Made by a program: the position numbers and the translations under genes. Below, one piece after another: positions 1 through 64,000 of a DNA stretch of 64,000 nucleotides (its first letter is position 1; each line of letters starts with the position of its first letter). Source of the stretch: Candidatus Gastranaerophilales bacterium. GTDB taxonomy: Bacteria; Cyanobacteriota; Vampirovibrionia; Gastranaerophilales; Gastranaerophilaceae. Below the pieces are notes generated by a model that saw only the letters and a list, made by a program, of their open reading frames with translations, had not been told where the DNA came from and did no database searches. The DNA is taken from NCBI GenBank assembly GCA_947624685.1, contig CANQLJ010000001.1, positions 62,001 to 126,000 on the forward strand, written 5' to 3'.

Positions 1-1677
1 TTTGGTTCTCTCAAAAGCTCTATCGAATTTCTTTAAAGATACATCCCAGCCATAGGCTAAAAATTCGCCCCATGCTTTTAATTTTTTAATTCCTTTTAAA
101 TCTTGTTTATCAGCCCAATAAACTCTGTATAATTCTCTATATTTTTCATAGAAGCTTCTTTTGGGCATATCTTCTTTGCTTCTTAAAAATATAGCGCAGA
201 GTGCGGGAGCTAAGCTTAACGCCATAACAGTCGATATTGCAACTGATACCGCAATAGTTAAAGCAAATTGCTGATACATTTTCCCTGTAATCCCCGGGAT
301 AAATGCAACCGGAACAAACACCGCCATTAAGACTAATGATGTTGCAATGACCGCTCCCGATACTTCTTCCATAGATACCAGCGCCGCTTCTTTTGGCTTC
401 AAACCTAATTCAATGTGCCTTTGCACGTTTTCAACAACAACAATAGCATCATCGACAACGGTACCAACAGCAAGCACAAGCCCAAAGAGCGTTAAAATGT
501 TAATTGAAAAACCAAATGCGCTAAAAGCCGCAAATGTACCGATTAAAGATACAGGTATTGCGCAAAACGGAACAATACTTGCTCTCCAATCGCCAAGGAA
601 CAAATAAACCGTTGCAACAACGATTAACACCGCTAAAACTATGGCGTTTATTACTTCCGTCAATGAATCTTTAACCGAATCCGTTGCGTTATAAAATACA
701 TAATATGAAATGCCGTCAGGGAAAGATTTAGCAAGTTCTTCCATTCTCTTGTTGCATTTGTTAGCAACATCAATTGAATTTGCATAGGATAATTGCGTAA
801 CAGACATAACGGCAACCGATTTATTGTCGACTTTACCGTCCGTTACATAATTTTCCCCGGCAAGCTCTACTCTTGCAATATCTTTTAATCTTATGGTTTG
901 ACCTAAAGAGGAAGATCGAACAATGATGTTTTCAAATTCTTCAACAGTCTTAAGACGCCCGGGAGTCCTTAAAGTTAGCGCCATATCAACCATTTTTTCC
1001 ATCGGCTGATTACCCAAAGCGCCGGCTGAAACTTGTGCGTTTTGAGCCGAGATTGCAGCGGAAACTTCGGAAGCCGAAACATTTAAAGCTGCCATTTTTT
1101 GGCTGTCAAGCCAAATTCTCATTGCATAATCTTTTCCGCCAAAAACTTGAACTTCAGCTACCCCGTTTACTCTGGCTAATTCGTCTTTTAAATAAATTGC
1201 GGCATAGTTTGATAGTGTAACTAAATCAACGGAGTCATCGGGCGAATAAATGCCGTAATAGAGCAATCCACCGCCCCCTGTGTTTTGTTTAACCGTTAAA
1301 CCATACCTTGAAACATCCGATGGAAGCCTTGAAGTGACAAGAGAAACCTTGTTTTGAACGTTTACGACATTCATATCAGGGTCTGAACCTACTTCAAAAT
1401 ATATGGTTAAACAATATTGACCGTCTTTAGAGTCAGATGTCATATAAAGCATTCTTTCAACGCCGTTTACGGCCGATTCAATCGGAGCGGCAACGGTCGA
1501 CTCGATAACATCGGATGATGCTCCCATATAAGTAGCGCTTACTGTTACCTGCGGCGGAGTGATTGTGGGGTATTCTTCCAGAGGCAAGGTTTTTAGGGCA
1601 ATTAACCCGACAAGAATTATGACAATTGAAACAACGAAAGCAAATCTTGGTCTTTCAATAAAGAACTTTGAAAACAT
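1..1677 (-). CDS. RND efflux transporter permease (HAE1/AcrB-like), truncated by the window edge
   Basis: Inner-membrane proton-driven pump subunit of a tripartite efflux system. The 559 codons inside the window cover the N-terminal half; the rest lies beyond position 1. Seen: an N-terminal MFSKFFIERPRFA helix start typical of AcrB/MexB, the conserved 'LPLEEYPTITPPQV' stretch, and in TM4 the motif TVVDDAIVVVENV. The two Asp codons (448-453, residues 409-410) correspond to the proton-relay pair D407/D408 of AcrB. The ATG overlaps the adaptor stop by one base (TAATG), so the two genes are translationally coupled. Family is certain; substrate cannot be read from sequence. Confidence 0.95.
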   Translation of the reverse strand, partial: MFSKFFIERPRFAFVVSIVIILVGLIALKTLPLEEYPTITPPQVTVSATYMGASSDVIESTVAAPIESAVNGVERMLYMTSDSKDGQYCLTIYFEVGSDPDMNVVNVQNKVSLVTSRLPSDVSRYGLTVKQNTGGGGLLYYGIYSPDDSVDLVTLSNYAAIYLKDELARVNGVAEVQVFGGKDYAMRIWLDSQKMAALNVSASEVSAAISAQNAQVSAGALGNQPMEKMVDMALTLRTPGRLKTVEEFENIIVRSSSLGQTIRLKDIARVELAGENYVTDGKVDNKSVAVMSVTQLSYANSIDVANKCNKRMEELAKSFPDGISYYVFYNATDSVKDSLTEVINAIVLAVLIVVATVYLFLGDWRASIVPFCAIPVSLIGTFAAFSAFGFSINILTLFGLVLAVGTVVDDAIVVVENVQRHIELGLKPKEAALVSMEEVSGAVIATSLVLMAVFVPVAFIPGITGKMYQQFALTIAVSVAISTVMALSLAPALCAIFLRSKEDMPKRSFYEKYRELYRVYWADKQDLKGIKKLKAWGEFLAYGWDVSLKKFDRAFERTK

Positions 1678-2855
1678 TATTTATTGTCTCCTTCAATCGT
1701 TGAATCATCTTCGTTTTTTGACATTTCTTTAACTTTCATCTTAGGCATCAAGGATGTTAAAGATGAAGTAATAAACTTATCGCCTTCTTTTAAGCCATTA
1801 TTTGAATCTTCTTTTATGACCCAATAGTTTTCATATTGTCCGTCGTCTTTAAAATATCTTGTTTGAACAAGCCCGTTTTCATCAATTACATAGACATATT
1901 TTCCTTTTGTATCCTGTAAGACATAGTCTTGATGAACAACTAAGACATCTCTTTTTTTGTTTGAATATACTTTAACTTTGACAAAATCCCCGGGAATTAA
2001 GGTGTGATTGTCATTTTTAAATGTCGCTCTAAAATCCATAGTGCCTGTGGATTCTGAGATTTTATTATCCCAAAAATCTTGAACACCACTTATGGGGTAT
2101 GTTTCGCCGTTTGGCAAGATTATATGGACTTTAGTCGGTTTTGCTCCTTTTTGGGGGATAAAATCGTCTTGTCTTAATTTTGCAAATTGCTTAGAATCGA
2201 CACTATATTTTACATAAATCGGGTTTGTTTTAACAACGGTTGTTAAAACTCCCGATTGCATATTGACGTAATTTCCTTCTTGGATGTTTAATGCGCCCAT
2301 TTTACCATCAACAGGGCTTGTGATTTTTGTATAGCCATAATTTCTTTTTGCTTCGGCCAGTTGAGCGTTTGCCGCTTTCAAAGAGGCTTCCGTTGACATT
2401 TTATCAGCATATAAGCCGTCATAGGTTGATTTTGAAATAAAATCTTTTTCAACTAATTCCGCACCTCTGTCATAATCTCTTTTTGCTTTATATGAGGCGG
2501 CTTTTGCGCTTTCTAAGTCTGCTTGAGCTTTATGGAGATTATTTAGATATTGAGTAGGTTCTATTGTCAAAAGAACCTGACCTTTTTTAACATAATCTCC
2601 TTCTTTAAAATGCTTCTTTTGCAAATATCCGTCAATTCTTGCTATGATATCAACTTTATCAATAGATTGGACACGCCCGGGGATTTCAATTGAAGGGCGC
2701 ATTTCAATTTGTTTTACCGTATCTGTTTCAACTTCTTTTACGCTTGTTAATTGAAGCTGTTTTGCTCTTTGTATTTCGGATATTTTTGTCATTGTAAAAC
2801 GCATTGTAACAAGGCAAATTACAACAATAGAGACTATTAACAATATTTTTTTCAT
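1677..2855 (-). CDS. RND periplasmic adaptor (membrane fusion protein, HlyD/AcrA family)
   Basis: Periplasmic adaptor linking the RND pump encoded immediately downstream to an outer-membrane channel. 392 aa. Seen: an N-terminal hydrophobic anchor (about residues 4-20), the first half of a lipoyl/barrel-sandwich domain (GRVQSIDKVDIIARIDGYL, then EGDYVKKGQVLLTIEP, about residues 60-100), a predicted alpha-helical hairpin (about 103-170), the second half of the lipoyl fold (ITSPVDGKMGALNIQEGNYV), then beta-barrel and membrane-proximal regions. No lipobox is visible, so it is probably an anchored rather than lipidated adaptor. No TolC-like gene is present in the window. Confidence 0.93.
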   Translation of the reverse strand: MKKILLIVSIVVICLVTMRFTMTKISEIQRAKQLQLTSVKEVETDTVKQIEMRPSIEIPGRVQSIDKVDIIARIDGYLQKKHFKEGDYVKKGQVLLTIEPTQYLNNLHKAQADLESAKAASYKAKRDYDRGAELVEKDFISKSTYDGLYADKMSTEASLKAANAQLAEAKRNYGYTKITSPVDGKMGALNIQEGNYVNMQSGVLTTVVKTNPIYVKYSVDSKQFAKLRQDDFIPQKGAKPTKVHIILPNGETYPISGVQDFWDNKISESTGTMDFRATFKNDNHTLIPGDFVKVKVYSNKKRDVLVVHQDYVLQDTKGKYVYVIDENGLVQTRYFKDDGQYENYWVIKEDSNNGLKEGDKFITSSLTSLMPKMKVKEMSKNEDDSTIEGDNK

Positions 2856-3098
2856 TTCTGTAAACCCACAAGTCTAAAAACTTACCATAATCAAATTTAA
2901 CATAACCTGCTTCAAACAAAAAATTTTGTAACAAATTAAATATTTAGATGAGCATGGTACAGATTTGATTGTAATATGCTGAATTTTATTTTTCAAATTA
3001 TCTTTATTGATAATATTTAATTTGTACAATAGGGCAATTTAAAAAATATCAAAATTGAGATAATGAAATTAACCCCTGAAGAATTAAGGAGGCGAAAA

Positions 3099-3263
3099 AT
3101 GGAAAGAATCAAAAGCCTGTTTAAAAATCTCTCTTTAGAAACCGAAAAATATAATAAAAATGCAAAAAACCCGTTTTTGGAAAATAACTTTGAATATAAT
3201 CCTTTTAAATCAATATATGAGCAGACTTATATCTGGGTTGAAAAAACCGCCAAAGAACGCTAA
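3099..3263 (+). CDS. small hypothetical protein, 54 aa
   Basis: Unrecognised small basic protein (MERIKSLFKNLSLETEKYNK...). The open frame extends upstream to an ATG at 3063, but the start at 3099 is chosen because a near-perfect Shine-Dalgarno AAGGAGG (3086-3092) lies six bases before it, whereas nothing comparable precedes 3063. No membrane segment or known motif. It sits alone between two minus-strand operons and is followed directly by a strong hairpin terminator, which supports it being a real transcribed unit. Function unknown. Confidence 0.6.
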   Translation: MERIKSLFKNLSLETEKYNKNAKNPFLENNFEYNPFKSIYEQTYIWVEKTAKER

Positions 3264-3270
3264 AACGCTA

Positions 3271-3303
3271 AACGCAATAGAATAAAATCTATTGCGTTTT
3301 TAA
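3271..3303. terminator. intrinsic terminator, convergent genes
   Basis: Perfect 11-bp inverted repeat AACGCAATAGA / TCTATTGCGTT (3271-3281 and 3288-3298) with a six-base loop, followed on the plus strand by a T run. It ends the small plus-strand gene and overlaps the last codons of the minus-strand ABC permease, so it may serve both directions. Confidence 0.85.
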
Positions 3304-4410
3304 TTTAAAACTCAATCTTGCAAAATAAAACATCAAAACACTTATTATCATAAGAGGAATAAGGTTTTCTATAACCGTAACAAAATCCATCGCCTTAAAA
3401 TAAATCCCTTTAATAATAAGCATATAATACCTTATCGGGTTCAATAAACTTATATATTGAAAAAATAGCGGCATATCTTCAACGGGCGAAACAAAGCCCG
3501 ACAATAATACGGCGGGAGTTTGAAAGGCAAAAACCCCTAAAATCGCCTGCTGCTGGGTATAAGAAAAAGAAGAAATAAAAAGCCCCAGAGCAACAATTGA
3601 AACAAGAGAAACAAAATTTGCAATTAAATATAATATAACAGACCCTAAAAACGGCACTTTAAAACAAAATACGATAATTAAAGTTATTACAATGCTTGAA
3701 ACAAAAGCAACGATGACCGCCGGCAGGGTTTTTGAAAATAATATTTCATCATTTGTTAATGGGCTTACCATAAGCTGGTTAAATGTTCCCAGTTCTCTTT
3801 CTCTTGCGATAGATAGGGCGGAGAGCAACAAACACAACACTAAAGAGAGCATAACAATTAAACTCACGGTCAAAAACCACTTATATTCAATATTGGGGTT
3901 AAACCAATTTCTTGTAATTACGTTTATTTTTGGCTTTTTTATATTTTTATTGTCGTTTTCCAATTCATCACTAAATGAACTTATAATGCTATTTGCATAA
4001 TTGGAAGCTAATGTCGCTGAATTTGTCTGTCTGCCGTCTGATATAATTAAAATTTCGCTCGGTTTATTTTTTTTGATATTTTCTTCAAAATCGTTTTGGA
4101 TAATCATTGCGATTTGGGATTTTTTTAAATCTATATCATCTTTTAATTCTTTTGGGGTTTTTGAAAAATATATTTTTCTAAACCAGATTGAATCATAAAA
4201 CCTTGAAATCAATTCTCTTGAATAGTATGAATTGGAATAATCCAAAACCGACATATCAATATTTCTTACTTCAAGCGTTATGGCATGCGCAAAAACCAAA
4301 AGCTGCAATATCGGAGGGGTTATTATAAGGGCTCTGTTTTTCGGGTCTTTAAAAATCGTTAAAAATTCTTTTTTAATTAACGCTAAAATTCGAGTCAATC
4401 TTTTGTGCAT
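3289..4410 (-). CDS. ABC-2 type transporter permease (YbhR-like)
   Basis: Second permease of a three-gene ABC exporter operon. 373 aa with the ABC-2 layout: one N-terminal TM helix (about residues 27-47), a large extracytoplasmic domain (about 50-175) and five or six TM helices in the C-terminal half, including the 'RERELGTFNQLMVSPL' loop that marks this family. Its start overlaps the end of the preceding permease by 16 bases. Gene order (tandem ATPase, permease, permease) matches E. coli ybhF-ybhS-ybhR. Substrate unknown; drug or lipid export is typical of the family. Confidence 0.88.
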   Translation of the reverse strand: MHKRLTRILALIKKEFLTIFKDPKNRALIITPPILQLLVFAHAITLEVRNIDMSVLDYSNSYYSRELISRFYDSIWFRKIYFSKTPKELKDDIDLKKSQIAMIIQNDFEENIKKNKPSEILIISDGRQTNSATLASNYANSIISSFSDELENDNKNIKKPKINVITRNWFNPNIEYKWFLTVSLIVMLSLVLCLLLSALSIARERELGTFNQLMVSPLTNDEILFSKTLPAVIVAFVSSIVITLIIVFCFKVPFLGSVILYLIANFVSLVSIVALGLFISSFSYTQQQAILGVFAFQTPAVLLSGFVSPVEDMPLFFQYISLLNPIRYYMLIIKGIYFKAMDFVTVIENLIPLMIISVLMFYFARLSFKLKTQ

Positions 4411-5516
4411 TTTTCAAGCCTCAAATTGATGTTGTTATAGACAATTATGGCCAAAATTGCCCCAAGAATCGTTAAAAAAACGGAATTAATTAAAACGATT
4501 TTGGGTATCGTTCCTGCCATAAATTCGCTTTGGATAAATGTTATAAAGTACCTCGGGGGCAAAATCGTTGTTAAATATTGAAAAATTTTTGGCATGGAAG
4601 ATATCGGATAAATCAGCCCCGAAAGCATTAGCGCAGGCAGAAGCCCAAAAGATAAAGCCATTTGAGAGGAGCTAAATTGTTCTTTAAAAGATGAACTAAT
4701 CACAAGCCCGACACCCAAACAGCAAAAAAGATACAATGCCCCAACCATAAGCAAAATTAGGATATTTCCTCTAAATGGAATTTTAAAAACCACAATACAA
4801 AGAAAAATATTAAAAATAAAAGACCCCATACCTAAAACAAAATAGGGGATGTATTTTCCGACAACAAAATTCAATTTTGTGATGTTTGTTGAAAACAATG
4901 CTTCAATCGTTCCTCTCTCCCATTCTCTTGAAATTACAAGAGCCGTTAAAAGCATCCCGATAAGATTCATTGTGACAGCGAGTGAGCCGGGCAAAATAAA
5001 ATAATGAGAATTAATATCTTGGTTATACCAGAAGCGAATGTCGCTTTGAATTAGAGGCGGGGTTAACGTATTTTTAAAATCGCTTGATTGATTAAGCCAA
5101 AGATTAACGATTGAATTAGTGTAGCTTGAGACAAAATTGGCAAGATTCGCTTCCGACCCGTCGGTTATTACAAAAACATCGGCGGAATTATTTTTCATTA
5201 AATTTTTTGTAAAATCGTTTGGGAAAATCACACCCCCTTTTAATTTTGAATTGGCAATTTCAAGGTACATTTCATCTTTTGATTCAAAATATTTTGTTTT
5301 AACATAGTCACTATGGTCAAAAGAATTGATTAATGTTGAAATTTTAGGGTTATTATCGTCATTTTTAATTCCCAGAGTAATTTTTACGGTATCAAGATTC
5401 ACCGCATAGCGATATAAAATTAAAATTATAAAAGGCAGAACAAAAGCAATTAAAATGCTTGAAAAATCTCTTATAATCTGATAAAACTCTTTTTTAATTA
5501 ATGCAAGATATATCAT
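4395..5516 (-). CDS. ABC-2 type transporter permease (YbhS-like)
   Basis: First permease of the ABC exporter. 373 aa, same architecture as its downstream partner: N-terminal TM (about 18-38), long soluble loop, then a C-terminal membrane domain with 'SREWERGTIEALFSTNI', the equivalent of the coupling-helix region in YbhS. It begins three bases after the ATPase stop and overlaps the next permease, so all three genes form one transcript. The two permeases probably form a heterodimer. Confidence 0.88.
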   Translation of the reverse strand: MIYLALIKKEFYQIIRDFSSILIAFVLPFIILILYRYAVNLDTVKITLGIKNDDNNPKISTLINSFDHSDYVKTKYFESKDEMYLEIANSKLKGGVIFPNDFTKNLMKNNSADVFVITDGSEANLANFVSSYTNSIVNLWLNQSSDFKNTLTPPLIQSDIRFWYNQDINSHYFILPGSLAVTMNLIGMLLTALVISREWERGTIEALFSTNITKLNFVVGKYIPYFVLGMGSFIFNIFLCIVVFKIPFRGNILILLMVGALYLFCCLGVGLVISSSFKEQFSSSQMALSFGLLPALMLSGLIYPISSMPKIFQYLTTILPPRYFITFIQSEFMAGTIPKIVLINSVFLTILGAILAIIVYNNINLRLEKCTKD

Positions 5517-5519
5517 TTT

Positions 5520-7025
5520 TCACTTTTGCGCCTTTTTTAAATTAATCATTTTGATAAATGCTTCATTCATATCTTTGGCATTTGCTTGTTTTATAAGGTT
5601 ATTTGGAGTATCAAGAGCAATAATTTCACCGTTATAAAAAAGAGAAATATTGTCGCAAAATTTCGCTTCATCCATAAAATGCGTTGTCACAAGTACGCTC
5701 ACGCCGATATCAGCCAGCGCTTTTATATGATTCCAAAACTCCCTTCTTTGTATGGCGTCCACTCCCGAGGTCGGTTCATCCAAAAATAAAACGGGTGGCT
5801 CATGGATTAAAGCACAAGCCAGAGAAAGCCTTTGTTTATAGCCTAAAGGAAGAAGGGATGTCATTTCATCTTTATATTGCTCAAGTTCAAAAACTTTTAT
5901 CATCCTCTCTATTTTTTCTTTTTTGTTTTTACCGAAAAGCCCGTAGATTCCTGAAAAAAATTCTAAGTTATCAAGCAAAGATAATCTTGAATAAAGGGAA
6001 AATTTTTGAGCCATATAGCCGAGATACTGCCTTGCTTTATGGGGCTGTTTTTCAACATCAACTCCCATAATAAAGCCTTTGCCCGACGTTGGTTTTAAAA
6101 GAGCGCACATCATTTTAAATGTTGTTGATTTTCCCGCACCATTTGGGCCTAAGAGTCCAAAAATCTCTCCTTTTTTAATACAGAAAGAATTGTTTTTCAC
6201 CGCCCAAAAACCGTTAAAATTTTTTGATAAATTATCCGCCAAAACGCAGCATCTTTCGTTGTGTTCTATAAGATGATAATTCTTTGCAACAAGGGACTCT
6301 TTTTCCTTGTAGCCTCCCATAAGTTCAATTACTTTGTTTTCAAAAACTTCATAATTTTGCCCCAAATCTTTTGTGCGCCCGTCGAAAATAACCTTTCCTT
6401 TATCCAAAATCACGCAAATATCAAAATTGAAAGCTTCATCAAGGTATGAACTTGACCAGATAACGGTTGTATTTTTCGATATTGTTTTTCGAACTAAATC
6501 CAACAGTTCAAGGCGAGATAAAGGGTCAACACCTACCGACGGTTCATCTAAAATCAATAACTTTGGTTCACCTAAAAGAGCGCAAGCCAGCCCGAGCTTT
6601 TGTTTCATTCCGCCCGAGAGGTCTTGAGCAAGACGCTTTTTGAATGGTTTTAGAGTGGTAAACTCGAGCAGTTTATCAAAATTAGCATAATTTGCGGAAT
6701 TTCTTTTTAATTTGGAATAAAGGTTTAAATTTTCTTCGACGGTTAAATCTTCGTATAAGCCGAATTTTTGAGGCATATACCCTATTTGATTAAGGATTTT
6801 TTCTTTGTCGGAATCGTTTTTCGGATTTAATTCAAGAGTAACTATTTCGCCTTTTGTTGCGCATAATAATCCCGCAACAAGGCGCAATAATGTTGTTTTA
6901 CCTGCACCGTCCGCACCTAAAAGAGCAATTATCGCGCCTTTTTTGAGCGCAAGATTAATATCATCAAGCGCAACATCCGATAAAAAGGACTTTGACAGAT
7001 TTTTTGTTACAATAGCATTTTCCAT
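5520..7025 (-). CDS. ybhF: ABC transporter ATP-binding protein with two fused ATPase domains (YbhF-like)
   Basis: Energising subunit of the exporter, 501 aa carrying two complete nucleotide-binding domains. Domain 1: Walker A GADGAGKTT (about residues 37-45), signature LSGGMKQ, Walker B LLILDEPSVGVDP. Domain 2: Walker A GPNGAGKST, an atypical signature LPLGYKQ, Walker B VLFLDEPTSGVD. The GADGAGKT Walker A and the LPLG-Y/F-KQ second signature are hallmarks of YbhF. The HlyD-type adaptor that accompanies E. coli ybhFSR (ybhG) is not in this operon; the nearest adaptor belongs to the neighbouring RND pair. Confidence 0.9.
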   Translation of the reverse strand: MENAIVTKNLSKSFLSDVALDDINLALKKGAIIALLGADGAGKTTLLRLVAGLLCATKGEIVTLELNPKNDSDKEKILNQIGYMPQKFGLYEDLTVEENLNLYSKLKRNSANYANFDKLLEFTTLKPFKKRLAQDLSGGMKQKLGLACALLGEPKLLILDEPSVGVDPLSRLELLDLVRKTISKNTTVIWSSSYLDEAFNFDICVILDKGKVIFDGRTKDLGQNYEVFENKVIELMGGYKEKESLVAKNYHLIEHNERCCVLADNLSKNFNGFWAVKNNSFCIKKGEIFGLLGPNGAGKSTTFKMMCALLKPTSGKGFIMGVDVEKQPHKARQYLGYMAQKFSLYSRLSLLDNLEFFSGIYGLFGKNKKEKIERMIKVFELEQYKDEMTSLLPLGYKQRLSLACALIHEPPVLFLDEPTSGVDAIQRREFWNHIKALADIGVSVLVTTHFMDEAKFCDNISLFYNGEIIALDTPNNLIKQANAKDMNEAFIKMINLKKAQK

Positions 7026-7121
7026 TAAATTACCCGATTTTAGCCAATTTGTGCTATTTTATTTTTAAAGCCAAAATAAGGTAATTTGAATTAGCAAAAA
7101 AACTTAGTGCTTTTAGGTAAT

Positions 7122-7376
7122 TTAAGCTAAAATATCGATGATTTTATTTTCGCTCATCGCTTTAATTGCGCTATCTGCCGTTTTCTTTGCGTTTGCTGCG
7201 ATATGGTAGCCTTCCTGAAAAGTCGGAATTGAAGAATCATCGCTATATAAAGCTAATTTTGCGTTTTGATTTTCCATAATGATTCTGCAGCAATCGGGCG
7301 TCACTTCGTTAATTTGCTTTATGTAATTAGGGTTTATATAAGTGTTTTGATATTTTATAAAACCTAAATTGTTCAT
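7122..7376 (-). CDS. hypothetical protein, 84 aa
   Basis: Unrecognised small soluble protein (MNNLGFIKYQNTYINPNYIKQ...) with two adjacent cysteines in the middle and a helical, alanine-rich C-terminal third. It has a good ribosome site (AAGGAAG six bases before the ATG, read on the minus strand). It lies alone between the ABC exporter operon and the 693-aa gene. No function can be assigned. Confidence 0.6.
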   Translation of the reverse strand: MNNLGFIKYQNTYINPNYIKQINEVTPDCCRIIMENQNAKLALYSDDSSIPTFQEGYHIAANAKKTADSAIKAMSENKIIDILA

Positions 7377-7490
7377 AAAATCTTCCTTTTTATTTTATTT
7401 ACGGATAAATTATAGCATACGTTTTTTTAAAACAAAACAAAGAAGCCAAGTTATTTGTATGTTGTTTATTGATATTTTTAGATGGTTTTA

Positions 7491-9572
7491 TTATTTTTTG
7501 GAAGATTTATTGCCTTTAACCACATGCTTATATTCTTTTTCGCTTAGGCCGTTATAAAAATCAACAATAACTTTTTTCATTTTAATATCTTTTATCGCGT
7601 CAATTCCGTCTTTAAAATACGTATCCACCGCGCTTATTGCCTTTTTATAGCTTTGGAGAAATTCATCGCATTTTGCCCTATTCCAAACTTCGGCGCAATA
7701 ATTATCGACTATTTCTTGGTCTTGGGGCGATAAATCGAGCATGGCACATTTTTTTGAAAAAACTTGCTGTACTTCTTTATCGTTATTATAAAGCTCCTGC
7801 GCAATATCGAGAGTGTTTTTGCTGCAGTGCCACAAGATTTTTTCAAACAGTTCTTTTCTTTCTTTAAATTTGCGGGGTTTACCCACGACATATTGCGCCG
7901 GAGCCATTTTTTGGATAAGTTCACGATTCAAAAGTGTTTTTTGTATAAAATCCCTGTTTTTCTTGATTCTAAGGTCGATAAATCTGTCTCTGCCGTCATT
8001 GGAAAAAATTCCTTCCGGGATAATATCCAGTTCTCCTTGAGCAATTTTTAATAAAATATCTTGTTCACAAACCCCCGATGCCTTTGAAAAATCAACAAAT
8101 GAGATTGTATAGGGGTTATTTTCTCTTATATTCATAAGGGTTTTTCTTGTTTTAAATTTTGAAATATCAACATAGGCCGTATCATTCGTTTCTTTATTGT
8201 CGGCTGTGGCAAGGCCTTTGTCCCCTTTTTCGTCCCCTTTTGATTCAATTTTACCGTCGATTTTATTTTGCAAAATCAGTCTTTTAAGGGCCGAAGAAGT
8301 GCAAAATCCTAATTTATCAAGATAGTCGCTTGGAACATACAAAGGAAGTTTTAAATCATTATCGGATAAAACATAGTATTTTGAAGGCAGACATTTTGTT
8401 CTTTTCCAGTCTGCGTTTTTATCTTTTGCAATTATTTTTGAATCTTGCATATTAGGGTTATTATAATAGCCTAATCTGAATGTTCCAAAGACGTTAAAGT
8501 TTTGTATTTCGCTACAATCCGCAAGCTCGAGAGTTTTTTTATAGTCTTCATTTCGAGATACAAATTTATGGGTCTTTAGGCCTAATTTATGGAATTCTTC
8601 CGGAGTTATTTTGAAAATTTTACACAAAAAGTCGACGCTGCGGACTTTTCCTTGTGCAGATTTAAGAAAATCCATTGTTTCTTTTGTTGCTTCGTCGGTT
8701 AAATCAATAAACACGGAAAGATTATTAAATTTAAAAGTCTTTATAAGCCCCATTTTCTTAAGCTCGTTTATGACATCGCGAACGGAATTATTCATTTCAA
8801 AATCCTGTGCAACATAAGACCAATCGCAAGCGCCGCCAAGGTCTAAAAGTTCATCTTTGGTGCCTATGGTAATGATGGGTTTATCTTTTGCCGCGGTTTT
8901 ATAGTTTTCTTTAAGCGAATTATGATATTGGTCTAAACCGTTAATTAAAGTGTCGATTTCAAGGGCTTTTCTTTCAATCAATAAATTATATTCATTGATT
9001 TTTTCTTGTAATTTTGATTTCAATTTTTCAATATCAAAATCATATTCAAGCATATTTAACGACAAACATCTTAAGAAATAGTCTTTTTCCTGTTGTTCTT
9101 TTGTGCTTGAAAAATCATAATCTTTTGTTGCATTTTTCAAAAACTCATACATTTCAAAACTGTATTTTTTTGAAATTTTATTTCTTTTTTCGTCTGCTCT
9201 CATCTTTTTGAGCGCCGAAAGGTATTCAAAAATGATATTATCGAGTTCGTCTTTTTTATCATCAAGAGAATTTAAAATATCAATTTTTGCGTTTAAAATT
9301 TTAATTTGGTCTTTTAAATATGAAATTCTTTTGTTGTTGGAGTCGATTTTTTCGCTTACAAGAAGCTTTTGTTTTTCATATTTTTCTTCAATCATTTTAA
9401 TATCAGAATCATTTTTCTCTTTTGATTCTTCGATTGAGCCTTTAAAATTAATAGGATTTGATTTATTTAGATTTTTATTAAAATTTATACCTAAATTACC
9501 ATTAAGATATTTAAATCCAGAAAAAGCAGCGATTTTCATATTTTTTCCATTCCATTTCTTTTTTATATTCAT
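7491..9572 (-). CDS. hypothetical protein with N-terminal INFKG motif and coiled coil, 693 aa
   Basis: Large protein of unknown function. Seen: a short N-terminal segment ending in NPINFKG (residues 39-45), a motif I associate with Gastranaerophilales proteins; a charged coiled-coil region (about 50-115) and another helical stretch (about 165-225); then a mixed alpha/beta region without a motif I recognise. No signal peptide or TM helix. A second in-frame ATG at 9539 (MKIAAFSGF...) is preceded by a purine-rich GGAATGGA and may be the real start, giving 682 aa. Single gene, same strand as its neighbours. Confidence 0.75.
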   Translation of the reverse strand: MNIKKKWNGKNMKIAAFSGFKYLNGNLGINFNKNLNKSNPINFKGSIEESKEKNDSDIKMIEEKYEKQKLLVSEKIDSNNKRISYLKDQIKILNAKIDILNSLDDKKDELDNIIFEYLSALKKMRADEKRNKISKKYSFEMYEFLKNATKDYDFSSTKEQQEKDYFLRCLSLNMLEYDFDIEKLKSKLQEKINEYNLLIERKALEIDTLINGLDQYHNSLKENYKTAAKDKPIITIGTKDELLDLGGACDWSYVAQDFEMNNSVRDVINELKKMGLIKTFKFNNLSVFIDLTDEATKETMDFLKSAQGKVRSVDFLCKIFKITPEEFHKLGLKTHKFVSRNEDYKKTLELADCSEIQNFNVFGTFRLGYYNNPNMQDSKIIAKDKNADWKRTKCLPSKYYVLSDNDLKLPLYVPSDYLDKLGFCTSSALKRLILQNKIDGKIESKGDEKGDKGLATADNKETNDTAYVDISKFKTRKTLMNIRENNPYTISFVDFSKASGVCEQDILLKIAQGELDIIPEGIFSNDGRDRFIDLRIKKNRDFIQKTLLNRELIQKMAPAQYVVGKPRKFKERKELFEKILWHCSKNTLDIAQELYNNDKEVQQVFSKKCAMLDLSPQDQEIVDNYCAEVWNRAKCDEFLQSYKKAISAVDTYFKDGIDAIKDIKMKKVIVDFYNGLSEKEYKHVVKGNKSSKK

Positions 9573-9632
9573 ATAAAAGCCGTGAAAAAATATTTTTGTT
9601 ATATGAAATGAAACAAAATGGAATTAATTATT

Positions 9633-11453
9633 TTATTGTGCGTTATTTAATTCGTTTTCTCTGTTTTTAAATTGCATATTATAGAGTGTTTTGTATTTTC
9701 CGTCTTTGATTTTGATTAACTGTTCATGGGTACCCATTTCAACAATTTCGCCGTTTTCAATAAACAAAATCTTATCTGCGTTAAATATAGTCGACAATCT
9801 GTGTGCAATTACAAAAACCGTCTTATCCTTCATCAAATTATCAAGCGCTTTTTGGACAATTTTTTCCGATTTATTATCCAAAGCGCTTGTTGCTTCATCT
9901 AAAACAACAATGGGCGCGTCTTTTATCATCGCTCTTGCTATTGCGATTCTTTGTCTTTGGCCTCCGGATAATGATGCGCCGTTTTCGGCAATTGGCGTAT
10001 CTAAACCGCGATCCAAATTTGCAACAAATTCATCCAAATGCGAAGCGCTGATTACTTTATCGATTTCTTCCTGGGTTGCATTTTCTTTGCCGATTAAAAT
10101 ATTTTCTCTGATGGTTCCGGAGAACAAGAAGTTGTCTTGGAAAACTTCGGATATTTTGTTTCTCAAAGACGCCAGTTTAAAATCTTTGATATTTATGTCA
10201 TCAAAATAGATTCCGCCTGAATATATGTCATAGAATCTTGGTAAAAGATTCACAATTGTTGACTTTCCACCGCCGGAATTGCCCACAAGGGCGATTGTTT
10301 GACCTTTTTTAGCTTCAAAAGAAATGTTGTGCAAAACTTGTTTTTGTTCGTTATATGAAAACGAAACTTCGCTGAATTTGATGCTTTGGGGGGTGAAATT
10401 AAATTCTTTTGTTCCGTTATCTTTAATTCTTGAATTAAAATCAAAAAGCTCAAACACACGATTCAGAGCAACGAAAATGCCTTGGATACCCGTTAAATCT
10501 TGTCCTAAGGTTTTAATAGGTTTATACAAAAGCAAAAGCGAGGTGATGAAGCTTGCAAAACTTCCCGTTGTCAATCTTCCCATCATAATCAATTTGTTTC
10601 CAAAAAGCATTACAAGCGCAATACCGATGCTTGCTATGATGTACATAATAGGAGAAAGCCAGCCTGTTCTTTTGGTTAAAGACATTTGAAGCGAGAAAGT
10701 TTTTCGAATTAGTCCTTTAACTCTTGAATATTCTTTATCCTGCAAATTATATCCGCTTATGACTTTGTTGCCTTTATATGTTTCATTAAATGCGGTTGTG
10801 ATGTTTCCGCCAACGACCGTGCTTTTGTTTGAGACTTCTTTGATTTTCTTTCTCAAAAGCGCCATTGGTGCAAAAGCAAAAATCAAAATCACAACGCCTA
10901 CAAACGCAAGCTCCCAAGAATTATAAATCAAAACAAAAATCAAACCCAAGGCACTGGTGAGCGAAGTTATGATTGTTTTTATGCTGTTGATTAATTGTCT
11001 TGAAGCGCAATCCGGGTCTGACAAAAATCTTGATATAATAAGACCAGAGGAATTTTCGTCATAAAACTTCGAATCTAAATAAACAAGTTTTTTAAATAAA
11101 TCAACTTTAACACTATTTGCTATTGTTAAGCTTATCCAATCCGATAAATATGCGTTTAGGTATCTTAAAACCCCTTGAATACCGGCAAATATTACAATTC
11201 CCGGAGGAATGATTTTTGCCAATAAATCTCTTGTCAAAATAAATCCATGCCAGTCAATTATATTTCCGTTTACAACAACATCAATGTAGGGTTTTAAGAC
11301 AAAAGCCGTGACCCCGTCCAGCAGCCCCAAAGGCACTGCAAGCAAAAATGTTATAACAATTCTAAATAACACCGGTTTTATATATGGGAAAATTCTTTTT
11401 AATAAATATCCGTAGTCAAAAGCTTTGTCTGTGTTAATTACATCTAATCTCAT
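9633..11453 (-). CDS. ABC exporter, fused membrane and ATPase domains (MsbA-like)
   Basis: 606-aa half-transporter working as a homodimer in the inner membrane, of the MsbA/lipid-exporter type. Seen: six-helix membrane domain (about residues 20-325) followed by an ATPase domain with Walker A GNSGGGKST (about 393-401), Q-loop FQDN, signature LSGGQRQR, Walker B IVVLDEATSALD and H-loop AHRLS. In Gram-negative bacteria such proteins flip lipid A core or glycolipids, but lipid A genes are not visible here, so the substrate is an inference. Stands alone, divergent from the TPR/kinase genes. Confidence 0.9.
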   Translation of the reverse strand: MRLDVINTDKAFDYGYLLKRIFPYIKPVLFRIVITFLLAVPLGLLDGVTAFVLKPYIDVVVNGNIIDWHGFILTRDLLAKIIPPGIVIFAGIQGVLRYLNAYLSDWISLTIANSVKVDLFKKLVYLDSKFYDENSSGLIISRFLSDPDCASRQLINSIKTIITSLTSALGLIFVLIYNSWELAFVGVVILIFAFAPMALLRKKIKEVSNKSTVVGGNITTAFNETYKGNKVISGYNLQDKEYSRVKGLIRKTFSLQMSLTKRTGWLSPIMYIIASIGIALVMLFGNKLIMMGRLTTGSFASFITSLLLLYKPIKTLGQDLTGIQGIFVALNRVFELFDFNSRIKDNGTKEFNFTPQSIKFSEVSFSYNEQKQVLHNISFEAKKGQTIALVGNSGGGKSTIVNLLPRFYDIYSGGIYFDDINIKDFKLASLRNKISEVFQDNFLFSGTIRENILIGKENATQEEIDKVISASHLDEFVANLDRGLDTPIAENGASLSGGQRQRIAIARAMIKDAPIVVLDEATSALDNKSEKIVQKALDNLMKDKTVFVIAHRLSTIFNADKILFIENGEIVEMGTHEQLIKIKDGKYKTLYNMQFKNRENELNNAQ

Positions 11454-11528
11454 CTATATCTTCCATATTAATACTATCAAAAATCATTATTACATAAACA
11501 AAGAAATTATTTAAAAATTTAAAAAAAA

Positions 11529-11537
11529 TGTTAAAAT
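11529..11537 (+). promoter_or_regulatory. extended -10 promoter close to the start of the TPR gene
   Basis: TGTTAAAAT (TG-N-TAAAAT) ends 11 bases before the ATG at 11549. Transcription would start about five bases before the codon, and no Shine-Dalgarno is visible, so the message is probably leaderless or nearly so. Inference from spacing only. Confidence 0.45.
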
Positions 11538-11548
11538 AAAATAAAACT

Positions 11549-11938
11549 ATGGATGGAAATTTTCTAAGAGAATATTATATTTTAATCAGAAACAAAATCC
11601 TCGACACTCGCTTTGAAGCGGCAATTGCAAGCGCGGATAAACTTTTGAGCGCATACCCCAGAGACGAATGGGGATATTACTATAAAGGGGTTTGTTTTTT
11701 TGCTTTAGAAAAATACAAAGAATCCGTAAGAAACTATACAATTGCACTTCAATTAAATCCCGGCCTTGCAAAAGCGTATTTTAATTTGGGGGTTTGTTTT
11801 TATATTGTTCGAAAATATGACCTTGCTTTAATTAATATTGCAAAAGCCATGATAATTTTTACAAAACAAAAAGAGCTTGAAAAAAAACAGCGCTGCGTTG
11901 ATGCCCTTAAAGTTATTCAAATTGAAAGAGGAGAATAA
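11549..11938 (+). CDS. tetratricopeptide repeat (TPR) protein, 129 aa
   Basis: Small helical scaffold protein. Seen: two to three TPR units, e.g. 'DEWGYYYKGVCFFALEKYKESVRNYTIALQLNPGLAKAYFNLGVCFYIVRKYDLALINIAKAM' broken over residues 34-105, with the G-Y-A and P landmarks at the expected places. It contains no enzymatic motif. It is followed after three bases by a sensor kinase, with the kinase ribosome site inside its last codons, so it is probably co-expressed and may act as a protein-interaction partner of the kinase. Confidence 0.82.
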   Translation: MDGNFLREYYILIRNKILDTRFEAAIASADKLLSAYPRDEWGYYYKGVCFFALEKYKESVRNYTIALQLNPGLAKAYFNLGVCFYIVRKYDLALINIAKAMIIFTKQKELEKKQRCVDALKVIQIERGE

Positions 11939-11941
11939 GAA

Positions 11942-12922
11942 ATGAAAATTACGATATTTTTTATAGTTAGCATTTTATTAATTTTTTTGATTTTAATTTT
12001 GGCGCTTGTTTTAATTTTTAAATATTCAAAGCTCTATGTAAAATACAATAGAATCACAAAATACCTCCTTAACTACCTTAATGTCATAACTTCGGCCCGA
12101 TACGGAAATTTACATGCAAAAGTTGATGAGGGTGTGGACGCGCTAACTATAATGCTTACAAAAAACACAAATGCGCTATTAGAGAGCATTAACGACAGAG
12201 ACAAAGTCATTCAAGAATACATTGAAAAAGAAAAACAAAGCCAAAATATAAAACAAGACTTCATCTCAAGCTTAGCCCATGACCTTAAAGTCCCGATTAT
12301 TGCGCAAGATAATACCTATGATTTATTTCTGCAAGGAAACTTTGGCTCGATTTCACCTGTTCAAAAACAGGCAATAGAAAACCTCAAAATTTCAAATAAT
12401 GACCTTAAAAATCTTGTTTGCGATTTGTTGGATATTTATAAACTCGACAAAAAAGAGCTTGAACTAAATAAAACGGACACTAATCTAAATGAACTTATTA
12501 AAGAAGTTATAGCTCAAAATAAAAGCATAATAACAATAAGAAACAAAGAAATCATTTTTGATGACAAAGAAAAAATTAATGCGTTTATTGATTCTTTTTT
12601 AATTAAAAGAGTATTAAATAATTTAATTTCAAATGCGATTTTTTATGGGAAAGATTCAAAAAATATTTTTATAACGCTAAAAAACGAAGATAATAAAATT
12701 AAAATCAGTGTCATTGATGAAGGCGAAGGGATAAATGAACAAGATATTAATAATATCTTTAAAAAATATTATACAAGCGCAAAAAAATATTCTAATATCG
12801 GCGTGGGATTGGGGCTTTATTTTGCAAATAAAATAGTATTAGCGCACGGTGGAACAATTGAAGCAAAAAATAACCCGCAAAAAGGTGCAACATTTACTAT
12901 TGAATTACCAAAACAAAATTGA
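11942..12922 (+). CDS. membrane sensor histidine kinase, 326 aa
   Basis: Two-component sensor with one N-terminal TM helix (about residues 5-27), a short cytoplasmic linker, a HisKA dimerisation domain with phospho-acceptor H113 in SLAHDLKVPI, and an HATPase_c domain with N-box NNLISNAIFYG (226-236), G1 box DEGEGI (259-264), G2 box GVGLGL (287-292) and terminal GATFTIELP. There is no obvious periplasmic sensor, so it probably senses the membrane or a partner protein. No response regulator is encoded nearby, so the partner is elsewhere. SD sequence AGAGGAG precedes the ATG. Confidence 0.92.
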   Translation: MKITIFFIVSILLIFLILILALVLIFKYSKLYVKYNRITKYLLNYLNVITSARYGNLHAKVDEGVDALTIMLTKNTNALLESINDRDKVIQEYIEKEKQSQNIKQDFISSLAHDLKVPIIAQDNTYDLFLQGNFGSISPVQKQAIENLKISNNDLKNLVCDLLDIYKLDKKELELNKTDTNLNELIKEVIAQNKSIITIRNKEIIFDDKEKINAFIDSFLIKRVLNNLISNAIFYGKDSKNIFITLKNEDNKIKISVIDEGEGINEQDINNIFKKYYTSAKKYSNIGVGLGLYFANKIVLAHGGTIEAKNNPQKGATFTIELPKQN

Positions 12923-12935
12923 TAAAATTAATAAA

Positions 12936-13853
12936 ATGGAAGCACAAGAAGAAAAAGAAAAAGAAAAAGGAGAAGGAGAAGATTGGGGGATTTTATCTTC
13001 AATTTCAAGCTACATCAATTTTCTTGAAATCGAAAAGGGATTATCCAAAAACACGATTCTTGCCTATCAAAATGACTTGATTGCTTTTTTTGATTACGTT
13101 TCAGCTGAATTTAATATAGAAAATATCGAACATATAAAAAGAAAAGAACTCTCTTTTTATATAAAGTATCTCGCCAGAAACGAATTAAACCCAAGCTCGA
13201 TTATGCGAAAAATCGCCTCCATAAAAGGATTCTTCAGATTTTTGTGCCACAAAAGAATAATAAAAACAAATCCTTCCGTTTTAATTAATAATCTAAAGCT
13301 CCCAAAAAGATTGCCCAAGGTCTTGAGCATCAATGAAATAGAAAAAATATTAAAAACGGATTTAACAATTAAAGAAAACGCGATTTTTGAACTTTTATAT
13401 TCTTCGGGAATTCGTGTGAGCGAATTGTGCGAGCTTGAACTAAAAAACATCGATCTAAATCAAAAAGCAATAAAAGTGTTCGGCAAAGGTTCAAAAGAAA
13501 GACTTGTGCCGATAAATGATAAATGTATCAAAATAATAAAAAAATACCTTTCTCAAAGGGAGCTTGTTGCCTTAAAATATGATTCTAAGCCCTATCTTTT
13601 TTTAAATGAAAAAGGTCAAAAAATTTCAAGACAAATTGTCTATAAAATCATCAAAAAACAAGGCGAAAAAATCCAAAGAGAAATCTCCCCCCACACGATT
13701 CGCCATAGCTTCGCTACACACTTGCTTGAAAACGGGGCGGATTTAAGAGTCGTTCAGGAGCTTTTGGGCCACTCAAGTATCGTCACAACCCAACTTTATA
13801 CCCACATAAGCAAAAAGACCCTAAAAGAAATATATTTTAAAATTAACGGCTGA
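12936..13853 (+). CDS. tyrosine site-specific recombinase, XerC/XerD type
   Basis: Integrase-family recombinase, about 305 aa from the chosen ATG; the frame is open further back to 12849 but that would overlap the kinase gene by more than 70 bases and exceed the usual Xer length of about 300. Seen: SAM-like N-terminal DNA-binding domain (SYINFLEIEKGLSKNTILAYQ...), then the catalytic set: Arg in SSGIRVSELCEL, Lys in GKGSKERLVPI, HTIRHSFATHLL (His-x-x-Arg), GHSS, and the nucleophile Tyr in TTQLYTHIS. Likely resolves chromosome dimers at dif; whether it is XerC or XerD cannot be decided here. No phage or integron context. Confidence 0.88.
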   Translation: MEAQEEKEKEKGEGEDWGILSSISSYINFLEIEKGLSKNTILAYQNDLIAFFDYVSAEFNIENIEHIKRKELSFYIKYLARNELNPSSIMRKIASIKGFFRFLCHKRIIKTNPSVLINNLKLPKRLPKVLSINEIEKILKTDLTIKENAIFELLYSSGIRVSELCELELKNIDLNQKAIKVFGKGSKERLVPINDKCIKIIKKYLSQRELVALKYDSKPYLFLNEKGQKISRQIVYKIIKKQGEKIQREISPHTIRHSFATHLLENGADLRVVQELLGHSSIVTTQLYTHISKKTLKEIYFKING

Positions 13854-13883
13854 ATTTAATTTTTTATTTTTTTAGGGGGGAAT

Positions 13884-15302
13884 TTAATCAACTTCTATTC
13901 TTATTTCAAAAGACCTCTGCCAAGGAAGGCTATAGCTTATTTTTTGATAATGAAAATCAAGGTATTTCGCAATTTTAAGAGAATATTGATTTAATTCATC
14001 TTCTTTTTCTTTTAATTTTTCTTCAAAATTTTGCCCGTATTCTCTGATTGGTTTTCTAATAATCGCTTGATAAATATAATCATCCATAAGCCTTATAAAT
14101 TGCAGTTTTTTATAAGCTTTTTCATTATATTTATTATCTTTAAGGGCAAAATATTTTGTTATTGCACTTAAGATTGAACAGCCGATAGTGTTTGCGCTTG
14201 TGTTATAAGCACAATAACCGTAAAAATTATCACCTTTGATATTTTCAATCATCTGTTCAACAAAACCAACATCCGCCCCGTTTGCATTATTCACATCCGC
14301 AACAAAACAGGGAGAATCAAAAATATTATTAAAATCAATTTTTTTTTGCGTTTTATTTATGACATCGCCTAAAACCAAGTCCCCTTGCTCATATTCAAAA
14401 TTATTTATAAACATTTTTAGTTCATAATTATTTTTTTCAATATTCAATCCCGCAAGTTCAATCTGCCCCAAAACACAATCATTGATTGTTATATCTTCAT
14501 ATTTTGAAATGAGGTTATTTGAATTTGGGTACATAAAAACAGGATTTATATTGATTTTTTCTTTTTTATAATCAACAATAGCGCGAGAGATAAGCGACAA
14601 GGGGATTTCATCGAGCCCGGTTTTAATTTTAGCGCTCAGGTTTTCTTTTTTTATAATTTGATTAAGTTCAAGCCCTTCTTTAACATTGAGCCCGAATTGG
14701 GCGCAATCGTCTTTTGAAAAAATTAAAAAATCAAAAAATCCTTCTTTTAAAAATTCCAAATATAATTTATTTATTTCAAAATTTCTTTTTCTTGTGTCGA
14801 GGTAATCCTGCAAAATATTTTCGGGAATTTTATTTATGACGCAATTAGAATTTTTTTCAACTTCGGCTTTATGGAGATAATATGACCAATCGAAGATTTT
14901 TTTGCCATATATATTCCAATACTCTTTTTCTTCTTCATTTATGTTGTTGTTTGAAATTCGCATAATTGAAGAGAAAGCATAGATTTTTTTTGCTTTTTTT
15001 CTTGCGATATTTTTAAATTTAGATAATCTTTTTTCTATTTCTTCTTTTGTGTCGTTTGACCTTCTTGATGGCACCAATCCGCCATAGGCAATGGTATCAA
15101 GAGAAACAATTAAATAATCGATATAATCTAAATTATTAATAAAATCAATTAATTTATCCGTATCGGTGCCGGTTGTTAAACCCCCTAATAAAGAAATATC
15201 GGGCAGATAAAGCTTAATATCATTATGGATTGATAAAATGTCTTGAATTAAATCATAACAAATCGGTCGATTATCAATAGGAATCAGAGCTATTTTTAAC
15301 AT
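13884..15302 (-). CDS. DUF4127 family protein, 472 aa
   Basis: Matches my recollection of DUF4127: an N-terminal 'KIALIPIDNRPICYDL' strand, 'LLGGLTTGTDTDKL', 'LIVSLDTIAYGGLVPSRRS' and a later 'DVNNANGADVGFVEQM...GYCAYNTSANTIG' segment. No signal peptide, so cytoplasmic. The family has no established biochemical role that I know of. Convergent with the recombinase gene and divergent from murF; its own promoter region is shared with the mur cluster upstream (15303-15453). Confidence 0.8.
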   Translation of the reverse strand: MLKIALIPIDNRPICYDLIQDILSIHNDIKLYLPDISLLGGLTTGTDTDKLIDFINNLDYIDYLIVSLDTIAYGGLVPSRRSNDTKEEIEKRLSKFKNIARKKAKKIYAFSSIMRISNNNINEEEKEYWNIYGKKIFDWSYYLHKAEVEKNSNCVINKIPENILQDYLDTRKRNFEINKLYLEFLKEGFFDFLIFSKDDCAQFGLNVKEGLELNQIIKKENLSAKIKTGLDEIPLSLISRAIVDYKKEKININPVFMYPNSNNLISKYEDITINDCVLGQIELAGLNIEKNNYELKMFINNFEYEQGDLVLGDVINKTQKKIDFNNIFDSPCFVADVNNANGADVGFVEQMIENIKGDNFYGYCAYNTSANTIGCSILSAITKYFALKDNKYNEKAYKKLQFIRLMDDYIYQAIIRKPIREYGQNFEEKLKEKEDELNQYSLKIAKYLDFHYQKISYSLPWQRSFEIRIEVD

Positions 15303-15453
15303 AAAATTATTTTATAATATTTTTTTATTTTTTAAAAGCTTTAATAATAATTTACTTGTTGTAAGTGTTTTTTGGTATAAAATTATTCTATAAAATTTTA
15401 ATGAAAAAGATTTTTTGTAAAAGAATCAAAAACGACTGTAAAATGAGGATTTA

Positions 15454-16800
15454 ATGCAATTTAATTTAGATGAAATTATAAAAGCAATAGATGGAAAGGT
15501 CTTATACGAAAGCGAAAATATAGATAAAAAGGCTCTTTTTGATATTTCAACGGATACAAGAAAAATTAAATCCGGCGATGTTTATCTTCCGCTTCGAGGC
15601 GAAAACTTTGACGGTCATAATTTCATAGATAAAGCGCTCGAGCTTGGCGCAAGAGGGTACTTTACCCAAGATGAATTTAAAATAAATAAAAATTGCGATT
15701 TTATAATTTATGTCAAAAACGCTCTTGTTGCTTATTTAGAGCTTGCAAAATATATAAGACAAAAAATCAATCCTATAGTTGTCGCAATAACGGGCTCTTG
15801 CGGCAAAACGACAACAAAAGAAATGCTCTATAGCGTATTTTCAACCCAATATAAAACGCACAAAACCTATCTTAACCACAACAATGAAATAGGCCTATGT
15901 GAAACGATGTTTACAATGCCCAATAATACCGAAGTTTTGATACTGGAGATGGGCATGAGAAACCTGGGTGAAATTGAACTTTTATCAAACTATTCTAACC
16001 CTGATATAGGAATAATATCTAATATCGGCTGTGCTCACCTTGAAAGATTGGGAACATTAAAAAATATCGCAATTGCAAAATGCGAAATCGCCTCTAATCT
16101 TAAATCAAAAGATGAGGGCGGATTATTTATCGGTGTAGATTGCGAGCAAATCAAAGACAATTTAAAATACGACGGCAAAAAAATCTTTGTTTCATTAAAT
16201 GATGCTAAAAATATCAAAATTAAAGCGGATTTAACAACATTTGATTATAAAGGCACAACATATCAAATAACGCAACCCGGCGAATACAATATCCAAAACG
16301 CGATTCTTGCTATTGAAGCGGGCTTGAGCAGAAACGTTGAAATTAAAAACATTCAAAAAGGACTTTTAAACTATCGTCCGATTGAAAAACGCTGGGAAAA
16401 GACGGTTATAAAAGGCTTAACCTTCATAAATGACAGCTATAATGCAAACCCGGAATCGATGAATGCCGTTTTAAAGACGTTTTTGTCGATTTATCCAAAG
16501 CCTATTGTATTGGTTTTAGGAGATATGGGAGAATTGGGCAAAGATTCAATCAGCTATCATAAGCAAGTGGGCGAATTTTTATCAAATTATAAAGACATAA
16601 AACTTTTAACCGTAGGAGCTCTCGCTCGCCATATCGCAAGAAACGCGACACTTGAGAGCGTGGAATTTGAAAACAACAGCGATTGCGCTAAATATATCTT
16701 AAAAAACATCGAAAAAAATTCGACGATACTATTAAAAGCCTCTCGGGCGATGAAATTTGAACAAATTATTGAAATGGTGACAAATTATGATAATGATTAG
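15454..16800 (+). CDS. murF: UDP-N-acetylmuramoyl-tripeptide--D-alanyl-D-alanine ligase
   Basis: Adds D-Ala-D-Ala to the UDP-MurNAc-tripeptide in the cytoplasm, the last soluble step of peptidoglycan precursor synthesis. 448 aa with the Mur ligase layout: N-terminal substrate domain (STDTRKIKSGDVYLPLRGENFDGHNF), central ATPase P-loop TGSCGKTT (113-120), 'LNHNNEIGLCETMF', and C-terminal domain with 'FINDSYNANPESMNAVL'. First gene of the mur cluster; SD GAGG five bases before the ATG and an AT-rich promoter region with TATAAAAT boxes upstream. Overlaps mraY by 14 bases. Confidence 0.96.
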   Translation: MQFNLDEIIKAIDGKVLYESENIDKKALFDISTDTRKIKSGDVYLPLRGENFDGHNFIDKALELGARGYFTQDEFKINKNCDFIIYVKNALVAYLELAKYIRQKINPIVVAITGSCGKTTTKEMLYSVFSTQYKTHKTYLNHNNEIGLCETMFTMPNNTEVLILEMGMRNLGEIELLSNYSNPDIGIISNIGCAHLERLGTLKNIAIAKCEIASNLKSKDEGGLFIGVDCEQIKDNLKYDGKKIFVSLNDAKNIKIKADLTTFDYKGTTYQITQPGEYNIQNAILAIEAGLSRNVEIKNIQKGLLNYRPIEKRWEKTVIKGLTFINDSYNANPESMNAVLKTFLSIYPKPIVLVLGDMGELGKDSISYHKQVGEFLSNYKDIKLLTVGALARHIARNATLESVEFENNSDCAKYILKNIEKNSTILLKASRAMKFEQIIEMVTNYDND

Positions 16801-17755
16801 TGTGGCGGGGCTCATTGCTCTGATATTATGTTTATTGTTCGGCATTCCTTATATTGACTTTATGCAAAAGAAGGCATATTCGCAATATTTAAGACAAGAA
16901 GTCCAAAAAATGCACGCCTATAAAGAAAAAACACCCACAACGGGCGGAGTTTTTATCATCGCTTCAATAATAATCGCTTCCGTTATTGCTCTTTTTATGG
17001 CGCAAGAGACGACCACAAGAGCGATGATTGTCATTATCACTTTGATTTTTTATACTTTTACGGGCTTTGAAGACGACATTAAAAAAATTAAAGCTCATCA
17101 AAACCTCGGTCTTTCCGCTCGAGCAAAGCTCATGCTTCAAATAGCAGTCTCGATGCTTCCCGCGTTTTATATAATTTCAACTCATCAAACTCAAATAAGC
17201 TTTTTAAATTTCAGTTTGGATTTGGGCTGGTTTTACCCTATATTTGTTGTTTTTATGATGGTGGGTTCATCTAATGCGCTTAATTTAACCGATGGTCTGG
17301 ACGGACTTGCAGCAAGCTCCTCTGTTTTTGCGTTTTTAGCATGTTCTATTATTTGTTTTTTAAACAATAATATCGATTTAGCGATAATTGCAATTGCGGC
17401 AAGTGCCTCGTGTCTTGGGTTTTTATATTACAATAAAAAACCCGCTAAAATCTTTATGGGAGATACCGGCTCTTTAGCGTTAGGTGCGCTTTTAGCAACC
17501 ATTGCCATAATGGGAAAATTTGAACTTTGGCTGATACCGATTGCTGTTATATTTATATGCGAAACATTATCGGTTATGATTCAAGTCACAAGCTTTAAAT
17601 TGACGGGAAAAAGAGTCTTTAAAATGAGCCCGATACATCATCATTTCGAGCTTTCAAATTGGAGCGAAAATAAGATTGTGTTTGTTTTTTCGCTAATCAC
17701 ATTTTTATTTTGCACTCTGAGTGTAACGGTTTATTATCTATATAAAATACATTAA
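16787..17755 (+). CDS. mraY: phospho-N-acetylmuramoyl-pentapeptide transferase
   Basis: Integral-membrane enzyme making lipid I from UDP-MurNAc-pentapeptide and undecaprenyl phosphate. 322 aa with about ten TM helices. Diagnostic motifs: PTTGGVFII, GFEDDIKKIKAHQNLGLSARAKL (catalytic Asp pair), SSNALNLTDGLDGLA, FMGDTGSLALGALLA and the MraY-specific KMSPIHHHFEL. The start lies inside the end of murF; a second ATG two codons on (16793) is equally possible. Part of the murF-mraY-murD-ftsW-murG transcript. Confidence 0.96.
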   Translation: MIMISVAGLIALILCLLFGIPYIDFMQKKAYSQYLRQEVQKMHAYKEKTPTTGGVFIIASIIIASVIALFMAQETTTRAMIVIITLIFYTFTGFEDDIKKIKAHQNLGLSARAKLMLQIAVSMLPAFYIISTHQTQISFLNFSLDLGWFYPIFVVFMMVGSSNALNLTDGLDGLAASSSVFAFLACSIICFLNNNIDLAIIAIAASASCLGFLYYNKKPAKIFMGDTGSLALGALLATIAIMGKFELWLIPIAVIFICETLSVMIQVTSFKLTGKRVFKMSPIHHHFELSNWSENKIVFVFSLITFLFCTLSVTVYYLYKIH

Positions 17756-17771
17756 TTAAACGGATGGTAAA

Positions 17772-19124
17772 ATGAATAAATACGAAAATGTTAAAGATAA
17801 AAAAATATTGATTTTGGGTTTTTCAAAAACGGGTATCGCTTCCGCTAAATACCTATCTTCAAAAGGCGCTAATGTCTTTATTAGTGAACAAAACGAGATG
17901 AAAGAAAAAGATAGAGCTGTTTTTGAAGATTTAAAATCAAAAAATATCAAAATAGAATTTAATTCTCATAGCGAAGATTTTATTTCGGGAGCTGATTTTT
18001 GCATCCTTAGCCCTTCGATACCAGAGGATAGCGACATAATTAAAAGATTAAAAGAAAAAAATATCGAATATTTTTCCGATTTAGAATACATTTCAAAAAT
18101 AAATCAGGAAAATAAAATCGTTTTAATCACTGGAACAAACGGAAAAACGACGACAACCGCTTTAACATCTCATATTTTAGAAAAAAAATATTTTGCCCCC
18201 TCAACGGGTAACATTGGTATAAGCCCGATGGATTTTATCAACAAAAACCCCGATTTTTATGTAATTGAAGCAAGTTCTTTTCAATTAAACTATTCGCCAA
18301 AATTAAAGCCCTGTATCGGGATTTTCACAAACCTCACACCGGATCATCTTTTGTGGCACAAGAGTCTTGAAAATTATTTTGAAGCAAAAGCAAAACCTTT
18401 TCGCAATATGGATGAAAATGATTTTGCAATTTTAAATTATGACGATGAATTATTAAAAAAATTAGGAAGCGAAATAAAAGCCAAAGTATACTATTTTTCG
18501 CTCTCTAAACAAAATATCAAAAATTGCATATATTTAGAAAATGACGAAATTATTTTTGAAAACGAAAAAATAATAAACATCAATGAATTAAATATCGTAG
18601 GTCCTCATAACATTCAAAACGCGATGTGCGCTATTGTTGCATCAAAAATCTTAAAATTAAATAACGATGAAATTAAAGAACAATTAAAAAGTTTTAAAGC
18701 AATAGAACACAGGCTCGAATACGTCAGAACCCTTGAAGGAACAGATTATTATAATGATTCTAAAGCAACGAATCCCGAAGCAAGCATCGTTGCAATAAAT
18801 TCTTTTGATGATAAAAAAGTTGTCTTAATTGCAGGCGGCAGAGATAAAAAGACGGCTTTAAAAGACTTTATTAAAGCCGTAAAAGAAAAAATATCCAAAG
18901 TTGTCTTAATCGGCGAAGCCACAAAGCGTTTTCGAGACGAACTTTCTCAAAACGGCTATATAAATATAGTTAATTCCAAAACTCTTGAAGAAGCAATAGA
19001 TATTGCTTCACTGGATAAACCCGACATTGTTTTATTGTCGCCGGCGTGCGCAAGTTTTGATATGTTTGAAAGCTATGAAAAAAGAGGGGACGCTTTTAAA
19101 AACTATGTATTATCAAAAAAATAG
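17772..19124 (+). CDS. murD: UDP-N-acetylmuramoylalanine--D-glutamate ligase
   Basis: Adds D-glutamate to UDP-MurNAc-L-Ala. 450 aa. N-terminal Rossmann-type domain (ILILGFSKTGIASAKYL), ATPase P-loop TGTNGKTTTT (120-129), 'NLTPDHLLWHKSLENYFEAK' and C-terminal 'YYNDSKATNPEASIVAI' with 'LSPACASFDMFESYEKRGDAF', the last being the signature that separates MurD from the other Mur ligases. Sixteen bases after mraY. Its end overlaps the start of ftsW. Confidence 0.96.
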   Translation: MNKYENVKDKKILILGFSKTGIASAKYLSSKGANVFISEQNEMKEKDRAVFEDLKSKNIKIEFNSHSEDFISGADFCILSPSIPEDSDIIKRLKEKNIEYFSDLEYISKINQENKIVLITGTNGKTTTTALTSHILEKKYFAPSTGNIGISPMDFINKNPDFYVIEASSFQLNYSPKLKPCIGIFTNLTPDHLLWHKSLENYFEAKAKPFRNMDENDFAILNYDDELLKKLGSEIKAKVYYFSLSKQNIKNCIYLENDEIIFENEKIININELNIVGPHNIQNAMCAIVASKILKLNNDEIKEQLKSFKAIEHRLEYVRTLEGTDYYNDSKATNPEASIVAINSFDDKKVVLIAGGRDKKTALKDFIKAVKEKISKVVLIGEATKRFRDELSQNGYINIVNSKTLEEAIDIASLDKPDIVLLSPACASFDMFESYEKRGDAFKNYVLSKK

Positions 19125-20253
19125 ACCATTAACTCATACACAGGATGAAACCTACACCCAAACTTCGGCAGATAATATTTTGCTTGTCGTTGTGGTTTTC
19201 ATTGTCGTTTTTGGGATAATGGCAGTGTTTTCCGCTTCCGCTCCAAAAGCAATAAGCTATGGAGAAAACCCGTTTAGCTTCACTTTTAAACAATTAATCT
19301 GGCTTATAGGCGGGATATTCGGAGCGCTGTTTTTCTCAAATTTTGACTATAAAAAATTAAAACCGTTTTCGGGGTTTGTCGCTCTTTTTGTCCTTGTGAT
19401 GCTGATTTTGGTTAAATTTTCTCCTTTAGGGGTAACGGTTAATGAAGCAAAAAGATGGCTTGTTATAGGCCCATTACAATTTCAGCCGTCAGAGATGGCA
19501 AAACCCGCTTTGGTATTATATTTTGCAACTCTTTTTTCAAAAGACTATTCAATATTGGATTCAAGAAAATATCCTTTTTATTTTATTTTTGCTTCAATGC
19601 TGCTTTTAATTTATATGCAGCCTAATTTATCAATGATAATCCTGCTTTTAACCACGTCACTCGTAATGTATTATATTGCAGGCGGTTCAACAAAGATAAT
19701 TTCAGCCGTACTATTGGCGGGCTCCGCTCTTGTAGCCACAACTATCAGAGGCTATCAATTACAGCGCATAAAAGTTTGGTGGAATCCCTTTTCGGATGCT
19801 CTTGGCTCGGGTTATAACATAATTCAATCCATGGTTGCTTTTTCTTCGGGAGGATTTTTTGGCGTGGGTTTTGGAAATTCCAAACAAAAGCTCTCTTGGC
19901 TTCCCGAGGGACACACCGACTTTATCTTTGCAATAATCGGAGAAGAGTTTGGATTTTTAGGGTGTTTCTTTTTAATTTGTTTATTTTGCGTATTTTTGCA
20001 TCGAGGTTTTATAATAGCTAAAAAATGTCCCGATATGTTCGGAAAAATCTTGGCTGTGGGTATTACTTTTTCAATCTGTTTTCAAGCATTTACAAATATG
20101 TCTGTAGCAAGCTCCTTCGTTCCTGCGACGGGGATTCCGCTTCCCTTAATAAGCTATGGCGGATCAAGCCTTTTTGTGACATTATGTATGATTGGGGTAT
20201 TGATTAATATCTCAAAGAAAAAAGTTCAAAGGATAGTTCATTATGTCGAATAA
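19105..20253 (+). CDS. ftsW: FtsW, lipid II polymerase of the divisome (SEDS family)
   Basis: Septal peptidoglycan glycosyltransferase in the inner membrane. About ten TM helices. Motifs: 'GIMAVFSASAPKAISYGENPFSF', 'KRWLVIGPLQFQPSEMAKPALVLYFA', 'NPFSDALGSGYNIIQSMVAFSSGGFFGVGFGNSKQKLSWLPEGHTDFIFAIIGEEFG' and 'FVPATGIPLPLISYGGSS' (read in segments). The ATG at 19105 gives 382 aa, the normal length. The open frame runs back to 19003 inside murD, but that would add residues encoded out of frame with murD and lacking family similarity. The SD is weak, so coupling to murD translation is likely. Confidence 0.94.
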   Translation: MYYQKNRPLTHTQDETYTQTSADNILLVVVVFIVVFGIMAVFSASAPKAISYGENPFSFTFKQLIWLIGGIFGALFFSNFDYKKLKPFSGFVALFVLVMLILVKFSPLGVTVNEAKRWLVIGPLQFQPSEMAKPALVLYFATLFSKDYSILDSRKYPFYFIFASMLLLIYMQPNLSMIILLLTTSLVMYYIAGGSTKIISAVLLAGSALVATTIRGYQLQRIKVWWNPFSDALGSGYNIIQSMVAFSSGGFFGVGFGNSKQKLSWLPEGHTDFIFAIIGEEFGFLGCFFLICLFCVFLHRGFIIAKKCPDMFGKILAVGITFSICFQAFTNMSVASSFVPATGIPLPLISYGGSSLFVTLCMIGVLINISKKKVQRIVHYVE

Positions 20254-21358
20254 AGAAAAAATATATTTTATAACGGGAGGCGGCACAGGCGGCCATATTT
20301 ATCCTGCGGTATCCGTGATTGACGCTTTAATTAGCGATAGCGTTGATAGCAAAAATATTTTTTATATCGGAAATAAAAAGAACCTTGAATATGAAATAGC
20401 AAAAAAGAAAAACTATAATTTCCTCTCTCAAGGCGCTAAGGGCATGCCTCGAAATATGAGCCTTAAAATAATTCCTTGGGCAATCGGGTTATTTTTCGCA
20501 ACATTAAAAACAATGTTATATTTTATAAAATATCGCCCGAATGTTGTTTTTGCAACGGGAGGATATGTTTGCGCTCCCTCATTATTTTGCGCAATTATTT
20601 TTAATGTCCCTTATATGCTCCACGACAGCGACATCCACCCCGGAATTGTCACAAGGTTTTTTGCACCCGGCGCTAAAAATATTTCTCTTGCTTTTGAAAA
20701 CGCCAAAAATCTTATAAAATCAAAAAACATTAATATAAACGGAAACCCCGTCAGACAAGAGTTTAAAACAATATCCAAAGCAAGCGCGAGAAAAGAACTG
20801 TCCCTGAAAGATGATTTTACAATCCTTATTATGGGAGGGTCACTGGGCGCAAAAAGAATCAACGACGCTGCTTTTGGGATTTTAAAAGAATTTGCAAACA
20901 AAGACGGGATTGAAATTATTTGGCAAACGGGCAAAAAGAATTTTGACGAAGTCACAAAAAAAATATTGGATGAATTTTCTCAATTGCCCAATAACCTTGT
21001 CTTACAGCCTTATTACGATAGGATGTATCTGGTATTATTATCAAGCGACCTTGTCATTTCAAGAGCGGGGTCATTGAGCCTTTCCGAAATTTGCGCAAGC
21101 TCCCTTCCTTCGATATTAGTCCCGTATCCTTTTGCTGCGGCTAATCATCAGGAAAAAAACGCAAGAGATTTTGTTAATAATAAAATCTCTCTGATGCTTG
21201 AAGACAAAGATTGCACCCAAGAAAATCTTTTAAAAATGGTGCTTGAACTTATGAACAACAAAGAACTTTTAAATGAATTGTCTTATAACGCTTATAAACA
21301 CGCAAAACTTGATTCTACGGGACAAATTGTAAAACAGCTTCAAAATATAATAAAATAA
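20243..21358 (+). CDS. murG: UDP-N-acetylglucosamine--lipid I GlcNAc transferase
   Basis: Converts lipid I to lipid II at the inner face of the membrane. 371 aa GT28-type glycosyltransferase: donor/acceptor glycine loop GGGTGGHIYPA (12-22), second glycine loop MGGSLGAKRIND, and the C-terminal UDP-GlcNAc pocket 'SRAGSLSLSEICASSLPSILVPYPFAAANHQEKNA' (read over about residues 273-310). Start overlaps ftsW by 11 bases. murC, murB and ftsQ, often next in such clusters, are not here; folC follows instead. Confidence 0.96.
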   Translation: MSNKEKIYFITGGGTGGHIYPAVSVIDALISDSVDSKNIFYIGNKKNLEYEIAKKKNYNFLSQGAKGMPRNMSLKIIPWAIGLFFATLKTMLYFIKYRPNVVFATGGYVCAPSLFCAIIFNVPYMLHDSDIHPGIVTRFFAPGAKNISLAFENAKNLIKSKNININGNPVRQEFKTISKASARKELSLKDDFTILIMGGSLGAKRINDAAFGILKEFANKDGIEIIWQTGKKNFDEVTKKILDEFSQLPNNLVLQPYYDRMYLVLLSSDLVISRAGSLSLSEICASSLPSILVPYPFAAANHQEKNARDFVNNKISLMLEDKDCTQENLLKMVLELMNNKELLNELSYNAYKHAKLDSTGQIVKQLQNIIK

Positions 21359-21370
21359 AAAGGCGAAAAC

Positions 21371-22621
21371 ATGAAAAGCGCAAAAGAAATTTTAACGGGC
21401 CATGAAAAATTCCACATCACCCTTGGAATAGAAAGGATTGAAAAAATCCTTGATATTTTATCTAACCCCCAAGATAAATATAAAATCATCCATATAGCGG
21501 GCACTAACGGCAAGGGGTCAACATCAAAAATCATAAACGACATTTTAATTAATTCAAATAAAAAAACAGGCCTTTTCACAAGCCCCCATTTATTTAACTA
21601 TGAAGAAAGAATCAAAGTAAATAACGAAAACATAAGCGAGTATGTTTTTAATAAATTAATTAACGATATTGATGAATTAGCTAAAAAAAATAATATTGAA
21701 TTGAGCGAATTTGAACTTCTTACAGCCGTTGCGCTATATTATTTTTTCCTTAAAGGTGTTGATTTTGCGGTACTTGAAACAGGGCTTGGGGGCTTATATG
21801 ATGCGACAAATGTTGTTAAAGACTCTTTAAGCGTAATTACAACGATTGATTTTGACCATAAAGAGCGCCTTGGAAATACAATTGAAGATATTGCAATTCA
21901 AAAAGGCGGAATAATTAAAAAAGATTCTAACGTCGTAATTTCAAAGGATAACTTGGGGTTTAATGTAATTAAAGATATTGCAAAAGAAAAAAACGCAAAT
22001 GTTATTGAAAGCGCAAAAATTGAGTTATCGGAAAAAAATAAAATAGAATACAAAAATAAAGTCTATGATTTCAACCTATCGGGCGCTTTTCAGCTTCAAA
22101 ATCTTTCTTTAGCGCTTGGAGCTATAGAATTTTTAAACAATAAATATGATTTAAAAATAGATGAAAAAATTCTTGAAAAATCTCTAAAAAATGTCACCTG
22201 GGATTTTAGAAATCAATATTTTAAAAAACAAAATATTTTAATTGATTCGGCTCATAACCCTTCAGGTGTCAGAGTTTTAAGGGATGTTTTAAATTCTGAT
22301 TATAAAGAAAAAAATAAAATTTTTATCTTTGGCTGCCTTAAAAACAAAGATTATGTTGAAATGATAAATATAATTAACGATGCCGTAAATGATAATGATA
22401 ATGATAATGATAGCGGGGATGAATTTTATTTTTATGAATTTAACTACCCAAATGCGCTGAGCTATGAGGAATTTACCAAAAACACAAAACTAAAAATCCC
22501 CTCTAAAAAATTAACTGAACTGTCTCAAATTAAAGACATAATTAAAAAAGACGATTTAAAAGTCTTTTTTGGTTCGATTTATATGTTAGGCAGTATCTTT
22601 AGTGAAATAAAATTAAAATAG
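21371..22621 (+). CDS. folC: folylpolyglutamate synthase / dihydrofolate synthase
   Basis: Mur-ligase-fold enzyme that adds glutamate to folates (and in many bacteria to dihydropteroate). 416 aa. P-loop AGTNGKGST (43-51), 'TGLFTSPHLFNYEERIKVN', 'LETGLGGLYDATNVV', 'TTIDFDHKERLGNTIEDIAIQKGGIIK' and 'DSAHNPSGVRVLRDVL' are all FolC landmarks. Twelve bases after murG with only a weak ribosome site, so probably the last gene of that transcript. An AATGAT microsatellite-like stretch (about 22386-22412) encodes an Asn-Asp run near residue 340-348. Confidence 0.93.
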   Translation: MKSAKEILTGHEKFHITLGIERIEKILDILSNPQDKYKIIHIAGTNGKGSTSKIINDILINSNKKTGLFTSPHLFNYEERIKVNNENISEYVFNKLINDIDELAKKNNIELSEFELLTAVALYYFFLKGVDFAVLETGLGGLYDATNVVKDSLSVITTIDFDHKERLGNTIEDIAIQKGGIIKKDSNVVISKDNLGFNVIKDIAKEKNANVIESAKIELSEKNKIEYKNKVYDFNLSGAFQLQNLSLALGAIEFLNNKYDLKIDEKILEKSLKNVTWDFRNQYFKKQNILIDSAHNPSGVRVLRDVLNSDYKEKNKIFIFGCLKNKDYVEMINIINDAVNDNDNDNDSGDEFYFYEFNYPNALSYEEFTKNTKLKIPSKKLTELSQIKDIIKKDDLKVFFGSIYMLGSIFSEIKLK

Positions 22622-22657
22622 CCCCGTTAAAATAAGCCCCTAAACCTAAAATAAAAC

Positions 22658-23113
22658 CTATATCGCCCCTTCAAGTTCAAGCAAGCTCTTTTTAATTGCC
22701 GTGCCATAATTATATCCCCCGATATTGCGCGATTTTGCTATTACTCTATGGCAAGGGACGATAATTACGATTTTATTTTTCTTACAAGCGCTTCCGAGCG
22801 CCCTTTGAGCGTTTTTATGATTTATCATAGTTGCAAGCTCTTGGTAAGAATAGGTTTTACCATAGGGGATTTTTAAAAGCCCCTTATAGACTCTCTTTTG
22901 AAAGTCGGTACCTGAAAGCTTTAAATCAATATCAAAAACTTTTCTTTTTTGATTAAAATACTCATCAAGCTGTTTTTTGATTTTTAAAACAAAAGGATTG
23001 TCCTTATTCTTTTCAGCTATGGCTTCAGCGAAGGACAGCGAAACAAGAAAATCATTTTGCGCTTCAATTTTTAAAGCGCCGAATGGCGAATCGTAATAAG
23101 ATTTTATTATCAT
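22658..23113 (-). CDS. ogt: methylated-DNA--protein-cysteine S-methyltransferase
   Basis: Suicide DNA-repair protein that transfers O6-methyl groups from guanine to its own cysteine. 151 aa, single-domain Ogt/AGT form without an AdaA region. Seen: 'GTDFQKRVYKGLLKIPYGKTYSYQELA', the arginine-finger helix 'NAQRALGSACKKN', and the active site IVPCHRVI with nucleophile C121, followed by 'GGYNYGTAIKKSLLELEG'. Convergent with folC; monocistronic. Confidence 0.94.
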   Translation of the reverse strand: MIIKSYYDSPFGALKIEAQNDFLVSLSFAEAIAEKNKDNPFVLKIKKQLDEYFNQKRKVFDIDLKLSGTDFQKRVYKGLLKIPYGKTYSYQELATMINHKNAQRALGSACKKNKIVIIVPCHRVIAKSRNIGGYNYGTAIKKSLLELEGAI

Positions 23114-23235
23114 AACAAAATTAGTTTATCACATGTTTTCAAATAAAAGGTTTAAAAAACGTAAATAAATTGCAAAAAAGCAATTTTAAAGTTATCATAG
23201 GAATAATAAAAAATAAAATGGGGATAAACTGATTA

Positions 23236-25107
23236 ATGTCAATCGATAATGACATAACAAACACAAAAGAAGATATAAAAAACAATCTTGATATATCGGA
23301 TGAAAAAAACACGGTTGAAGCAATAAGCGAAAATAAAATTGACAACACAAAACAAAAAGCAATCATAAGAGCGTTTTTAGCCAACATCGGGATTGCTTTA
23401 GTTAAATTAGTCTGTTTTATATTTTCAAAAAGTTCCGCGATGCTCGCTGAATCAATCCATAGCGGGGTCGATTCATTCAACAGCATCTGTCTTTGGGTCG
23501 GAATCAAAAGAGGGGCAAAACCTGCTGATAGTGAACACCCCTTCGGTTATGGCCTAGAAGCCAACATCTGGGCGATGTTTGCTTCAATTTTGATGCTCGT
23601 TGGTGCAACCGTTGCAATATATCACGGGTGGAACAAGTTTTTTGAACCGGATGGAATTGAAACACTATTAAAAAACTATAATTTTATCGCGCTATCTTTA
23701 ATTATCAGCATGTTTTTTGAAGGCTGGGCGGTCAATAGCGCAGTAAATGCCGTTATGGCGGAAATTTCTATTGTGGAAAAAAACCCTGTTAAAAGATTTT
23801 TAATTTCAATTAAACATATCAAAAAAATCAAATCCCCAACGACAAAATTTGTCTGGTATGAAGATACCTGTGCATTTTTTGGCGTGTTTATAGCATTATT
23901 TGCAATAAGTCTTTCTAAATTCGCAATGCCGAATAATTATGCTCATATCCCTGACGCTGTAGCATCAATTATAATCGGTATGATACTGTTAAATCTTGCG
24001 TTTTATCTGGTTAAAAATAATGTCAACAGCCTGACCGTTCAATCGGCAGAACCTCGAATTGAAGAAATAATCAGAAACGTCGCAAGTACAATCCACGGAA
24101 TTACCCATGTATTGGAATTAAAAACAATCGATCTTGGAACATCGGGGCTTGTAATTAATATGACAATTGAAGTCGACCCCGAAACGCAAATGAAAGACGC
24201 TGATGACATTGCGCAAATGTTAGAGAGAAAAATCAGGAAATACATAAAAAACGTAAACGACGTCACAATCGAGCTTCAAGCGCATGATGAGGAAGATAAT
24301 TGGGAAGAAAAATTTGAAAAATTAATTTCCGAAGGTCAAAAAATCAGCGCCATCGATGACCATGAAGCAAATATGCTCTCTAATTTCTTTTCTTTTGCAA
24401 ATACTGTCGTAAAAGAAATAATGATACCTCGAACCGAGATTATATTTGCTGAAAGCACAAATTCAATCTATGAATTGGCCGATATAATAATCAATTCCGG
24501 CCACACAAGAATCCCAATTTATGAAGACAATGTCGATAATATCTTAGGGATGATTAATGCAAAAGACGTCTTAAAAATCATCAAAAACAACAACATTGAC
24601 GATAATTTTTCGATTAAAAATCTCGTCAGAGACATTTTAATAGTCCCTGAAAACAAGTTTATAAGCGACTTATTGTCAGATTTCACTTCATCAAAAAACC
24701 AAATCGCAATGGTTATAGATGAACACGGTGGAGTCGCGGGGATTGTCACAATCGAGGATATTTTAGAAGAAATCGTAGGTGAAATCTATGATGAATTTGA
24801 CAAAGTCGAAACACCCGAAATAGTGAGACTTGACGATAATACATTAAATGTTTCGTCTAAATTAAGTATTGATGATTTTAACGAACGATTTGACCAAGAC
24901 ATCCCAAACGAAGATTTTCAAACATTGGGCGGCTATGTCTTTGGTCTTTTGGGCAGAGAACCCGAATTAAATGATGTTGTGGAAGATAAAAACATCACCT
25001 ACACAATTTTAGAGCTCGACGGGATTAAAATTACAAGAGTTAAATTGCATAAAAGTACACCTTTCATTGATAAAATCAACAAAGATAATAACAATAAGGA
25101 GAACTGA
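23236..25107 (+). CDS. cation diffusion facilitator fused to CBS pair and CorC_HlyC domain, 623 aa
   Basis: Predicted metal-ion transporter with an unusual architecture. Residues about 40-265 are a CDF membrane domain with five to six helices: metal-site pair H75/D79 in AESIHSGVDS, HPFGYG (101-106), and an E209-D210 pair in TM5 (YEDTCAFFG), as in the ZnT9-like branch rather than the usual HxxxD. A CDF cytoplasmic domain follows (about 270-350). Residues about 393-520 are two CBS motifs (MIPRTEIIF...GHTRIPIYEDNVDNILGMINAKDVL; IAMVIDEHGGVAGIVTIEDILEEIVGEI, in segments), and about 530-605 a CorC_HlyC domain. CBS-CorC normally follows a DUF21/CNNM membrane domain. One uninterrupted frame; overlaps gpsA by one base. 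Confidence 0.9.
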   Translation: MSIDNDITNTKEDIKNNLDISDEKNTVEAISENKIDNTKQKAIIRAFLANIGIALVKLVCFIFSKSSAMLAESIHSGVDSFNSICLWVGIKRGAKPADSEHPFGYGLEANIWAMFASILMLVGATVAIYHGWNKFFEPDGIETLLKNYNFIALSLIISMFFEGWAVNSAVNAVMAEISIVEKNPVKRFLISIKHIKKIKSPTTKFVWYEDTCAFFGVFIALFAISLSKFAMPNNYAHIPDAVASIIIGMILLNLAFYLVKNNVNSLTVQSAEPRIEEIIRNVASTIHGITHVLELKTIDLGTSGLVINMTIEVDPETQMKDADDIAQMLERKIRKYIKNVNDVTIELQAHDEEDNWEEKFEKLISEGQKISAIDDHEANMLSNFFSFANTVVKEIMIPRTEIIFAESTNSIYELADIIINSGHTRIPIYEDNVDNILGMINAKDVLKIIKNNNIDDNFSIKNLVRDILIVPENKFISDLLSDFTSSKNQIAMVIDEHGGVAGIVTIEDILEEIVGEIYDEFDKVETPEIVRLDDNTLNVSSKLSIDDFNERFDQDIPNEDFQTLGGYVFGLLGREPELNDVVEDKNITYTILELDGIKITRVKLHKSTPFIDKINKDNNNKEN

Positions 25108-26099
25108 TGAAATTAACGGTTTTAGGCCCCGGCTGCTGGGGGCTCACAATTGCAAAATTGATGAACAATAATTTTGATGACATTTTCGTTTGGGGAAGAA
25201 ACGAAGATTTAAGTCCGATGTTATTAAATGAAAAAAGAATCGAAAAACCCCTTAAAATTGAACTTGATAAAAAAGTTCAAATAACTTCCGACCTTAGCCT
25301 TGCTCTAAAAGATGCTGATATTATTCTTCTTGTCGTTGCAACGTCAGGTATTAGAGAAGTTTGCGAAAAAATTAAAAAAGTCGGGCTTAATAAAAATCAA
25401 ATTCTTGTTAATTTATCAAAAGGAATCGAACTGCCTTCCTTAAAAAGAATGTCGCAAGTAATCCTTGAAGTCCTACCCGACATTAATTTTGCAGTCCTAT
25501 CAGGGCCCACCCTTGCTCGAGAAATCATCGAAGGAAAGCCGACACTCGCTACCATTGCCTCAGATGACCTTGAAATCGCTAAAAAAGCGCAGCAGATGCT
25601 CAATGTCTCATCACTATTTAGGCTATATTCTTCAGATGATGTTATAGGGGTTGAACTTGGCGGAAGTTTAAAAAACGTCATTGCAATAGCTTCCGGGTTT
25701 GCTCATCAAATGGGGCTTGGGGATAATTTAAGAGGGTCGCTTTTAACAAGAGGGATGGCCGAAATGATTAGAATAAGCGTCGCCCTTGGAGCGAAACCTC
25801 AAACACTATATGGGTTATCAGGCATGGGAGATTTAATTGCAACAGCTTCAAGCCCCTATTCAAGAAATTTCACGGTTGGCACAATGATTGCTCAAGGAAA
25901 AAAGATTGATGATATTTTAGCTTCCTTAGGTTCAGTTGCCGAAGGCGTTAAGACATCAAAAGCGCTATGTGAACTGGCAAAAAAATTAAACATCGAAGTA
26001 CCCGTTTCAAATGCAATTTATGAAGCGGTGTATAGCGATATTACGCCAAAAGAAATTATGGAAAAATTGATGAATCGAAAATTGAAAGTGGAAGACTAA
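25107..26099 (+). CDS. gpsA: glycerol-3-phosphate dehydrogenase [NAD(P)+]
   Basis: Makes sn-glycerol-3-phosphate from dihydroxyacetone phosphate for phospholipid synthesis. 330 aa. Seen: Rossmann loop GPGCWGLTIAKLM (about 7-19), 'NLSKGIE', 'AVLSGPTLAREI', catalytic region 'GVELGGSLKNVIAIASGFAHQMGLGDNLRGSLLTRGMAEM' (read in segments, about 187-225), and 'LSGMGDLIATASSPYSRNFTVG'. Its ATG overlaps the stop of the transporter gene by one base (TGATG), with an AAGGAG ribosome site inside that gene, so the two are co-translated. Confidence 0.96.
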   Translation: MKLTVLGPGCWGLTIAKLMNNNFDDIFVWGRNEDLSPMLLNEKRIEKPLKIELDKKVQITSDLSLALKDADIILLVVATSGIREVCEKIKKVGLNKNQILVNLSKGIELPSLKRMSQVILEVLPDINFAVLSGPTLAREIIEGKPTLATIASDDLEIAKKAQQMLNVSSLFRLYSSDDVIGVELGGSLKNVIAIASGFAHQMGLGDNLRGSLLTRGMAEMIRISVALGAKPQTLYGLSGMGDLIATASSPYSRNFTVGTMIAQGKKIDDILASLGSVAEGVKTSKALCELAKKLNIEVPVSNAIYEAVYSDITPKEIMEKLMNRKLKVED

Positions 26100-26527
26100 T
26101 GAAAAAATTATTTTATGTTTTTGGGATATTGCTTGCTTTTGTTGCAAACGCAAGCTATGAATTTAATTATCAAGATAGGACAATAAAATATGATGAAGAT
26201 ACTTTGAAATTTTATGAAAATTCGATATTGCTTGATAATAGCGAAGTACAAAAGATTTTTCCGGATTATAAGATTATTTTAATATCTCATTTTGATAAAA
26301 ATAAAAAATATGAAATGAAAAATTCTCTTTTTAAATCTCAAAAAATCTTGCTTTTAAATGATACAAAAAGAACTTTCCACGGGTTTTTCATCTATCCCAA
26401 CAGCTCAAGAGACGAATTTCAAAATTATAAAAACGGCGAAATTAAATCATTATTTACGCTCTATGGCAAAAAAAATGTCCGCCTGAAACATCAAGGCGGA
26501 GATGAATTTGAAATCGTAGTTAGATAA
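26099..26527 (+). CDS. hypothetical exported protein, 142 aa
   Basis: Unrecognised. Seen: an N-terminal signal peptide (MKKLFYVFGILLAFVANASYEF, cut probably after ANA, about residue 18) and a mature part of about 124 aa rich in beta-type sequence with no cysteine. The ATG overlaps the gpsA stop by one base (TAATG), making it the third gene of the CDF-gpsA operon. A G+C-rich hairpin (CCGCCT/AGGCGG, about 26479-26500) lies inside its last codons. Function unknown. Confidence 0.7.
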   Translation: MKKLFYVFGILLAFVANASYEFNYQDRTIKYDEDTLKFYENSILLDNSEVQKIFPDYKIILISHFDKNKKYEMKNSLFKSQKILLLNDTKRTFHGFFIYPNSSRDEFQNYKNGEIKSLFTLYGKKNVRLKHQGGDEFEIVVR

Positions 26528-26538
26528 GAATTTGAAGA

Positions 26539-26883
26539 TTAATTCACAACAAAATGTCTTTTGACGAGTTCTCTTTTATTGTCTTTAAAATCTAAAAAAT
26601 TAACATAAGATTTTAAAAAACCGTCTTTGAAAATTATTGAAAGATATGTTAAAACCTCGCTTTGGAGATTAAAGAGTTTTATTTTATTTTCAAGGAGATA
26701 TTGTATCAAAATATTGCTGTTAATATTTTGAACGTTTTTCATATCGAGCCCGATTCTTTTTTTGGGTTCAATGTCTGATATAATTTTTTCTATTAAATTG
26801 TCGTCAATTGTTTTTTGGTTTATCAAAAAAACAATTTCATTTTTTAAAATTGTTTTAACAAAATTCATTATTGTCATCTTCAT
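26539..26883 (-). CDS. hypothetical protein, possibly STAS-like, 114 aa
   Basis: Soluble 114-aa protein. The central part 'RIGLDMKNVQNINSNILIQYLLENKIKLFNLQSEV' has the strand-helix pattern and 'DMxxVxxINSxxL' spacing of STAS (anti-sigma-antagonist-like) domains, but the usual phosphorylatable Ser/Thr in DSSG context is only partly kept (INSN). It is divergent from the degenerate kinase gene, with 120 bases between them. STAS assignment is tentative; could equally be an unrelated small alpha/beta protein. Confidence 0.6.
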   Translation of the reverse strand: MKMTIMNFVKTILKNEIVFLINQKTIDDNLIEKIISDIEPKKRIGLDMKNVQNINSNILIQYLLENKIKLFNLQSEVLTYLSIIFKDGFLKSYVNFLDFKDNKRELVKRHFVVN

Positions 26884-26959
26884 AGGGCTGAATATATCTG
26901 ATTTTATAACTTTTATTATGAAATGTTAATTATTACGAAGTTTGATATACTTACAACTT

Positions 26960-26989
26960 TTGTTTAAGAAGAAAATATGATAGTATAAT
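26960..26989 (+). promoter_or_regulatory. sigma70-type promoter for the PAS/degenerate kinase gene
   Basis: TTGTTT (26960-26965), 18-base spacer and a perfect TATAAT (26984-26989), placed 18 bases before the ATG at 27008, with AGGG as ribosome site between. Confidence 0.6.
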
Positions 26990-27007
26990 TTTTAATAGGG
27001 AAAGTTG

Positions 27008-28138
27008 ATGAATATATTAAAGTATTTTAAAAGCCAAAAAGAAGAAGATTGCGACTTCAATTCATTGCCAGATGGGATTTTCACGCTTGAACAAGACGGG
27101 AGAATCATAGACGTTAATAACAAAATCCTTGAAATGTATAATACAAACAGATTCAATATCTTGGGTCATTATTTTTCGGATTTTGTTGAAAACGGGACAT
27201 CTGTCTTAAATAAAATCGTCCAAAATAACTCTTTTGCAATCGTCAAAGCAATCACAAAAGAAGACACTTTAAGAAACGTATATTTTGAAATCACCGCTTC
27301 AAGAGATACTGAAAAATCAAAAGTCTATGTAGTCGCTAGAAACATCACCCAAAAACAAAACGAATATAAGGAAATGAGCGAAAAATACAGTGTCTGCCAA
27401 AAGATAATCGACGAAAAAAATGATTTTCTCCTCACTGCTTCCGGAAGCGTCCTATCCGCTCTTGTATCCATAACGGGTTTTTCAAGAGCTCTTTTGGATG
27501 GAATCGGAGGAGCATTATCCGAAAAACAGCAAAAATACTTAAATATCATAAACACAAATTCAAAAGAACTTAACTATGACTTAGAAAAATTATTCACCCT
27601 CTTTCGTCTCGAATCAAACAGGGTTGAATATAACTATAAAAATTTCGATTTAATAAGCCTCATTAAATCAATTGAAAGAATCTATCAAAAAGATTTTAAA
27701 GACAAAAAAGTCATCTTTTCGCTTGATTATTCGGCTCTTACGCAGAGAGATTGTTTCTTAGATGGCGAAGTTGTTGAATATATCTTAAGATGTATTATGG
27801 ATATTTTCCTTCGGTTTTCAAACTTCGGAAAATGTTCCTTAAATATCGGTCATCCGCCGATTGACTTTTTAAAAGAGCATGATTTTGCTTCAAATGACAC
27901 GCTGGATAGCTATAAATACGTCCTTTTCGAAGCAAAAATCGCCGATTTGGTTTTCAGCGAAGAAGAGCTTGAAAATATCTTTGATACATACTATCAAAAG
28001 ACTTCAAAGCGCCCGATAGGATTAAAAGCAACAATTAATCTTCTTAAATTGTATATAAACGATTTTCGAGGAGATATTTGGATATATTCAAAACAAAATT
28101 TTGGCACAATGTTCACCTTTGTGCTACCATTAAGATGA
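27008..28138 (+). CDS. PAS-domain histidine-kinase-like protein lacking catalytic motifs (pseudokinase)
   Basis: 376 aa from the ATG at 27008 (a TTG one codon earlier is less likely; AGGG at 26997-27000 fits the ATG). No TM helix, so cytoplasmic. PAS fold at about 18-115 (PDGIFTLEQDGRIIDVNNKILEMYN), then a region aligning with HisKA: 'NDFLLTASGSVLSALVSITGFSRALLDG', where the SHELRTPL box reads SGSVLSAL, so the phospho-acceptor His is G146. The ATPase-like region (about 215-376) has the shape 'FSEEELENIFDTYYQK...FGTMFTFVLPL' but lacks the N-box Asn and the DxGxG and GxGLG loops. Probably a signalling or binding protein without kinase activity. Confidence 0.85.
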   Translation: MNILKYFKSQKEEDCDFNSLPDGIFTLEQDGRIIDVNNKILEMYNTNRFNILGHYFSDFVENGTSVLNKIVQNNSFAIVKAITKEDTLRNVYFEITASRDTEKSKVYVVARNITQKQNEYKEMSEKYSVCQKIIDEKNDFLLTASGSVLSALVSITGFSRALLDGIGGALSEKQQKYLNIINTNSKELNYDLEKLFTLFRLESNRVEYNYKNFDLISLIKSIERIYQKDFKDKKVIFSLDYSALTQRDCFLDGEVVEYILRCIMDIFLRFSNFGKCSLNIGHPPIDFLKEHDFASNDTLDSYKYVLFEAKIADLVFSEEELENIFDTYYQKTSKRPIGLKATINLLKLYINDFRGDIWIYSKQNFGTMFTFVLPLR

Positions 28139-28177
28139 ATGGAATTTTAGTAATTTTTACGGATTTACAGATAAAAA

Positions 28178-29275
28178 ATGGCAAATGTTATTTTTAAAAA
28201 TATTTCAAAGAACTTTGGCGACAGAAAAGTCTTAAAAAACATCGATTTTAATATCGAAGATGGCGAATTTATTGTGCTTGTCGGGGCTTCAGGCTGCGGC
28301 AAATCAACTTTGCTCAAAATCGTTTCGGGTCTTGAAAAGCAAAGTTCGGGCGATGTTTTAATAGATAATAAAATCGTAAATGACGTTATGCCAAAAGACA
28401 GAAACATCGCCATGGTTTTTCAAAACTATGCGCTATATCCCCATTTGAATGTCAAAGATAACATTTCATTGAGCCTTAAGGTGAGAAAAGTCGCTAAATG
28501 CGAAATAGAAAGAAAAGTCCAAAGAGCGGCCGAAATATTGAAATTGGAAGATTATCTTTTAGCTAAACCAAAAGAGCTCTCGGGCGGCCAAAGGCAAAGA
28601 GTGGCGCTTGCAAGGGCAATTGTTCGAGAACCAAAAGTTTTTTTGATGGATGAACCTTTGTCTAATTTAGATGCGAAATTAAGAAGCGAGATGAGAGCGG
28701 AAATTAAAAAGCTCCACCAAAAATTAAAAACAACATTTATCTATGTAACCCATGATCAAACGGAAGCACTCACTATGGGAGACAGAATCGTTGTATTAAA
28801 CAATAGCGAAGTTCAACAAATTGACACTCCCCAAAATATCTACAATCACCCCGTAAACACTTTCGTAGCTTCTTTTATGGGGGTGAACCCTATGAATATT
28901 GTTGAAGTTGATGTTTTAGATGACAGTGTCGCTTTTGGCGAAATCAAAATCCCTCTAAATATCCTTCCTTACGAAATTTCACACTACAGAAAAGTGCTTT
29001 TAGGGATAAGAAGCGAAAATATCGTCTGTTCATCAAACCCTTCATATCATTTTAATTCAATTAAATTCAGCTCCAAGATTCTTTTTGAAGAAAACTTGGG
29101 TTCAACAAAAAACGTATATTTTAAAATCGGCGAAGAAGAATTTTCTTCTTCAATCCCTTCATCCACGCCAAATAGCGATACGCTTGATTTTTCAATTAAC
29201 CCTGATGATCTTTATTTCTTTGATTGCAGAAAAAAGACCCCGATTGCAAAAAGATTCCCCTTTGATAAATTTTAG
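28178..29275 (+). CDS. ABC transporter ATP-binding protein, MalK/UgpC/MsmX type
   Basis: Cytoplasmic ATPase of carbohydrate-importer type, 365 aa. Walker A GASGCGKST (36-44), Q-loop FQNYALYPH, signature LSGGQRQRV (134-142), Walker B VFLMDEP (154-160), H-loop YVTHDQTEA, then a C-terminal TOBE/OB extension (about 235-365) typical of the sugar-importer group. No permease or binding-protein gene is adjacent, so like MsmX it may serve one or more importers encoded elsewhere. The stop overlaps the convergent DUF2993-like gene by four bases. Confidence 0.92.
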   Translation: MANVIFKNISKNFGDRKVLKNIDFNIEDGEFIVLVGASGCGKSTLLKIVSGLEKQSSGDVLIDNKIVNDVMPKDRNIAMVFQNYALYPHLNVKDNISLSLKVRKVAKCEIERKVQRAAEILKLEDYLLAKPKELSGGQRQRVALARAIVREPKVFLMDEPLSNLDAKLRSEMRAEIKKLHQKLKTTFIYVTHDQTEALTMGDRIVVLNNSEVQQIDTPQNIYNHPVNTFVASFMGVNPMNIVEVDVLDDSVAFGEIKIPLNILPYEISHYRKVLLGIRSENIVCSSNPSYHFNSIKFSSKILFEENLGSTKNVYFKIGEEEFSSSIPSSTPNSDTLDFSINPDDLYFFDCRKKTPIAKRFPFDKF

Positions 29276-30180
29276 ATATTTTTAAACACAATTAACAATC
29301 CGTCTAAAACAATTTCGCCATTAACAATTTTTGCATTTTTGAGCTCAATTTTTCCTTTAGAATTTTCATCAACTTCAAATTTTAATGAATCGGGATAAAC
29401 AACATTTATCAATTGTGCCAAAAGCTTTGATTCCGGAGATTTTGAATTTGATTTTATATCATCAAAAGATATTTTCCCGTTTTTGACGTTCAATTTTGTG
29501 CTCAGATTGACGGTTTTTGTTTTATTTTTATTAAAAAGATTTAGATATTTTTCAAGAAAAGATATTTTATATTTTAGGATGATTCTTGTGTCTTTAAGTT
29601 CAATTTGGCTGTCTTGGATTTTTATAAATGAATTAATTATCGAATTAGAATTAAGTTCATCTATTATATTTTTATATTTCTCATCATTCATCATCTTATT
29701 TAGGTCATCTTGAGTGATTTTAGAATTGAATGTCATAACAAAATCATAATCAAAATTAACTTTGTCGTCTTTAAGGGTTATTTTATTATAAGGGCAAAAG
29801 GTCTTGAGTGAAATGTCGCTTAGATATATTCCGTCATTTTGAAAATTTTTGCCTTTTGCGCTTAATGATTTAAATTCGCCCCCTAAAAGATTATTTGCAA
29901 AGAAATTTTCAATTTTTATATCAAACTTGGAATTTGTCTCTTTTTTTATTTCATGTTCGATTATTTTTTCTATTGTATTTCGAGAGGCGAGGTTAGCTCC
30001 GGTTGTGCTCATCATAAATCCGCCAAAGGTTTTTTTAGCGGTAATATCAGAACAATATGCATCATAATTTTCAATATTTTTAGCGTTCGCGGGGCCAATT
30101 TTTATAAACAAAATTGAAAATATCGAAAATAAAAATATTGCGGTTATTAAAAATACTTTTTTCATTCTTAAATTTTCCAT
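29272..30180 (-). CDS. membrane-anchored or exported protein, probable DUF2993/LmeA-like
   Basis: 302 aa with an N-terminal hydrophobic helix (about residues 8-27; M6 is an alternative start). The body has the repeating beta pattern of DUF2993: 'IEKIIEHEIKKETNSKFDIKIENFFANNLLGGEFKSLSAKGKNF' then 'GIYLSDISLKT' (read in segments), and a C-terminal 'IELKNAKIVNGEIVLDGLL'. The family occurs in cyanobacteria and actinobacteria, where LmeA acts on lipoglycan maturation; function here is unknown. Assignment from pattern only. Confidence 0.6.
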   Translation of the reverse strand: MENLRMKKVFLITAIFLFSIFSILFIKIGPANAKNIENYDAYCSDITAKKTFGGFMMSTTGANLASRNTIEKIIEHEIKKETNSKFDIKIENFFANNLLGGEFKSLSAKGKNFQNDGIYLSDISLKTFCPYNKITLKDDKVNFDYDFVMTFNSKITQDDLNKMMNDEKYKNIIDELNSNSIINSFIKIQDSQIELKDTRIILKYKISFLEKYLNLFNKNKTKTVNLSTKLNVKNGKISFDDIKSNSKSPESKLLAQLINVVYPDSLKFEVDENSKGKIELKNAKIVNGEIVLDGLLIVFKNI

Positions 30181-30266
30181 TTTTAAGTAGGCTTTTTTTA
30201 AAGATTACTACAAAAATAAAAAATCTTACAAAAAAATCTTAATTAAATCTTTATAAAAAAACGAAA

Positions 30267-30295
30267 GTTCTTATGCTACTATAATCTATAAGAAC
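30267..30295 (+). promoter_or_regulatory. promoter with operator-like palindrome straddling the -10 box
   Basis: Perfect inverted repeat GTTCTTAT (30267-30274) / ATAAGAAC (30288-30295) with a 13-base spacer that contains a consensus -10 TATAAT (30280-30285). A regulator bound here would block the aminotransferase gene at 30324. Compare the similar element at 50069-50099. Confidence 0.55.
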
Positions 30296-30323
30296 GATTA
30301 CTGTAAAAAACGAGGAGAAAAAG

Positions 30324-31451
30324 ATGAAAATTCCTATTATCAATTCAAAAAGACAATATGAAACAATAAAATCAACGGTCGAACCAAAAGTGCTTGAAGT
30401 TATGAGAAGCGGCTCATATATTTTGGGCGAAAACAACAAAATGCTTGAATCGGAATTGGCGCAATATCTTGATTGCAAACACACTGTTTTGTTAAATTCC
30501 GGAACGGACGCTCTGCATCTTGCTCTTAGAGCTTTAGATATAGGCCAAGGTGATGAAGTAATTTCAACGGCATTTACTTTTGTTGCAACATCGGAAAGTA
30601 TCGGAATAGTTGGTGCAAAACCCGTTTTTGTTGATATTGACCCCGATACTTTTAATATTGACGCATCAAAAATCGAAAATGCAATAACTCCAAAAACAAA
30701 AGCAATAATCCCGGTTCATCTCTACGGTCAGCCCTGCGAAATGGATGTGATTACGGATATAGCTAAACGCCACAATCTTTTTGTCATAGAAGACGCTTGC
30801 CAAGCAATCGGCGCTGAATATAAAGGCAAAAAAGTCGGTACTATAGGTGACATCGGCTGTTTCAGCTTCTATCCGACTAAAAACCTTGGCACTATGGGCG
30901 ATGGCGGTATGATTGCAACAAATTCGCAATATCTAAAAGATAGAATAATCGCTCTGAGAAACCATGGCGGAGCAATTCGATATCATCACGATGAAATCGG
31001 CGTAAATTCAAGATTGGATGAAATTCAAGCGGCAATTTTAAGAGTGAAATTACCTTATATAGATAAATGGAACGAACAAAGACGAGAACACGCAAGCTAT
31101 TATAACGAACTGTTTTCGAAATGTTCTTTAATTGAAACACCAAAAGAACTCGATGGCGCTTATTGCGTTTATCACCAATATACAATTAAAATTCCAAACA
31201 GAGACACTGTCCACAAAACGCTCTCCGATATGGGAATCGGCGCAATGATATATTATCCGATACCACTGCATCTTCAAAAAGTCCATGCGCAATATAATTT
31301 TAAAGAAGGCATGCTCCCAAATACCGAAAAAAATACAAAATTAGTTCTATCGTTACCGATGTTTGCAGAAATTACAAAAGAAGAACAACAACAAGTGGCA
31401 TCTGCTGTAATTGAATGCGTTGAAAAAACTTCAAGCGCAGTTGCAATATAG
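30324..31451 (+). CDS. DegT/DnrJ/EryC1/StrS family PLP aminotransferase
   Basis: Sugar aminotransferase that acts on a nucleotide-linked keto-sugar, 375 aa. Seen: '[14 protein letters not shown]' (58-71), '[13 protein letters not shown]', PLP-binding '[47 protein letters not shown]' (in segments) with Schiff-base lysine K186, and '[16 protein letters not shown]'. These are family hallmarks; which amino-sugar is made (WecE-, ArnB-, PseC- or Wbp-type) cannot be told. Very good ribosome site CGAGGAG. Monocistronic; envelope or surface polysaccharide synthesis is the usual role. Confidence 0.93.
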
Positions 31452-31482
31452 ATTTTAACGCTAATTTAAACATTTTTTAAAT

Positions 31483-31519
31483 AATTCCGCCTTAATTTAT
31501 TTAATTTTAAGGCGGAATT
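31483..31519. terminator. bidirectional intrinsic terminator
   Basis: Perfect 13-bp stem AATTCCGCCTTAA / TTAAGGCGGAATT (31483-31495, 31507-31519) with an 11-base loop, between the convergent aminotransferase and helicase genes; U-rich sequence flanks both sides. Confidence 0.88.
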
Positions 31520-31540
31520 TATTTTAAGTCTTCTTTGAGA

Positions 31541-33871
31541 CTAATCAACATTAACAGGCTCGATATTAATATATCTTATGGCATCAAGTGCATTAGATTT
31601 AAGATTTTGGGGGATATTATCCAATAGCGCAATCTGTCTTAAAACGTCAATTGTTCTTTTAAATGATCGAACGACATCCCCTTGGGAAATTTCGGTATCG
31701 CAGAACATATTTTGCCAAGTTTCAATGTTGTTGTTTTCACTATCCAAATTAGCCCCAATCCAATATTCAACAAAATAGCAGTATTGAGGATTAATATACA
31801 TCGGATTTTCAATTTTATTATCTCTTTCCAAAATGTATATTTTTCTTCTTATGTCTTTTATTTTATTTAAAACTTTTCTGACTTTTTTTGAACAATCTAA
31901 AGCCAAGGCTTTATCTTTTTTTCTTGATTCTTCGCTAATTAGAGCGCAGACAACGCTGGCCAGTTCTATGACATTTAAATCATCCAAGAGCCCCGATAAT
32001 ATGACGGAAGACAGGAATAATTCATTTTCACATCTTAATGCCATCGTAATTTGCCCTAAATCGGTGGGGTAATTGTCTTTAAGGTTTCCTGTTTGCTCTA
32101 AAATATCGCGATGCGCCAAAAACTTCTGCCAATAGATGTCTTTTTGAAATTCAATTTCTTTATTTAATCTATCTGACTCTTTAAGAAGCCTTTGTCCCAT
32201 TTCAATTGCTTTTTTGTGTTTTTTGTACATTTTGCAGTTTTCGCAATGCATAGCGGAAATTTTCATATAGAGCTTATGAGATTCTTGTTTATAGTGCGCA
32301 ATTTCGGGTATTTCAATGGTTTTTTGCTTTCTTGCCACGGCTTGGCGCTTTAGGGCTTTATATATTGTTCTCATTTGTACATATTCATTTTTTGCCCTGT
32401 TATAATTATCCATATCTTCTTTAGTCAAATTCCAGTTACATTTAAAATTGAGATATTGGTCAATTTCAGCAGATATTTCTTGTTTTTTTTCTAATAGCGG
32501 CGTCAATCTGCCCGTTGAAGAAAAATACCCGAATGTCTTAAATATCAATTCTTTTGCGTCATCAAGCGAAAATCTCTGTAACAAATTTAAAACCATTGAA
32601 TATCTTGGGCTGAATTTGCTCTCCAATGGATTTGAATCTGATTTAACTAACGTTGCAACTTCATCGGGCGTTTGAAAAGGAGTACCCATAATTACAACAT
32701 ATCCAATCTCATCCATCCCCCTTCTTCCCGCTCTGCCCGACATTTGCAAAAATTCGTTTGCGCTTAAGGTTCTGTGGCCCGTGTCCGTTCTTTTTGAAAT
32801 TGAACTGATGACGGTTGTTCGAGCGGGCATGTTGATTCCGGCTGCCAGAGTTTCCGTTGCAAAGACGACTTTTATAAGCCCTTTTTGAAAAAGCTTTTCA
32901 ACTAATGTTTTCCAGGAAGGTAAAAGCCCGGCATGGTGCGAAGCGATGCCCGATTTGATTAAATCAAGCTGGGGATTATTTTCTAAATACGGATTTTCTT
33001 TGATATAATCTTCAATAATTTTATTTAATTCTTTTTTTTCTTTTTCATTTAAAAGCTCGAGTTTGAGGCATTTTCTTGCGTTATCGTCGCATTTTTTTCT
33101 TGAAAAAGTGAAATAAATGCAAGGAAGCATATCTTTTTCGTTTAAGACTTCCAAAAGCCTTGAAGTGTTATTTTTTCTTTTGTCTTTTTTATTGAAGTAA
33201 TCATATTTATTTTCGGGTTTAATTTTGGAATTTAACTTGCCGTCGGGTGTTAAAAGGGGCAGAATCGTATTTGGTTTAGAACTGTCATAATAAAAATACC
33301 TTAAAGGCACGGGGCGAAAATCACTATAGACAAGTTCGGTTCTGGAATGAACCGTATTTATCCAATCTGTCAATTGTTTTGAATTTTGTATCGTTGCACT
33401 GAGCGCAATCAATTGGATATTGGTAGGGCAATAGATGATACTTTCTTCCCAGACCGTTCCTCTTGATTCGTCGTTCATATAGTGAACTTCATCTAAGACG
33501 ACATATCGAACATCTTTTAAGTTATCTTTAACGGTGCCAAAAGTCGTTCCATAGAGCATATTTCTAAATACTTCGGTTGTCATAACGACAATTTGAGCTT
33601 CGCGATTGATTGTGGTGTCGCCTGTCAAAAGCCCGACATTGTCGCTTCCGTAGGTGTTTGAAAAGTCATAGAATTTTTGATTGGATAGAGCCTTTAGGGG
33701 TGTTGTATAAAAAATCCTCTCGCCTTTTTCAAGCGCAAGATGAATGGCGCTTTGAGCGATACAAGTTTTGCCCGCTCCGGTGGGAGCGCAGACAACGACG
33801 CTTTTACCTTCTTGAATATGTTCTATTGCGCGTTTTTGAAAATCATCCAGTTCAAAATTAAAGCCATACAT
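31541..33871 (-). CDS. Ski2/Mtr4-like DExH-box RNA helicase
   Basis: 776-aa superfamily 2 helicase. Motif I APTGAGKT (29-36), motif Ia TTPLKALSNQK, motif II DEVH (127-130), motif III LSATIQN, 'FATETLAAGINMPART' (motif V) and 'QMSGRAGRRGMDEIG' (motif VI), followed by a helical C-terminal region with a small Cys/His stretch (HCENCKMYKKH). The DEVH box and GRAGRRGxD motif place it in the Ski2-like group, which is common in cyanobacteria and in chloroplast-derived genes. Probably RNA processing or turnover; specific targets unknown. Confidence 0.92.
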   Translation of the reverse strand: MYGFNFELDDFQKRAIEHIQEGKSVVVCAPTGAGKTCIAQSAIHLALEKGERIFYTTPLKALSNQKFYDFSNTYGSDNVGLLTGDTTINREAQIVVMTTEVFRNMLYGTTFGTVKDNLKDVRYVVLDEVHYMNDESRGTVWEESIIYCPTNIQLIALSATIQNSKQLTDWINTVHSRTELVYSDFRPVPLRYFYYDSSKPNTILPLLTPDGKLNSKIKPENKYDYFNKKDKRKNNTSRLLEVLNEKDMLPCIYFTFSRKKCDDNARKCLKLELLNEKEKKELNKIIEDYIKENPYLENNPQLDLIKSGIASHHAGLLPSWKTLVEKLFQKGLIKVVFATETLAAGINMPARTTVISSISKRTDTGHRTLSANEFLQMSGRAGRRGMDEIGYVVIMGTPFQTPDEVATLVKSDSNPLESKFSPRYSMVLNLLQRFSLDDAKELIFKTFGYFSSTGRLTPLLEKKQEISAEIDQYLNFKCNWNLTKEDMDNYNRAKNEYVQMRTIYKALKRQAVARKQKTIEIPEIAHYKQESHKLYMKISAMHCENCKMYKKHKKAIEMGQRLLKESDRLNKEIEFQKDIYWQKFLAHRDILEQTGNLKDNYPTDLGQITMALRCENELFLSSVILSGLLDDLNVIELASVVCALISEESRKKDKALALDCSKKVRKVLNKIKDIRRKIYILERDNKIENPMYINPQYCYFVEYWIGANLDSENNNIETWQNMFCDTEISQGDVVRSFKRTIDVLRQIALLDNIPQNLKSNALDAIRYINIEPVNVD

Positions 33872-33947
33872 CTTATTTTTTTAATTCCACAAAATCCCCA
33901 CAAAAATCTTTAAACTTTCCCTTTTATTATCCGCATTTTTACTTTAT

Positions 33948-34406
33948 CTATTTCATGCCGGTAGACCCGAATCCGCCTTGGGCTCTTTGGGTTTGCGATA
34001 AATCTTCGCAAAGTTGAATATCGGGTTTTAAAACTTCCATAATTGCCATTTGAGCGATTCTATCGCCTCTTGATATTTTAAAATCATTTTTTGAATGATT
34101 AATCAATCCGACGCAAATTTCGCCTCTATAATCTTCATCAATCGTTCCGATGCCGTTTACGACGGCAATTCCGTGTTTGATAGCAAGCCCTGAACGCGAG
34201 CGCACTTGAGCTTCGGTGTTATGAGGAAGTTCAAGTGCAATTCCTGTCGGAATCATCCTTATTTCACCCGATGGAATTATAACATCATCACTAATTGCTG
34301 CAACTAAATCCATAGCACTTGCGCCTGAGGTTTTATATTGGGGCAGGGAGACAAAATTATCCAGTTTTTTGATTTTTAAAACAAGCTTTTGCGTAACTTC
34401 AACCAT
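33948..34406 (-). CDS. dut: deoxyuridine 5'-triphosphate nucleotidohydrolase
   Basis: Hydrolyses dUTP to dUMP and PPi, keeping uracil out of DNA. 152 aa, trimeric all-beta type. All five family motifs can be read: ASAMDLVA (1), RSRSGLAIKHG (2), GTIDEDYRGEI with the catalytic Asp (3), RGDRIAQM (4) and the flexible C-terminal RAQGGFGSTG (5). Its start is three bases after the coaX stop, so it is co-transcribed with coaX. Confidence 0.96.
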   Translation of the reverse strand: MVEVTQKLVLKIKKLDNFVSLPQYKTSGASAMDLVAAISDDVIIPSGEIRMIPTGIALELPHNTEAQVRSRSGLAIKHGIAVVNGIGTIDEDYRGEICVGLINHSKNDFKISRGDRIAQMAIMEVLKPDIQLCEDLSQTQRAQGGFGSTGMK

Positions 34407-34409
34407 AAT

Positions 34410-35177
34410 TTATTCCTTATTTAAGTAATATAACTCTTTTAAACCAAACAAAGTCAAATCTCTATCAATATAATCTATTGTTTTGTCGCTATTTTCAAAT
34501 AATACGTCGCTATAGCCGCCTGTAGCAATTATTGTTGCCTTTTGACCGAGCTCTTTTTCGCATTTTTTAATCATACCTTTAATCATTTCACAATGCCCAA
34601 ACACAATCCCCGACAGCATCGCGTTAATCGTATTTTTGCCAATGGAAGATTTTGGCGCTTCGATTTTTAGTTTTGGGAGTTTGGAAGTGAATTGTGATAA
34701 TGATTGAGCTTGGATTTTTAACCCCGGGGCAATAATACCGCCAATGAAACAAGAATTTTTATCAACAATATCAAACGTTGTTGCCGTACCAAAATCAATC
34801 ACAATTGAAGGAAGACTATATTTGATACAAGCGGCGCTTGCGTTTGCAATTCTATCGGCGCCGATTTCTTTATTATTATCTAAATTAAGAGTAATCGGCA
34901 TTTTAGATTTATAGGATAAATTGAGCGCTTCAATATTGAGGTATTTTAAAATTGCGTTTTTATAAATTTCCCCCAATTGCGGCACGACGGAAGAAATTAT
35001 CGCCCCTTTGATATTTGAAATTAAATTGTTGTGCCCCAATATGGTTAAAAGCATTATCCCATATTCATCTTGCGTTTTTTTAATATCGGAAGACAGTGCA
35101 AAAGTCTTTATGAGACTGTCTTTTTCAAATATCCCTAAAGAGGTGTTGGTGTTACCTATATCGATTACTAAAATCAT
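34410..35177 (-). CDS. coaX: type III pantothenate kinase
   Basis: First step of coenzyme A synthesis. 255 aa of the ASKHA fold: phosphate-1 loop DIGNTNTSLGIF (5-16), 'SSVVPQL', 'GADRIANASAA' and phosphate-2 'VIDFGTATTFDIVD', then 'GGIIAPGLKIQAQSLSQFTSKLP' (in segments) and 'IATGGYSDVLF'. The longer first loop and the GADRxA motif distinguish CoaX from type I and II kinases. Upstream gene of a two-gene unit with dut. Confidence 0.95.
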   Translation of the reverse strand: MILVIDIGNTNTSLGIFEKDSLIKTFALSSDIKKTQDEYGIMLLTILGHNNLISNIKGAIISSVVPQLGEIYKNAILKYLNIEALNLSYKSKMPITLNLDNNKEIGADRIANASAACIKYSLPSIVIDFGTATTFDIVDKNSCFIGGIIAPGLKIQAQSLSQFTSKLPKLKIEAPKSSIGKNTINAMLSGIVFGHCEMIKGMIKKCEKELGQKATIIATGGYSDVLFENSDKTIDYIDRDLTLFGLKELYYLNKE

Positions 35178-35218
35178 AAAAATATTTTAGCAAAGATATA
35201 TTCAAATTTAAAACGTTT

Positions 35219-36190
35219 TTAAACTTTTGTATCAACACCCAAAAGTTCAAACCCGTTCTTTTGATTATAAAAAATTTTTAATTTTAAAGGCGAAATATTT
35301 TCCCAATCGCTTCCAAGCGCATTATTAACAAGGTCTTGGATGTAATTTAGCGCTCCCGATTTTACCGTTGCATCTAATGATGGATTATTTTTTAATCCTT
35401 CTTTTAAAACGTCAATCAGATTTTGCCCGTCTTTATCATAAAATCCGTCATCTTTTAAAACAAAATCATTTATATCAAGTCCTAAATAATCTTTAACATT
35501 TTGATATAAACGGAATTTATTTAAGCTGTCCGAATCAACATTGGAAGAATTTTTCAATGTATAATAGAACAATTCTTTGGAATTATTGTTTGAATTTAAT
35601 AATTCTTCAATTTTTTTCGACAAATCATTGTCATCAAGCCCTTCGATGTGTGCGCTAAAAGTGTTTTCATCAAAGGAAATTAAAAAATTATCCGAATCAT
35701 CAAGCTCGATTCCGTTATGTTTTAAAAGATTATTCATTTGAGAACTTATTGCTTTTTGGGAAGATATTTTTTCTTCTTCTTCATACTCTTCCCATGTTTG
35801 AGGAGTGTAATCCAGTCTCGGGTCGTTTAAATTTCCTCCCTTGATTGTGCCGAATAAAATTGCATTAAGATCATTTTCATACATTGCAAATGTTTCTTTG
35901 TCTTCCCATCTTTTTTTGTATGAAAAATCGCCCGTTCCAAAATATTTTTGGCTTAAATATTGCCTAACCTCATCTTTTGTTTTGAATTTTTCTCTTATTG
36001 AAGCTGCCCATGGGGCAAGTTTTTCATCCAGCGCTCGTCTTTTTAAATTTATATCGCTATAAGGGTTATCGTTATTAGATTTTAATTCATCACCCTCATA
36101 TCTTTCAACCATTTGTTGATATATGTCTTGAACAGTGTCGGGAGAGTATCTTGAAGGGTCGTTATAATAGTTGTAATATCCTACTACCAT
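35219..36190 (-). CDS. hypothetical protein, 323 aa
   Basis: Not recognised. A soluble, acidic, mostly helical protein starting MVVGYYNYYNDPSRYSPD, with a Glu-rich stretch around residue 133-140, many Asn and Asp and no Cys. No signal peptide or TM helix. The ATG has a usable ribosome site (AAAGGA eight bases upstream). It stands between coaX and the acyltransferase gene, 41 and 67 bases away, with no clear operon link. Confidence 0.65.
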   Translation of the reverse strand: MVVGYYNYYNDPSRYSPDTVQDIYQQMVERYEGDELKSNNDNPYSDINLKRRALDEKLAPWAASIREKFKTKDEVRQYLSQKYFGTGDFSYKKRWEDKETFAMYENDLNAILFGTIKGGNLNDPRLDYTPQTWEEYEEEEKISSQKAISSQMNNLLKHNGIELDDSDNFLISFDENTFSAHIEGLDDNDLSKKIEELLNSNNNSKELFYYTLKNSSNVDSDSLNKFRLYQNVKDYLGLDINDFVLKDDGFYDKDGQNLIDVLKEGLKNNPSLDATVKSGALNYIQDLVNNALGSDWENISPLKLKIFYNQKNGFELLGVDTKV

Positions 36191-36257
36191 TTTAAAAATC
36201 CTTTTTCTTTTTGCCCTTTTTAATTACTTATAGTTTATTCCACGTTTGAGGCAATTC

Positions 36258-36938
36258 CTAACTTTTAAGGTATTTTTTATAGTTTTTCTTTAAATCTTCG
36301 TATAAATTATTTAAGCTTTGTTCTACTTTTAGTCGTATTTTTTCAGTTGTTTCTTCGTCCATATTTTCTTCAACATAAATAGGATCGCCATATAACATAA
36401 CAAGTTTTGTGCCGATTAGCGGAAAGCGGAAGCTGTCCCACGATTTAAACTTCAAAAATCTTTTCTGCGGACTCCAATAAACAGCGGGAACAATCGGGAT
36501 ATTGCACATTTTAGCTATATCAATTATCCCTTTTTTAACGATTCGATTTGGTCCTCGAGGCCCATCTATAGTGAGCGCTCCGTTATAATCTTCTTCTTTT
36601 ATTTTTTTAATCAGTTCAAGGCTTGCTTTTGTTCCGCCCCTGTTTTGTGAACCCCTGACAGTCGTAACGCCTACGGCATTTGCTGCTCTGGATATTATTT
36701 CTCCATCTTTAGAGTTTGAGACCATAACGCAGGTTTTTCTAAACATATTGCATGAAAACACAGCACACTGGTGCGCATGCCAGAGGGCGAAGATGCATTT
36801 GACTTTTGGGTAATTGATACATTTACAATTGTAGAAAATTTTTTCAAGTTTAAATAAATTAACCACAAAAGCGCTCAGAAATTCAAAAATATATATATTT
36901 TTTATTTCAAGAAAGTATTGTTTAAGCGGTTTTTTCAA
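36258..36938 (-). CDS. lysophospholipid acyltransferase family protein (DUF374)
   Basis: 226-aa acyltransferase related to the LpxL/LPLAT fold. Seen: 'CIFALWHAHQCAVF' in place of the classical HX4D box, 'SKDGEIISRAANAVGVTTVRGSQNRGGTKASL', and 'NGALTIDGPRGPNRIVKKGIIDIAKMCNIPIVPAVYW' (in segments), all DUF374 landmarks. Likely adds an acyl chain to an envelope glycolipid (lipid A-type in relatives). Starts three bases after csaB and shares its transcript. Confidence 0.85.
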   Translation of the reverse strand: MKKPLKQYFLEIKNIYIFEFLSAFVVNLFKLEKIFYNCKCINYPKVKCIFALWHAHQCAVFSCNMFRKTCVMVSNSKDGEIISRAANAVGVTTVRGSQNRGGTKASLELIKKIKEEDYNGALTIDGPRGPNRIVKKGIIDIAKMCNIPIVPAVYWSPQKRFLKFKSWDSFRFPLIGTKLVMLYGDPIYVEENMDEETTEKIRLKVEQSLNNLYEDLKKNYKKYLKS

Positions 36939-36941
36939 ATT

Positions 36942-37991
36942 TTACTCCTCGATATTTGGTTTATTTGTGTTTTTAAGGGCATTATCCAAAAAGCTCCAAT
37001 CAAATTTCCTCGGCTCGTGATAGCTTTGTTTATTGTCACTTTCAAAAAAGTCTTTCAATTTTTCTTCCAATTGTTCTAAATCATAGTTCATTATGTCAAT
37101 ATTTGGAATTTCAAGTTCATCGGCCAATGTTTTGATTTTGTCATCATAAATCAATGCGAAAGTTTTGCTTTGAAGGTACTGGGCGCAAATGAGCCCATGG
37201 AGCCTTGTTGATATGACAAATCGTGCATTATTTATTTTGTCAATTGTTTCGGATATATTTTTGTTCTTTATTAATTTTACCTCAAAAATATTGTTTCTGT
37301 TCAATTTTAAGATAAATTTACTGCAAATACTTTCGTCAATTTCGTTTTGGAAACAAAAAACCTCGATTTTTCCGTTCTTTTCTTTATAATATTTTGAAAT
37401 TATATTTGCTAAATCATCGATAAATCTTTTATCAAGACCCCTAAAATCCCTTAATTGCACCAAAAGATTCTTTTTTTTGGTGCAGATTGTTTTTTCTTCC
37501 AAAATTGAATAAATAGGATCCGACGTCACAAACGAATTTATGCCTAATAATTTAAGATATTTTTCGCTTTTATAGTCGCGAACGGAGATAAAATCGACTG
37601 TTTTTAAGATAATCTTTGTTAAAAATTCAAAAAAATCTCCCCTTATTTTTTCAATCCCTTGAGAAAAAATTATAACTTTTTTGAAGCAAAGTTTTGCAAA
37701 AAATATAATGAAAAGATAATATAGAAGGCTAAAATTGCTTGTTTTGTTTTGAAGCAGACTTCCGCCCCCTGAAATCAGTATGTCTGTATTAAATATTTCT
37801 TTTATGACTTTAAAATAGTTTTTATAATAGCACGTTTTTACATCATAACAATATTTCGTTTTTCTTTCGTTATTACATAAAGCCATAACATCATACCCAT
37901 GCGCTTTTAGATGCTTTGAAAGCGCATAAAATATCGCTTCATCTCCGAAATTATTAAAGCCGATGTAGGCAGATACTAAAACTTTTTTCAT
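36942..37991 (-). CDS. csaB: polysaccharide pyruvyl transferase CsaB
   Basis: Adds ketal-linked pyruvate to a cell-wall-bound polysaccharide, 349 aa. N-terminal 'VSAYIGFNNFGDEAIFYALSKHLKAHGYDVMAL', 'DILISGGGSLLQNKTS', 'IFSQGIEKI', 'ISVRDYKSEKYL' and 'ARFVISTRLHGLICAQYL' fit the CsaB/WcaK family. Pyruvylated wall polymers anchor SLH-domain proteins; in cyanobacteria and relatives these include outer-membrane porins. No SLH protein is in the window. Paired with the DUF374 acyltransferase and divergent from an SDR/radical SAM pair. Confidence 0.88.
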   Translation of the reverse strand: MKKVLVSAYIGFNNFGDEAIFYALSKHLKAHGYDVMALCNNERKTKYCYDVKTCYYKNYFKVIKEIFNTDILISGGGSLLQNKTSNFSLLYYLFIIFFAKLCFKKVIIFSQGIEKIRGDFFEFLTKIILKTVDFISVRDYKSEKYLKLLGINSFVTSDPIYSILEEKTICTKKKNLLVQLRDFRGLDKRFIDDLANIISKYYKEKNGKIEVFCFQNEIDESICSKFILKLNRNNIFEVKLIKNKNISETIDKINNARFVISTRLHGLICAQYLQSKTFALIYDDKIKTLADELEIPNIDIMNYDLEQLEEKLKDFFESDNKQSYHEPRKFDWSFLDNALKNTNKPNIEE

Positions 37992-38093
37992 AAATAATTT
38001 ATATCATAATTAAAGTCTTTTGAAAACTTTATTAACAAATTAAACCAAAATTCCTACAAATTTTATACGATATTAAAAAAATCATATTTAATT

Positions 38094-38099
38094 TAAAAT
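38094..38099 (+). promoter_or_regulatory. -10 box immediately before the SDR start codon
   Basis: TAAAAT with seven bases to the ATG at 38107, which puts the expected transcription start on or next to the codon; no Shine-Dalgarno is visible. Suggests a leaderless message. Confidence 0.4.
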
Positions 38100-38106
38100 A
38101 AATCTT

Positions 38107-38922
38107 ATGGAAAATAATTTAAAAGAAAAAACAATTTTTGTAATCGGAATTAATTCGGAATTAGCGCAGATTGTATCAAATATTTTAAAAAAGAAAAATT
38201 GGAAAATCTATGCAACAACAAGGCAAATAAATGCGCTTGACGATAATATCCATGAATTTCATTTAGATGTTCAAAATGAGCTTGATTTCATTCATCTCAA
38301 AGACAAAATAAAAAATCTTTCTTTTGATTGCATAATTAATTTTTCAGGCATTGCAATATCTGATGCTGTTGAATGTTTAGATGAGCTGGAGCTTAAAAAG
38401 CAGCTCGATGTTAATTTATTCGGGTTATTGAGGATTATAAAATATTTTTCAAAAAACCTCAAACCAAATGGCAGATTGATTAACATAAGTTCTATGGCGC
38501 AATATGGGATTTTTCCTTTCTTAGCTCCCTATTCATTATCAAAAGCATCGGCCGATATTTTATTGAATAATTTTTCGCTCGAAAGCAACATAAAAACTGT
38601 CTCCATTCGCCCCGGAGCAGTCGCGACAAAGTTTTGGGAAAAATCGATTGAATTGAACGAAAAAAACTTTAACAATCACAAAGATGAAAAATTTAAAAAA
38701 GAAAAAGAATTTTTAATTCAAAACGCAAACAATAATGTTCTCCATGCGAAAAATCCAATTAATGTTGCACAAAAAATCGCTCAAATTATAGAGTTAAAAA
38801 ACCCAAAAAAAGTTTATAATATTGGTCTGGATGCCAAAATTGCAAAATTGAGCCGGTTTTTGCCTTTGGGTTTTGTGGATTTTTTGGTGAGATTTATATT
38901 CAACAAAAGAATAAATAAATAA
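38107..38922 (+). CDS. short-chain dehydrogenase/reductase
   Basis: NAD(P)-dependent oxidoreductase of the classical SDR fold, 271 aa. Nucleotide-binding segment 'TIFVIGINSELAQIV' (degenerate GxxxGxG), 'NFSGIA' (NNAG-like), catalytic Ser-Tyr-Lys in 'ISSMAQYGIFPFLAPYSLSKAS', and 'SIRPGAVATKF'. C-terminal helix 'RFLPLGFVDFLVRFIFNKRI' is hydrophobic and may contact the membrane. One base before the radical SAM gene, so the two are one unit. Substrate unknown. Confidence 0.88.
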   Translation: MENNLKEKTIFVIGINSELAQIVSNILKKKNWKIYATTRQINALDDNIHEFHLDVQNELDFIHLKDKIKNLSFDCIINFSGIAISDAVECLDELELKKQLDVNLFGLLRIIKYFSKNLKPNGRLINISSMAQYGIFPFLAPYSLSKASADILLNNFSLESNIKTVSIRPGAVATKFWEKSIELNEKNFNNHKDEKFKKEKEFLIQNANNNVLHAKNPINVAQKIAQIIELKNPKKVYNIGLDAKIAKLSRFLPLGFVDFLVRFIFNKRINK

Positions 38923-38923
38923 A

Positions 38924-40336
38924 ATGTTAGAAAAACAAAAAATATTTTTTGTATATCCGCCTTCGCCGATTATGAACAGAGCCGACAGATGCCAGCAGCC
39001 GACGGATGAGATGTTCATAATTCCCCCGATTGTGCCTTTTGATATGATGATGTTATCAACAATTGCCAAAAAAAGAGGCTATGACACAAAATTTAAAGAT
39101 TACTCACTATCCGGCGAAACAGCGGAAGATTTTATCAATGATTTAAAATTATATAACCCCGATTTTTTGGTTTTAAATGTCGCTTCGACAACTCTTGAAA
39201 ATGACCTTAGCATCTTAAAAAAAGCAGATGAAAATAATCTTTTGGATGATGTTGTGGTTGTTGTAAAAGGCGCGATATTTAATTTTAATTCTTATTCAAT
39301 TATGCAAAACTATCCCGAGATTGATGTTGCGCTTCGAGGAGAGATTGAAGGGGCGTTTGATGAAATTATTCAATATAAAAACTTTAGCCAAATTGATGGA
39401 ATTACCTATCAAATAAATAATAAAATTATATCAACCAAAAACCGCGCATTAAGCGACAATATTAATCATTTGCCGATGTTAGACAGAGACATAATAGATA
39501 ATAATATCTATATCAGACCCGACACAAAAAAGCCTCAGACAGTAATTGTTGTATCTAAGGGATGCCCGAACAATTGTTTTTTCTGCCTTGCAACAAATCT
39601 AAACGGCAAAATCGTGCGCTACAGAAGCGAAAAACTCATTGTTAATGAAATTATGGAATGCATAAAAAAATATGGGATTTATGACTTCATCTTTTGGTCT
39701 GATGTTTTCAATCTCAATAAAACCTGGATACAAAATTTATGTTCATTGATTATTGAAAAAGGTTTAAAAATCAACTTTTCGACAAATTCAAGAGCGGATT
39801 GCGTTGATTTTGAGACATTGCAATATATGAAAGCTGCCGGCTGCAATTTAATTTCGTTAGGCGTTGAAAGTGGCTCTCAAGAGATTCTTGATAATATGGG
39901 AAAAAGGATTTATCTTGATAAAATAATGGACGCAGTGGATATGATTGAACAATCTGGCATACAAACCTATGCTTATTATGTTTTGGGGCTTCCTTGGGAA
40001 ACAAAAAAGACAATAGAAGAGACTTTTCGCTTTGCAAAAAAATTAAACACTCATTACGCAAGCTTTTTTAGCGCAACGGCACTAATGGGGACGAGATTTT
40101 ATGATTATATAATTAAAAACAGGCTCGGCGAGATAAACTATGAAATGCCCTATTTATTGCCCAGTATTGATGGGTACGAGCTTAAAAAAGAAGAAATATA
40201 TGAATATAACAGGAAATTTAACAGAAAATATTACCTCAGATTCAGATATATCTTTAAAATGCTCTTTACGATTGATTCAATTCAAAAGCTAAAAACGTAT
40301 TTTGATATGTTTTTAAAATTAATTAATTTAAAATAG
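38924..40336 (+). CDS. B12-binding-domain radical SAM protein
   Basis: 470 aa. N-terminal Rossmann-like B12-binding domain (about 20-150: 'PPIVPFDMMMLSTIAKKRGYDTKFKDY', 'NPDFLVLNVASTTLENDLS') without the DxHxxG base-off motif, then a radical SAM barrel with the 4Fe-4S motif CPNNCFFC (CX3CX2C), and 'GCNLISLGVESGSQEILDNMGKRI'. Such enzymes carry out methylations or C-C bond chemistry on lipids and natural products. Linked to an SDR, and divergent from csaB plus an acyltransferase, so envelope lipid or glycan modification is a reasonable guess. End overlaps ruvB by nine bases, convergently. Confidence 0.88.
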   Translation: MLEKQKIFFVYPPSPIMNRADRCQQPTDEMFIIPPIVPFDMMMLSTIAKKRGYDTKFKDYSLSGETAEDFINDLKLYNPDFLVLNVASTTLENDLSILKKADENNLLDDVVVVVKGAIFNFNSYSIMQNYPEIDVALRGEIEGAFDEIIQYKNFSQIDGITYQINNKIISTKNRALSDNINHLPMLDRDIIDNNIYIRPDTKKPQTVIVVSKGCPNNCFFCLATNLNGKIVRYRSEKLIVNEIMECIKKYGIYDFIFWSDVFNLNKTWIQNLCSLIIEKGLKINFSTNSRADCVDFETLQYMKAAGCNLISLGVESGSQEILDNMGKRIYLDKIMDAVDMIEQSGIQTYAYYVLGLPWETKKTIEETFRFAKKLNTHYASFFSATALMGTRFYDYIIKNRLGEINYEMPYLLPSIDGYELKKEEIYEYNRKFNRKYYLRFRYIFKMLFTIDSIQKLKTYFDMFLKLINLK

Positions 40337-41416
40337 CCCCAATTGCTCATTTTCGGGAGCTTTCATTTTGAGCCCCAAATGTTCATAGGCGAGCTTTGTT
40401 GCCTTTCGGCCTCTGGGGGTTCTCATAATCAGCCCCTTTTGGATTAAAAACGGCTCATAGACGTCTTCGAGCGTCTTTATATCTTCTCCTATCGCGACAG
40501 CAAGCGCTTCAAGGCCAACGGGGCGGCCGTTTAGAGAATTTATTAAAATGTCTAAGATTTTTCTATCCGTCATATCAAGTCCGAGATTGTCGATATTTAG
40601 GGATTTAAGGCAATTTTGAGCTATTTCGTTTGTGATTTTGCCGTCGCCTTTAACTATTGCCCAGTCACAGCATCTTTTAACAAGACGATTGGCGATTCTT
40701 GGAGTGTATCTTGAGCGCATTGCGATTATGTTTGAGGCGTCGGGGTCGATTTCAGCATTTAAAATTTTTGCCGTCCTTGAAATTATTTTTGATAATTCTT
40801 CATCATTATAAAATTCGAGCCTGCAGACCATCCCGAAACGGTCTCTCAAGGGGCTTGAGAGCGCTCCGGCTTTCGTTGTTGCGCCGATTAGCGTGAATTT
40901 TGATATAGGAATCCTCATTGAGCGGACGCTTTGAGACTTCCCGATTGTTAAATCGATTGAAAAATCTTCCATCGCGGGGTATAAGATTTCTTGGGCGATT
41001 TTGGTTAATCTGTGAATTTCGTCGATAAATAAAACGTCCCCCTCTTTTAATTGCATCAGAAGGCCGATGATGTCTCTGGGGCGCTCGATTGAGGGAGCGG
41101 AAGTGATTTTAATATCTTTATCTAATTCATTGGCAATTATTGTTGCAAGAGTCGTTTTGCCCAGTCCCGCAGGGCCATAGAACAAAAGATGATCCAAGGT
41201 AACGTTTCTTTTTTTTGATGCTTCAATAGCGATTTTGAGGTTTTTTTTAATTAAGCTTTGACCTATGTAATCATCAAAATTCTTCGGGCGGATGGACGTT
41301 TCGTAATTTTTCTCATTATAATTGGAGCAAGCACCCAAAAGAGGCTTTTTGTCTGATTTGAGTGCTTGTTTTTTTTCGGTTATTTTCTCTTTATTTTCAT
41401 CATCTGAAAGTATCAT
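40328..41416 (-). CDS. ruvB: Holliday junction branch migration helicase RuvB
   Basis: AAA+ motor that moves Holliday junctions with RuvA. 362 aa. Seen: 'LRPKNFDDYIGQ'-type entry (SIRPKNFDDYIGQ), Walker A GPAGLGKTTLA (81-91), Walker B VLFIDEIHRL, sensor 1 'TLIGATTKAGALSSPLRDRFG', and a C-terminal winged helix 'PFLIQKGLIMRTPRGRKAT'. It has about 40 extra N-terminal residues, charged and low in complexity. ruvA and ruvC are not here. The ATG overlaps the transporter stop by one base. Confidence 0.96.
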   Translation of the reverse strand: MILSDDENKEKITEKKQALKSDKKPLLGACSNYNEKNYETSIRPKNFDDYIGQSLIKKNLKIAIEASKKRNVTLDHLLFYGPAGLGKTTLATIIANELDKDIKITSAPSIERPRDIIGLLMQLKEGDVLFIDEIHRLTKIAQEILYPAMEDFSIDLTIGKSQSVRSMRIPISKFTLIGATTKAGALSSPLRDRFGMVCRLEFYNDEELSKIISRTAKILNAEIDPDASNIIAMRSRYTPRIANRLVKRCCDWAIVKGDGKITNEIAQNCLKSLNIDNLGLDMTDRKILDILINSLNGRPVGLEALAVAIGEDIKTLEDVYEPFLIQKGLIMRTPRGRKATKLAYEHLGLKMKAPENEQLGLF

Positions 41417-42738
41417 TAATGTACCAAATATCTAAAATATACGTATACCGTCGAAACGGCTAAAGAAATCAACATGACAATTATACCATATTTAAGAAAA
41501 TACATAAATGATAAAGGATAGCCCGCTTTGTGCGCATTTTCGCTCACAATGACATTTGCCGCAGCGCCTATCATTGTCATATTTCCGCCCAGGCATGCAC
41601 CAAGCGCCAATGACCACCATAAAGGCGTTGCATAATCCGCTCCCATGGTATGTTCAATTGTCGCTATCATCGGCGACATTGTTGCGGTATATGGAATATT
41701 ATCTATAACACCCGATAGAATCCCCGATGCCCAAAGGATAATCATCGATGTGAGTTCTTGTGAACCTTGTGTGACGTTCAATAGCCACTTTGCCATAAGC
41801 TCAATCCCGCCCGAATGCTCTAATCCGCCAATGATTATAAACAAGCCGACAAAGAAAAATATCGTATTCCATTCGACTTCAACCAAAACTTCGGCCGGTT
41901 TTTCAAACACCATTAAGATGCTTGCGCCAATCATTGCGATTAAAAATGTCGGAATATGGGTAATATCATGCGTAATAAAACCTAATATCACAAGCAAAAG
42001 TACAATCCCTGAGCGAATTGCAAGAGCTTTATCCGTGATGGTTCCGGAGTTATCTATTTGGCAAACGAGCTCCATTTTTTCTTTTGAAGATTTGAGCTCT
42101 TTTCGATAGACAAAAACCATAAAAGATATAACTATTGCCATAATTATTATAATGGGCAAAGTCAAATTATAAACAAAATCCATAAAGCTTAATCCTGCAG
42201 CAGAGCCGATAATGATATTAGGCGGATCGCCTATTAATGTTGCCGTTCCTCCGATATTGGAACAAAATACTTCGGTGATTAAAAAAGGAACGGGGTTAAT
42301 ATCCAATAATTTACAAGCCGCAAACGTAATAGGCATAACTAAAATGACTGTTGTAACGTTATCTAAGAAAGCTGAAGCAACGGCAGTAAAAATTGCCAGC
42401 GCCGCTAAAACAAGCTTTGGTTTACCTTTGGTCTTTTTTAATATTTCATTAGCAAGCCAAGTGAACATCCCCGATTTTGATGCGATGTGGACAATTATCA
42501 TCATCGAAACGAGCAAAAATATTACATTAAAATCGATAAAAGAAATAAAATAATCTTTTAAATTATCGGGCGTCTTGTCGCTTGCCAAAAGCCCCAAGAA
42601 TAATGTCAAAGAACCGCCCAAAAGAGCGATTGTGACTTTTGAAATTTTTTCCCATGCAATAAAGATATATGCAACAATTAAAATAATTGCACTTGTCATA
42701 ATTGCATTGTTTGAAATAAAATTGTGCAAATGCTCCAT
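41416..42738 (-). CDS. ArsB/NhaD-type anion or Na+/H+ transporter (IT superfamily)
   Basis: Inner-membrane carrier, 440 aa, with about eleven to twelve TM helices. Two inverted-repeat-like halves carry 'AVASAFLDNVTTVILVMPI...NIGGTATLIGDPPNIIIGSAAG' and 'ILSGVIDNIPYTATMSPMI...LGACLGGNMTMIGAAANVI', the Asn/Thr-rich motifs of the ArsB/NhaD/P-protein group. Substrate (arsenite, dicarboxylate, Na+/H+) is not decidable; no ars genes accompany it. Its stop overlaps the ruvB start (one base). Confidence 0.85.
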   Translation of the reverse strand: MEHLHNFISNNAIMTSAIILIVAYIFIAWEKISKVTIALLGGSLTLFLGLLASDKTPDNLKDYFISFIDFNVIFLLVSMMIIVHIASKSGMFTWLANEILKKTKGKPKLVLAALAIFTAVASAFLDNVTTVILVMPITFAACKLLDINPVPFLITEVFCSNIGGTATLIGDPPNIIIGSAAGLSFMDFVYNLTLPIIIIMAIVISFMVFVYRKELKSSKEKMELVCQIDNSGTITDKALAIRSGIVLLLVILGFITHDITHIPTFLIAMIGASILMVFEKPAEVLVEVEWNTIFFFVGLFIIIGGLEHSGGIELMAKWLLNVTQGSQELTSMIILWASGILSGVIDNIPYTATMSPMIATIEHTMGADYATPLWWSLALGACLGGNMTMIGAAANVIVSENAHKAGYPLSFMYFLKYGIIVMLISLAVSTVYVYFRYLVH

Positions 42739-42831
42739 CTTTTTCCCCTATTATATGCTACAATACAATAAATTTATTCTACCTTAAAAAGACTTGAAGT
42801 AAAGTGATGAAAAAGTTTTATAATATTTTTA

Positions 42832-42840
42832 TGGTATGAT
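42832..42840 (+). promoter_or_regulatory. extended -10 promoter placing the transcription start at the mazG ATG
   Basis: TGGTATGAT (TG-N-TATGAT) ends six bases before the ATG at 42847; no Shine-Dalgarno is present. Expected transcription start coincides with the codon, so a leaderless message is likely. Confidence 0.5.
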
Positions 42841-42846
42841 GATTTT

Positions 42847-43599
42847 ATGGAAAAAGATTATTTAAAAGAACTTGTTCAAACGATGAAGATTCTTCGGAGC
42901 GAAAACGGCTGCGAGTGGGATAGAGCCCAAACTCATCAAACCATTCGCCAAAATATGCTTGAAGAAGCCTATGAAGCAGTCGAAGCGATTGATGAAAATG
43001 ATATTAACCATCTTAAAGAAGAACTGGGGGACGTTCTTTTACAAGTCATATTGCATAGTCAAATTGCAAGTGATAACAATGAATTTAATATTCAAGATGT
43101 TGCAAAAGAGCTAAATGACAAACTAATCCACAGACACCCCCATGTTTTTGGCGAAAACAAAACAAAAGATGTTAAAGAGATTTTATCGAATTGGGAAAAA
43201 TTAAAACAAATTGAAAAAAAAGAGCGAAAACAAACGCTCGATGGCATTCCAAAACATCTTCCCTCATTATTAAAAGCAATGAAAATATCAAAAAAAGTTG
43301 CTCGGATGGGTTTTGAATGGCAAAATTATAATCAGCTTATAGAGGCCTTCAATAGCGAAATAGAGGAATTTAAAAACGCCAAAACAAAAGAAGAAAAAGA
43401 AGATGAATTTGGTGACATATTGTTTTGCCTTGTAAATATTGCGCGCTGGAACGATATTGACCCTGAGATGGCGCTTGATAAGGCAAATAAGAAATTTACA
43501 AAAAGATTTAATAAGCTTGAACAGTTGTGCCCAAAGGCACTCAATGAATTGAGCTTTGACGAATATCAAAAGCTTTGGGCAAAAGCAAAGGAAAGCTGA
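42847..43599 (+). CDS. mazG: nucleoside triphosphate pyrophosphohydrolase MazG
   Basis: House-cleaning enzyme hydrolysing NTPs to NMP and PPi. 250 aa with two MazG repeats: first 'EEAYEAVEAIDENDINHLKEELGDVLLQVILHSQIA' (in segments, the EExxE...ExxD metal site), second 'EIEEFKNAKTKEEKEDEFGDILFCLVNIARW'. The N-terminal 'RSENGCEWDRAQTHQTIRQNMLEEAYE' matches the full-length E. coli-type protein. Divergent from the ArsB/NhaD transporter. Confidence 0.94.
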   Translation: MEKDYLKELVQTMKILRSENGCEWDRAQTHQTIRQNMLEEAYEAVEAIDENDINHLKEELGDVLLQVILHSQIASDNNEFNIQDVAKELNDKLIHRHPHVFGENKTKDVKEILSNWEKLKQIEKKERKQTLDGIPKHLPSLLKAMKISKKVARMGFEWQNYNQLIEAFNSEIEEFKNAKTKEEKEDEFGDILFCLVNIARWNDIDPEMALDKANKKFTKRFNKLEQLCPKALNELSFDEYQKLWAKAKES

Positions 43600-43724
43600 T
43601 TTTACCTACATTTCGGCTTCTATATTGATAAAAAATAGGGAAAAAATTCATCGTTACAAAAATTCAAGCTATTGGCAAAATATTATATTCACAAGTTTTA
43701 TCAAAAGTAAAATGAGGTGAAATT

Positions 43725-44141
43725 ATATCCATTATTAGCTACACAGATAACAAAAACCCGGTTGTCGGATTAAAAAATGAATCAAATCAGCAGCAAATCA
43801 GCATCTTCGATAACAATCTCGGAAACAGAAGAATAATGCTTGTTTCAAGCGATAAGACAGATGAATTTCTCAAGCAAAGACAACAAAATAAAGAAAATAT
43901 CAAAAAGAAAAGTGCAATTTCAAATATCGCGCTGATTCCTGCGGGCTGTGTACCTTTTGTTATAGCTGTCATTCAAAAAGCGCGCAAGTTAGATTTATTG
44001 CTTTTTACGGGCATATCATTGGCTTCATACGGTATTCTTGTGATGGCAAACTCTTTAGTTACAAATTTTGCAATAAACAAAAAAATAATAAGCTTGACCA
44101 AAAATTCATTCAGGGAAATATTAAATAATTTTTTATTTTGA
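43725..44141 (+). CDS. small two-TM hypothetical protein with non-canonical (ATA) start
   Basis: The frame is open from a TGA at 43713-43715 and contains no ATG, GTG or TTG before 43836, yet a strong ribosome site GAGGTG (43714-43719) sits five bases before an ATA codon at 43725. From there the protein would be 139 aa (SIISYTDNKNPVVGL...). An ATG at 43836 gives only 102 aa and has no ribosome site. Two hydrophobic helices (SNIALIPAGCVPFVIAVIQ and LDLLLFTGISLASYGILVM, last 80 residues) predict a membrane hairpin. Either a rare ATA start or a start codon lost by one substitution. Function unknown; neighbours the HD-domain gene. Confidence 0.5.
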   Translation: MSIISYTDNKNPVVGLKNESNQQQISIFDNNLGNRRIMLVSSDKTDEFLKQRQQNKENIKKKSAISNIALIPAGCVPFVIAVIQKARKLDLLLFTGISLASYGILVMANSLVTNFAINKKIISLTKNSFREILNNFLF

Positions 44142-46019
44142 TTTCCCGAAAATTAATATCGGAAGGTCGTTATCTTGGGCATATTTTCTTAAAAACATAG
44201 GGATTTTCTCATATTCCATATCGTAAGCAAAAGTACCTTGGATTTTTGGCCTTGACACTAATATTTCGTTATATTGTCTGCCACCTCGCCTTTTTCCGTT
44301 TTCCATTTTTTTAAATACGTTTAAAAGTCCTTGGGCAAAGTTTTTGTCGATTTTCTCAATGTCGGTTATGCTTTTAGAGTCTTTTATTTTTTCCATGTGT
44401 TCAACATATTCTTCATCACTGAGCTTAAGCTCATTTTTAATCATTGAAGAAATATAATTTCTATACATTCTTCTGTCGCTTCTCCATGCCTTGCCGTCTT
44501 TTAGGGTATTTTTTCTTTGGCCGTAGAAAAGATAGTCTTGTTTTAAAAGCTCGATATTTTTTGAATATCCCGTTCCAAAGTCCATATAATATCCCGCATG
44601 GATGTCATCATATGCGACATCCAATATAACGCCTTGATTTCTAAAGACTTTGTAATCGTTGGCTTTGATGTATGAGCTTGAAATTAAAGCTCCCGTGTCG
44701 ATTATATCAAATGTATTAAATTTGCTTAATTGTTCTTCTTCGCCAAGTGCATGAACCAAAGCAAGCAAATTATCCTTAGTTGTGCCTTTTTCAAAACCGT
44801 ACACCGACAAATCATCAGAAGCATCATCAATATAGAGAACTTTGTTTGTAACACCCAAAGCAGTTTTTGTTTCGACATTCGAAAGCTTTGATGCTTTTGG
44901 GATTTTTGTTTGGGGGAGAATGATTTGAGTTTTGTGGAGCTGGTTAATGTAATTATCGACAATATTGCTCATATCGCTCAAGGTTTTTTCGAATCGTATA
45001 AAATATGAATCATCTTTTTTGACGGATTTTAAATCTGCTTCGCATAATATTTTTGCAAGTTCAAAGGTGTTTGTGTGTCTTGAATCATACGCAATATCTT
45101 GTGCGATGTTGTCAAACATGCCTTTACCTTTTGAATCATTGAGCCTTTGAAGCCAATTGTGCGTCCTTATTAATTCATAGACTTTTGATTGGTCACTTTG
45201 GGGTAAGTTTAATTTTTGGATGATATAATAAGCATCAAATGCCGATTCAAAAGGATGGGTCATATCTCTTTGACCTTCGATTTTTGTTATATCATGCAAT
45301 AGTGCCGAAATTTCCAAGATTTTTTTGTCAGATGAATTCAATGTATCGAATTTTGGATTCGAACAAACATTTTGCAAGACTTTTAAAGTATGTATATCGA
45401 GATTAAAAGCGTGGGTTTCGTGTTGTTTTCTGCCGATGATGCTTCTTAATTCGCCGAATATTTCAAGAAGATTGTTTAAATCATTTTGCAATAGCTGAGC
45501 GTTTTTGCTTCCTTCGATGGTCAGAGTATTAAAAGGGCTTGAAAATTCTTCGACAATTGGTTTTAGTGCTTTGAGTGCTTTTCTGATACGAGCATCTTCA
45601 ATTTTTTTGATTTTTTCATCATCAAGAGTGTTTATGGGATAGCCAAATAATTTTGAATCTTTTATCTCAAAACCAAAATACTCTTGGACAATTGTTTTTT
45701 GCGGTTCTTTTAGACCCGAGAGCGCATTTTGCACTTCGGATATAAAATTTTCTCTTGAGAATTTAAGGTTCAATTTCGCATCATCTAAATTGACATTTTT
45801 TATATCAGAAGCGATTGAATTTAGTGTTTTTTCAAATTTGGCAATTTGTTCCGCGGTACAAGAAATTGAATTGATACCAATTGATTTAGAGAGTTTTTGC
45901 AAAAGCTCGCAATATTCGCTTTGCGTCTTGGGTAAAATCGGAAAAAATTGGCCGTTTCTTAAATCAACGCATTTGTTGTTTGAAATAAGTTTTCTTATTA
46001 AATCTCTTTTTTGTGTATA
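44133..46019 (-). pseudogene. HD-domain protein, 3' part of a frameshifted gene
   Basis: Open frame of about 628 codons with no ATG or GTG preceded by a ribosome site at its 5' end; the first usable codon is a TTG at 45902, but coding continues upstream without a stop to 46019 (KRDLIRKLISNNKCVDLRNGQ...). A TGA at 46020-46022 closes it. Seen: an HD phosphohydrolase-like core, counted from the TTG: H171 (DIHTLKVL), H203-D204 (ALLHDITKIEG) and H248 (RTHNW), then about 330 residues without a motif I know (e.g. DDIHAGYYMDFGTGYSKN). Most likely the second half of the 45998-47164 gene, separated by a -1 frameshift. Confidence 0.7.
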
Positions 46020-47164
46020 TCAAGTTCATTGATGCTTTCAATATTTAAAAATTCTTCGAAATCAAAAAATACATTATAGTCAATTCCGTTACTATAAATC
46101 ATTTTTGATTTTTCCGTATCCAGTTTGTTTAATTTTGCGCTTAAGGCTTTTGTGTTAATGCCGCTTTTAATGCAGAACAAATCATTTAAGTTAGAGGAAT
46201 TGATTAATTTTACGGCATTATCATTTAAGGAATTAAGATATTTTGCGGCTTCTTTAAAATTAAACCCATAGTCAATCAATATTCCTTTTTCTGCGGTCCC
46301 TTTTCGAAGCGAGCAAACAAATTTTTTATAGTCTTCAAAATCAACATCTTTATACCAGCTGTCACAAGGGAGGTATATTTTTGTTTTATCAAGGATATAT
46401 TGATTTAAGGCGCGAATTTTTATTTGAGTTTCAAAGTTATCAAACAAGTCTGCATAGCTGCTTAAATAGTTTATTTTTGGCACCGTAACACTTGAATCCA
46501 GAAATATCTTTGTTAAGGTATCAATTTGTTCAACGGATATTTTGTCATCAAATTTCTCAAAAACGTCAAAAAGGCCTCCGCCAGGCACTACATTTACTTG
46601 TTGCTGCGCATCTTGCGCGCAAATTCCTAAGATATTGTTTAAAAGATGTCTTTTTTTGCCGCTTTGTAAAATAGAAGCAATAAAATCATTGTTCATAGGG
46701 TGAAAGCCACTATCTACAAAATACTTGTCTAATTGAGGCAAAACGTCTTGCGCCGTGATTTTTTGTTCATCGGCAAAAAAGCTTGGCAGGATGATTTTAT
46801 CGAGCTTTGAATTCAGTGCTTGATAAATTTCTTCCATAGTCGGGGGAGAATTCAGAAGCTTTGATACATCAAAATTTTTAAATTCTCTTAGTCTTGCTTT
46901 TTTGATTATTTCATTTGCTAATTTTTTACACTCAAGCGTTTTTGAAAATGCCGCAATGCCAAAAATGCCGCTTAATAGGATGAATAGTATTTTTAAGATA
47001 TTTTTGTGTTTAAATTCGGTATTTGTGTAAGTTGATAAATCGGACAATTCAAAGCTGTCTTTTAAAAGCATGTTTTTATAGCATGTCTTTAAATAAGCCG
47101 GTTTGGGAATAGTAAATTCTTTTATTCCCATATAATTTTTGCTGTTGTCGATTGAAAGTCCCAT
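45998..47164 (-). pseudogene. 5' part of the frameshifted HD-domain gene, 388 aa
   Basis: Starts at a clear ATG (MGLSIDNSKNYMGIKEFTIP), has one hydrophobic helix (about residues 56-76, ILKILFILLSGIFGIAAF) and a long helical soluble region with a Gly-rich loop (VVPGGGLFDVF). No known domain. It ends TAA at 45998-46000, while the HD frame is open up to 46019, so the two frames overlap by only about 20 bases, and that overlap contains an A6 run on the coding strand (46007-46012). One missing or extra base there, or a -1 slip, would join both into a protein of about 1010 aa. Could be true mutation, programmed frameshift or assembly error. Confidence 0.65.
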
Positions 47165-47253
47165 ACCCTATAAACGTATGTGAACGTAAAAAATACCCGA
47201 AATTTTACATTACTTAACAGAATGAAATAAGACAAATTTAAAATTCAATTAAA

Positions 47254-47931
47254 CTATAAATTAAATTGATAGTTTAGGTTTTTATATTTTACGCTCAGAG
47301 GAAAATGTTCCGTGTTTTCAATGAAGAAATAGAAATATTGGCTTTTTCGAGGCGAAATGGTTGAGGAATGGCGAATTGAATGTTTTGAAATTTGATTTCC
47401 TTTTGTCTCAAGGGCACTGAATGCGCTTTGGCTTGTTTGAGTGGAGCTGTTTTGAATCATTGATTGATTATATTCGCTATAGTTCGTATTAAGCCCTGCC
47501 ATATTTGATAACGACGCACCAACCGAGCTCATCGCCGCCATTGATGAGGCTTCTTGGGTTTGATAGATGCTTAAATAGTTGTCGCTATTGATAAAAGGCA
47601 ATTCTTTTTGAGAATCGGAAACGATTAAATCATCGACTTTAAAAACATAAGGTGTCTCGTATGAAAGGTTTTCAACCTGTACATAGAGCGCTAAAATCTC
47701 AAACACCGGAGTTTTAGACACGCCAATTTTAATGTTTGCACTGTTATCTGATTTTTTATAGACATTAAAAACGAAGTCTTCGCTTGTTTTGATTGTTTGG
47801 ATATTTGTTGCGTCATAATCCCCTCCGCTATAAGATAATGTCGCACATCCGCACAAAAAGCAGGCAACAAGAGCAATGAGCGCTATATATATAAAATTGA
47901 AGACGGTTTTAAATCTTATCATACTTTTCAT
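47254..47931 (-). CDS. putative lipoprotein, 225 aa
   Basis: Exported lipid-anchored protein: N-terminal hydrophobic signal followed by lipobox L-C-G-C with the modified Cys at residue 29 (M4 is an alternative start). The mature part is beta-rich with a Ser/Asn/Gln/Met-rich central stretch (about 130-185, low complexity) and a C-terminal aromatic strand region. No domain recognised. 53 bases upstream of the amidase gene's end, separate from it. Confidence 0.7.
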   Translation of the reverse strand: MKSMIRFKTVFNFIYIALIALVACFLCGCATLSYSGGDYDATNIQTIKTSEDFVFNVYKKSDNSANIKIGVSKTPVFEILALYVQVENLSYETPYVFKVDDLIVSDSQKELPFINSDNYLSIYQTQEASSMAAMSSVGASLSNMAGLNTNYSEYNQSMIQNSSTQTSQSAFSALETKGNQISKHSIRHSSTISPRKSQYFYFFIENTEHFPLSVKYKNLNYQFNL

Positions 47932-47984
47932 TACAGAAATTTTACACTTTTTAGGGTTTTATTTCAAGAATCAAAATAAAATTG

Positions 47985-49166
47985 TTAAGTTTTGCTAAAA
48001 TTTTCTTTTAAATAATCCTCGCAGCCCTTTGTGATTGCTTTTGCGATGATTTTTTGAAAAGCTTTATCAGCGAGCTTTTTTGCTTCGTCTTCTTTAATTA
48101 TATATCCGCATTCAATTAAAACGCTCAATTGGCTTGTCGGGCGAGTGAGCGCAAAAGAGGCATAGTTCACTTTGTCATCTTTGAATTTTGTCTCTTTTAA
48201 AAGATTATTCTGAATCGATTCGGCCAAGGGTTTTGATTGTGCGTTATAGTAATATGTTCCCGTGCCGTGCTTTTTTTCTACATCTTTTGGGTTTGAAAGC
48301 GAGTTTTGGTGGATACTCAATAATATATCGGAATTTTTTTCTTTTGCAAAGTTGACTCTATCGTATAAAGCGACTTTTTTATCTTTAGAGCGCGTCATAT
48401 AGACTTTAGCGCCTCTTTTTTTGAGCTCTTTTTTTAATATTTTTGCAATTTGCAGGTTTATATCTTTTTCATCATATCCAAAACCGCTTGCTCCTTTTTC
48501 GCTTCCGCCATGGCCCGGATCAAGAGTCACTATGATATTTTTAAGCGGCTTTTTGGGGTTTATTTTGGGCGGTTTTTTGACGGATAAAACATAGCCGAAA
48601 TCGTCGCTTTCAACGTCATAACCAAATAGCTTCGAATCGTTTAGGTATTTGATATTGAGCTCGTTTTCGATTTTTTCGCTTAAGATAAATTTGGAATTTT
48701 GGTTATTTACTTTCGTTTCAATTGGGTCATAAAAATTGTCATAGAGCGTAAAATCGAGGTTTTGGCCTTCTTCATTAACTATAAAAGCGCTTTTAAAGGG
48801 TGTTTCTATTTTTGCAATGAATTTATTTTTTTCATTTTTAAATGTAATTTTTTCGACGTTATCATATCTTTTTTCGGGGATTATCGCCTGAACTTCGACA
48901 AATTTTTTGTTTATATAAGCGTAAGAATCGTCCTTGAGCTCGACTCTGTAATAGTTTTCATTTTGTTTGTCGGCAAAAAGCACGACATTTTTATATAAAT
49001 GGGTCAAGCGAAGCGCATTTTCATTATCCGATTGCCTTAAAGGGGCGTTATCGTTAATTACTTCCAAAACCGCATATTTTGAAATCCCCACATTATCAAA
49101 GTTATCCGCCAAAGCAAAATTAAAGGATAATAAAAAACAAATTAAAATTATGAATTTTATCTGCAT
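47985..49166 (-). CDS. N-acetylmuramoyl-L-alanine amidase (Amidase_3, AmiC-like)
   Basis: Periplasmic zinc amidase cutting peptide stems from peptidoglycan. Start at 49166 is preferred because it begins directly with a signal peptide (MQIKFIILICFLLSFNFALA); the frame also opens at 49199, overlapping the upstream gene. N-terminal part (about 25-90) looks like an SH3b fold (VLEVINDNAPLRQ...YINKKFVEV), then a linker domain, then the catalytic domain: 'VTLDPGHGGSEKGASGFGYDEKDINLQIA' (Zn His and Glu), 'LLSIHQNS' (Zn His) and 'VLIECGYI' (catalytic Glu). About 393 aa. Confidence 0.92.
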   Translation of the reverse strand: MQIKFIILICFLLSFNFALADNFDNVGISKYAVLEVINDNAPLRQSDNENALRLTHLYKNVVLFADKQNENYYRVELKDDSYAYINKKFVEVQAIIPEKRYDNVEKITFKNEKNKFIAKIETPFKSAFIVNEEGQNLDFTLYDNFYDPIETKVNNQNSKFILSEKIENELNIKYLNDSKLFGYDVESDDFGYVLSVKKPPKINPKKPLKNIIVTLDPGHGGSEKGASGFGYDEKDINLQIAKILKKELKKRGAKVYMTRSKDKKVALYDRVNFAKEKNSDILLSIHQNSLSNPKDVEKKHGTGTYYYNAQSKPLAESIQNNLLKETKFKDDKVNYASFALTRPTSQLSVLIECGYIIKEDEAKKLADKAFQKIIAKAITKGCEDYLKENFSKT

Positions 49167-49189
49167 AAAAAATATTATATCACAAATTT

Positions 49190-50056
49190 TTACATCCAAT
49201 CATTTACTTGGATTTTTTGGTTCGAAAAGCAGCAAACAGAACATTTTTCGCAATCTAAATAATTTATGTTTGAGCAATTATTCAAAGACGAACCTAACCT
49301 TTTTCTATAGTCATCAACGAGCATCGGGCAAGAATAGACGCCGTTTTGGGAGATTATTCTCGAATTAAAGCAGTCGAGCTTTTCGATATTTATGTTTTCT
49401 AAAAATTCAATTTGTCCCCCTTCATAATTCGGCTTGAAAAAAGGGATGATTTTTAAATTTATGTCGTCGATTTTGAAGCCTTTTTTGTCAAAAAAGTCTT
49501 TAAATTCTTCGAAAATCTCGCGTCTGGATTTATTTTGATAGTTTACAACGCTGATTATCGGGTTAAATTCGTATTTTAAAAGGCTCGATATGGCGCCAAG
49601 CGCTTTTCTGAAGCTGCCTCTGCCTCTTAGAGCGTCGTTTTCAAGTTCGTTTGTTGAATCTAAGCTGATTCGATAAATAGTTTCATATTGGCTTTCGTCG
49701 TCAATTTTCTTTAGAAATCTTGCTTTTTTATCGTTAATCATAACGCCGTTTGACATAACAGTCGTGTTGGAGATTTTGAGGCATAGTCTTAATATTTGGT
49801 TAAAATCTGGGTGCAAAAGAGGCTCTCCGCCCGTGAGATAGATTGAATTGAGGTTTTTTCCTTTGACAAAAATAAGAGCTTGTTTAATTTTATCTAAAGA
49901 AATAAAGTCTTCCTCGTTTTTATAAGGGTTTCTTTCGATATAACAGTGCTTACATCGAAGGTTGCAGGCTTTTGAACACAGTTGAAAAAATAAATTTTGA
50001 AGTCTGTATAATTCCACCTTTGGCGGGGTCATAAAGATTGCTTTTTGGTTTTCCAT
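49190..50056 (-). CDS. radical SAM protein with Cys-rich C-terminus
   Basis: 288 aa. Radical SAM motif C31-x3-C35-x2-C38 (CNLRCKHC), 'YLTGGEPLLHPDF', 'VMSNGVMI', 'YRISLDS', typical of the peptide/protein-modifying branch. The last 60 residues contain seven more cysteines (C...CP...C...C-x2-C-x2-CC), resembling a SPASM or Twitch auxiliary-cluster region. It has a good SD (AAGGAG) and a palindrome around its promoter. Its last codons overlap the longest possible start of the amidase gene, so the two may be one unit. Substrate unknown; no precursor peptide gene was identified with certainty. Confidence 0.85.
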   Translation of the reverse strand: MENQKAIFMTPPKVELYRLQNLFFQLCSKACNLRCKHCYIERNPYKNEEDFISLDKIKQALIFVKGKNLNSIYLTGGEPLLHPDFNQILRLCLKISNTTVMSNGVMINDKKARFLKKIDDESQYETIYRISLDSTNELENDALRGRGSFRKALGAISSLLKYEFNPIISVVNYQNKSRREIFEEFKDFFDKKGFKIDDINLKIIPFFKPNYEGGQIEFLENINIEKLDCFNSRIISQNGVYSCPMLVDDYRKRLGSSLNNCSNINYLDCEKCSVCCFSNQKIQVNDWM

Positions 50057-50068
50057 TCCACATTACTC

Positions 50069-50099
50069 CTTAACTTATTCAAATATTTTATAAGTTAAG
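50069..50099 (-). promoter_or_regulatory. operator-like palindrome around the radical SAM promoter
   Basis: Perfect 10-bp inverted repeat CTTAACTTAT / ATAAGTTAAG (50069-50078, 50090-50099) with an 11-base spacer. On the minus strand it contains a TATAAAAT -10-like box and lies just upstream of the AAGGAG ribosome site of the radical SAM gene. The CTTAT...ATAAG core is shared with the element at 30267-30295. Confidence 0.5.
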
Positions 50100-50187
50100 A
50101 ATGTAAATTAAAATTAGTCATGTGGGTATAATTAAAAATTTCGTGGAATTATACTATGGTAATTTGCTTTATATTTTTTAAAAAATC

Positions 50188-50208
50188 TGATATACTGTTT
50201 CTAAACAG
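50188..50208 (+). promoter_or_regulatory. extended -10 promoter with overlapping palindrome
   Basis: TGATATACT (TG-N-TATACT-type extended -10, 50188-50196) followed by the palindrome CTGTTT-CT-AAACAG (50195-50208) covering the expected transcription start, then a strong AAGGCGGAG ribosome site for the gene at 50221. No well-placed -35. Confidence 0.45.
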
Positions 50209-50220
50209 AAAGGCGGAGTC

Positions 50221-50565
50221 ATGAGCGAAGAAAACAAAGAAAAAGTTGAAGAAAAGAAAAATTACGGCAAACGTTGGTATGATAAAGATCCGATTTTAAA
50301 AGAAGCGCTTGAGTTGTTGAGATTGTCGACAGACGAACAAAAAGAGCAAGCAAAGGATTTTATGCTCAAACTTCAAGAAGACGTTGCACAAGATGTCATC
50401 GAAAGGATTTATCAAATTGTTTTGCAATACCACGGAAAAGGCAACCGTTGGTACGATAAAGACCCCGTTATGTTAAAAGCTGTCGAAACGCTTCGACAAG
50501 CAGATCCAAAGACTCAAAGAGTTGCGGCACTTAAGTTGCTTTTGGCGCTCGAGCGTCAAGCGTAG
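50221..50565 (+). CDS. small protein with two RWYDKDP repeats, 114 aa
   Basis: Unrecognised soluble, helical, charged protein built from a duplicated unit: residues 18-35 (RWYDKDPILKEALELLRL) and 76-93 (RWYDKDPVMLKAVETLRQ), each followed by a Gln/Lys-rich helix, plus a lysine/glutamate N-terminus. The high identity between the copies suggests a fold with two equivalent binding faces. Strong ribosome site, own promoter and own terminator: an isolated, probably well-expressed gene. Function unknown. Confidence 0.75.
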   Translation: MSEENKEKVEEKKNYGKRWYDKDPILKEALELLRLSTDEQKEQAKDFMLKLQEDVAQDVIERIYQIVLQYHGKGNRWYDKDPVMLKAVETLRQADPKTQRVAALKLLLALERQA

Positions 50566-50690
50566 AGTTTTTAGCTTTGTGCTTATGGCCGTAGATTAGG
50601 GCTTTGGGCTTGAGGCTTGAGTTTATGATGCCCGGCTGTGGGCTGTTTGGGTTTGTAGCTCATTGGTTTAAATCATACATATCAAGTTTA

Positions 50691-50722
50691 AAAAGGCACG
50701 ATTAATTTTTCGTGTCTTTTTA
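50691..50722 (+). terminator. intrinsic terminator
   Basis: Stem AAAAGGCACGA / TCGTGTCTTTT (50691-50701, 50710-50720; one G-T pair) with an eight-base loop and a following T stretch; about 125 bases after the RWYDKDP gene. Confidence 0.7.
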
Positions 50723-50803
50723 GCGCTTTTTTGGGAAGGGTTTAGATGTAAAAAAAAGGGGGGGGAGGAAGAATTCAAGGGGTTGAGGGCCAAAGATTTT
50801 AGA

Positions 50804-51061
50804 GACGTTAAAGTATTTTACAAGCGAAGTGAACTTGAAAACAAAAAGAAAAAATTACTACGCAAGGGCAAAGGTAAAAAAATCTAGCTTTAGTTTTTTT
50901 AAGTAAACCCCGGGGCGAAAAAAATATTAAATTTTTAGGGACGTTAAAATATTTTACAAGCTAGGTAAACTTGAAAGAAAAAGGCACCACGCAAGGGCAA
51001 AGGCAAAAAAAATCTCGCCTTAGTTTTTTGGGTAAGCCCTGAGGCGAGAAAAATATTAAAT
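50804..51061. repeat. two diverged direct repeats of about 125 bp
   Basis: Copy 1 50804-50932, copy 2 50940-51061. Shared blocks in order: GACGTTAAARTATTTTACAAG, TAAACTTGAAA/GTGAACTTGAAA, ACGCAAGGGCAAAGG, AGTTTTTT and GAAAAATATTAAAT. Copy 2 contains a hairpin TCTCGCCTTA / TGAGGCGAGA (one G-T pair) enclosing GGG/CCC, which is degraded in copy 1. The 741-base interval 50566-51306 has no convincing gene; besides these repeats it holds the terminator, a G-rich purine run (about 50750-50795) and T-rich low-complexity sequence (about 51138-51200). Confidence 0.7.
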
Positions 51062-51222
51062 TGTAAACTTTTCTGGCTTTAGCTGTCCTTTGCTTTAGTT
51101 TATCGGCAAGGGGTTGGGCTATCGCCTGCCATATTTATGTTTTTTTTGTTTTTTGTCAGTTTTTTTGTTTTTTTGTTTTATCGTTTTTTATTGTTTTTTA
51201 TCGTTTTGGCTTTTTTAATTCT

Positions 51223-51264
51223 ATAACTATTCTAGCAATTAATTGAGCTGTTGTAAATAGTTAT
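51223..51264. repeat. imperfect inverted repeat downstream of rplI
   Basis: Arms ATAACTATT (51223-51231) and AATAGTTAT (51256-51264), with an inner CAATTAATTG palindrome. It lies 43 bases beyond the rplI stop and could act as an RNA 3' end or stabiliser; no U-run follows on the minus strand, so it is not a classical terminator. Confidence 0.45.
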
Positions 51265-51306
51265 TTTAAAATTATCAATATTATGAATGGGTCAAAACCG
51301 TCAAAA

Positions 51307-51807
51307 CTATGCTTGCTGCTGGTCTTCGCTTGGTTCTTCATAGACTTCTTTAATTGTTTCAGAAGCCGTAACTTCAACGTTTAATTGAGCTTTGACCTTT
51401 GAAGAAAGCTTAATTGTCATAACGAAATTGCCGATGTGGTTAATCGGGCTGTCGAGGATAATTGTCTTTTTGTCAATTTCCATGCCGGTTTTAGCGAGCA
51501 ATTCTTCTGCCAATTTTTTAGTTGTGATAGCGCCGAATAATTTTCCGGATTCTCCGGCTTTAGCGCTCAGCGAAATTTTTTCAACTTTTTCAATTTCTTC
51601 TTTAGCGGCGAGAGCTTCTTGGTGAAGTTTTTCGGCTTTTGCTTTAATTCTTTGGATATTTCTTTCTCTTTGAGCCAAAGCGCCGGCTGTTGCAATTTCC
51701 GCTAATGAATTGGGGATTAAATAGTTTCTTGCATAGCCGTCTTTAACATTAACCAAATCGCCCACTTCGCCGATGTTTTGGACGTCTTTTTTTAATATAA
51801 CCTGCAT
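51307..51807 (-). CDS. rplI: 50S ribosomal protein L9
   Basis: Binds 23S rRNA at the base of the L1 stalk. 166 aa; the usual length is about 148. N-terminal domain 'MQVILKKDVQNIGEVGDLVNVKDGYARNYLIPNSLAE' (in segments) is the L9 signature, followed by the long connecting helix (about 45-78) and C-terminal domain 'GKLFGAITTKKLAEELL...IKTIGNF'-type strand region. About 15 extra acidic/Gln-rich residues form the C-terminus (EPSEDQQQA end). Own promoter and SD AAGGAG. Confidence 0.96.
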   Translation of the reverse strand: MQVILKKDVQNIGEVGDLVNVKDGYARNYLIPNSLAEIATAGALAQRERNIQRIKAKAEKLHQEALAAKEEIEKVEKISLSAKAGESGKLFGAITTKKLAEELLAKTGMEIDKKTIILDSPINHIGNFVMTIKLSSKVKAQLNVEVTASETIKEVYEEPSEDQQQA

Positions 51808-51848
51808 TAATTCTTTTCTCCTTATTTTATTGTGATTGGCTAACTTTA

Positions 51849-51877
51849 ATCATATTTAAAACACGATTTAATTGCAA
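51849..51877 (-). promoter_or_regulatory. sigma70-type promoter of rplI
   Basis: Read on the minus strand: TTGCAA (51877-51872), 17-base spacer, TATGAT (51854-51849). About 40 bases before the rplI ATG. Confidence 0.65.
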
Positions 51878-51930
51878 GCATGACAAAATCTTAAAGATTG
51901 TTTGGCGGTTGTCCTTTGGAATCTTGGGAT

Positions 51931-51960
51931 TCTGATTCTTTCTGATTCTTTCTGATTCTT
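51931..51960. repeat. three exact 10-bp tandem repeats
   Basis: TCTGATTCTT repeated three times without mismatch between minE and the rplI promoter, preceded by a related GGAATCTTGGGAT. Probably a slippage-prone short tandem repeat. Confidence 0.8.
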
Positions 51961-51978
51961 AAAGGGTACTTTTATTTT

Positions 51979-52500
51979 TTATGAGTCCTTTGAAGAATCC
52001 TGTTGGGTTTTATCTTCAGATTCTGTTTGCTTTTCGTTTTGAGAATTTTCATCGTCATTTTTTTTGGTTTTTTTATTTGACTTTTCTTCGTCATTAATCT
52101 GTTCGGCAAGCTCTTGCGCTTTTTCTTTAACGAGTTCTTTAAGCTCGCCTACAATAACTTGTGTTTTTTCAATTTTTTCTTGTTCTTGCTGTGATTGAGC
52201 TTGGGCGATTTCTTCGTCTGTCTTAGGTCTTAAAACAGGGATTGAAAGGTTTAATATTGTTGCATTTTCAGTTGCGTCAATACTTAAATCAAACGAATCA
52301 TCGTCAATTTCGAGATATTTTGAAATTGCATGCAGCATATCATCTTTGAGCATCTGCATAGCACTTTCCGAAAAACCCACCCTATCTTGCATCAGGACCG
52401 TTCTGAGCCTGCTTTTAGCGACAGCTTTTGTTTCGTCTTGATTTTGCGAAGTAAAAAAACTCAATACTCTATCATAAATATCCGAAAAAATATCTTTCAT
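51979..52500 (-). CDS. minE: cell division topological specificity factor MinE with long C-terminal tail
   Basis: Stimulates MinD ATPase and drives pole-to-pole oscillation or pattern formation. 173 aa, about twice the usual 85-100. Residues 1-100 are MinE: membrane-targeting N-terminus (MKDIFSDIYDRVLSFF), the MinD-contact helix 'AVAKSRLRTVLMQDRVG', and the beta-dimer region 'DDMLHAISKYLEIDDDSFDLSID...TILNLSIPVL'. Residues about 105-173 are a predicted coiled coil followed by a highly charged Lys/Glu/Asp/Ser tail. Six bases downstream of minD. Third gene of minC-minD-minE. Confidence 0.9.
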   Translation of the reverse strand: MKDIFSDIYDRVLSFFTSQNQDETKAVAKSRLRTVLMQDRVGFSESAMQMLKDDMLHAISKYLEIDDDSFDLSIDATENATILNLSIPVLRPKTDEEIAQAQSQQEQEKIEKTQVIVGELKELVKEKAQELAEQINDEEKSNKKTKKNDDENSQNEKQTESEDKTQQDSSKDS

Positions 52501-52506
52501 TTAGCC

Positions 52507-53310
52507 CTACGCTTTCTTTAAAAAGAATTTTTTTATTTTATCTATTAATCCCGTTGGTTCGTCTATGTCCAACAATGGCACATCTTCGCCCGTGATTCTT
52601 CTTGCAACATTCATATAAGCAAGCCCGGCGAGCGATTTTTCGTCGTTTACGACAGGTTCACCTTTGTTTGTCGAAGTGATGATATTCATATCTTCGGGAA
52701 TGACGCCGATAAGGTCACAGGAAAGAATCTCGACAACATCATCCACACCCATCATATCGTTTGATTTAACAAGTTTCGGACGTACGCGATTTACCAATAA
52801 TCTGTATCTTTCGACTCCTTCTTTGGATTCTAAGAGTCCGATGATTCTGTCTGCATCGCGAATTGCGCTCATTTCAGGCGTCGTGACGACGATTGCTTCG
52901 TTTGCACCCGCAACCGCGTTTTGGAAGCCCTGTTCAATACCTGCGGGGCAATCGACCAAGACATAATCAAAATCTTCTTTCAAGGTTTCGCAGATTTCTT
53001 TTAATTGCGAAGCATCGACTGCCGACTTGTCTCTTGTTTGGGCAGCAGCAAGTAAACAAAGGTTTGGGTTTTTCTTGTCTTTAACAAGCGCTTGTTTTAA
53101 TTTGCAGCGTTGTTCAACGACATCAACAATTGTGTAAACGATTCTATTTTCAAGCCCTAATAATAAATCCAAATTTCTTAATCCTATATCCGTATCGATT
53201 AAGACAACTTTGTTGCCAAGATTGGCCAAAGCCGTACCGATATTGGCAGATGTTGTGGTTTTGCCGACACCGCCTTTTCCGGATGTAATTACAATTACAG
53301 AACCTGTCAT
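52507..53310 (-). CDS. minD: septum site-determining ATPase MinD
   Basis: ParA-type ATPase that recruits MinC to the membrane. 267 aa. Deviant Walker A GKGGVGKTT (11-19), switch 'LIDTDIGLRNLDLLLGLENRIVYTI', 'VDCPAGIEQGFQNAVAGANEAIVVTTPEMSAIRDADRIIGLL' (in segments), and the C-terminal amphipathic membrane-targeting helix LIDKIKKFFLKKA. Twelve bases after minC and six before minE. Confidence 0.97.
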   Translation of the reverse strand: MTGSVIVITSGKGGVGKTTTSANIGTALANLGNKVVLIDTDIGLRNLDLLLGLENRIVYTIVDVVEQRCKLKQALVKDKKNPNLCLLAAAQTRDKSAVDASQLKEICETLKEDFDYVLVDCPAGIEQGFQNAVAGANEAIVVTTPEMSAIRDADRIIGLLESKEGVERYRLLVNRVRPKLVKSNDMMGVDDVVEILSCDLIGVIPEDMNIITSTNKGEPVVNDEKSLAGLAYMNVARRITGEDVPLLDIDEPTGLIDKIKKFFLKKA

Positions 53311-53322
53311 TTATTTGCTCCT

Positions 53323-54492
53323 TTAATTTTGATTTATTTTATATAGTACAATCTCATTATCCACAATCCTTGCTTCCTCGGGTGTGAAGATGGATGAGCG
53401 GATAATATACGGGATGTTTGTGCCATCCGGGCGTCTTGAATAGCAATTTGAGATTCTCAATTGCACTGCATTCATTTTTAATGCGCGAATTCTGGCGCTT
53501 GCGTTTCCTTTATATCCGGCATGGGCAATGCCCGATAATACGCCCCAGACAGTTATATCGCCAACGGCGCGAATTTCGCTTCCGGGGTGACAGTCGCCAA
53601 TTATGACGACATTTCCGTCAAATTCAAGAACTTGTCCGGAGCGAAGAGTTTGCGTAATGTATGTTGTTTCTTTTGTGTCTGAAATTATGGGTTCGTTTGT
53701 CGAAGTTTCATAAAAATCGACTTCTTCCCATTGTTCTTCATTCGTTTCGTCCTCATCATACGCCTTTTTGTAGACCCCGATTGAGTTTTTTTCGGCATTT
53801 TCAAATTCTTCTTTATTTTGTTCGACTCTGTCATCGTTTTCAGCCGTAATTACGGATTGGGGCATAATTTGAGACTCATTTTCAGAAGGGATTTCGCTTA
53901 TGACTTGGGTATTTATATCTAAAGAGGAGGGCGAAAATTTTTCCACCGTATCCATAATTTCTTCGACTCTTGAATATTGGTTTGAAATTTGCTGTTCAAT
54001 CGTGTCAAAGTCGCTCTTTGGATTGATTCCGGCTTCTCTTAAATCGGAAGCTATGTCGATTCTGTTTTGATTGTTGCTCATCGCATCCAAATCGGCCTCA
54101 AAATGAAGCCCGTTAACTTCTTTTAGGGTTATGTCATTTGGATTTTTTTGAACATCGAGGCTAAAAGTCTTGAACTCGAGATTTTCATCTTCGTCATACT
54201 TTTCTTCAACCCTTTTTTCAATCGGCTGTTGGACATAGATATTCATATTTTGCGCAACCGCAGCAGTCTCGGGGTTTGTCGTTTCAATAGTGTCTAAAAT
54301 GCAGCCATAGCTGGTGATTAAAGATTGCATACTTAAGATTTGAGATTGATTCAAGTAGTTATTATTTAATTTTAAAACTATCTTTTTTCCTGAGTGGTTC
54401 AAGGTTTCAAGCGCCAAAGACAGGCTGTTTATTATCTCACCGGTAGATGTGCATGACGCCATATCAACCACAAAGTATTCGTTGTCGTACAT
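53323..54492 (-). CDS. minC: septum site-determining protein MinC with long linker
   Basis: FtsZ-assembly inhibitor delivered by MinD. 389 aa, against about 230 in E. coli. Residues 1-105 resemble the N-terminal FtsZ-binding domain; about 280-380 form the C-terminal beta-helix that binds MinD (TLRSGQVLEFDGNVVIIGDCHPGSEIRAVGDITVWGVLSGIAHAG, in segments, then 'ASARIRALKMNAVQLRISNCYSR'). Between them lies about 170 residues of acidic, low-complexity linker. First gene of the min operon; plausible promoter TTGTGA-N17-TAGACT upstream on the minus strand. Confidence 0.93.
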   Translation of the reverse strand: MYDNEYFVVDMASCTSTGEIINSLSLALETLNHSGKKIVLKLNNNYLNQSQILSMQSLITSYGCILDTIETTNPETAAVAQNMNIYVQQPIEKRVEEKYDEDENLEFKTFSLDVQKNPNDITLKEVNGLHFEADLDAMSNNQNRIDIASDLREAGINPKSDFDTIEQQISNQYSRVEEIMDTVEKFSPSSLDINTQVISEIPSENESQIMPQSVITAENDDRVEQNKEEFENAEKNSIGVYKKAYDEDETNEEQWEEVDFYETSTNEPIISDTKETTYITQTLRSGQVLEFDGNVVIIGDCHPGSEIRAVGDITVWGVLSGIAHAGYKGNASARIRALKMNAVQLRISNCYSRRPDGTNIPYIIRSSIFTPEEARIVDNEIVLYKINQN

Positions 54493-54680
54493 AAAACACC
54501 TTAATTTTAACTTTCCTAAATCAAGTCTAAATTAAAAATTTTTTAATCACAATTAAATATAAAGGAATGTAAAATTAAATTATTTTAATATTTTAAGTGT
54601 AACATTGACAACAATTCAAAGATTTTTGATGCGGGCTTGTTTAAAGTCTAAAACCGCGGGGTTTTACGAGAATAGCAAGG

Positions 54681-54782
54681 GAGAATATGGCAGCAAAGAG
54701 GATGGTTGAGGTGAAATAGAAGGGATTGTAGGGGAATATGGAGGCAAAGGGGATAGTTGAGGTGAAATAGAAGGGATTGTTA
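54681..54782. repeat. 51-bp tandem duplication
   Basis: Two adjacent 51-bp units (54681-54731 and 54732-54782) differing at only a few positions; shared core GTTGAGGTGAAATAGAAGGG. First element of the gene-poor interval 54493-56471. Confidence 0.8.
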
Positions 54783-55289
54783 GGCATAATGAAGCTATAG
54801 AAAAATTCGAAAAATCCCTTAACTCGCCCCAAAGCGCAATAAAATAAATCATAGCAGAGCAAAAAAGCCACGGAAAAACTACGTAAAAAGACGCGAAAAA
54901 ACTATGAAAACTGTGAAAAATTAGGAAAAAAGGCCATAGAAAAGGGCAATAGGAGAAAGCTACGGAAGGAAGCTATGGCAGGAAGTGCAGGGGAATTAAA
55001 GCAAGCGCAAAAAACGAACTACAAAAAGTATGGAAAATGGCTATAGAAGAAAGCTATAGAAGAAAATAAGCGGATTTAAAGCAAGCGCGAAAAAACTATA
55101 AAGAACTATGAAAACTATGGAAGATGGCTGTTTTTTGAAACATTACCCCCATTTTCCATCGGGAAAAAACTGTGAAAAGGCTATATAAGAAGGCCATAGA
55201 AGAAAACATAGCGGATTTAAAGCAAGCCGGGTTATAAAAAATTTGCAAAAAACTTACAAAAAAATTTACAACAAATCGGCAAAACGAGG
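54783..55289. repeat. purine-rich low-complexity region with short dispersed repeats
   Basis: No convincing gene. Recurrent words include GGCTATAGAAGAAA, AAAACTATGAAAACT and GCGGATTTAAAGCAAGC (about 55070 and 55211, plus a variant near 54991). A-rich on the plus strand. Confidence 0.6.
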
Positions 55290-56100
55290 CTATAGATAAA
55301 ATTGCGATAAATAAACCAACTATCCATAAAATAAGACTTATAAAATAACGCGCAACAAAACAAAACAAAACAAACTGCAAAGACCATAGAAAAAGTTGCA
55401 ATGAATAAACCCGACCGGCCATAAAACAAGACTATAGAAAGAAATTACTGCTTGGTAAAACAACAAGCCATAAAACAAGACTATCGATAAAATTGAGATA
55501 AATAAACCAACTATCCATAAAATAAGACTTATAAAATAACGCGCAACAAAACAAAACAAACTGCAATAAGGCTATAGAAGAAATTGCAATGAATAAACCC
55601 GACCGGCCATAAACAAGACTATAGAAAGAAATTACTGCTTAGTAAAACAACAAGCCGCAAAACAAGGCTATCGATAAAATTGCCATGAGGCAAACAGCAA
55701 GGTGCAAAACAATGCTATAGAAAAGTTGTGGCAAATGAGGCAATTGACCGCAAAATATGGCTATAGGAAAACATTCAACAGAACAATACAAAATAAAAAA
55801 CAACGCTATAGAATAACACTCAGCAGGAAAAAAATAAACAACTGCAACAAGGCTATCGATAAAATTGCCATGAGGCAAACGATAGGCCACAAAACAAGAC
55901 TATAGAAAAGTTGTGGCAAGTGAGGCAATTGACCGCAAAATATGGCTATAGAAGAAAATTCAACAGAACGAAATAATACAAACTACAAAGACCATAAAAA
56001 AGTTACCGCAAAGCAAACGGTAAGGCACAAAACAATGCTATAGAAGAAATTATTACCAAGCAAACAGCAAGCCGCAAGATAAGACCATCAAAGAATGCTA
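55290..56100. repeat. degenerate tandem array, about 46-47 bp unit, higher-order period about 187 bp
   Basis: Units begin with RCTATAGAARAAATT-like sequence and tend to end in AAAACAAG. Exact CTATAGA occurs at 55290, 55432, 55572, 55619, 55715, 55806, 55900, 55946, 56038 and 56098; most spacings are near 46, 93 or 140. Blocks of four units are themselves repeated: equivalent points fall at 55290, 55481, 55668, 55853 and about 56038 (steps 191, 187, 185, 185), with the first two blocks nearly identical over about 185 bases. Periods are not multiples of three, there is no long plausible frame, and the plus strand is A-rich (32 A to 12 T in 55301-55360). Confidence 0.85.
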
Positions 56101-56102
56101 TA

Positions 56103-56150
56103 GATAAAACCAAAGATAAAACCAAAGATAAAACCAAAGATAAAACCAAA
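56103..56150. repeat. four exact 12-bp tandem repeats
   Basis: GATAAAACCAAA four times without mismatch, at the distal end of the larger array; the rest of the interval to 56385 is more A/G-rich low-complexity sequence with CTATAGA at 56248 and 56301 and no gene that I can support. Confidence 0.85.
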
Positions 56151-56389
56151 GAAAACCCCAAAAACCATCAATAAAAGCCATGGAAAAACCGAGAAAGAAC
56201 CGCCAAAGGCCATAAATAAGCTAACCATGGCCAAGCGGAAAGGACGGCTATAGAAAATCCAAAGAAAAAACCCGCAAAACAAAGTTATAGGCCCGGAAGG
56301 CTATAGAAGACCATGGGAGGCAGCGGAAAGCTATATAAAAAGTGCGAAACGCAATAAAACAAAGAATTAGAGGGTTTTCGCAAATTAAA

Positions 56390-56412
56390 AGCCTTATCTT
56401 AAAGATAAGGCT
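56390..56412 (-). terminator. intrinsic terminator of the small FKG-motif gene
   Basis: Stem AGCCTTATCTT / AAGATAAGGCT (56390-56400, 56402-56412). On the minus strand it is followed by TTTTAATTT, about 60 bases after the gene's stop. Separates the gene from the repeat region. Confidence 0.75.
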
Positions 56413-56471
56413 GTGTTTGTTGTTGTTTATGCTTCGAGATTGTGTTGTTAGGTGTTGATAATGCTTTAGTT

Positions 56472-56726
56472 TTACGCAATTGCGTCAATTTTGTTTTGTT
56501 CTTTTTCCAATCCTCTTTCGATGCTCATTTGTCTTTGGAAAAAGGTTTCATAAAATATCGGGGATTGTTTGATTGTTCCCAAGAAGTCCGTGAGGAAGCT
56601 TCCTTCGTGCTTCGTGCTTGTGTTGTTAATAACATTTGCGCCATAATTTTGTTGCACGCCAGATTTAAAACTTATATTTCTATTAATTGTATTTTGTACA
56701 TTTGTTATCTTATCTACTGTCAACAT
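56472..56726 (-). CDS. small hypothetical protein with N-terminal NISFKSG motif, 84 aa
   Basis: Unrecognised soluble protein. After a short Asn-rich leader comes NISFKSG (17-23), which resembles the INFKG motif of the 693-aa protein at 7491-9572. The remainder is polar, ending in a helical QMSIERGLEKEQNKID stretch. Very good expression signals: a near-consensus promoter, an SD AGAGGTGAG and a terminator, so it is likely a real and well-expressed gene despite its size. Confidence 0.7.
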   Translation of the reverse strand: MLTVDKITNVQNTINRNISFKSGVQQNYGANVINNTSTKHEGSFLTDFLGTIKQSPIFYETFFQRQMSIERGLEKEQNKIDAIA

Positions 56727-56794
56727 TTTGGTTTTCTCACCTCTTGTTTTTTTTATTATTTAGTGTTTGTTTAACACTTATTCTTTATATTTTT

Positions 56795-56823
56795 ATTATG
56801 CATCTAAAAAAATATTTTGTCAA
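56795..56823 (-). promoter_or_regulatory. near-consensus sigma70 promoter of the FKG-motif gene
   Basis: On the minus strand: TTGACA (56823-56818), 17-base spacer, CATAAT (56800-56795). The leader that follows contains the inverted repeat AGTGTT / AACACT (56762-56778). Confidence 0.75.
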
Positions 56824-56980
56824 CCCCTTTTTTAAAATATTTTTTTCAAGCTATATTTGTTTTTTCCAAGATTTTTAAAAAATTTTATAATAACTGTCTA
56901 ATGTACACTTATTAATTTTAAAGGAAAAATTTTTGCGTTTTTGTTTTTGGCACAAAAAAATTTTTGTTGACATTTTAATT

Positions 56981-58348
56981 TTAATTGTTCAAACTGTGCA
57001 AAGGCGCGCTAACTCTGCCTGCACGGTTGACAAAGATGTCATTATTAAATTCATTTACTTTCATAACGGGAGCATGGCCCAATAATCCGCCAAATTCGAC
57101 GCTATCGCCGACGTTTTTACCGATTGCCGGAATTATTCGAACGGCAGTCGTTTTTTTGTTAATCATGCCAATTGCCATCTCGTCGGCGATGATTCCCGCA
57201 ATTGTCGTGTTTTTCGTATCCCCGGGGATTGCAATCATATCAAGCCCGACCGAGCAAACGCTTGTCATAGCTTCCAATTTATCGATTGTCAAAGAGCCCT
57301 TTTCAACCGCTTCAATCATGCCTGAATCCTCAGACACGGGAATAAACGCTCCCGAAAGCCCGCCAACATAATTTGAAGCCATAATCCCGCCTTTTTTAAC
57401 GGAATCATTAAGCATCGCAAGCGCCAGAGTCGTTCCCGGAGCGCCCGCTTGCTCAAGCCCCATCGCCTTAAATATTTCCGCGATGCTGTCGCCTTTTTTA
57501 GGCGTCGGCGCCAAGGATAAATCGATTATTCCAAAAGGAATATCGAGTTTTTGAGCCAATTTTCTTCCAATGAGCTCTCCTGCCGCCGTGATTTTAAAGG
57601 CCATTTTTTTAATCGTTTCCCCGACAATTCCAAGGTCTGCTTTAATATCGAGGTTTTCTATTGCGCTTGAGATGACTCCGGGGCCTGATACGCCAATATT
57701 TAGAGCACATTCGGGTTCGTTAATACCGCAAAAAGCCCCTGCCATAAAGGGATTATCCGTCACTGCGTTACAAAAACAAACAAACTTTGCGCATGCAATC
57801 GAGGCTTCATCTTTAGTTAAAAACGCGCATTTTTTAATCACATCGGCTGTTTTTAAAACCGCATCCATATTGATTCCGGCTTTGGATGTGCCTAAATTAA
57901 CCGATGAACAAAGTTTTTTTGTCGAAGCAAGAGCATCGGGAATTTGTTCAAAAAACTTTAAATCGCCTTTTGTAAAACCCTTATCCACCAAGGCGCTGAA
58001 GCCTCCGATAAAATCAACACCAACCTCATGCGCTGCTTTATCAATAGTTTGAGCCAAATAAACATAATCAATGTCTTCACAAGCCTCTCCCACAATGGAT
58101 ATTGGGGTCAGCGCAATTCTTTTATTCACAATCGGAATCGAATACATATTTTCAATTTCATTTGCGTATTCAACAAGATTTTTAGAATATTTTAAGATTT
58201 TATCATATATTTTTGCGGCTGTTGTATGGGTTGAAGTGCTTGCGCAATCTCTCAGACTCAATGATAATGTCACTGTTCTAATATCGAGATTGTGAACCTT
58301 TATCATTTCAATTGTTTGTAAAATTTGTTGTTGATTAAAATTTGACAT
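56981..58348 (-). CDS. PFL family protein (DUF711, UPF0210)
   Basis: 455 aa, cytoplasmic. Full-length match in pattern to DUF711: 'NLDIRTVTLSLSLRDCAS', 'RIALTPISIVGEA', 'VDFIGGFSALVDKGFTKGD', 'CSSVNLGTSKAGINMDAV', 'NIGVSGPGVISSAI', 'FGIIDLSLAPTPKKGDSIAEIF' and 'GAFIPVSEDSGMI'. The fold is related to the glycyl-radical/PFL barrel but the biochemical role is not established. It follows the ACT-domain gene after 67 bases; this pairing is widely conserved. Last gene of the deoC-type operon. Confidence 0.9.
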   Translation of the reverse strand: MSNFNQQQILQTIEMIKVHNLDIRTVTLSLSLRDCASTSTHTTAAKIYDKILKYSKNLVEYANEIENMYSIPIVNKRIALTPISIVGEACEDIDYVYLAQTIDKAAHEVGVDFIGGFSALVDKGFTKGDLKFFEQIPDALASTKKLCSSVNLGTSKAGINMDAVLKTADVIKKCAFLTKDEASIACAKFVCFCNAVTDNPFMAGAFCGINEPECALNIGVSGPGVISSAIENLDIKADLGIVGETIKKMAFKITAAGELIGRKLAQKLDIPFGIIDLSLAPTPKKGDSIAEIFKAMGLEQAGAPGTTLALAMLNDSVKKGGIMASNYVGGLSGAFIPVSEDSGMIEAVEKGSLTIDKLEAMTSVCSVGLDMIAIPGDTKNTTIAGIIADEMAIGMINKKTTAVRIIPAIGKNVGDSVEFGGLLGHAPVMKVNEFNNDIFVNRAGRVSAPLHSLNN

Positions 58349-58415
58349 AAAAAACCTTGTGAAAAAATATTAATACTTTAGTGGCGCCGATTGCATTTGC
58401 GCACATTTATGGGCA

Positions 58416-58700
58416 TCAGACCGTGTGCATTTTGTCAAAAATGTCTTTCTTTTGAACCCAAATTTCCATTTTAAGTTCGTTGGATAATTCCAAAATCCCA
58501 TCCTTAAATTCCTTAAAAGAAACGCTCATATCTTTAATATCGCAAAGCATTATCATAACAAAACTGTCTTGCATGATTGTTTGTTTGATGTCTTCGATAT
58601 TTACTTTGAATTTTGCAAGATAATTTGAAACATTAGCCACGATTCCGACTTTGTCTTTGCCGGTGACTGTGATTATTATTTGATTTTGCACATCATCCAT
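58416..58700 (-). CDS. ACT domain protein (UPF0237)
   Basis: 94 aa, a single ACT regulatory fold: 'IIITVTGKDKVGIVANVSNYLAKFKVNIEDIKQTIMQDSFVMIMLCDI' (in segments) with a C-terminal helix. Matches UPF0237, the usual partner of DUF711. Probably senses an amino acid or small ligand for the partner protein. Its ATG overlaps the preceding 65-aa gene by one base (TAATG). Confidence 0.9.
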   Translation of the reverse strand: MDDVQNQIIITVTGKDKVGIVANVSNYLAKFKVNIEDIKQTIMQDSFVMIMLCDIKDMSVSFKEFKDGILELSNELKMEIWVQKKDIFDKMHTV

Positions 58701-58897
58701 TATTTCACATCTTCCTTAATTACAATTAAATTGTTCATAATTTTCATAGCAACCGTCGGAAACACGACGTTTTTAAGCCCATCGGCAATTGAAACTACAC
58801 TTCGCGCTTTCAATACGACATCCTGACCTTTGTATGAAAAGGTGTAGTCGCTGTCTCTATCTGAGCGAACGGTGATTTTGTCTTCTTCTTTAGTCAT
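58700..58897 (-). CDS. hypothetical protein, 65 aa, in deoC-ACT-PFL operon
   Basis: Unrecognised. Small protein (MTKEEDKITVRSDRDSDYTFSYKGQDVVLKA...) with a predominantly beta pattern, no TM helix. It overlaps deoC by eight bases upstream and the ACT gene by one base downstream, so it is almost certainly translated as part of this operon. Possibly an accessory subunit of the uncharacterised DUF711/ACT pair; that is inference from position only. Confidence 0.7.
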   Translation of the reverse strand: MTKEEDKITVRSDRDSDYTFSYKGQDVVLKARSVVSIADGLKNVVFPTVAMKIMNNLIVIKEDVK

Positions 58898-59561
58898 TTA
58901 ACCCTCCTTTTGAAACTATTTCAACGCCGCTTGAAGTACCCAGACGGCTTGCGCCCGCGTTGATTAAATTTATGGCATCATCATACGTCTTTATCCCTCC
59001 AGAAGCTTTAATTTTGAGCTTCGAGGACTTTATATTTTCATAAATTAATTTAACATCCTCAACTTTTGCTCCGACCCCGTTTTTGACAAAGCCCGTCGAT
59101 GTTTTTATAAAATCGGCTCCGCCATCGATTAAGATTTTGCAAGAATCTTTTATTTCTTCTTTGGTCAACAAATCCGTCTCGATGATTATTTTTAAGGGAT
59201 TATTTTTGCAAATTTCTTTTGTTTTTTCAATTTCTTGGGCCGCTTTTTTATAGTCTTTATTTTTAACGGCCGAAATATTTAAGACGCTATCTATCTCATC
59301 GGCCCCATATTCAAGCGCACAAGACGTTTGAAAACGAATTATGTCGATAGTGTTGCTTGCGAGAGGAAAATTCACGACACTTATTACTTTCTTGTTCGTG
59401 CCTTTTAAAAACTCTTTTGCAAGTTTAATATAATTAATATTTACACATACGCCCAAAAAATCGTTACTAATCGCTTCAAGGCAAATTCTTTCCACGTCTT
59501 TTGCTTTCGTGTCCGGTTTTAAAATCGTGTGTTCGATAAAATTATTTAACTTTTGATTCAT
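58890..59561 (-). CDS. deoC: deoxyribose-phosphate aldolase
   Basis: Class I aldolase cleaving 2-deoxyribose-5-phosphate to acetaldehyde and glyceraldehyde-3-phosphate. 223 aa. Schiff-base lysine K153 in FIKTSTGF, proton-relay K185 in IKASGGIKT, and Asp in GADEIDSVLNI (D91); ending 'NAGASRLGTSSGVEIV'. Ten bases downstream of the hydroxyacid dehydrogenase gene and overlapping the next gene, so central to the operon. Confidence 0.95.
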   Translation of the reverse strand: MNQKLNNFIEHTILKPDTKAKDVERICLEAISNDFLGVCVNINYIKLAKEFLKGTNKKVISVVNFPLASNTIDIIRFQTSCALEYGADEIDSVLNISAVKNKDYKKAAQEIEKTKEICKNNPLKIIIETDLLTKEEIKDSCKILIDGGADFIKTSTGFVKNGVGAKVEDVKLIYENIKSSKLKIKASGGIKTYDDAINLINAGASRLGTSSGVEIVSKGGLND

Positions 59562-59571
59562 GGTAATTTTA

Positions 59572-60576
59572 TTATATCAAAACCAAATTTTTTGTACCAT
59601 CATTTATATCAAAAGATGATTTAATATTCTCGAGCGTTATATCAAGGATTCTTTTTCGCGCTTCTTTTGTGTTATAAGCGATATGGGGCGTTATAATTAC
59701 GTTATCAAGCTTTAATAATTTATCAACAAAAAAGAATTTTTTAAGGCAATATTGCGTAAGGTCGGGCATTTGAGAACATTTTTTCCAATGCGCGCAGAGA
59801 TATTGCTCGCACTCTATCACATCTAGTGCCGCGCCAAGGATTTTTTTGTTGATTAAAGCTTCATAAAGCGCCTCTGTGTCAATGATTTCACCTCTTGCGG
59901 TATTAATTATAATGACATTTTTTTTCATCATAGATAACGCCTTAGAATCAATCATACCCTTGGTCGTCGGGTTTAAGGGGCAATTAATTGAGATGAAATC
60001 GGATTTTTGAAACAATTCTTCTTTTGGAACATAGTTATAAGCGCCTTTTTCATTAATATCATAGACCAAAACTTCCATATTAAAGCCATGGGCGATGTTT
60101 ATAACCTTCCTTCCGATTGCGCCCGTACCTATTACGCCCATTGTTTTTGATGACAATTCAATCCCTCTTAATTCGTCATGATCGATTGAACCCGTTATGA
60201 CGCTATTTTTGGCTTGGATGATTTTTTTTGATAGCGTCAAAAGAAGCGAAAACGCAAATTCCGCAACCGTCGTTGCGCCGTAATTGGGCGTATTAAAGAC
60301 GCGGATATTATTTTTCTTGCAATAATTCAAGTCAACATTAGAAAAACCCGTGCTTCTTAAAAAAATGAATTTAAGATTTTTAAATTGTTTTAAAATATCT
60401 TCCCCAATCTCCGAAGCCACAAAAAGGCACAAACCCTCGCAATCAAGGAATTTCTCATCGACATAGGTCGAATAATTCAGGGAATCTTTAAAAAAATAAG
60501 GTTCGACATCTTTCGGAATTTTATCTAAAAGATAGTCAAGCTCTGGGTCTTTAATGTCATAAAATAATATTTTCAT
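59572..60576 (-). CDS. D-isomer-specific 2-hydroxyacid dehydrogenase (LdhA-like)
   Basis: NAD-dependent dehydrogenase, 334 aa. Rossmann motif GVIGTGAIGRKVINIA, 'INCPLNPTTKGMIDS', catalytic Arg in INTARGEIIDTEAL, and catalytic His in VIITPHIAYNT. The layout fits D-lactate dehydrogenase or a related 2-hydroxyacid enzyme; the Cys-containing insert 'ECEQYLCAHWKKC' (about 256-268) is notable. First gene of the operon with deoC; could recycle NADH in fermentation. Substrate not proven. Confidence 0.9.
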   Translation of the reverse strand: MKILFYDIKDPELDYLLDKIPKDVEPYFFKDSLNYSTYVDEKFLDCEGLCLFVASEIGEDILKQFKNLKFIFLRSTGFSNVDLNYCKKNNIRVFNTPNYGATTVAEFAFSLLLTLSKKIIQAKNSVITGSIDHDELRGIELSSKTMGVIGTGAIGRKVINIAHGFNMEVLVYDINEKGAYNYVPKEELFQKSDFISINCPLNPTTKGMIDSKALSMMKKNVIIINTARGEIIDTEALYEALINKKILGAALDVIECEQYLCAHWKKCSQMPDLTQYCLKKFFFVDKLLKLDNVIITPHIAYNTKEARKRILDITLENIKSSFDINDGTKNLVLI

Positions 60577-60638
60577 AAAAAAAATATAATTTTAATATCA
60601 AAAAACAAAAATACCCGCCCGGGCAAAACCCTAAAGGG

Positions 60639-61880
60639 CTATTTTTGAGCTAAAAAAGTCTTCATTTTGCTGTAGTCAAATTCGTTTTCCCACCTTGCAA
60701 CAACGGCTGTCGCAACGCAATTGCCGATTAGATTAACCGTAGTTCTTCCCATATCAAGGATTTGGTCGATTCCTAACAATACGGCAACGCCAAAAACAGG
60801 CAAATTAAAGCTCGTTAAAGTTCCCGTTAAAATGACCAAAGAGACCCTCGGAACGCCCGCGATGCCTTTTGAAGTGAGCATCAAAGTAAGCATAATCATT
60901 AATTGCTGTTCGATTGAAAGGTGCACTCCCGCAATCTGCGCACAAAACAGTGTCGCCAAAGTTAAATACAGCGTTGATCCGTCAAGGTTAAAAGTGTATC
61001 CCATCGGCATAACAAAGCTTACGATGCTTTTTGGAACGCCGAATTTTTCCATCATATCCATAGCTTTAGGCAGTGCCGCTTCGGATGATGCCGTTGTGAA
61101 AGCCAAAAGCGCAGGGTCTTTAATTGTCTTTAAAAGCCCGCGAAACGAGACTTTGATAATCTTACAGGCCACAACCAAAACAAGAATGATAAAGACAATC
61201 AATGAAAGATAAGTTATGAAAATTAATTTTGCATAACTCATTAAAATACCGATTCCGTTTTTGCCTATCGTTGCGGCAATTGCGCCAAAAACACCAAGGG
61301 GGGCAAAGCGCATGACAAATTCGGTGAATTTAAACATAATTTCGCAAACGCTTTGAAGCAAAGTCAAAACAGGGCGCGCACTTTGGCCCACCGCGCATAT
61401 CGCAAAAGCGAAAAATATCGCAAAAACGACAATTTGCAATAAATCACCATTCGCCATAGCTTCCACAACGCTAATCGGGACGCTGTTTACGAACATATCT
61501 ACAAGCCCTGTCGAATGAATAGTCTGCATTTGTTCGACCTTATCCATCGCAAGAGCAGTAACATCAATATTAAACCCGACTCCGGGTTTTAAGACATTTG
61601 CCATAACAAGCCCCAAAACAAGAGCGATTGTCGTTGCGATTTCAAAATATATTATAGTCTTGAGCCCGATTTTACCAAGGTTTTTAACATCGCCATGGCC
61701 TGCGATTCCGACTACCAGCGTTGCAAAAATCAAAGGCGCGATAATCATTTTAACCATTCTTAGAAAAATATCGGCCAAAGGCTGCATTTTAGCGGCATAA
61801 GAAGGACAAAGCCAACCGAAAAGAACCCCCAAAACAAGGGCCGCAAAAATATATACGGTTAATTTTTTAGAGTCCTTCAA
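60639..61880 (-). CDS. dicarboxylate/amino acid:cation symporter (DAACS family)
   Basis: Na+- or H+-coupled importer of glutamate, aspartate or C4-dicarboxylates, 413 aa with eight TM helices and two re-entrant hairpins. Motifs: HP1 serine-rich TTASSEAALPKAM, TM7 YTFNLDGSTLYLT (family NMDGT/NLDGT), HP2 'TSKGIAGVPRVSLVILTGTL', TM8 'GIDQILDMGRTTVNLIGNCVATAVVARWE' (in segments). The Arg in DMGRTTVN region and the DxxxR pattern favour an acidic amino acid or dicarboxylate. Monocistronic; own spacer of 62 bases before the dehydrogenase. Confidence 0.92.
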   Translation of the reverse strand: MKDSKKLTVYIFAALVLGVLFGWLCPSYAAKMQPLADIFLRMVKMIIAPLIFATLVVGIAGHGDVKNLGKIGLKTIIYFEIATTIALVLGLVMANVLKPGVGFNIDVTALAMDKVEQMQTIHSTGLVDMFVNSVPISVVEAMANGDLLQIVVFAIFFAFAICAVGQSARPVLTLLQSVCEIMFKFTEFVMRFAPLGVFGAIAATIGKNGIGILMSYAKLIFITYLSLIVFIILVLVVACKIIKVSFRGLLKTIKDPALLAFTTASSEAALPKAMDMMEKFGVPKSIVSFVMPMGYTFNLDGSTLYLTLATLFCAQIAGVHLSIEQQLMIMLTLMLTSKGIAGVPRVSLVILTGTLTSFNLPVFGVAVLLGIDQILDMGRTTVNLIGNCVATAVVARWENEFDYSKMKTFLAQK

Positions 61881-62046
61881 ATGTTTCTCCTAAATTGCTA
61901 CAAATATATTTTAGCTTAAAACAGTTGTGCCTTAATATATTTTTAATTTTATGGTTTTTTGCTTTTGTTTTTTACTTTTGTTTTTTGATTTTGTTTTTTT
62001 GATTTTTGGAAGGGGGTGCTTTTTTTAATTTCTCAAAATCGCAATT

Positions 62047-64000
62047 TTACAACTTCTCAAAATCACATATGGCGCTAAATTTTTCGTTTAATTTTGAAAG
62101 AAGCGAAAGCCGGTTATTTTTGATTTTTTCATCTTTATCCATAACCAAAACTTTGTCGAAAAAGTCACTTGTGGGTTTAATTAGGGTATATAAAGATTTA
62201 ATATAGTCTTCAATATTACCTGGAGCCGCAAAATCCCCGTTTATCGCTTCATATAGCGCTTTTTCCTCATCTAAAACAAACAAAGAACTATCGGGCGCCT
62301 GATTTATTTCGTCTTTTAAAATCCTTTTTGTTCGATTAGCGTTTTCTTTTAAAAGGTTAAATTCGCCATTTTGACGATAGTCTGTGAGGATTTTTGCTTT
62401 TTTAATAAATTGAGAAAGATTTTCTAAAGGATTAGAGGAAATTATTGAATTTATTACGTTTGAATCAAATTCTTTTTCAAACATAAACAGAAGTCTTTGA
62501 TTGAAAAAGTCGTTCAAATCGGCCAATAATTCATCGTTTACGCTAAAAGAAAATTCTTTTGAAAAGAGTTCAAGACTGTATGAGATTAATTTTGACAGGT
62601 CAATTTTGAGGTTTTTTTCTAAAATTATTCTCATAACCCCAATTGCCGCCCTTCTTAATGCCAGAGGGTCGTTAGAGCCCGTGGGGCGCTTTTTTTTGTT
62701 GTCTTGGGTTGAGATAAAAAGAGCGCAAATTGTGTCGATTTTATCGGCAATTGAGACAATTTGCCCCACAATATCATTTGGTAATGGCGCATTTGCCGCA
62801 AGCGGGAAATAGTGCTCGCAGATGCCTTTTGCGACATTTTCTTTTTCACCGTCGATTAGAGCATAGTTTTCTCCTATAAAACCTTGAAGCTCGGTAAATT
62901 CAAAAACAAGCTTTGTCGAAAGGTCGCATTTACAAAGTTTTGCACATCTTAAGATGTCTTGATTATCGCTAACACCAAGCATTTCAGATAAATAAGAAGA
63001 CAATTTCATTATACGGTTGGTTTTGTCCAAAAGCGTGCCGAGGCCTTTTTGGAAGGTCATGCCCGATAATTTATCGAATTTGTCGATTAATTTTGTTTTT
63101 GTGTCTTCCTGATAAAAGAAAACGCCGTCTTCAAGCCTTGCACAAATTACTCTTTGATTTCCGGCTTTGATGTTTGAAAAATCGTCATTTACATAGTTTG
63201 CCATCGTGATAAATTTGTTTGACAATTGATTGTCGTTTTGCCAAAGCGGAAAATACCTTTGATGGGTCGACATAACCGTCGTTGTGACAATTGAAGGGAT
63301 TTGAAGATATTTTTTGTCAAATTCGCACAATATCGCAACGGGCCATTCGGTTATATATGTAACTTCTTCAAGAAGCTCTTCCATATCGTCAAATTTGATT
63401 TTCAAGCTGTTCTCATTAGCGCAAATGGTTGCAAGCTCAACTATTTTTGCTTTTCTTTCTTTGGGGTCTGCTATAACATTTGCACTTTTTAGGATTTCAA
63501 GGTAATTTTTAGGTTCATCTATTGTTATATAGCGGTTTTGGGAGTATCTGTGGCCTTGAGTTTTGTTAGTTGCAACTTTATCTAATACTTTTAAATCAAC
63601 AATATCAGAGCCAAAAAGCGCAACAATACCTTCTATCGGGCGGGAGAATTTTTCGCTGTTATAACCCCAGCGCATAAAATGCGCCCCTTGAAGTTTTAAA
63701 ATAAGGCTTTCAATGTTGTTTTTCAAAATATCAACGGTGTTTTGCCCTTTGATTTCGACTTTTGCCCAAATATAATCGTCCTTTTCGTACAATTGAGATA
63801 ATTCAACGTTATTTTTCTTCGCAAAACCGACAGCCGCAGAGGTATAATCACCCTTTTCATCTTTTGCGATTTTTAATATCGGGCCTTTAATGTCCTTTGA
63901 GAGAGTATTTTGACACACATCCAAATCATTTACCAAAACTGCAAGGCGTCTTGGTGTTCCATAGGTTTTTATTTCGCCAAAAGACAATGCGTTTTCGCTA
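62047..64000 (-). CDS. glyS: glycyl-tRNA synthetase beta subunit, 5' end outside the window
   Basis: Catalytic partner of GlyQ in the alpha2-beta2 bacterial glycyl-tRNA synthetase. About 650 codons are inside; the frame stays open to 64000 (…ENALSFGEIKTYGTPRRLAVLV), so the true start lies beyond; a TTG at 63987 is an internal Leu. Seen: 'TPRRLAVLVNDL', 'MRWGYNSEKFSRPIEGIVALFG', 'STHQRYFPLW', 'GMTFQKGLGTLLDKTNRI', and 'PTGSNDPLALRRAAIGVMRII', all GlyS landmarks; C-terminus is the DALR-like anticodon-binding region. glyQ is not in view. Confidence 0.95.
   Translation of the reverse strand, partial: SENALSFGEIKTYGTPRRLAVLVNDLDVCQNTLSKDIKGPILKIAKDEKGDYTSAAVGFAKKNNVELSQLYEKDDYIWAKVEIKGQNTVDILKNNIESLILKLQGAHFMRWGYNSEKFSRPIEGIVALFGSDIVDLKVLDKVATNKTQGHRYSQNRYITIDEPKNYLEILKSANVIADPKERKAKIVELATICANENSLKIKFDDMEELLEEVTYITEWPVAILCEFDKKYLQIPSIVTTTVMSTHQRYFPLWQNDNQLSNKFITMANYVNDDFSNIKAGNQRVICARLEDGVFFYQEDTKTKLIDKFDKLSGMTFQKGLGTLLDKTNRIMKLSSYLSEMLGVSDNQDILRCAKLCKCDLSTKLVFEFTELQGFIGENYALIDGEKENVAKGICEHYFPLAANAPLPNDIVGQIVSIADKIDTICALFISTQDNKKKRPTGSNDPLALRRAAIGVMRIILEKNLKIDLSKLISYSLELFSKEFSFSVNDELLADLNDFFNQRLLFMFEKEFDSNVINSIISSNPLENLSQFIKKAKILTDYRQNGEFNLLKENANRTKRILKDEINQAPDSSLFVLDEEKALYEAINGDFAAPGNIEDYIKSLYTLIKPTSDFFDKVLVMDKDEKIKNNRLSLLSKLNEKFSAICDFEKL

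Follow-up and report, generated by a model that had tools for sequence, protein, structure and literature searches.

In the 64,000-nucleotide stretch of DNA analysed here (the window), a single gene encodes a complete cation diffusion facilitator (CDF), and an 11-residue segment of constant length links this to all cytoplasmic parts of a CNNM/CorB/CorC Mg2+ transporter. The fusion is no artefact: it is old and has been conserved in families across one bacterial class. On balance, we favour the reading that its product exports divalent metal as a homodimer, coupled to protons and gated by Mg-ATP, with a CDF membrane unit standing in the place of DUF21. A preliminary description had reported CDF, CBS and CorC_HlyC domains in one unbroken 623-aa frame, and Pfam, NCBIfam and full-length homologues all agree with it. 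It had also called the architecture one that is not known to be described; in line with this, no published account of CDF + CBS + CorC_HlyC was found in the open-access literature searched. The features are listed below, and the counts refer to an alignment of 91 distinct full-length fusion sequences.

23236..25107, + strand: fusion gene, ZnT9-like CDF membrane and dimer domains, then the CNNM/CorC cytoplasmic module; 623 aa (Pfam, NCBIfam, homologues)
23362..24033, + strand: CDF transmembrane domain, residues 43-266, six predicted TM helices (PF01545, 6e-31; model helices; YiiP fit)
23458..23472, + strand: TM2 metal motif H75xxxD79 (invariant, 91/91 fusions)
23851..23865, + strand: TM5 motif V206-W-Y-E209-D210, ZnT9-like VxxxD (V206 and E209 invariant; D210 in 90/91)
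24058..24273, + strand: CDF cytoplasmic dimerisation domain ZT_dimer, residues 275-346 (PF16916, 8e-9)
24271..24303, + strand: junction E346-W356, 11 residues (same length in 91/91 fusions; both end residues kept in at least 97%)
24301..24399, + strand: helices matching the MtCorB acidic helical bundle, residues 356-388 (query 357-389 aligned with MtCorB 167-199)
24409..24783, + strand: CBS pair (Bateman module), residues ~392-516, with putative Mg-ATP contact residues T424, R425, T505 and D508 (Pfam; MtCorB alignment)
24826..25053, + strand: CorC_HlyC domain, residues 531-606 (PF03471, 2e-17)

The frame starts with ATG and closes with a stop codon at 25105-25107; an in-frame TGA lies two codons 5' of the ATG, and there are no internal stops. 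Pfam returned Cation_efflux, ZT_dimer, two CBS domains (7e-15) and CorC_HlyC, all above their curated cut-offs (for ZT_dimer, 35.8 bits with a cut-off of 26.7), and NCBIfam assigned residues 40-350 to the CDF superfamily and 348-605 to CorC. Among PDB sequences, the first half matched YiiP/FieF, and the best match of the second half was E. coli CorC (residues 349-603, E 9e-44). The AlphaFold model has a mean pLDDT of 77 and shows six long helices in the CDF half; its pTM was only 0.42, thus the relative placement of the CDF and CNNM halves is not predicted by it. Taken separately, the parts gave structural matches: residues 37-349 to YiiP (Z 20.5), residues 353-516 to MtCorB (Z 19.6), the CBS pair to the Mg-ATP CBS pair of MtCorB in 7msu (Z 18.3, rmsd 1.1) and residues 527-608 to CorC_HlyC structures (2r2z, Z 15.2, rmsd 1.2).

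The CDF half bears the marks of its family, a Cation_efflux domain with six TM helices followed by ZT_dimer. All 91 fusions have H75, D79, E209 and, in TM4, the acidic E162, and 90 of them keep D210. CDFs have been grouped by their TM5 motif into Zn- and Fe/Zn-CDFs with HxxxD, Mn-CDFs with DxxxD and ZnT9-like proteins with VxxxD (Montanini et al. 2007, PMC1868760). The ZnT9-like cluster, with both bacterial and eukaryotic members, has a His in its TM2 motif as well (PMC1868760), and a 2024 paper gives the same V/IxxxD motif for ZnT9, a mitochondrial zinc transporter (PMC11335279). The fusion carries V206xxxD210 in TM5, which is neither HxxxD nor DxxxD, and HxxxD in TM2; we call it ZnT9-like on these motifs and on its grouping with stand-alone V/IxxED CDFs, human ZnT9 lying outside the sample of the CDF tree. 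Such stand-alone CDFs, with V/I-x-x-E-D, occur on plasmids of Sphingobium, Azospirillum, Arthrobacter, Persicobacter and Prevotella. In the tree, they group with the fused CDFs (100/99), apart from E. coli FieF and ZitB, and the other CDFs of the class, nearly all with HxxxD, fall outside this group. The Glu-Asp that had been noticed in TM5 in place of HxxxD is indeed present, as E209-D210. It had been taken as a hint of altered metal choice, and we rejected it as the mark of a new metal: since the stand-alone relatives that group with the fused CDFs share V/I-x-x-E-D, Glu-Asp is a signature of the clade, in accordance with the published ZnT9-like pattern (PMC1868760). When 48 genomes were searched with the CDF half, all close matches (>190 bits) were fused, and the other CDFs were distant (<50 bits).

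The cytoplasmic domain was compared with the residues that we take to form the cytoplasmic metal sites of YiiP. None of the His positions of these sites holds a strictly conserved His in the 91 fusions, and two of them are occupied by the invariant acids D323 and E346. The CDF tail may thus sense metal differently, and the usual metal switch may be changed or missing. D324 is invariant in the 91 fusions as well (D323 and D324 at window positions 24202-24207, E346 at 24271-24273), and D323 together with E346 may perhaps make up a hard-metal site.

In the CNNM half, the acidic helical bundle of archaeal CorB (MtCorB residues 166-199; PMC8242095) has its aligned counterpart in residues 357-389, and its CBS pair in residues 392-516. 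The Mg-ATP contacts of MtCorB include S234, R235, T313 and D316 (PMC8242095), and these correspond to T424, R425, T505 and D508 of the fusion. T505 and D508 are present in all 91 sequences, position 424 is T in 81 and S in 10, and position 425 is R in 87 and K in 4; the contact residues are conserved as strongly as structural ones. Several CBS positions vary. The fusion therefore shows the acidic helical bundle, the CBS pair followed by CorC_HlyC and the conserved Mg-ATP contacts of the CNNM/CorB/CorC family, and it has no DUF21 (PF01595). Since all of the former are kept, the cut lies just after DUF21, and only DUF21 is gone. CNNM/CorB transporters are activated by Mg-ATP, which closes the CBS dimer, and loss of ATP binding abolishes their Mg2+ efflux (PMC8242095; PMC10710835). 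The preliminary description had suggested gating by an adenine-nucleotide or Mg-ATP sensor. Gating of the CDF by Mg-ATP is plausible given the ATP contacts kept across the 91 fusions and the constant junction; the gating itself we infer from sequence.

CDF exporters are proton-driven homodimers, and their cytoplasmic dimer domain controls the transport state. By analogy with this family, the ZnT9-like membrane part of the fusion would export divalent metal from the cytoplasm in exchange for inflowing protons, and the cytoplasmic tail would act as the Mg-ATP-sensing module of a CNNM/CorB transporter. At high Mg-ATP, two ATPs would close the CBS dimer, and this closure would be passed on by the helices after residue 356, through the fixed 11-residue junction, to the CDF dimer domain, so that the exporting state would be favoured. 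A twofold CDF dimer would thus be stacked on a twofold CBS dimer, and the short, fixed junction would let Mg-ATP set the conformation of the CDF. As drawn here, transport, dimer coupling, the direction of gating and the metal carried (Mg2+, Zn2+ or Mn2+) are putative.

The origin of the fusion was approached through trees of both halves. In the CorC-module tree, all 45 sampled fused modules formed one clade (100/99), which grouped with the DUF21-CNNMs of the other orders of the class (93/82), and the DUF21 proteins of Gastranaerophilales, from genomes with or without the fusion, lay mostly in a separate clade (100/99). The fused CDF halves were likewise one clade (99/95), whose sister among the sampled CDFs was the stand-alone V/IxxED group (100/99). 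Both trees contain some long branches and few outgroups, and their simplest reading is a single fusion event and, from then on, mostly descent and loss: a ZnT9-like CDF would have taken the place of DUF21 in front of a CNNM cytoplasmic module once, and the product would then have been inherited and lost.

The DUF21-CNNMs of fusion-bearing genomes (loci L103-L122, L096 and L097) belong mostly to another CNNM clade than the nearest relatives of the fused module, and those at L116, L121 and L122 form a very divergent branch. At L156 (G164:C76), a 519-aa CorC-type ORF matches the protein of the window from a point upstream of the usual module start. On the Azospirillum ramasamyi plasmid NZ_CP029834.1 (L242:3905-6586), a stand-alone CDF is followed 400 bases on, on the same strand, by a 'hemolysin family protein' of CNNM type; relatives of both fusion halves are thus neighbours there, between the repA and partition genes of the plasmid. 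On two other Azospirillum plasmids, the CDF adjoins an AAA ATPase gene, with no CNNM.

One alternative assigns to the protein the task of the CNNM/CorC exporter itself, namely that the Mg-ATP-gated CDF half exports Mg2+ in place of DUF21 and the sensing of Mg-ATP serves Mg2+ homeostasis. We consider it unlikely. The host genome has one CDF, one CorC_HlyC domain and one CorA, with no DUF21 and no MgtE, and the lack of any other CNNM would be expected if the fusion had taken over; the grouping of the CorC half with the class's own CNNM lineage and the acids D323 and E346, where YiiP/FieF has His, point the same way. In a set of 149 genomes that are at least 90% complete, DUF21 was present in 90 of the 94 without the fusion versus 23 of the 55 with it, which favours replacement, yet in those 23 a DUF21 protein persists, in most cases one that belongs to another CNNM clade. 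Outside Gastranaerophilales, at the same completeness, the separation was complete: 28 genomes had DUF21 only (28/28 of those without the fusion), 11 had the fusion only, and none had both. However, on a RecA tree of 60 genomes the presence of the fusion changes about 4 times, and there are 3-4 independent contrasts, in none of which fusion and DUF21 go in the same direction; a sign test on them was not significant, and with so few contrasts significance is out of reach. Moreover, known CDFs move transition metals. ZnT9 itself is a zinc transporter (PMC11335279). The mutual exclusion outside the order is thus suggestive, and the replacement of CNNM is put forward as a hypothesis. If it were true, Mg2+ would be the main substrate of this CDF, and the cytoplasmic module of CNNM would be proved able to drive a transporter unrelated to it.

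The neighbours of the fusion vary by lineage (gpsA in the window; in others recA, an Era-type GTPase or different genes), and they show no link to metals. The adjacent gene is an Era-type GTPase, by sequence, at ten loci from other families and genera of Gastranaerophilales (L163, L165, L166, L168, L170 and L177-L181). The class's DUF21-CNNM genes lie in surroundings other than those with the Era-type gene, so synteny cannot tell whether a swap took place in situ. No metal riboswitch was found near the fusion, either in the window or at 20 related loci, and no metal gene recurred beside it among the loci compared.

Another possibility is that the protein is an ordinary Zn2+/Mn2+ CDF exporter, with no ATP-dependent gating, and that its CNNM tail merely clamps the dimer or serves as a scaffold, in a passive role. 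Since the families of both halves are symmetric dimers, the tail could simply stabilise the dimer, and several CBS positions do vary; nevertheless, a passive tail accords poorly with ATP contacts that are kept like structural residues, T505 and D508 in every one of the 91 sequences, and with a junction of invariant length. We judge this explanation improbable, and the Mg-ATP-gated exporter remains our preferred reading.

The search covered 193 relatives as well as genome contigs, and full-length, single-frame homologues were recovered from dozens of independent assemblies, at identities from 80% down to 38%. They come from several families of Gastranaerophilales and from three further families of the same class. 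For three distant members, Pfam returned the same four families, and the E346-W356 junction is constant in 91/91 despite identities down to 38%. In the host genome (2.0 Mb, 92 contigs, 99% complete), the gene is present as a single copy; the closest named relatives of this genome are Candidatus Gastranaerophilales, gut bacteria that are related to cyanobacteria but non-photosynthetic. The preliminary description had named a frameshift or assembly join of two genes as one finding that would overturn it, and such a join at 23236-25107 is practically impossible: the source is a draft assembly in 92 contigs, but the same one-frame architecture recurs in dozens of independent assemblies, the fused halves form one clade in both trees, no internal stops occur, the junction length never varies and the Pfam families are the same.

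An apparent TM5 deletion in the relative G135 was rejected, as it proved to be a run of N in the assembly. A scan of genome contigs with peptides of one fusion sequence gave full-length matches solely from the same lineage, and no single-gene fusion was seen among the matches listed from plasmid records. Two genomes of the window's genus, G007 and G019 (~91% complete), have neither the fusion nor a DUF21 protein, which may reflect a true loss or contigs absent from the assemblies.

For years it has been debated whether CNNM/CorB proteins are Mg2+ transporters in their own right or regulators of other transporters (PMC8242095). In the fusion, the CNNM cytoplasmic module has been separated from DUF21 in the course of evolution and attached to a different, well-understood exporter fold, and this natural chimera offers a direct test of whether Mg-ATP sensing is a transferable control unit for another pump. 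It also adds a nucleotide-sensing input to the CDFs, whose known control is metal binding to their own tail. Since the fusion is the only CDF and the only CorC-type protein found in the host genome, its role in the metal balance of this gut bacterium may be central.

Plug-in nucleotide-sensing domains are carried by other transporters too, among them MgtE, OpuA and CBS-fused MFS proteins (PMC10710835); these belong to families other than CDF, and the available portion of that source gives no CDF example. The CNNM/CorB/CorC proteins (MtCorB 7m1t/7m1u, TpCorC, MpfA) share with the fusion the acidic helices, the CBS pair with Mg-ATP contacts and CorC_HlyC, in the same order, but they transport through a DUF21 membrane domain, whereas the fusion has a CDF in its place. 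E. coli CorC (4hg0), which residues 349-603 match best in the PDB (35% identical in the structural match), is a soluble CBS-CorC_HlyC module without a membrane domain, while in the fusion this module is covalently joined to a CDF. YiiP/FieF has the overall CDF fold in common with the fusion (Z 20.5), which differs from it by VxxED instead of HxxxD in TM5, by metal-site His residues that are not conserved and by the extra CNNM module. The CDF half resembles the ZnT9-like CDFs, such as human SLC30A9, with six TM helices, HxxxD in TM2, VxxxD in TM5 and a cytoplasmic dimer domain, and the stand-alone bacterial relatives share even the Glu before the TM5 Asp. Those stand-alone proteins, however, end after the dimer domain, where the fusion goes on for ~270 residues that make up an intact CNNM cytoplasmic module.
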